From: Sulfurospirillum sp.
GTDB taxonomy: Bacteria > Campylobacterota > Campylobacteria > Campylobacterales > Sulfurospirillaceae
Assembly (NCBI GenBank): GCA_016735235.1
Contig: JAERRW010000084.1
Location: forward strand, 1-40,941
Reading direction: 5' to 3'
Length of the DNA stretch: 40,941 bases
Shown in pieces: positions 1 to 40,941 of this stretch. Each line of letters starts with the position of its first letter. The first letter of the stretch is position 1. The notes under the pieces were generated by a model. The model had not been told where the DNA came from. It ran no database searches and saw only the letters and a program-made list of their open reading frames with translations. The position numbers were made by a program, and so were the translations under genes.

Positions 1-135
1 AGCATTTAAAAGCTCATTACAGCCCTCAAACTCCTCCCATGCATTTTTAGGTATATTAACCTTTTGTATCTGCGTACCCATAGCACCATCTAAAATCATG
101 ACTTTTTGTTTTATTAATTCTTTGATATTATTCAA
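1..135 (-). CDS. metH: Cobalamin-dependent methionine synthase, N-terminal fragment (truncated by window edge)
   Basis: Reverse-strand translation reads (M)NNIKELIKQKVMILDGAMGTQIQKVNIPKNAWEEFEGCNELLNA, matching the MetH N-terminal LDGAMGT...GCNELL signature. Frame is open from about 168 to the edge. TTG at 135-133 with upstream AAGG is a plausible start; GTG 165-163 or ATG 99-97 are alternatives. Not in ORF track. Confidence 0.78.
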   Translation of the reverse strand, partial: MNNIKELIKQKVMILDGAMGTQIQKVNIPKNAWEEFEGCNELLNA

Positions 136-347
136 AATATGCCTTATCTGGGATTGTAAACCCACCTTTTATTTCTAAATTACTTAGTATATTTTGCCAT
201 AATTTTCTTAAAAAATATACTAAGTTGAAGATATGTTTCAAATCAATTTCTAATACTATGTAGTAACATTAAATTTCTAGTGGTCTATTACTTGTTAAGT
301 CCCACCTTATTATGGGTTGGATTAATATAAAAATTAACAAAAATGGG

Positions 348-3300
348 TCAGTCCTCTACTGTGTTTTTAGACTCATCTTTATAGCAATTCAATGTAGAAT
401 TGAAATCCCATTTATCTGCATACATTCCATAAAAATAGTTACTTTCATTACATGTTACATGTTTTTCATCCTTGCCTTTATCAAAATGTAGATGAAAAGC
501 ATAAATATTAATGTTAGTCTTAACTATTTCATTGACTAATTTTTTTTGATTATTAATAATTCTTCTACTGCTTGCTATGTCAGTAATGCCTAGTTTTTTA
601 AGATATTCAATCTTGTTACCTTTAATTTTTCCTAAAATACCGCCAGTTGGCATAGGAGATTTAATTTTTGCACTAATGCCTTCTTTTACAGCCTCCCAAG
701 TAAATAACTCCATCATTAATCTATTTTTATCAACAAACTTATTAGAAAAATCCATTGGAGTATTCACTTTATCTGTTACTAATATTGCATCAGAATTATT
801 TTTAAACCATAGATTTATGTCATTTATATCCATCGGACTATATTTTTTATATATTTTCTGCTCTTTAAATATCTTTTTACTTGGAGGCAACGCTCCTTTA
901 TAGCCAGTAATTCTTGCCCAACTTTTCCAGTCATGTGCTGCTACATAAATATTATCTGATGTTTTTATAATATCTAGCTCAAATAAACGAAATCCTTTTT
1001 TATAACTTAGATTAAGAGCCTCTAAAGAGTTTGTATAATTATGACCATCAATTTGACCGCCTGCATGAGCTATAAATCTATTTGTATCTTTTGCATACAC
1101 ATTTGCTTTTGCATTGTTTTTCTTCTTATCTTTTTTTAATTGTTTCAACTCTTTTTTAGATAAAGGTTTTATGTAACTAGATATAACATGATTTAAAGAT
1201 GTTTTAGATGAGTATTCTTTTATGTTATTGTTTGTGTTCGAATAGGCAATATAAGCCACTCTTCCATTCAAAGTTTGCAGTAACTTAAAGTTAAGTTCAG
1301 AAAGTTTTTTTTGAAATCCTGGCCAATTACTTCTTATAGCATCGTGAGAGGCAATCGCCCAAAACTTCTTTTTTTTAATTAATGATTCTAGTTTGACTAA
1401 AAATTGTTTAGCATCATCTTCAATGCCATAAATATCAAAACTCTCAACATTGAATTTTCCTTTACGATCAACTGTTAGGAGATTGACTCCTCGAGTTAAT
1501 CTAAAGTTTTTTTCAGCAGTTTTTATTGTGCTTGCAATATATCTAGAGGTTATAAGCTCCGAACTAGTTATTGAAATAATATTAGGGGCATATTGAACTT
1601 TTTCTTTTTCTTTTTTTTCAAAAGAGGAGATATTATTTGATTCTGTAATTAATTGAATATTCTCTTTAGTGAAATTTATTGTATTACCTTTTTTATGAAT
1701 ACCAACTTTTTGTTTATTTCCAAAATATGCTTTATCTATTTTGCCATTTTTAGTGAAAACTACTAAGTGTAACCGTTTATGCCTTGTATCATAAATGTGA
1801 GGATTAAATGCACTCTTTACACTGCTTTTTCTTTGTCCAATCAGCACCATTTCATAGTTAAAAGTAAAATCAAATACTTCATCTTGATATTTTTTAGAGA
1901 CTTCATCTTGTATTAAAGGCATGCTACTTGTATCTAGACCAGATTTAATTCTTAATCTGTTACCTGTTATATTAATACTTATACCATCATTATAAGCTCT
2001 TCTATCTAGCGATGCTTTGTTGAGCGATGTTAATTTAACTCGATTTTTTTTAAGAAATGAATCAATGTCCTCAGTTTTAATAAAATCAACTAAAAATTTA
2101 GCATTTGTCTTTATCTCTGCACCATCAAGGATAATACGAGGTAACTCTATTTGATAAATTGTATCTTTTGTATCTTTATGTAGATTTTTTTCATCCACAT
2201 TAGTTATAAGGTATAGTTGCCTTGTCTCCTTTCTAAGCTTATCAAGAGCAGGATGGTGACTTCCCATTAGTAGATGGTCTGGAAAAATATAAATTGATGT
2301 ATTTTCAAGTAAAGAATTTTCTTTTAAATACACTATCAAATCATTTATTAAATAATCAACAGCTGATGCTGAAAACTCTATGTCATTATCTTTTTTTGAT
2401 ATAAATTGTTCCATATTTTTATCATAAACACCATTTGGAAAGTGAGTATTCATTGTCAATAAAAATAATGCAAAAGGCTTATCTTTGTCTTTTTGGAATT
2501 GTTTGATTTGAAGTTTAGCTTCATTAAATAGGTCATGGTCATGAAGACCATTTTTAACTTTTTGATATTTGCCAATACTATTAACTTCTGAAATTACTGG
2601 AATGCCATATGCACTTAAAATATCAGATTTGCCTGCATATTCCTTATTTCCAATTATATATTTACTGTTATATCCAGCGTTATTTAAAATATGCCCTAAT
2701 CCAGTCAATTTAACAGTGCTAGCTCCTTGAAAAGAGTTATTTTCTTGATCTTTAAAAAATGCAGGCATACCAACTTGATGATTATATAATGAGCCAGCGG
2801 TCCAATCACCTCCTGGACTTTCTGGCATTTGATTATAAAATGTCCACTCTTTAGACAATCTACTTAGATTAGGGGTTATATTATTGAAGTGTTTTCCTAG
2901 AAATCCCTGCTCTAAAGACTCAATAGAAATTACAATAATATTTTTACCTTTTTTAGCAGTAATATTATTTGGAGTAACATATTCTTTTGGATTTATCCCA
3001 ACATCAATTAATGCTTGATTAAAACTTTTTTCCTCAGCATTAAGAATCTCATATGTTTTATAAGCTTCATTAAAAATGCCATTTGGTAAACTCAATAAAA
3101 TAAAAGATATTAAAACCGCTGGTATAAAAAATTTATTTTTGCGAAGTTTGGAAGTATTCATCTTTTTCGATATGAAATAAAATACACTACTAAGTAAGAT
3201 AAACAATACTATGAAAGATAAAGCTTGTAATACAAATTGGAAACCAGGCCCTTTAATTGCATCTAGATTCATGTGGGTATAAAATCTATAGTCGACAAAT

Positions 3301-3449
3301 CTTTCAGTCATATATAATGCTACAAATTCCAAAGTTGAAAAGAGAGACGCTACAAGTGAAAATATAATTCTTCTGTTCTTTCTTTTAATCTTAGATGAAA
3401 GAAAGAACAAAAAAACTAGCCAAAGAAATATTTGATAAATATAGAACAT
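348..3449 (-). CDS. Membrane-anchored multidomain protein: N-terminal TM helices, AlkP-superfamily phosphoglycerol transferase (OpgB/LtaS-like), ILEI/FAM3-like domain, C-terminal GDPD-like domain
   Basis: N-terminal hydrophobic segments. Sulfatase-fold motifs: IVISIESLEQ (E177), GGDWTAGS (candidate nucleophile T217), NTH (H336), FPDH (D391/H392). Residues about 619-738 (ITSSELITSR...LTRGVNLLTVDRKGKFNVESFDIYG...VAYIAY) resemble ILEI/FAM3. Residues about 790-1000 carry GDPD-type motifs FIAHAGG, FELDI, AAHD, MELF. Confidence 0.85.
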   Translation of the reverse strand: MFYIYQIFLWLVFLFFLSSKIKRKNRRIIFSLVASLFSTLEFVALYMTERFVDYRFYTHMNLDAIKGPGFQFVLQALSFIVLFILLSSVFYFISKKMNTSKLRKNKFFIPAVLISFILLSLPNGIFNEAYKTYEILNAEEKSFNQALIDVGINPKEYVTPNNITAKKGKNIIVISIESLEQGFLGKHFNNITPNLSRLSKEWTFYNQMPESPGGDWTAGSLYNHQVGMPAFFKDQENNSFQGASTVKLTGLGHILNNAGYNSKYIIGNKEYAGKSDILSAYGIPVISEVNSIGKYQKVKNGLHDHDLFNEAKLQIKQFQKDKDKPFALFLLTMNTHFPNGVYDKNMEQFISKKDNDIEFSASAVDYLINDLIVYLKENSLLENTSIYIFPDHLLMGSHHPALDKLRKETRQLYLITNVDEKNLHKDTKDTIYQIELPRIILDGAEIKTNAKFLVDFIKTEDIDSFLKKNRVKLTSLNKASLDRRAYNDGISINITGNRLRIKSGLDTSSMPLIQDEVSKKYQDEVFDFTFNYEMVLIGQRKSSVKSAFNPHIYDTRHKRLHLVVFTKNGKIDKAYFGNKQKVGIHKKGNTINFTKENIQLITESNNISSFEKKEKEKVQYAPNIISITSSELITSRYIASTIKTAEKNFRLTRGVNLLTVDRKGKFNVESFDIYGIEDDAKQFLVKLESLIKKKKFWAIASHDAIRSNWPGFQKKLSELNFKLLQTLNGRVAYIAYSNTNNNIKEYSSKTSLNHVISSYIKPLSKKELKQLKKDKKKNNAKANVYAKDTNRFIAHAGGQIDGHNYTNSLEALNLSYKKGFRLFELDIIKTSDNIYVAAHDWKSWARITGYKGALPPSKKIFKEQKIYKKYSPMDINDINLWFKNNSDAILVTDKVNTPMDFSNKFVDKNRLMMELFTWEAVKEGISAKIKSPMPTGGILGKIKGNKIEYLKKLGITDIASSRRIINNQKKLVNEIVKTNINIYAFHLHFDKGKDEKHVTCNESNYFYGMYADKWDFNSTLNCYKDESKNTVED

Positions 3450-3667
3450 GTTAACCTTTAAATTTAAACTAGATTGCAGTGTAGCACAACTATATTAACT
3501 CAATTTCCACATTGCAAATAATTCTACACTTTTTACATGTTTAATAATGCAAAAAAACAATCCACTTTTATAAAAGAGAGTAGCTATAGAAAACTATTGA
3601 AAAAAAAACAAATTTATGCAATAATGGAGATAGAATAAATAGAATTTTTTATAAAAAAGGTAGATAC

Positions 3668-5479
3668 ATGTGCGGAATAATAGGCTATATTGGAGAGAGA
3701 GAGAAAAAAGAATTTCTTATAAATGGTCTAAAAGAGTTAGAGTATAGAGGCTACGATAGTGCCGGTATTGCTACTTTTAAAAATGGACATATCTCTTCAT
3801 ATAGAGCTTTAGGAAAATTAGAAAATTTAATACATAAAACAGATCTATTTTCAAGTGATGGTTTTGGATTAGGAATTGGTCATACAAGATGGGCAACACA
3901 TGGAAAGCCAACCGAAATAAATGCTCACCCTCATTGTGGTGAATTTTCACACATAATTCACAATGGTATTATTGAAAATCATAGAGAGATAAAAAAAAAT
4001 CTTCTTTCAAAAGGAGTTAAATTTTTATCTCAAACTGATTCAGAAGTAATTGTACATCAGTTTGAAAAGTTTATTAGCGAAGGAATGGACGCAAAAAAAG
4101 CTTTTAAAAACACAATAGAGATAGTCCAAGGAGCATATGCTATTTTGCTCATAACAAAAGATGAACCAGACACCATATTTTTTGCTAAAAGTAGAGTCCC
4201 TTTAATGCTTGGTACAAATAGAAAAAAAGAGAAATTTATGAGTTCTTCTGATGCTCCTCTTATGGGACATGCCACCGAAGTTGTCTATCTTGAAGATGGT
4301 GAATATGGCTGGATTACAAAAGATGAAATTTCTATATTTGCAGATGAACAACTTGTTACTCCTAAATTTATTACTCTCAAAAAAAATAAAATTCATGCTC
4401 AAAAAAATGGATTTAGATTTTTTATGGAAAAAGAGATATACGAACAATCAAATGTAATAAGTGAAACTTTTATGGGGCGAGTAAGCAACGATAGTATAGA
4501 ACTTGAAGAGCTTAATAATATAGATTTTAACAATATAGATTCTATTAAAATATGTGCTTGTGGGACTAGCTATCATGCTGGTCTTGTGGCTACATATCTA
4601 TTTGAAAGACTCTCAAAAATAAAATGTCAAGTAGAAATTGCTAGTGAATTTAGATATAAAGAACCATTACTAGATAAAAAAACACTTTTTTTATCTATAA
4701 GCCAAAGTGGAGAGACAGCCGATACACTAGAAGCTTTAAAAATAGCAAAAATTGCAGGTTTAACAAGTCTTGCTATATGCAATGTTGATAACTCATCTAT
4801 TGTAAGATTATCAGATGTAACACTACTAACAAGAGCGGGCATTGAAAGAGGAGTTGCAAGCACAAAAGCATTTGCAACACAAGTAGCAACTCTTTGGTTA
4901 TTAGCACTCTATATAGGAAAAAATAGAAAAACAATAAGTAAAGAAAAAATGAGAACTGAAATAGAAGCACTTCTTCGCATTCCATCTGTTTTAGTTGTAA
5001 AAAACAGTACACATGAAAAAATTAAAAGACTCTCTAAAAGATATCTTCATGGTCATGGATTCTTTTTTATAGGAAGAGATATATTTTTTCCACTTGCCCT
5101 AGAAGGTGCTTTAAAACTAAAAGAGATAAGTTATCTTCATGCAGAGGGTTATCCAGCGGGTGAAATGAAGCATGGCCCAATTGCATTAGTTGATAGTGAG
5201 CTTTTTACTATTGCTCTTATGCCTCAAACTATACTTTATGATAAAATAAAAAACAATGTAGAAGAGTTAAGTGCGAGAGATGCGACCATACTTGCTATAA
5301 GTCCCAAAAAACTTAACTTGGCAGATGATTTTATTAAAACATCAAATCAATCTCACCCAATGAGTGAATTTTTTGAAATGATGATAATCATGCAGATACT
5401 AGCACTTGAAATTGCAGTGAGGTTGGGTAACGATATAGACATGCCAAGAAATTTAGCTAAAAGTGTAACTGTGGAATAG
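3668..5479 (+). CDS. glmS: Glutamine--fructose-6-phosphate aminotransferase (isomerizing)
   Basis: MCGIIGYIG N-terminal Cys-nucleophile glutaminase, RGYDSAG, SIS domains (CGTSYHAG, SQSGETADT), C-terminus DMPRNLAKSVTVE; 603 aa. Confidence 0.98.
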   Translation: MCGIIGYIGEREKKEFLINGLKELEYRGYDSAGIATFKNGHISSYRALGKLENLIHKTDLFSSDGFGLGIGHTRWATHGKPTEINAHPHCGEFSHIIHNGIIENHREIKKNLLSKGVKFLSQTDSEVIVHQFEKFISEGMDAKKAFKNTIEIVQGAYAILLITKDEPDTIFFAKSRVPLMLGTNRKKEKFMSSSDAPLMGHATEVVYLEDGEYGWITKDEISIFADEQLVTPKFITLKKNKIHAQKNGFRFFMEKEIYEQSNVISETFMGRVSNDSIELEELNNIDFNNIDSIKICACGTSYHAGLVATYLFERLSKIKCQVEIASEFRYKEPLLDKKTLFLSISQSGETADTLEALKIAKIAGLTSLAICNVDNSSIVRLSDVTLLTRAGIERGVASTKAFATQVATLWLLALYIGKNRKTISKEKMRTEIEALLRIPSVLVVKNSTHEKIKRLSKRYLHGHGFFFIGRDIFFPLALEGALKLKEISYLHAEGYPAGEMKHGPIALVDSELFTIALMPQTILYDKIKNNVEELSARDATILAISPKKLNLADDFIKTSNQSHPMSEFFEMMIIMQILALEIAVRLGNDIDMPRNLAKSVTVE

Positions 5480-5504
5480 AGTAAAATTAATTTAGGAGTC
5501 GGAA

Positions 5505-6764
5505 TTGATTAATTACACAAAACAGATAACCGTGCTTTATGTTGAAGACGAAGAGGACATAAGAGCAGGATACGAGAGAGCAATAAGTAGATATTGCAAA
5601 ACTGTGTTTATTGCAAAAAATGGTGCAGAGGGGCTTGAACTTTACAAGCAAGTTTCTCCTGACATAGTCGTAAGTGATATAAAAATGCCTATTAAAAATG
5701 GCATAGAGATGGTAAAAGACATACTCAATATAGATAAAAATCAAGCTATTATATTTACAACTGCTCATACAGAATCAGACTATACACTTGCAGCTTTGAA
5801 TTTACAAGTAGATGGGTATCTTTTAAAACCTGTAGATAAAAATAAATTAAAAGATAAATTAGAACAAATCGCTAAAAATATTATTTTAGAAAAAGAGAAT
5901 ATAAAAAATCAAAAAATATTACAAAAAATATTGGATATTCAGACAAGCATAACTTTGCTTACTGATTTTGAAAAAATAGAGTTTGCTTCTAAGTCTTTTT
6001 TTAATCTTTTTGGAGTAGATCATAAAAATGAATTTTATTCACTATACCCTAAGTTGTTGGATATTTTTGTCAAGCATGAAACTTATATTAATGCTGATAC
6101 AAAAGAGGAGTTTATAAAAAAATATAAAAATGCACAAGAAGAATTCAAAATAATATCTATTGCGTCTGTTGTTGGTGAAGTAAAAGTTTTTCACATAGAG
6201 ATTGATGCTTTTGACAATCTTTTTCTTGTAACTTTAACAGATATAACAAAGATACAGCTTGAAAGATTAAACACTGGATACAAAGCAACACATGATAGCT
6301 TAACAGGGAGCTTCAATAGAGCTAAATTTGAGGAAATTTTTGATGAAAAGTACAAAAGAGTAAAAAGATATAACAGAACTCTTTGCATTGCTATTTTAGA
6401 TATAGATTTCTTTAAAAAAGTAAATGATAACTATGGTCATCAAATAGGCGATGAAGTACTTAAGGAACTAGCTAAACTCTCTATAAATCAAGTGCGAAGT
6501 ACAGATTTTTTTGCTAGATGGGGAGGAGAGGAGTTTATACTGCTTATGGATGAAACATCTTTAAAAAATGCAACTAAGGTGTGTGAGAAACTAAGAAAAA
6601 GTGTAGAAAATTTTAAAAAACAAAATTTACCTCAAATTACTATAAGTATAGGCTTAAGTCAAATTCAGCAAAATGATACAAAGGATAGTTTTTTTAAAAG
6701 AGCAGATGAGGCTCTTTATAAAGCTAAAAAAAATGGGAGAAATATGGTTGTAAGTCATGGATAA
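5505..6764 (+). CDS. Response regulator with REC, PAS-like and GGDEF domains (diguanylate cyclase)
   Basis: REC: LYVEDEEDIR...VVSDIKMP...TAHTES...KPVD. GGDEF signature RWGGEEF with RxxD (RSTD) five residues upstream, i.e. an I-site. TTG start. Confidence 0.93.
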   Translation: MINYTKQITVLYVEDEEDIRAGYERAISRYCKTVFIAKNGAEGLELYKQVSPDIVVSDIKMPIKNGIEMVKDILNIDKNQAIIFTTAHTESDYTLAALNLQVDGYLLKPVDKNKLKDKLEQIAKNIILEKENIKNQKILQKILDIQTSITLLTDFEKIEFASKSFFNLFGVDHKNEFYSLYPKLLDIFVKHETYINADTKEEFIKKYKNAQEEFKIISIASVVGEVKVFHIEIDAFDNLFLVTLTDITKIQLERLNTGYKATHDSLTGSFNRAKFEEIFDEKYKRVKRYNRTLCIAILDIDFFKKVNDNYGHQIGDEVLKELAKLSINQVRSTDFFARWGGEEFILLMDETSLKNATKVCEKLRKSVENFKKQNLPQITISIGLSQIQQNDTKDSFFKRADEALYKAKKNGRNMVVSHG

Positions 6765-8649
6765 ATCTCAAAGAGAGAGAAGAATAAAGCTTTATATTTT
6801 TATACTTCCTATTGCGTCTATAGTGCTTTTATTGATTATAATCTCTACTGTTTTTATTCTTTTTATAAATAATGCAAAAGAAGAGAAAAGCAATGAATTG
6901 AGACAAAACCTAATCTCTTCAACAAAAAATACTGCTAAAGAAAGAGTACTGTATATAGAAAAATCAATTAATCAAAGCATTGAAGACTTAAATTATAATA
7001 TGAGAACTTCTTTAAAAAATAGAGTTTATGAGGCTTCTTCTATTATTGATAAAATCATTCAAAACAATCCAGATAAATCTAAAAAAGAGATAGAAAAAAT
7101 AATTATTCAAGTAGTAGGAGCTGCTAGATATAACGAAAATAAAGGGTACTACTTCGCTTATAATTTTACTACAAAAAAAATGACCGTTCATTCACTGTCG
7201 AAATTTATAGATAAAAAAATAGATAACTTAGAAGATAAAAAAGACAACATTCTTATAGAGGGCGATGACATTCTTACAAAAGAGAATAATCAAGGTCTTT
7301 TTAAGCGTCTCTATTTTTTAAAACCAAATAATCAAAATAAAAAATTTGAAAAGATAAATTATATAAAATATGTTAAAGAACTAGACTGGATAATAGGCAC
7401 TGGAATGTACATGGAAGATGTGAAAAAAGAACTTCAAGGTAGTATATTAGAAAAAATAAACAACGAGAGATACCAAGGCAATAAATACTATTGGGTATAC
7501 GATACAAATAATACCCTTTTGGCTCATCCTTATAAAGAAAAAAAGATAGAAAAATCTACAAAAAATCTAAAAGAGATTAATATAGTGAAACTTTTTGTAA
7601 AAAAAGCAAAAGAGAACAGAGATGGAGCTTATGTTGAATATGTTTGGAAAAATCCACAAACCAATATAGATGAGACAAGAGTAAGTTTTGTAAAATACAT
7701 AGAAGAGTGGGATTGGATAGTAGGAACGGATATTAATTTACATGAAATAAAAAAATCCGCACAAAAATCTGAAGAAATTCTTGAAAAAGAAATTTATAAT
7801 TTATATATTTTTGTCTTTTATCTTGTTACTATATCATTAATATTTATAGTTATTTTTTCATTTTATCTATCGCGTCAAACTGGTAAACTTTTTAATATAT
7901 ATAAAGATGACTTAAAAGAGAAGATTAAAATAGCAGTTCAAGAGAATATTAAAAAAGATAAAATGATTCAACAGCAATCAAAACTAGCTTCTATGGGAGA
8001 GATGATAGGTAGCATTGCTCATCAGTGGCGACAACCATTAAATGCTCTTAATATAAATATACAAAACCTTGAAGATGATTTTGAAGATGAATTAATAGAC
8101 AAAGACTTTTTAAAAAATTTTATAGATAAAAATATAAAAATTATTCATTTTATGTCAATGACTATAGATGATTTTAGAAATTTTTTTAGAATTGACAAAA
8201 CAAAAAACTCTTTTAGTGTTAAAAAAGCCATAGACGACACTATCTCTATACAAAAATCACTATTAAGTCATCATAATATATCAATATCAACAAGTGGTGA
8301 AGATTTCAAGATACATGGATTTCAAAATGAGTTTAAACAGGTTATTTTAAATATCATAAATAATGCAAAAGATGCTCTTATAGAGAAAAAAATAGTAAAT
8401 CCTAAAATAACTATTAATTTTGATTCTAATCAAATTTCTATTAAAGATAATGCAAAAGGTATCCCTAAAAATATTATAAATCGTATTTTTGAGCCATATT
8501 TTACAACAAAAGAACAAGGCAAAGGAACGGGCATGGGTCTATACATGTCAAAAATGATAATAGAAAACAACATGTTAGGAAAAATAACGGTTAAAAATAA
8601 TGAAGATGGAGCTGAAATTACAATAAAGATGAGTAGTGCAAATTTATAG
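6757..8649 (+). CDS. Sensor histidine kinase with tandem periplasmic Cache-type domains
   Basis: Two TM segments flank two Cache-like repeats (YYFAYNFTTKKMTVHS...WIIGTGMYMEDVKK; YYWVYDTNNTLLAHP...WDWIVGTDINLHEIKK). HisKA H-box IAHQWRQPLNAL; HATPase_c NIINNAKDA, GKGTGMGLYMSK. Overlaps upstream gene by 8 nt. Confidence 0.93.
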   Translation: MDKSQRERRIKLYIFILPIASIVLLLIIISTVFILFINNAKEEKSNELRQNLISSTKNTAKERVLYIEKSINQSIEDLNYNMRTSLKNRVYEASSIIDKIIQNNPDKSKKEIEKIIIQVVGAARYNENKGYYFAYNFTTKKMTVHSLSKFIDKKIDNLEDKKDNILIEGDDILTKENNQGLFKRLYFLKPNNQNKKFEKINYIKYVKELDWIIGTGMYMEDVKKELQGSILEKINNERYQGNKYYWVYDTNNTLLAHPYKEKKIEKSTKNLKEINIVKLFVKKAKENRDGAYVEYVWKNPQTNIDETRVSFVKYIEEWDWIVGTDINLHEIKKSAQKSEEILEKEIYNLYIFVFYLVTISLIFIVIFSFYLSRQTGKLFNIYKDDLKEKIKIAVQENIKKDKMIQQQSKLASMGEMIGSIAHQWRQPLNALNINIQNLEDDFEDELIDKDFLKNFIDKNIKIIHFMSMTIDDFRNFFRIDKTKNSFSVKKAIDDTISIQKSLLSHHNISISTSGEDFKIHGFQNEFKQVILNIINNAKDALIEKKIVNPKITINFDSNQISIKDNAKGIPKNIINRIFEPYFTTKEQGKGTGMGLYMSKMIIENNMLGKITVKNNEDGAEITIKMSSANL

Positions 8650-9001
8650 AGATAATTTAATTTTTATTGAAATAGAAGAATCAGAAATACCATGGTTAAA
8701 AATATTTCCCATAATAAAATATAGAGAACTTAGCGAGTGTGATAATATAACCAGAGACAAATTACTAGATATTATGTTACTAATAGAAGCAAACATGATA
8801 AAATATTATAAACCCAAAAAAATAAATATAGCTATGTTTGGCAACTATCTTCCTCATTTTCATATACATGTAATGGCAAGATTTCAAGAAGATTCATATT
8901 TTCCAGAACCTATGTGGGGAGAAAAACAAAGAGATAGTAAGCTAAATTTACCATCTTTTAATAAGTTTGTTTCAATTATAAAAAAAATATTAAATGACTA
9001 A
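8636..9001 (+). CDS. HIT (histidine triad) family protein
   Basis: LPHFHIHVMARFQEDSYFPEPMWGEKQR fits the HxHxH triad; GTG start overlapping the kinase gene by 14 nt. Confidence 0.82.
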   Translation: MQIYRDNLIFIEIEESEIPWLKIFPIIKYRELSECDNITRDKLLDIMLLIEANMIKYYKPKKINIAMFGNYLPHFHIHVMARFQEDSYFPEPMWGEKQRDSKLNLPSFNKFVSIIKKILND

Positions 9002-9072
9002 ATTGAAATTTTTTTAAGTTTAAAGTCTTGCAGATATGCTAAAATGAGTTTAAAATTCAATATGGAGAAAAT

Positions 9073-10668
9073 ATGAAAAAATTAATTTTAGCTCTTTTGC
9101 TACTAATAACAAGTATTGCATTTGCAGAACCAAAATATGGAGGAATATTAGTATTTGGCAAGGCAGGTGATGCTACTACTCTAGATCCTAGCCATGCTTC
9201 AGACGGTGAAACTTTCGTGCCAACTTCACAAATTTATGACAACTTAGTGCAGTTTAAGTATGGTAGCACAGAGATAGAGCCAGCTTTAGCAGAGTCTTGG
9301 AGTGTTTCAGATAATGGACTTGAGTATACATTTAAACTACGAAAAGGTGTAAAATTCAATAAAACTAAATACTTTAAAGAAGACTCTGAATTTACATCTA
9401 AAGATGTTGTATTTTCACTAAAAAGGCAATTTGACAAGTCTCATCCTTACAATAAAGTAGGGGGTGCATTTATATACTGGACAGCAATGAGTATGGATGC
9501 CATCATTAAAGATGTAATAGCAGTCGATAAATATACAGTAAAAATTACTCTTAAAAAAAGAGAAGCTCCTTTTATAGCTAACTTAGCTATGGAGTTTGCT
9601 ATGATTCTCTCATCTGATTATGCAGATGCATTGGCACTAAAAAGAGAAGAAGCTAACCTTGGTAAAAAACCAATAGGTACTGGACCATTTATTTTAAAAA
9701 GTTGGAGAAAAGATGATAAAATGGTTTTTGTTGCAAATGAAGATTATTGGAATGGTCGACCGTATGTAGATAGGCTAATTTTTAAAGTAATTCCAAATAA
9801 CTCTGTTAGAGCAGCTGAACTTAAAGCCGGTTCTATTCATATAATGGATTTTCCAAACCCTTCTGAAGTAGCTGATTTAGAGTCGCATAAAAATATTAAA
9901 CTTGTCAAGCAAGAGGGGCTAAATATAGGCTATCTTGCATTTAATCAAGAGAGAGAGATTTTTAAAGATAAAAAAGTAAGACAAGCTATATCACATGCTA
10001 TAAATACTCAAGGTATAGTAGATTCTATCTATGAAGGTTTTGGTAAGGTAGCCACTAGCCCAATTCCACCAACAATGTGGTCTTATAATAAATCTTTAAA
10101 AGGTTATGAGTATAGTCCAGAAAAAGCTAAAAAACTACTAGTTGAAGCTGGTTATCCAGATGGTTTTAAGACAAACATATGGGCTATGCCTGTTCCGCGT
10201 CCATACAACCCAAATGGAAGAAAAGTAGCAGAAGCTATACAGGCTGACCTTGCAAAAGTTGGCATAAAAGCAAAAATAGTATCTTATGATTGGGGTACTT
10301 ACTTGAAAAAATCTTCAATGGGCGAACATGACATGGTTCTTTTAGGCTGGACGGGAGACAATGGAGATCCTGATAATTTCTTAAATGTTCTCTTAAGCGC
10401 ACATGCAGCTAAAGAAAAACCAGCTCAAAATGTATCATTTTGGAAAAATACTGAATTTACAAAACTAGTAGATGATGCAAAAATTATTACTAACAAAACA
10501 GAGAGAACAAAATTATATGAAAAAGCTCAAGTAATATTCGAAGAAGAAGCTCCTTGGAAACCTATTGCTCACTCTGTAGTGGTTGAACCGATGTTAGAAA
10601 AAGTGCAAGGTTTTGAACTTGACCCAGTAGGCAAAAGGAGATTTTACAAAGTTTGGTTATCAAAATAA
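9073..10668 (+). CDS. dppA: ABC transporter substrate-binding protein, peptide/nickel family (DppA-like)
   Basis: Signal peptide MKKLILALLLLITSIAFA; SBP family 5 features (ATTLDPSHASDGET, PALAESWSVSDNGLEYTFKLRKGVKF, GTGPF, LGWTGDNGDPDNFL). Confidence 0.9.
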   Translation: MKKLILALLLLITSIAFAEPKYGGILVFGKAGDATTLDPSHASDGETFVPTSQIYDNLVQFKYGSTEIEPALAESWSVSDNGLEYTFKLRKGVKFNKTKYFKEDSEFTSKDVVFSLKRQFDKSHPYNKVGGAFIYWTAMSMDAIIKDVIAVDKYTVKITLKKREAPFIANLAMEFAMILSSDYADALALKREEANLGKKPIGTGPFILKSWRKDDKMVFVANEDYWNGRPYVDRLIFKVIPNNSVRAAELKAGSIHIMDFPNPSEVADLESHKNIKLVKQEGLNIGYLAFNQEREIFKDKKVRQAISHAINTQGIVDSIYEGFGKVATSPIPPTMWSYNKSLKGYEYSPEKAKKLLVEAGYPDGFKTNIWAMPVPRPYNPNGRKVAEAIQADLAKVGIKAKIVSYDWGTYLKKSSMGEHDMVLLGWTGDNGDPDNFLNVLLSAHAAKEKPAQNVSFWKNTEFTKLVDDAKIITNKTERTKLYEKAQVIFEEEAPWKPIAHSVVVEPMLEKVQGFELDPVGKRRFYKVWLSK

Positions 10669-10677
10669 CTAGTATAG

Positions 10678-10706
10678 AAACTAAGTAGATATTATCTACT
10701 TAGTTT
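10678..10706 (+). other. Intergenic hairpin between dppA-like and dppB-like genes
   Basis: Perfect 14-nt inverted repeat AAACTAAGTAGATA / TATCTACTTAGTTT with a 1-nt centre; on RNA a roughly 12-bp stem. Confidence 0.7.
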
Positions 10707-10731
10707 GCAATTTTTGTTTAAAAGGATAATT

Positions 10732-11736
10732 TTGATAAGTTATGTTATAAAAAGGCTTTTATGGGCAATACCAACACTGCTTGGTGTTTCAATTTTAGTC
10801 TTTTCAATGATACATTTAGCCCCCGGTGATCCTGCTTTACTTATGCTTGGTGAACATGCAAACAAAGAATCAGTTGATGCACTTAGAGAACAAATGGGTT
10901 TAAATAAACCTCTACTTGAGCAATATTATCTATTTGTATCTAATGCAGTGCAAGGTGATTTTGGAATATCAACTCTCTCGGGCGAACCTGTTATAGATGA
11001 ATTTTTAGAAAGATTTCCAGCAACAGTAGAACTCTCAATTGTTGCTCTAATTTTTGCAATAATCATAGGACTATTTGCAGGTATAATTTCTGCTGTAAAA
11101 CGCTATAGTTTGTTTGATTATGTTAGCATGACAACCGCATTAGCAGGAGTTTCTATGCCAGTTTTTTGGCTTGGCTTAATGCTTATTTATTTTTTTTCTA
11201 TAGAACTTGGATGGCTCCCTGTTAGCGGAAGACTAGGATATGAATTTGATATAGATAAAGTTACAGGTTTTTATCTTATAGACTCTATTTTAATGAAAGA
11301 CTATGAAGCTTTTTGGAATGCATGTAAACATTTAGTACTTCCAGCTCTTGCTCTTGGGACTATTCCTATGGCAATAATTGCTAGAATGACGAGAGCTAGT
11401 ATGATAGAAGTAATGAAAGAGGATTATGTAAGAACTGCAAAAGCAAAAGGTTGCACGCAAGGACAAGTTATTTTAATACATGCCCTAAAAAATGCTCTTA
11501 TGCCGGTGATTACTGTTATAGGTTTAATGGTAGGGACTCTTTTTGCAGGTGCAATTTTAACAGAAACTACATTCTCATGGCCTGGAATTGGAAAGTGGTT
11601 GATAAATGCGGTAAATCAAAGGGATTTTCCAATAATACAATCAACAACACTCATAATAGCAACTATTTTTATTGTAATTAATCTAATAGTAGATTTACTA
11701 TATGCAGTGATTAATCCAAAAATTAGGTTGAACTAA
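10732..11736 (+). CDS. dppB: Dipeptide ABC transporter permease (DppB-like)
   Basis: BPD_transp_1 family: LLGVSILVFSMIHLAPGDPA..., EAA-type loop YVRTAKAKGCTQGQVI. TTG at 10732 with upstream AAAGGAT is preferred over the ORF-track start 10705, which lies in the hairpin. Confidence 0.92.
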   Translation: MISYVIKRLLWAIPTLLGVSILVFSMIHLAPGDPALLMLGEHANKESVDALREQMGLNKPLLEQYYLFVSNAVQGDFGISTLSGEPVIDEFLERFPATVELSIVALIFAIIIGLFAGIISAVKRYSLFDYVSMTTALAGVSMPVFWLGLMLIYFFSIELGWLPVSGRLGYEFDIDKVTGFYLIDSILMKDYEAFWNACKHLVLPALALGTIPMAIIARMTRASMIEVMKEDYVRTAKAKGCTQGQVILIHALKNALMPVITVIGLMVGTLFAGAILTETTFSWPGIGKWLINAVNQRDFPIIQSTTLIIATIFIVINLIVDLLYAVINPKIRLN

Positions 11737-12599
11737 TGGGTAGTAAAGCATTAGAATTCTATAAACAATTTAAAAAAAATAAGACTGCTTTAGTAGGAGC
11801 TTATGTTGTAGTATTTCTTATTATTTGTGCTATTTTTGCACCAATTTTAACTCAATATGACCCACTAATACAAAATTTAGACAACCGCTTAATTCCTCCA
11901 TTTTGGAGTAAAGGTGGATCTTTTACACATATATTGGGAACTGATGACTTTGGGCGCGACATGTTAACTCGTGTTCTCTATGGTGCTAGAATTTCACTTA
12001 CAATTGGTATTATATCTGTAAGTATATCGCTATCATTTGGTGTTATTATGGGAGCGGTTGCAGGTTATTTTGGCGGATTAACCGACCTTATTATTATGCG
12101 TGTAGTCGATATAATGCTGTCAATTCCTGCAATTCTTTTAGCAATTGTTATTGTATCTATTTTAGGAGCGGATCTTTTTAATGCTATGATTGCTATTGGT
12201 ATAGTTGGAATTCCAACTTTTGCAAGAATTGTAAGAAGTTCAGTTTTAGCAGAAAAAAATAAAGAGTATGTAATTGCTAGCAGAGTTAATGGCTCTAGCG
12301 ATTTTAGACTTATTGTGTTTGTGGTTCTTCCAAACTGTACAACTCCTGTGATAGTTCAAGCCACCATGTGGTTTGCATCGGCTGTTTTAGAAGCAGCGGG
12401 TTTGAGTTTCTTAGGACTTGGAGCCCAACCTCCAACACCAGAATGGGGAGCTATGTTAGCCGATTCGCTACAGTTTATTACAACAGCATATTGGATGATA
12501 ATATTTCCAGGAATTGCAATATTTTTAACAGTTATAGGATTTAACCTTGTTGGTGATGGTCTTATGGATGTTTTAGATCCTAAATTGAAGGAGAAATAA
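11736..12599 (+). CDS. dppC: Dipeptide ABC transporter permease (DppC-like)
   Basis: LGTDDFGRDMLTRVLYGARISL, EYVIASRVNGSSDFRLIVFVVLPN, GLGAQPPTPEWGAML. Confidence 0.93.
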   Translation: MGSKALEFYKQFKKNKTALVGAYVVVFLIICAIFAPILTQYDPLIQNLDNRLIPPFWSKGGSFTHILGTDDFGRDMLTRVLYGARISLTIGIISVSISLSFGVIMGAVAGYFGGLTDLIIMRVVDIMLSIPAILLAIVIVSILGADLFNAMIAIGIVGIPTFARIVRSSVLAEKNKEYVIASRVNGSSDFRLIVFVVLPNCTTPVIVQATMWFASAVLEAAGLSFLGLGAQPPTPEWGAMLADSLQFITTAYWMIIFPGIAIFLTVIGFNLVGDGLMDVLDPKLKEK

Positions 12600-13465
12600 T
12601 GTTACTTGAAGTAAATAACCTTTTAACCTGTTTCTATTCAGATAAAGATATAAACCGTGCAGTCGATAGTGTATCTTTTGGTATTCCCGAAGGAAAAACT
12701 GTCTGTGTTGTTGGAGAGAGTGGTAGCGGAAAGAGTATAACAGCACTTTCAATAATGGGGCTTATTGAGAAACCAGGCAAAGTTGTAAATGGTGAAATTA
12801 TCTTTGAAGGAGTTGATCTTTTAAAAGAGAATCAAAATTATATGCGTTCAATTCGTGGTGATAAAATTGCAATGATTTTTCAAGAACCCATGACTTCACT
12901 AAACCCTTCTTATACTATTGGTTATCAACTTGATGAAGTTTTGAGACTTCATCAGAAAGATTTAAACAAAAAAGAGCGTTATGATAAAGTAATAGAAGGA
13001 TTGGAGCTTGTTGCAATGCCTTTTGTGCAAGAAAAATATAGTGAGTATCCTTTTAAACTTAGCGGTGGTCAAAGACAGCGAGTCATGATAGCTATGGCGA
13101 TGATGTGCGAACCTAGACTTCTCATAGCAGATGAGCCGACAACTGCTCTCGATGTTACAATTCAAGCACAAGTTTTAGATTTAATGAGAGAGTTGCAAAA
13201 AAAAAGAGGTACATCTATACTATTTATAACTCATGACTTAGGTGTAGTTGCACAGATGGCAGATGAAGTTGTTGTTATGTATAGAGGACATGTAGTGGAA
13301 AAAGCTTCTGTAAAAGAGTTATTTACAAACCCTAAACACCCTTACACTAAAGCTCTTTTAAACTCTATACCAAGACCGGGGAAAATAACAAGAAAATCAA
13401 AATTAGAGACAGTGGATGAAAATGTAGATTACCTTCAATTTACAAAGAAATCCTGTAAAATATAA
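12599..13465 (+). CDS. dppD: Dipeptide ABC transporter ATP-binding protein (DppD-like), short C-terminus
   Basis: Walker A GESGSGKS, signature LSGGQRQRVMIA, Walker B LLIADEPTTALD, HPYTKALLNSIP. Ends before the usual GCxFxxRCP-type oligo_HPY segment. Confidence 0.92.
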   Translation: MLLEVNNLLTCFYSDKDINRAVDSVSFGIPEGKTVCVVGESGSGKSITALSIMGLIEKPGKVVNGEIIFEGVDLLKENQNYMRSIRGDKIAMIFQEPMTSLNPSYTIGYQLDEVLRLHQKDLNKKERYDKVIEGLELVAMPFVQEKYSEYPFKLSGGQRQRVMIAMAMMCEPRLLIADEPTTALDVTIQAQVLDLMRELQKKRGTSILFITHDLGVVAQMADEVVVMYRGHVVEKASVKELFTNPKHPYTKALLNSIPRPGKITRKSKLETVDENVDYLQFTKKSCKI

Positions 13466-13475
13466 ATTGTAAAAG

Positions 13476-13510
13476 AACTATAAAGAAAATAAAAAACTTT
13501 CTTTATAGTT
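13476..13510 (+). terminator. Stem-loop downstream of the dpp operon
   Basis: AACTATAAAGAAA / TTTCTTTATAGTT perfect 13-bp stem with 9-nt loop, followed by TCATCTTTT. Confidence 0.6.
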
Positions 13511-13664
13511 TCATCTTTTGAGTACTTAAATTTACTATAAATATAAGTAGGAGTGTTTTAAAGATGAAACTTAGTTTCATTAAAAATATTAATAATGCTG
13601 ATGCAAATAATTAAACTTTAAATATACCTTTTAGTATAAAAGTTTTGGTTAATGTATTACATGA

Positions 13665-15872
<2,208 letters not shown>

Positions 15873-15920
15873 AATACAAAAAACCTAATAAAAAATAATT
15901 TTTTCAAGGAGCAGATAATA

Positions 15921-16772
15921 ATGAGAGAAATTAAATATGAAGATATAGTTAAATCTATTAAAGATTGTATTATATTTAGTGGTGCAAATCTTCCTAAAGA
16001 TGCATTGGAAAAGATGAATGAGGCTTATGAAAACGAGAAAAGCCCTGTTGCAAAAGAGGTGTTGAAACAACTTATTAAAAATGCAGATATAGCATCTAGT
16101 GAAGAGAAGCCACTTTGTCAAGATACAGGACTTGCCGTTTTTTTTGTAAAAGTTGGCGAAGATGTAAAAGTTATTGGTGGAACTTTGAAAGCTGCTATTA
16201 ATGAGGGTACAGAAAAAGGTTATATAGATGGATACCTTAGAGCTTCTACATGTGAGTGGGATACAAGAGCAAATCTAAAAGATACTCTAGGGTATAATTT
16301 ACCTGCTTTTATTCATTTTGATTTAGTTAAAGGCGATGAGCTTACAATAGAGTATGCTGCAAAAGGCGGCGGTAGTGAGAATGTTAGTCGTGCTACTGTT
16401 ATGCCACCAGCTGCTGGAAGAAAAGGTGTAATAGATTATGTTAAAAAGATAGTATCGAATGCTGGACCAAATCCATGTCCTCCTCTTACAGTTGGAGTAG
16501 GTATTGGTGGAACTTTTGAAAAAGCTGTTATTTCAAGTAAACATGCACTTTTTAGAAAACTGGGAAGTGTAAATGAGGACCCTACTCTTAAAGAGATGGA
16601 AGAGGAGTTGGTTGAAGAGTTAAATAAGCTTGGAATTGGAGCTATGGGCATGGGCGGAACACAGACAGTGTTTGGTGTTCATATTGAGAAAAATCCATGT
16701 CATATTGCTAGTTTGCCAGTTTCAGTTAATGTTCAATGTCATAGCAGTAGACATGCTGTTATCAAACTTTAG
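15921..16772 (+). CDS. Class I fumarate hydratase, alpha subunit / N-terminal part
   Basis: CQDTGLAVFFVKVG, AAKGGGSENVSRATVMPPAAG, GPNPCPPLTVGVGIGG. Confidence 0.95.
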   Translation: MREIKYEDIVKSIKDCIIFSGANLPKDALEKMNEAYENEKSPVAKEVLKQLIKNADIASSEEKPLCQDTGLAVFFVKVGEDVKVIGGTLKAAINEGTEKGYIDGYLRASTCEWDTRANLKDTLGYNLPAFIHFDLVKGDELTIEYAAKGGGSENVSRATVMPPAAGRKGVIDYVKKIVSNAGPNPCPPLTVGVGIGGTFEKAVISSKHALFRKLGSVNEDPTLKEMEEELVEELNKLGIGAMGMGGTQTVFGVHIEKNPCHIASLPVSVNVQCHSSRHAVIKL

Positions 16773-16782
16773 GAGATCATAA

Positions 16783-17343
16783 ATGAGTAAAATATATAAC
16801 TTAACAACACCTTTGAGTAAAAATGATGTAGTACAACTTAAAGCTGGTGATATAGTATATCTTAGTGGAATTATTTATACCGCGCGAGATGCGGCACATA
16901 AAAAATTGATTGATTTAATGGATGCTAAAGAGGATCTTCCATTTGATGTATCGGGTTCAGTTATCTATTTTGTTGGACCAACTCCTCCTAAGCCCGGCGA
17001 TCCTATTGGAAGTGCTGGACCAACTACCTCTTATCGCATGGATTCATACTCCCCAAGACTTATAAATGAAAAAGGTCTTAGAGGAATGATAGGAAAAGGT
17101 AAAAGAAACAAAGAAGTTACAGATGCATGTACTAAATCAAAAGCTATCTATTTTGGTGCAACTGGCGGTGCGGGAGCATTGCTTGCAAGACAGATAAAAA
17201 GCTCAAAAGTTATTGCATATCCGGAACTAGGACCCGAAGCGATTAGAAAACTTGAAGTGATAGATTTTCCACTTACGGTAATAAATGATACTTATGACCA
17301 AGATTTGTATAAAATAGGAAGAGATAAATACGAGGTAAAATAG
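16783..17343 (+). CDS. Class I fumarate hydratase, beta subunit / C-terminal part
   Basis: GDIVYLSGIIYTARDAAHK, YFVGPTPPKPGDPIGSAGPTTSYRMD, GATGGAGALLA. Confidence 0.95.
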   Translation: MSKIYNLTTPLSKNDVVQLKAGDIVYLSGIIYTARDAAHKKLIDLMDAKEDLPFDVSGSVIYFVGPTPPKPGDPIGSAGPTTSYRMDSYSPRLINEKGLRGMIGKGKRNKEVTDACTKSKAIYFGATGGAGALLARQIKSSKVIAYPELGPEAIRKLEVIDFPLTVINDTYDQDLYKIGRDKYEVK

Positions 17344-17478
17344 TCTATGCAGTATTTAAATGTTGCATGAGTTAATTTGAAACTTAAAATATAAGAAAAA
17401 AATATATATAATTAATGATTTTATGATTTTGATATAAAAAAGAGTATAAAATTACATAAAAATTAAGCAGGGGGCTTT

Positions 17479-18651
17479 ATGAATGTTCATGAATATCAAG
17501 CAAAACAGATATTTGCTAAATATGGTGTGCCAGTACCAAGAGGCTATATTGCAACTACAGTCGAAGAATCAGTAGAAAATGCAAAAAAACTAGGTGGAAA
17601 AGTTTGGGTTGTAAAAGCTCAAATTCATGCAGGTGGTCGTGGACTAGGCGGTGGTGTAAAAGTTGCTACTAGTTTGGAGAAAGTAAAAGAGTATGCAAAA
17701 GAGATTCTTGGCATGACTTTAGTAACACATCAAACTGGACCAAATGGTAAACTTGTGCAAAAAGTTTATATTGAAGAGGGTGCCGATATCGCTGATGAAC
17801 TCTATTTGGGTATTGTTTTAGATAGAGCAAAAGAGATGCCAGTTATTATGGCTTCTACCGAAGGAGGCATGGCTATTGAAGATGTTGCCGCGAAGACTCC
17901 AGAAAAGATTATCAAAGTAGCAATTGATCCCTCTATTGGTTTTAAAGGTTTTCATGGTCGTGAACTAGCTTTTGGGCTAGGTCTTCAAAAAGAGCAAATT
18001 GGTAAGTTTATGAAATTTGCTTTTGCACTATATACACTTTATATGCATAATGATGCAGAGATGATAGAGATAAATCCTCTTGTAAAAACTGGTGCTGGTG
18101 ATTTTCTTGCACTTGATGGAAAAATGAGTTTTGATGACAGTGCTTTAGGGCGTCATAAAGACATAGAAGAGATGAGAGATTTAAGTGAAGAAGATGCAGA
18201 TGAGAGAGAAGCTAGCGAGCATGATTTGAGTTATGTTGCACTTGATGGCGAAATAGGTTGCATGGTAAACGGTGCAGGACTTGCTATGGGAACTATGGAT
18301 ACAATTCATTACATGGGTGGAACTCCTGCAAACTTTCTTGATGTTGGCGGACAGGCAAATGCACAGACTGTTGCAAAAGGATTTGAAATAATTCTTAAAA
18401 ATAAAAATGTAAAAGCTATTTTTGTTAATATTTTTGGCGGTATTGTTAGATGTGATAGAATTGCAAATGGTATACTTGAAGCTACAAAACTTGTTGATGT
18501 ACATGTTCCAGTTATTGTAAGACTTGATGGAACAAATGCTCTTGAAGCGGCCAAAATATTAAAAAATGCAGGAATCGCAAATGTTATAACAGCAACTGAT
18601 TTAGGCGATGGTGCTAAAAAAGCCGTTGCAGCAGCTAAAGGAGAGTTATAG
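17479..18651 (+). CDS. sucC: Succinyl-CoA synthetase (ADP-forming) beta subunit
   Basis: [55 protein letters not shown]. Confidence 0.98.
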
Positions 18652-19523
18652 TGAGTATATTAGTAAACAAAGATACAAAAGTAATCGTTCAAGGTTTTAC
18701 TGGCAAAGAGGGGACTTTTCATGCAGAGCAGTGCTTAGCATATGGCACTAAAATTGTTGGTGGAGTAACACCAAATAAAGGTGGACAAACTCATCTAGGT
18801 CAACCAGTTTTTAATACAGTAAAAGAAGCAATAAATGCTACTAGTGCGACTGTAAGTATGATTTTTGTTCCACCTGCATTTGTTGGTGATGCAGTTATGG
18901 AAGCGGCCGCTGCTGGAATAGAGTTAGCAGTTATTATTACCGAAGGTGCACCCGTAAGAGACATGCAAGAGGCAAAAGCATACGCAACGAAACAAGGCAT
19001 GCTTACTATTGGACCAAATTGTCCCGGGATTATTACAGCACAGGAGTGCAAAATAGGTATTATGCCTGGTGAGGTTTTTAAAAAAGGTAATGTTGGACTT
19101 ATTAGTAAGTCTGGGACATTAACTTATGAAGGTGCTAATCAAGTCTGTAATGAAGGTTTTGGTATTACTACAGCAGTTGGTATTGGCGGAGATCCTATTA
19201 TTGGACTTAGCTATAAAGATCTTCTTCCGCTTTTTGAGGCAGATCCCAAGACTGAAGCTATTGTAATGATTGGTGAAATTGGCGGAGATCTTGAGATTCA
19301 AGCAGCAACTTTTATAAAAGAGAATATTACTAAACCTGTTGTTGCTTTTATTGCAGGTCAAAGTGCACCTGCTGGAAAAAGAATGGGACATGCAGGAGCT
19401 ATTATTAGTGGTAGTGCTGGAACAGCTGCTCAAAAGATGGCAGCTCTTGAAAAGGCTGGAGTACATGTGGTTGTTTCACCAGCAGATATTGGTAAAAAAG
19501 TAGCAGAAGTTTTAAAAAAGTAG
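18651..19523 (+). CDS. sucD: Succinyl-CoA synthetase alpha subunit
   Basis: [37 protein letters not shown], phospho-His region [13 protein letters not shown]; GTG start overlapping sucC. Confidence 0.98.
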
Positions 19524-19531
19524 AGTTTTTG

Positions 19532-19566
19532 TATCAAAATAGATAATTTTTTATCTATTCTTGATA
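19532..19566 (+). other. Intergenic hairpin between sucD and oorD
   Basis: AATAGATAA-TTTT-TTATCTATT perfect 9-bp stem, extended by 6 more bp after a single bulged C (TATCAA/TTGATA). Confidence 0.65.
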
Positions 19567-19598
19567 TTATGATATAAATTTAACAAAGGAGACTTAGT

Positions 19599-19916
19599 AT
19601 GAGTTTAGTTACAGCCCCACAAGATACTCCTGTTTGGATAGATGCAAACAGATGTAAAGCATGTGATGTATGTGTTAGTATGTGTCCTGCCGGAGTGTTA
19701 GCTATGACGGCAGCTCCAAATTCAATACTTGGATCGGTGATAGAAGTTGTGAGTCCTAAAGCATGTATAGGATGCAAGGATTGTGAGTTACACTGTCCAG
19801 ATTTTGCTATATATGTAGCAGATAGAAAAGAGTATAAATTTGCAAAGATAACCAATGAGGCTAAAGAGAGTTCAGTTGCTATCAAAAATAATAAATTTAG
19901 AAAATTAAGTGCATAG
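19599..19916 (+). CDS. oorD: 2-oxoglutarate:acceptor oxidoreductase delta (ferredoxin-like) subunit
   Basis: Two 4Fe-4S motifs (CKACDVCVSMCP, CIGCKDCELHCP), followed by oorABC. Confidence 0.93.
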   Translation: MSLVTAPQDTPVWIDANRCKACDVCVSMCPAGVLAMTAAPNSILGSVIEVVSPKACIGCKDCELHCPDFAIYVADRKEYKFAKITNEAKESSVAIKNNKFRKLSA

Positions 19917-19925
19917 GAGCTATGA

Positions 19926-21059
19926 ATGTCTAGAGAAGTAATTTCAAGTGGTAATGCACTTGCGGCAAAAGCAGCAATTGATTGTGGTTGTGAATTTTTT
20001 GGTGGTTATCCAATTACACCTTCTTCAGAAGTTGCACACGATTTAAGTGTGAGCTTGCCTAAAGTTGGTGGTAAATTCATTCAAATGGAAGATGAGATAG
20101 CGGGAATTTGTGTAGCACTTGGTGCTTCCATGAGCGGTAAAAAAGCTATGACTGCAACAAGCGGTCCTGGTGTATCATTAAAATCAGAACAAATTGGACT
20201 TAGTTTTATAGCAGAAATTCCACTTGTTATAGTTAATGTTATGCGTGGTGGTCCTTCAACTGGTCTTCCAACTCGTGTAAGTCAAGCCGATATCGGTCAA
20301 GCAAAGTACCCAACTCATGGAGATTATGCTTCTATTACTCTTTGTCCCGGTTCCTTGGAAGAAGCTTACACCGAAACAATTAGAGCATTTAATCTTGCAG
20401 AAAAGTTTATGACTCCTGTATTTGTTCTTTTAGATGAGACTTTAGGTCATATGCATGGTAAAGCTATACTTCCTGATCTCGAAGATGTAAAAAAGAGTAT
20501 TATAACTCGTGCTAAATTTACAGGAGATAAAAAAGAGTATAAGCCTTATGATGTTGCTATGGATGAGCCAGCGGTATTGAATCCTTTTTTTGAGGGGTAT
20601 CATTATCATGTAACCGGTCTTCATCATGGACCAACAGGACACCCAACAGAAGATGCACATGCATGTGAATTTAACATTGAGAGATTAATGGGTAAAATTA
20701 ATAATAGAGCTGATGAAATGGTTGAATATGAAGAGTTTATGCTCGATGATGCTGAAGTTTGTATTATTGCTTATGGTAGTATTTCTCGTGGAGCTAAAGA
20801 GGCGGTTATGAAACTTAGAAACGATGGCATCAAAGCTGGACTTTTTAGACCTATAACACTTTGGCCAAGCCCTGCTAAAAAGCTTAAAGAGATTGGTGAA
20901 AAATTTGATAAAATTTTTGTAACCGAACTAAATATGGGTCAGTACTTAGAGGAGATTCAAAGAGTTATGAAAAGAGATGATTTTAAAACTCTACACAAAG
21001 CAAATGGCAGACCAGTGCCACCACTTGAGATGGTAGCAAAAGTTAAGGAGATGTTTTAA
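19926..21059 (+). CDS. oorA: 2-oxoglutarate:acceptor oxidoreductase alpha subunit
   Basis: GNALAAKAAIDCGCEFFGGYPITPSSEVAH, ATSGPGVSLKSEQIGLS, GGPSTGLPTRVSQADI. Confidence 0.96.
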   Translation: MSREVISSGNALAAKAAIDCGCEFFGGYPITPSSEVAHDLSVSLPKVGGKFIQMEDEIAGICVALGASMSGKKAMTATSGPGVSLKSEQIGLSFIAEIPLVIVNVMRGGPSTGLPTRVSQADIGQAKYPTHGDYASITLCPGSLEEAYTETIRAFNLAEKFMTPVFVLLDETLGHMHGKAILPDLEDVKKSIITRAKFTGDKKEYKPYDVAMDEPAVLNPFFEGYHYHVTGLHHGPTGHPTEDAHACEFNIERLMGKINNRADEMVEYEEFMLDDAEVCIIAYGSISRGAKEAVMKLRNDGIKAGLFRPITLWPSPAKKLKEIGEKFDKIFVTELNMGQYLEEIQRVMKRDDFKTLHKANGRPVPPLEMVAKVKEMF

Positions 21060-21889
21060 TGGCTTTTAATTACGATAAATATCTTAGAGTTGATAAGATG
21101 CCAACACTATGGTGTTGGGGTTGTGGTGATGGTGTTATACTTAAATCTGTTATTCGAGCTATCGATAAGATGGGTTGGGATATGAAAGATGTTTGTGTTG
21201 TTTCTGGTATTGGTTGTAGTGGGCGTTTTAGTTCATATATAGATTGCAACACAGTTCATACAACTCATGGACGAGCAATTGCATATGCTACTGGCATTAA
21301 ACTTGCAAATCCAAAAAAACATGTAATTGTTGTAACTGGAGATGGAGATGGTCTTGCAATTGGTGGAAACCATACTATTCATGCATGTAGAAGAAATATA
21401 GATTTAAATCATATTTTGATTAATAACTTTATTTATGGTTTAACAAATTCACAAACAAGTCCTACTACACCTCAAGGCATGTGGACCGTTACAGCTCAAT
21501 ATGGCAACATAGACCCAACTTTTAATGCTTGCAAACTTGCATTTGGAGCAGGTGCTACTTTTATATCACGCGAAACTGTACTTGACCCTTTGAAGATGGA
21601 AAAAGTTTTTATAGCTGGCTTTAAGCATAAAGGCTACTCTTTTATGGAGACTATCTCAAACTGTCATATTAATCTTGGTAGAAAAAATAAGATGGGTGAA
21701 GCGGTACAGAATCTTAAATGGATTGGAGAGATAACAATGCCTAAAAAGAAGCATCAAGCACTTCCAGAAGAGGAGCAATATGCTATACTTCCAACTGGCA
21801 TCATGAGAGAGCATGATAACCCTGAGTATTGTGAGAGTTATGATAAAGTTATTGAAGCTGCACAAAACAATACAAAAGTAAAGTTTTAA
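21059..21889 (+). CDS. oorB: 2-oxoglutarate:acceptor oxidoreductase beta subunit (TPP-binding)
   Basis: PTLWCWGCGDGVILKS, GIGCSGRFSSYIDCNTVHTTHGRAIAYATGIKLANP, VTGDGDGLAIGGNH, NNFIYGLTNSQTSPTT. Confidence 0.97.
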   Translation: MAFNYDKYLRVDKMPTLWCWGCGDGVILKSVIRAIDKMGWDMKDVCVVSGIGCSGRFSSYIDCNTVHTTHGRAIAYATGIKLANPKKHVIVVTGDGDGLAIGGNHTIHACRRNIDLNHILINNFIYGLTNSQTSPTTPQGMWTVTAQYGNIDPTFNACKLAFGAGATFISRETVLDPLKMEKVFIAGFKHKGYSFMETISNCHINLGRKNKMGEAVQNLKWIGEITMPKKKHQALPEEEQYAILPTGIMREHDNPEYCESYDKVIEAAQNNTKVKF

Positions 21890-21899
21890 GGAACACTTA

Positions 21900-22451
21900 A
21901 TGAGAAGACAGTTAAGATTTGTGGGAGTTGGTGGTCAAGGTGTTATCTTGGCCGGTGAGATTTTAGCGGCGGCAAAGATAAAAGAGGGTGGTTATGGTGT
22001 AAAAGCTTCAACTTATACTTCTCAAGTAAGAGGAGGACCGACTAAAGTTGATATTCTTTTAGATGAGAGTGAAATTCTTTTTCCTTATGCAAATGTTGGT
22101 GAAATTGAGTTTATGATAGCAACTGCACAGATAAGTTTTGATCAATTTAAAAATGCAGTTAAGCCCGGTTCGGTGATAGTAATTGAGCCAAATCTTGTAA
22201 CTGCTAGCAAAGAAGATAAAAAGAGATGGAATATTATTGAGATTCCTATTATAACTATTGCTAAAGAAGAGGTTGGTAATGTTATTACTCAATCGGTTGT
22301 AGCGCTCTCTATTACTGTAGAGATGACAAAAGTACTTGATGCCACACTCGTAAAAGAGGTAATGCTTTCAAAAGTACCTCCAAAAGTACATGAGGCAAAT
22401 ATACTCGCTTATACTTTGGGTGCTAAGTATGCAAAAGAAGCATTAGGTTAG
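21900..22451 (+). CDS. oorC: 2-oxoglutarate:acceptor oxidoreductase gamma subunit
   Basis: FVGVGGQGVILAGEILAAAKIKEGGYGVKASTYTSQVRGGPTKVDI. Confidence 0.96.
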   Translation: MRRQLRFVGVGGQGVILAGEILAAAKIKEGGYGVKASTYTSQVRGGPTKVDILLDESEILFPYANVGEIEFMIATAQISFDQFKNAVKPGSVIVIEPNLVTASKEDKKRWNIIEIPIITIAKEEVGNVITQSVVALSITVEMTKVLDATLVKEVMLSKVPPKVHEANILAYTLGAKYAKEALG

Positions 22452-22458
22452 AAAAATT

Positions 22459-22482
22459 AAGGGGCTTTTAAAAGCTCCTTTT
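22459..22482 (+). terminator. Rho-independent terminator after oorC
   Basis: AAGGGGCTTTT/AAAAGCTCCTT stem (one G-U) followed by T-rich tract, between convergent genes. Confidence 0.75.
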
Positions 22483-22506
22483 AAAGTTTTAATTTTAAAC
22501 ACATGT

Positions 22507-23247
22507 TTAATTAATTTTGTAAACATACTCTTTTTTTAATTTTTTGTCTATAATTTCTTCTATAGATAACCCATGAAAATTGATATTCTCAAACTCTTCT
22601 ATAGATTTTGGTTGTTTTATTGCTAACTCTCTTAAAACTTTTCCTCTATATATTTTTGCAAAATGACTTACAACTTTTTTATCTTTAATAAATTTCATTG
22701 TAATATGTTTAGATGCAAGAGTGTAAAATTTTTCATAAAAACCAGCTCTTAAATCTATAACAAAATCAGTATTTATATAGTCGTTTATTGCTTCTGTAAA
22801 ATTATTTTTGTAAAAAAGCTCTGGCTTAAAACCATCTATTGTTGAGCCTTGCTTAAAACGATAATATGGTATATTGTCCCCAGCTAATATTGGACCAAAA
22901 AGATTTGAAAAGATCATTGTATTTTTATAGAGCCATTTTTGTTGATCATTTTCAAGTGTTTTAAAATCTAAATATTTATAAGAAACTCCTGTATACCTCT
23001 GAATTGCTTTACATGTTTTAGATGAGAGTATATCTATATTTGCCAATCTTTCGCACTCATCTTGATTTTTGATACCAAAAAATTTGTTTAAATTAATTGT
23101 ATTGCTATCTTTTAAATAAAAATTCAATTTTTCTATTACATGTAACCTCTTATTAAATAATTCTGAAAAAACTAAAGATTTAGATGATAGAATATTAGAG
23201 TTAGTAAAATTTGATTTTGTTTCACTTGGAGAGAATAGAATTTTCAT
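22507..23247 (-). CDS. yaaA: YaaA/DUF328 family peroxide-stress protein
   Basis: MKILFSPSETK start, YTGVSYKYLDF, FSNLFGPILAGDNIPYYRFK; 246 aa consistent with YaaA. Confidence 0.88.
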   Translation of the reverse strand: MKILFSPSETKSNFTNSNILSSKSLVFSELFNKRLHVIEKLNFYLKDSNTINLNKFFGIKNQDECERLANIDILSSKTCKAIQRYTGVSYKYLDFKTLENDQQKWLYKNTMIFSNLFGPILAGDNIPYYRFKQGSTIDGFKPELFYKNNFTEAINDYINTDFVIDLRAGFYEKFYTLASKHITMKFIKDKKVVSHFAKIYRGKVLRELAIKQPKSIEEFENINFHGLSIEEIIDKKLKKEYVYKIN

Positions 23248-23305
23248 CTGTTTGCCTTAAATATATAAATATTATTGTATATTATAACAAAAATTTACAA
23301 AAACA

Positions 23306-23334
23306 TTGACATTGATGAGCTTTTGAGATATAAT
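23306..23334 (+). promoter_or_regulatory. Consensus sigma70-type promoter for the tRNA array
   Basis: TTGACA (23306-23311), 17-nt spacer, TATAAT (23329-23334), about 20 nt upstream of tRNA-Thr. Confidence 0.8.
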
Positions 23335-23353
23335 TTCACCTCACAATCAAAGT

Positions 23354-23429
23354 GCTGGTGTAGCTCAGTTGGTAGAGCAGCTGTCTTGTAAACAGCAGGT
23401 CGGTGGTTCAAGTCCTCTCATCAGCTCCA
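23354..23429 (+). tRNA. tRNA-Thr (anticodon TGT)
   Basis: Acceptor GCTGGTG/CATCAGC plus encoded TCCA; anticodon loop CTTGTAA; D-arm GCTCAGTTGGTAGAGC. Confidence 0.95.
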
Positions 23430-23487
23430 TTTTGTTTTGTGTAAAATAACAGTGTTTGACCAGGATAAATCAATTTTAATGTTAAAT

Positions 23488-23573
<86 letters not shown>

Positions 23574-23586
23574 TTACATTAATTAT

Positions 23587-23662
<76 letters not shown>

Positions 23663-23796
23663 TTTGATTTATTTGGCTGGGAGCTGGTGAATTTTTTCTG
23701 CTTACTTTTTTGCAGAATCGGTTTAGCCGACTTCTTTCCTATCCTAAGCAAATACATGTTATTATTGTTGCTATAAGTGCTTTTTGAATTAAAATT

Positions 23797-23871
<75 letters not shown>

Positions 23872-24020
23872 TAAAATAAAATGAACTAGATTTAAGTTAT
23901 CTTTTTAGAGAATATAGATAGTATCTATATTATTTTAAATAAAGTAGTAGTTTTAGTGATTGATTAGATTTAAGTTTTGATTAAGAAAATATAAATAATA
24001 AACTTCATACGGAGGAAGAA

Positions 24021-25220
24021 ATGGCTAAGGAAAAATTCGAAAGAACAAAACCACATGTAAACATAGGTACTATCGGTCACGTAGATCATGGTAAAACAAC
24101 TCTTACAGCAGCAATTTCTGCTGTACTTTCAAAAAAAGGTCTTGCAGAATTTAAAGATTTTGACGGTATCGATAATGCTCCCGAAGAGAGAGAGCGTGGC
24201 ATTACGATTGCTACTTCTCATATTGAGTATGAAACACATAAGCGTCATTATGCACATGTAGACTGTCCCGGTCATGCTGATTATATAAAAAACATGATTA
24301 CTGGTGCTGCTCAGATGGATGGTGCTATACTTGTTGTTTCTGCAGCAGATGGACCTATGCCTCAAACTCGTGAACATATTCTCTTGTCTCGCCAAGTTGG
24401 TGTTCCATTTATTGTTGTTTTTATGAATAAATCTGATATGGTTGATGATGAAGAGTTGCTTGAGTTAGTAGAGATGGAGATAAGAGAACTGCTTAGTGAA
24501 TATGAATTTCCAGGAGATGATATTCCTATCGTTGCTGGATCTGCTTTGAAAGCTCTTGAAGAAGCAAAAGCAGGCAATGATGCAGAGTGGAGTGCTAAAA
24601 TAATGGAACTTATGGATCAAATTGATACATATATTCCACAACCAACTAGAGAGACAGATAAAGATTTTTTAATGCCAGTTGAAGATGTATTTTCTATCTC
24701 TGGTCGTGGTACTGTTGTTACGGGTCGTATTGAAAGAGGAATTGTAAAAGTTGGAGAGACTATTGAAATAGTAGGCATTAAAGATACTCAAACAACTATA
24801 GTTACTGGTGTTGAAATGTTCCGTAAAGAGATGGAACAAGGAGAAGCAGGCGATAACTGCGGTATTCTTTTACGAGGTACTAAAAAAGAAGATGTTGAAA
24901 GAGGCATGGTTCTTTGTAAACCAGGAACTATTACTCCACATATAAGTTTTACTGCTGAAATTTATGTTTTAAGTAAAGATGAGGGTGGTAGACATACTCC
25001 TTTTTTCAATAACTATAGACCTCAATTTTATGTAAGAACAACAGATGTTACAGGCTCAATTACGCTACCAAAAGGTACAGAAATGGTTATGCCTGGTGAT
25101 AATGTTAAGATTAATGTAGAACTTATTGCACCTATTGCTATGGAAGAGGGTACTAGATTTGCTATTCGTGAGGGTGGTAAAACTGTTGGTGCTGGTGTTG
25201 TTTCTTCAATAGAAAAATAA
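24021..25220 (+). CDS. tuf: Translation elongation factor Tu
   Basis: [57 protein letters not shown]; 399 aa. Confidence 0.99.
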
Positions 25221-25231
25221 TAAAGAAAAAA

Positions 25232-25256
25232 AGGGAAGTTTATACTTCCCTATTTT
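25232..25256 (+). terminator. Terminator or attenuator hairpin between tuf and rpmG
   Basis: AGGGAAGT-TTAT-ACTTCCCT perfect 8-bp stem followed by ATTTT. Confidence 0.6.
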
Positions 25257-25269
25257 AAAGGTAATTTAA

Positions 25270-25428
25270 ATGACTATCAAAATAGGATTAAAGTGTGTTG
25301 AGTGTGGAGAGATAAACTACACTACAACAAAAAACTCTAAGACATATACAGAGAAGTTTGAATCTAAAAAGTATTGTCCAAGATTAAAAAAACACACATT
25401 ACATAAAGAAGTGAAGTTAAAAAGTTAA
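25270..25428 (+). CDS. rpmG: 50S ribosomal protein L33
   Basis: Translation [52 protein letters not shown]; not in ORF track. Confidence 0.96.
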
Positions 25429-25462
25429 TTGTCTCCCTTTTACAAGGGACATAATACATGTT

Positions 25463-25539
<77 letters not shown>

Positions 25540-25608
25540 CTAAGAGAGAAAGTTTTAGATTTAGATTACAGTTTTGTAATATTGAAAAGATAAAATCAAG
25601 GGATATAT

Positions 25609-25788
25609 ATGGAAAAATTATTAAATTATTATAATCATTCAAAAATAGAACTATCAAAAGTTATTTTCCCAATTAAAGAGCAGATTAGAAATGCTTTTAT
25701 ATCTGTTTTTATTGTTGTAACTGTTGTTTCACTATTTTTGGCGTTGATTGACTTATTTATGTCATCTTCTTTGTCTGCTGTGATGTAG
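25609..25788 (+). CDS. secE: Preprotein translocase subunit SecE
   Basis: Translation MEKLLNYYNHSKIELSKVIFPIKEQIRNAFISVFIVVTVVSLFLALIDLFMSSSLSAVM, single TM, immediately upstream of nusG; not in ORF track. Confidence 0.93.
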   Translation: MEKLLNYYNHSKIELSKVIFPIKEQIRNAFISVFIVVTVVSLFLALIDLFMSSSLSAVM

Positions 25789-25795
25789 GTTTAAA

Positions 25796-26326
25796 ATGGA
25801 TCATAAATGGTATGCAATTCAGACTTATGCTGGAAGTGAACAAGCAGTAAAAAAAGCAATTAAAGAGATTGTTGCAAATAATTCAATTGAAGAGAAACTT
25901 AAAGAAATTATAGTTCCAACAGAAGATGTTATTGAAGTTAAAAATGGAAAGAAAAAAATTACCGAAAGAAGTTTATATCCAGGGTATGCTTTTGCACATC
26001 TTGATTTAGATACAAGACTTTGGCACATGATTCAATCACTGCCTAAAGTAGGTCGTTTTATTGGAGAGTCTAAAAAACCTACCCCATTAACGGAGAAGGA
26101 CATTCAAGTAATCTTAGAAAAAGCAGAGAAAAAAGGTGCACCAAAACCAAAAATCTTCTTCGAAACAGGAGAGAGTGTTCGTATTGTAGAGGGTCCATTT
26201 ACTAACTTTACAGGTGCAGTTGAAGAGTATGACATAGAGCATGGTAAATTAAAGTTAAATGTCCTTATATTTGGCAGAAGTACACCAGTGGAAATTCTCT
26301 ATACTCAAGTAGAAAAAATAGTTTAA
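25796..26326 (+). CDS. nusG: Transcription termination/antitermination protein NusG
   Basis: KWYAIQTYAGSEQAVKKAI, ERSLYPGYAFAHL, GESVRIVEGPFTNFTGAVEE. Confidence 0.98.
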   Translation: MDHKWYAIQTYAGSEQAVKKAIKEIVANNSIEEKLKEIIVPTEDVIEVKNGKKKITERSLYPGYAFAHLDLDTRLWHMIQSLPKVGRFIGESKKPTPLTEKDIQVILEKAEKKGAPKPKIFFETGESVRIVEGPFTNFTGAVEEYDIEHGKLKLNVLIFGRSTPVEILYTQVEKIV

Positions 26327-26338
26327 AGGAATAGTTTT

Positions 26339-26764
26339 ATGGCAAAGAAAATAACAGGAGAGATTAAATTACAAATTCCTGCTGGAAAAGCAAATCCATC
26401 ACCACCAGTTGGCCCAGCTCTTGGACAGCAAGGTGTTAATATAATGGAATTTTGTAAAGCATTTAATGAAAAAACAAAAGATAAAATGGGTTATAATATT
26501 CCAGTTATTATTACAGTATATACAGATAGAAGTTTTACATTTATTACAAAACAACCGCCAGCATCTGATTTGATAAAAAAAGTAGCTGGCATTAAGAAAG
26601 GTACTGATAACCCAATTAAAAACATAGTTGGCAAGCTAACTAAAAAACAGGTTTTAGAAGTAGTAGAGCAAAAAATAGATGATCTCAATACTAATGATAT
26701 TGAGCAAGCAGCTAAAATTATAGCAGGATCTGCACGAAGTATGGGTGTAGAGATAGTAGATTAA
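26339..26764 (+). CDS. rplK: 50S ribosomal protein L11
   Basis: [35 protein letters not shown]. Confidence 0.99.
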
Positions 26765-26775
26765 TATTCCCTCAA

Positions 26776-26795
26776 CCGCTTAGGGTAATAAGCGG
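26776..26795 (+). promoter_or_regulatory. Hairpin in the rplK-rplA spacer, possible ribosomal-protein regulatory element
   Basis: CCGCTTA-GGGTAA-TAAGCGG, perfect 7-bp stem in a 56-nt spacer. Confidence 0.5.
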
Positions 26796-26820
26796 AAGCA
26801 AAATATGCGGAGATACATAA

Positions 26821-27525
26821 ATGGCAAAAAAAGTAACAAAAAGATTTAAAGAGTTATTAAAAAAAGTAGATATTGAAAAAAAGTATTCAATAGATGAGGC
26901 TTTAAGTACTGTAAAAAGTTTAGCTTCAGCTAAGTTTGATGAAACAGTAGAAATTGCATTAAAACTTAATGTAGATCCTAGACACTCTGATCAAATGGTT
27001 CGTGGTTCGGTTATTCTTCCTTCGGGAACTGGTAAAAGTGTTAGAGTTGCAGTTATTGCAAAAGATGCAAAAGCAGATGAAGCAAAAACAGCTGGTGCGG
27101 ATATTGTCGGCACAGATGAACTAATAGCCGATATTCAAGCTGGTAAAATTGATTTTGATGTCTTAATAGCAACTCCAAACATGATGGGTTTAGTTGGTAA
27201 AGTCGGTAGAATTTTAGGACCAAAAGGTATTATGCCTAATCCTAAGACTGGGACTGTAACTATGGATGTGGCAAAAGCAGTTGAAAATAACAAAGGCGGA
27301 CAAGTTAATTTTCGTGTAGACAAACAAGGTAATATACATGCAAGAATTGGTAAGGCAAGTTTTGATAAATCTAGCTTAGAAGACAACTTTAATGCTTTTT
27401 TACGAGCACTTAATAAGCAAAAACCAGCAGCATCAAAAGGCAAATATATTAAAACTGCTGCACTTTCATTAACCATGAGTCCATCGGTAAATATGGATAG
27501 CCAAGAATTAATGGATTTAAAATAG
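26821..27525 (+). CDS. rplA: 50S ribosomal protein L1
   Basis: [37 protein letters not shown]. Confidence 0.99.
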
Positions 27526-27579
27526 TAAATAAATAAGAACTTATTTTACGAAATAAATAGAAAAAGAAAATCTTGATTG

Positions 27580-27657
27580 GAGATAGTTGAGACTTTATGT
27601 TTAATTTGAGGAACTTCCTCAACTCCGCTTGAAATTACTGGTCGGAAAGGAGAAAAA
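27580..27657 (+). promoter_or_regulatory. Candidate L10 leader (rplJL autoregulatory mRNA element)
   Basis: 132-nt rplA-rplJ spacer with hairpin TTGAGG-AACTT-CCTCAA (27606-27622) and competing AGTTGAG (27585-27591)/CTCAACT (27618-27624) pairing. Class assigned by position only. Confidence 0.4.
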
Positions 27658-28143
27658 TTGACTAAAAATAAAAAAATTGAAATTGTTAACTCTACAACTG
27701 AAGAGTTTAAATCTTCTGATGCACTAGTAGTTTGTAATTTTAAAGGGTTAGATGTTCGTTCTATTGAAGAGTTACGCATACTTGCAAAAGAAGAGAATGT
27801 TAAAGTAAGGGTAATTAAAAATACTCTTGCAAGTATTGCTATGAAAAATTCGAATATAGAAGGAATTGAACTTACAAGTACAAATATTTTTGTTTGGGGC
27901 ATGGATCAGTTGAAAGTAACAAAAGTTGTAGCTAAATTTGCTAAAATAAATGATAAATTTATAATTAAAACAGCATTTATTGACGGCGAAATTGCTGATA
28001 TTGATAAAATTGAAGCACTTTCTAAAATGCCATCACGAGATGAGCTTATTGGAATGTTACTTCGAACTTGGATGGCTCCAGTTACAAATTTTACAATTGG
28101 TCTTGATGCTCTAAGAGTAAAAAAAGAAGAGGAATCTGCATAG
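27658..28143 (+). CDS. rplJ: 50S ribosomal protein L10
   Basis: [42 protein letters not shown] start after GGAAAGGAG. Confidence 0.97.
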
Positions 28144-28316
28144 TTTTTTATAATGCAGTGAAACATGTAATAGTTAAGCAATTAGGCAAGCAAAGTAAAC
28201 TAAAAAGTGCTTTATAATTTAATAGTATCTTTTTTGTAAGCTTAAGCTCTAAGAATATGAATTTTATTCGGACTTATTTCGGATAAGAGAAAAAATTAAA
28301 TAAATTAGGAAATGAG

Positions 28317-28685
28317 ATGGCAATTTCAAAAAAAGACGTATTAGAATATATTTCAGGTTTAAGTGTACTAGACTTAAGTGAATTGGTAAAAGAGTTTGAA
28401 GAAAAATTTGGTGTGTCAGCAGCTCCGGTAGTAATGAGCGGAGGAGCAGAGGGAGCTACTGTTGCTGAAGAGAAAACTGAATTTAATGTAGTTTTAGTAG
28501 ATGCAGGTCCAAAGAAAATCAATGCTATTAAAGTTGTTCGTACTATCACTGGTCTTGGACTTAAAGAAGCAAAAGAAGCAGTTGAAAGTGTCCCAACTGT
28601 TCTTAAAGAAGCTGTATCTAAAGAAGATGCTGAAGAAGTTCTTAAGAAGATTGAAGAAGCTGGGGCAAAAGCTGAAATCAAATAA
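28317..28685 (+). CDS. rplL: 50S ribosomal protein L7/L12
   Basis: [43 protein letters not shown]. Confidence 0.99.
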
Positions 28686-28807
28686 TTTTAAAACTTGTAA
28701 AATTTGGGAGTTAATCCTCCCTCTTAAAAAATGTAATAAAAATCATGTTGTGACACAAACTACTTTTATTAGTAGTAAAAATACTTTCTTTTTAAATAAC
28801 TTCGTAA

Positions 28808-37472
<8,665 letters not shown>

Positions 37473-37676
37473 GCTTATAATTTAGCTTAATAGTCTATTA
37501 AGTAAAATTTAAGTAACATAATCAATTCTTTAATATTTGTATTACATGAAGATGTAGTATTTTTAAATATATGGTGAAATTTCAGGGTAAGTTTTTCGTC
37601 AATGTGAAACTTTAGTAAAGTAATTGTATTTGGATTTTTTCAAATACAAGGAGAAAATAAATTATAAGGAAAAATT

Positions 37677-38048
37677 GTGCCAACTATCAACCAATTGGTA
37701 AGAAAAAATAGAAAAAAAGTGATTAAAAAGTCAAAATCACCAGCACTTGTTAAGTGTCCTCAAAGAAGAGGTGTTTGCACAAGAGTTTACACTACAACAC
37801 CAAAAAAACCTAATTCAGCTTTAAGAAAAGTAGCAAAAGTTAGATTAACTAGTGGTTTTGAAGTAATTAGTTATATTGGTGGCGAAGGTCATAATTTACA
37901 AGAACACTCAATTGTTCTAGTTCGTGGCGGCAGAATAAAAGATTTGCCAGGTGTTAAGTACCATATTGTACGTGGTGCACTCGATACTGCAGGTGTTGCT
38001 GGAAGAAAAGTTGCAAGAAGTAAATATGGTGCTAAAAAACCTAAATAG
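37677..38048 (+). CDS. rpsL: 30S ribosomal protein S12
   Basis: [48 protein letters not shown] start. Confidence 0.99.
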
Positions 38049-38112
38049 TTTTTGCCAAAAAACAGGTATTGCCCTAGAGTTAGGTAATATTTGAGTAAAA
38101 TTTTAAATTTGA

Positions 38113-38598
<486 letters not shown>

Positions 38599-38610
38599 TA
38601 AGGAAATATT

Positions 38611-40689
38611 ATGGCAAGAAGTAAGAATATAAATAAGGTTAGAAATATTGGAATTGCTGCTCATATTGATGCTGGTAAAACAACTACAACAGAGAGAATT
38701 CTTTTTTACACAGGCGTATCACATAAAATTGGTGAAGTTCATGATGGTGCAGCAACCATGGATTGGATGGAGCAAGAGAAAGAGAGAGGCATTACAATTA
38801 CAAGTGCAGCAACAACTTGTGAGTGGAAAGGTCATCAAATAAATATAATTGATACTCCAGGACATGTTGATTTTACTATTGAAGTCGAACGCTCTATGAG
38901 AGTTCTTGATGGCGCAGTAGCAGTATTTTGTGCTGTTGGAGGAGTTCAACCTCAAAGTGAAACAGTTTGGAGACAAGCAACTAGATATGAAGTACCGAGA
39001 ATGGTTTTTGTTAATAAAATGGATCGTACAGGTGCAGATTTTTTTGAAGTTGAAAAACAAATTGCAAGTAAACTCAAATCAGTTCCTATTCCTATTCAAA
39101 TTCCTATTGGATCAGAGGAAAATTTTAAAGGTGTTGTAGATTTAGTAAAGATGAAAGCACTAGTTTGGGAAGATGAAGCTATAATGGGTTCTGCTTATGA
39201 GGAGAGAGATATACCTGTGGATTTAGTTGAAAAAGCAGAAGAATATAGAGAAAAAATGATTGAAGCTGTAGCAGAAACTAACGATATTCTAATGGAGAAA
39301 TTTTTAGAGAGTAAAGAAATTACCAATGAGGAGATTGCAGCTGGCATTAAGGCTGGTTGTGTTGCTATGACTTTTATTCCTATGCTTTGTGGAACTGCAT
39401 TCAAAAATAAAGGTGTTCAACCTTTACTAGACGCTGTTATTGACTACATGCCCGCACCAACAGAAGTAACAACTATTAAAGGCGAATATGAAGATGGAAC
39501 ACAAACTTCTGTAGAATCTACTGATGATGGAGAATTTGCAGCTTTAGCATTTAAAATTATGACTGACTCATTTGTTGGTCAACTTACATTTGTAAGAGTA
39601 TATCGTGGTATGCTCCAAAGTGGTAGTTATACTCACAATACATCTAAAGATAAAAAAGAGAGAGTAGGTCGTCTTTTAAAAATGCATGCCAACAAGAGAG
39701 AAGAGGTAAAAGCACTTTATGCAGGCGAAATAGGCGCAGTTGTTGGTCTTAAAGATACTTTAACTGGAGATACACTTGCGAGTGAAAAAGATAAAGTAAT
39801 TTTAGAACGAATGGATTTCCCAGACCCTGTAATTAGTGTTGCCGTTGAACCAAAAACTAAAATTGATCAAGAAAAAATGGGTGTTGCTTTGCAAAAATTA
39901 GCTCAAGAAGACCCATCTTTTAGAGTTGAGACAGATGAAGAGAGTGGACAAACAATAATTTCTGGTATGGGTGAATTGCACCTTGAGATCCTAGTTGATA
40001 GAATGCTTAGAGAGTTTAAAGTAGAAGCTGAAGTAGGGCAACCCCAAGTTAGCTATAGAGAAACTATCAAGAAAAGTGTTGAACAGGAGTACAAATATGC
40101 TAAGCAATCAGGTGGTCGTGGTCAATATGGACATGTCTATCTTAGACTTGAGCCGTTAGAGCCGGGAACAGGTTTTGAATTTGTGAATGCAATCAAAGGT
40201 GGGTCAGTACCAAGAGAGTTTATTCCTGCTGTTGAGAAAGGCTGTAAAGAGGCTATGGCAGGTGGTGTTCTTGCTGGATATCCAGTTGAAGATGTTAAAG
40301 TAACTCTATATGATGGAAGTTATCATGATGTTGATTCATCTGAAATGGCATTTAAACTCGCAGCTTCTATAGGTTTTAAAGAGGGTGTTAGAAATGCAAA
40401 TGCAATTATTCTTGAACCTATGATGAAAGTTGAAGTTGATACTCCAGAAGATTTTATGGGTGATGTTATTGGAGATTTAAATAGAAGGCGTGGACAGATT
40501 AGCTCTATGGAAGATAGGAGTGGAAACAAAATTGTTAATGCTTTTTGTCCTCTTTCGGAAATGTTCGGTTACTCTACAGACCTAAGAAGTCAAACTCAAG
40601 GTCGTGCTTCTTATTCAATGGAATTTGATCACTATGAAGAAGTTCCTAAAAATGTTGCAGAAGAGATCATTAAAAAAAGAAATGGTTAA
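38611..40689 (+). CDS. fusA: Translation elongation factor G
   Basis: [48 protein letters not shown]; 692 aa. Confidence 0.99.
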
Positions 40690-40705
40690 CTCAATATTGT
40701 GATTA

Positions 40706-40735
40706 AATCAAGCATGTAAATACATGTTTGATTTT
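40706..40735 (+). terminator. Terminator after fusA
   Basis: AATCAAGCATGTA-AA-TACATGTTTGATT, 13-bp stem with one G-U, followed by TT. Confidence 0.6.
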
Positions 40736-40812
40736 GTCCTTATAGCTCAGCTGGATAGAGCACTTGATTCCTAATCAAGAGGTCGTGAGTTCGAATCTCG
40801 CTGAGGACACCA
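40736..40812 (+). tRNA. tRNA-Arg (anticodon CCT)
   Basis: Acceptor GTCCTTA/TGAGGAC (one G-U), anticodon loop TTCCTAA, encoded ACCA. Confidence 0.93.
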
Positions 40813-40825
40813 TTACTAAACCTAA

Positions 40826-40941
40826 GGGTCTAACAAACTTTAAGTGCTAAAAAGGCATCCTAAAGTATGGCAAATAAGGCAAAAAACAAGTATTATAATC
40901 GTTCACATATTTCAGAGGCTAAATTTAGGCAATTAATCAAA
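40826..40941 (+). mobile_element. Left end of a probable IS1595-family insertion sequence (truncated by window edge)
   Basis: Open frame from ATG 40867: MANKAKNKYYNRSHISEAKFRQLIK, resembling IS1595/ISXO2-like transposase N-termini; preceded by a candidate terminal repeat starting near GGGTCTAACAAACTTTAAGTGC. Confidence 0.6.

Follow-up and report, generated by a model that had tools for sequence, protein, structure and literature searches.

A putative periplasmic protein of Sulfurospirillum with fused OpgB-type, ILEI/FAM3-like and HAGG-type GDPD domains

OpgB-type, pEtN and LicD transferases all form phosphodiesters on glycans. OpgB shifts phosphoglycerol from phosphatidylglycerol onto sugar in the periplasm (PMC3818809). 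Among GDPD-family enzymes, GlpQ has an arginine (Arg-44) beside its first catalytic His and is strictly sn-3 specific; sn-glycerol-1-phosphoryl ends derived from phosphatidylglycerol are not cut by GlpQ-type GDPDs (PMC7086022). In the stem domain of POMGnT1, GlcNAc is bound by an Arg/Asp/Arg triad, R129, D179 and R207 (PMC9802357). In the literature searched, no description of an AlkP-ILEI-GDPD fusion was found.

Such a fusion is encoded in the window, a stretch of 40,941 nucleotides from Sulfurospirillum sp. (contig JAERRW010000084.1). A single open frame with an ATG start occupies 348-3449 of the minus strand and gives a protein of 1033 aa (Table 1). From the N- to the C-terminus, four TM helices are followed by an AlkP domain of OpgB type, a beta-domain, and domains of ILEI/FAM3 and GDPD type. 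Hydropathy peaks at aa 1-19, 28-46, 72-90 and 107-125, and the loops taken as cytoplasmic (aa 20-27 and 91-106) each contain 6 K/R and zero D/E. Because K/R are concentrated in the loops after TM1 and TM3, the positive-inside rule places everything past residue 130 in the periplasm, as predicted for an inner-membrane protein whose catalytic parts face that compartment. The initial annotation had already described N-terminal TM helices and three domains, and this architecture was borne out: the AlkP domain by PF00884, the GDPD domain by PF03009, and the ILEI domain by its homologues and predicted fold. Missing from it were the minus strand, the beta-domain at aa 485-610, the Arg-to-Ala change in the GDPD domain and the wider pattern of gene neighbours. 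At positions 1-120, also on the minus strand, the contig end cuts off a partial frame that resembles the beginning of MetH (ILDGAMGTQIQ).

Table 1. Features of the fusion gene, in coordinates of the window.
Feature	Position	Strand	Basis
Whole gene including stop, 1033 aa	348..3449	-	Open frame; near full-length homologues L048 and L050, split L049
Four TM helices, aa 1-129, N-terminus out (predicted)	3063..3449	-	Hydropathy and loop charge
AlkP (OpgB/LtaS-type) catalytic domain, aa 165-450	2100..2957	-	Pfam, NCBIfam, LtaS 4UOO, conserved residues
Beta-strand-rich domain, aa 485-610, role unassigned	1620..1997	-	Predicted strands; homologue comparison
ILEI/FAM3-like domain, aa 619-745; R653, D703, R730	1215..1595	-	Homologue profile, fold, triad
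GDPD-type domain, aa 790-1033; HAGG instead of HRG	351..1082	-	Pfam, fold, conserved residues

In Pfam scans of the protein the Sulfatase/AlkP family PF00884 matched aa 169-396 (E 1.5e-15). The NCBIfam phosphoglycerol transferase I model NF009027 covered aa 1-415 only (E 2.8e-34) and scored 118.8 bits, far short of its equivalog cut-off of 572. The catalytic set proposed initially (E177, T217, H336, D391 and H392) was found at the named positions: these residues align with the catalytic Thr, metal ligands and substrate His of E. coli OpgB, and they are invariant in all homologues covering those positions. The GDPD domain, for which H795 had been put forward as catalytic, matched PF03009 at aa 803-874 with 27.6 bits in the whole protein (cut-off 23.6) and 30.7 bits when searched alone. 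H795, E824, D826, H839, D840, D893 and K894 are invariant in nine GDPD homologues. Directly after H795 stands Ala796, and all nine homologue rows have A or G there. Phosphatidylglycerol yields sn-glycerol-1-phosphate, which GlpQ does not cut, so a GDPD acting on its partner's product must differ from GlpQ; the Arg-to-Ala change at 796 fits such an altered specificity, short of proof. In the alignment, the HAGG motif is also present in the GDPD-family lysoplasmalogen phospholipase D 7YM0. After cleavage by lysoplasmalogen phospholipase D, the phosphate stays with the lipid.

The ILEI assignment proved right, with weaker sequence support. The window domain itself had zero Pfam matches at E<=1, while PF15711 was matched by 4 of 5 homologous ILEI domains (best E 2.6e-6) and the family profile retrieved FAM3B (E 0.085). 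The predicted domain matched FAM3C (5LC4; E 5e-4, prob 1.00), FAM3B was also retrieved, and comparison with the POMGnT1 stem (5GGJ/5GGL) gave a TM-score of 0.62 (target length) at 3.8-3.9 A (prob 1.00). The structure models were built from few sequences (mean pLDDT 50.5 and 57.4) and bear on the fold only, not on active-site geometry. The counterparts of the POMGnT1-stem Arg/Asp/Arg triad, R653, D703 and R730, were equated through the FAM3B alignment and what we take to be the POMGnT1 residue spacing, and are invariant in all five ILEI domains. With this triad conserved, the domain could bind a glycan, the role that had been suggested for it. A survey of the phylum (387 genomes) showed strong matches to the ILEI subfamily only in the window genome and G364, each time on an AlkP protein. 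As a separate observation, the ILEI-GDPD half (window 351-1652) aligns to the central spike knob and petal domains of phage phi812 (9EUL) over 404 columns with poor rmsd; 9EUL is possibly a second ILEI and GDPD pairing.

The beta-domain was modelled with 8-9 strands (pLDDT of the block mostly 55-86), and the fold search with the full model gave no clear structural match for it. It is present in four related proteins (L048, L049, L050 and L041) and missing from the fusion at L090. The full AlkP-beta-ILEI-GDPD architecture occurs in the window, L048, L049 and L050. Other combinations are AlkP-ILEI (L040), AlkP-beta alone (L041) and AlkP-GDPD lacking both beta and ILEI domains (L090). As the L090 fusion manages without it, the ILEI domain is not essential to the pairing of transferase and GDPD.

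That pairing extends well beyond the fused proteins. Sequence was the sole criterion in gathering the GDPD subfamily; gene neighbours were inspected only after that. In 13/13 informative loci a headgroup transferase was fused to the GDPD or directly beside it, a count that is small and comes from related loci, hence no probability is attached; the same is true of every locus above 90 bits with flanks read. The GDPD is fused to an OpgB-type transferase in the four lineages with the full architecture (window, L048, L050 and, across two frames, L049) and in L090, where the fusion sits within a glycosyltransferase cluster. Separate OpgB-type genes lie directly beside the GDPD gene in L042, L043, L044, L045, L091 (a partial gene at the contig edge) and L092, and in L038 the direct neighbour is a CptA-type pEtN transferase. 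Two loci are set apart from these: L051, a degenerate fusion described below, and L039, where a polysaccharide region retains no more than a remnant of the GDPD, interrupted by four stops. Around 30 lower-scoring canonical GDPDs, mostly from Bacteroidota, had no comparable transferase neighbour apart from a few weak AlkP-family matches. In three of the Bacteroidota loci (L093, L095, L098) canonical GDPDs lie near weakly matching alkaline-phosphatase-type genes.

Two further observations concern the surroundings of these genes. In Prevotella oral taxon 299 (L114:3800-5777, reached via PLSDB) a membrane-anchored GDPD relative directly follows a LicD gene, the one LicD case among the 13 informative loci; it lies in a polysaccharide cluster where, judging by eye, the other genes resemble glycosyltransferases, a flippase and a UDP-galactopyranose mutase. 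In Helicobacter-like genomes three OpgB-like partner genes (L043:7917-9471, L044:5638-7571, L045:8599-10558) are split in two frames, with poly-G tracts of 9, 10 and 12, respectively, at the splits. Poly-G tracts are a common sign of phase-variable surface genes, so these partner genes are likely phase-variable, which suggests a switchable surface modification.

The recurrence of the enzyme pair as neighbours in distant bacteria makes it probable that transferase and GDPD act successively on a surface or periplasmic sugar. For the window protein we give slightly better than even chances to the following reading: working in the periplasm, it transfers phosphoglycerol from phosphatidylglycerol onto a glycan, which its ILEI domain holds, and its GDPD domain hydrolyses the resulting phosphodiester. 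Using T217 and a metal that E177, D391 and H392 coordinate, the AlkP domain would take glycerol phosphate off phosphatidylglycerol and free diacylglycerol. DgkA, which would recycle this by-product, is present in the window genome, as it is almost everywhere. The acceptor of the glycerol phosphate would be a hydroxyl group on a glycan of the periplasm or the surface, other than the osmoregulated periplasmic glucan, since OpgG/MdoG (PF04349) is missing from the window genome (G000) and nine others (10/10; the E. coli control was positive). No glycan genes lie beside the window gene. The ILEI domain would grip the glycan through its Arg/Asp/Arg triad, and the GDPD would then hydrolyse the glycan phosphodiester made by the AlkP domain.

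Hydrolysis could have either of two outcomes: glycerol phosphate is freed (editing or turnover), or glycerol is freed and the phosphate is left on the sugar. We lean slightly towards the phosphomonoester, as attaching a group only to remove it directly would be futile and HAGG is common to 7YM0, whose phosphate stays on the lipid side; taking the decoration off again, the trimming suggested initially, is nearly as likely. The fuller scheme, in which the AlkP domain borrows phosphoglycerol, the GDPD cuts the glycerol off and the periplasmic glycan ends up phosphorylated without ATP, is a tentative proposal that we consider rather doubtful. The GDPD may also act on another diester than its partner's product.

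Salvage of lipid and phosphate would explain the pair without a glycan product: the AlkP domain would hydrolyse phosphatidylglycerol and the GDPD would cleave soluble glycerophosphodiesters. Canonical GDPDs do cleave such soluble diesters and some from Bacteroidota adjoin weakly matching AlkP-family genes, but the kinship to OpgB transferases, the glycan genes around L090, L114 and L039, the conserved ILEI triad and the poly-G tracts in partner genes all argue for a glycan, and salvage appears unlikely.

The proposed OpgB/LtaS kinship was upheld on both sides, by NF009027 and by a match of the AlkP-domain profile to LtaS 4UOO (E 1.9e-10), and the predicted fold of the full model is nearest to PbgA/YejM, 3LXQ and LtaS. 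The LtaS match and fold raise the prospect of a poly-glycerolphosphate synthase, with the AlkP domain adding several units in the manner of LtaS and the GDPD setting the chain length. However, the AlkP profile is nearer to OpgB, which adds single phosphoglycerol groups, and in the LtaS alignment the FWNR stretch that lies near glycerol phosphate is not kept. No LtaS model was among the NCBIfam matches of the window protein. Chain synthesis of this kind is accordingly judged improbable. Slightly more improbable still is that the GDPD domain serves in binding or docking rather than hydrolysis: the change from HRG to HAGG and the existence of a relative lacking the catalytic His (L051) would fit, but both His and all metal ligands are invariant in the nine homologues and the enzyme 7YM0 also reads HAGG.

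Co-linear homologues, which the initial annotation had recommended looking for, were detected by the genome-collection scan in three unrelated assemblies: an unclassified MAG, GMC10 (L048; 62% in the alignment), the Bathymodiolus heckerae thiotrophic gill symbiont BHECKSOX (L049; 57% in the first part, 66% in the second) and a Flavobacteriales MAG (L050; 40%). Given independent assemblies, the architecture is no assembly accident. A chimeric contig or chance fusion, to which the position near a contig end and the absence from five same-genus genomes might point, is refuted by the whole-protein homologues L048 and L050 and is barely credible. In L049 the frame changes just before the ILEI domain at an A-rich stretch, ILEI-GDPD being open in the second frame; either a sequencing error or real decay would explain this. 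The broken gene (L049:759-5582) adjoins a transposase, presumably IS66-like judging by eye.

The gene was not found in five genomes of the same genus. In the window it adjoins glmS, and in all five of those genomes another upstream gene is at glmS. No second copy was found in its own genome. That genome has no RuBisCO, which led to the rejection of Candidatus Thiobarba as the source, and its RpoB reached at best 47% among the chromosomes in PLSDB. High-scoring GDPDs occur in 1/346 genomes of the phylum of L050 and 2/321 of the class of L049, and clear relatives in 3/297 genomes of the phylum of L048. This thin spread, the absence from same-genus genomes and the phylum-crossing homologues suggest transfer between lineages. 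Base composition was considered as a sign of foreign origin and is not diagnostic (GC 0.283 in the gene vs 0.326 in the window, with ordinary GC3). Spread on plasmids was rejected, matches in PLSDB being limited to the OpgB/LtaS type and a single Prevotella GDPD, as was a phage origin: the ILEI-GDPD half was unmatched in the phage collection and the ILEI scan of viral contigs was empty. IMG/VR contained one degenerate relative (L051:4560-5558), on a contig with phage tail-type genes: a piece of an AlkP domain joined to a GDPD relative that has neither catalytic His. It represents capture, decay or misassembly.

These comparisons link headgroup transferases to a distinct HAGG-type GDPD subfamily, the two recurring together across several phyla. 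For the subfamily they propose a testable part in the phosphate chemistry of glycans, not in lipid salvage. The phosphomonoester product, if true, would allow sugars to be phosphorylated in an ATP-free compartment, and the two-step logic would extend to the unfused gene pairs whose transferase is of the OpgB, pEtN or LicD type.

Among described systems, the phosphoglycerol transferase I/II of E. coli, OpgB (MdoB), shares with the window protein the N-terminal TM helices, the periplasmic AlkP domain and the catalytic residues (19% identity overall), but it has neither an ILEI nor a GDPD domain and its acceptor is the osmoregulated periplasmic glucan. The lipoteichoic acid enzymes LtaS and LtaP share the superfamily and catalytic core; unlike the window protein, they polymerise glycerol phosphate on a glycolipid and have no fused GDPD or ILEI domain. 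A protein type from a same-order genome likewise has an ILEI domain of the same subfamily behind its OpgB domain, but lacks the GDPD. Its 770-aa representative (L040:6732-9041) reaches 510 bits with the OpgB model, whose cut-off is 574, and its genome lacks OpgG. FAM3/ILEI proteins and the POMGnT1 stem have the fold and the Arg/Asp/Arg triad in common with the window domain, which differs in being bacterial, in its place between two phosphate enzymes and in its weak sequence match. The GDPD domain shares its fold and its metal and His set with GlpQ and 7YM0, and HAGG with 7YM0 only; compared with GlpQ, it has Ala in place of Arg-44 and is fused to a transferase.
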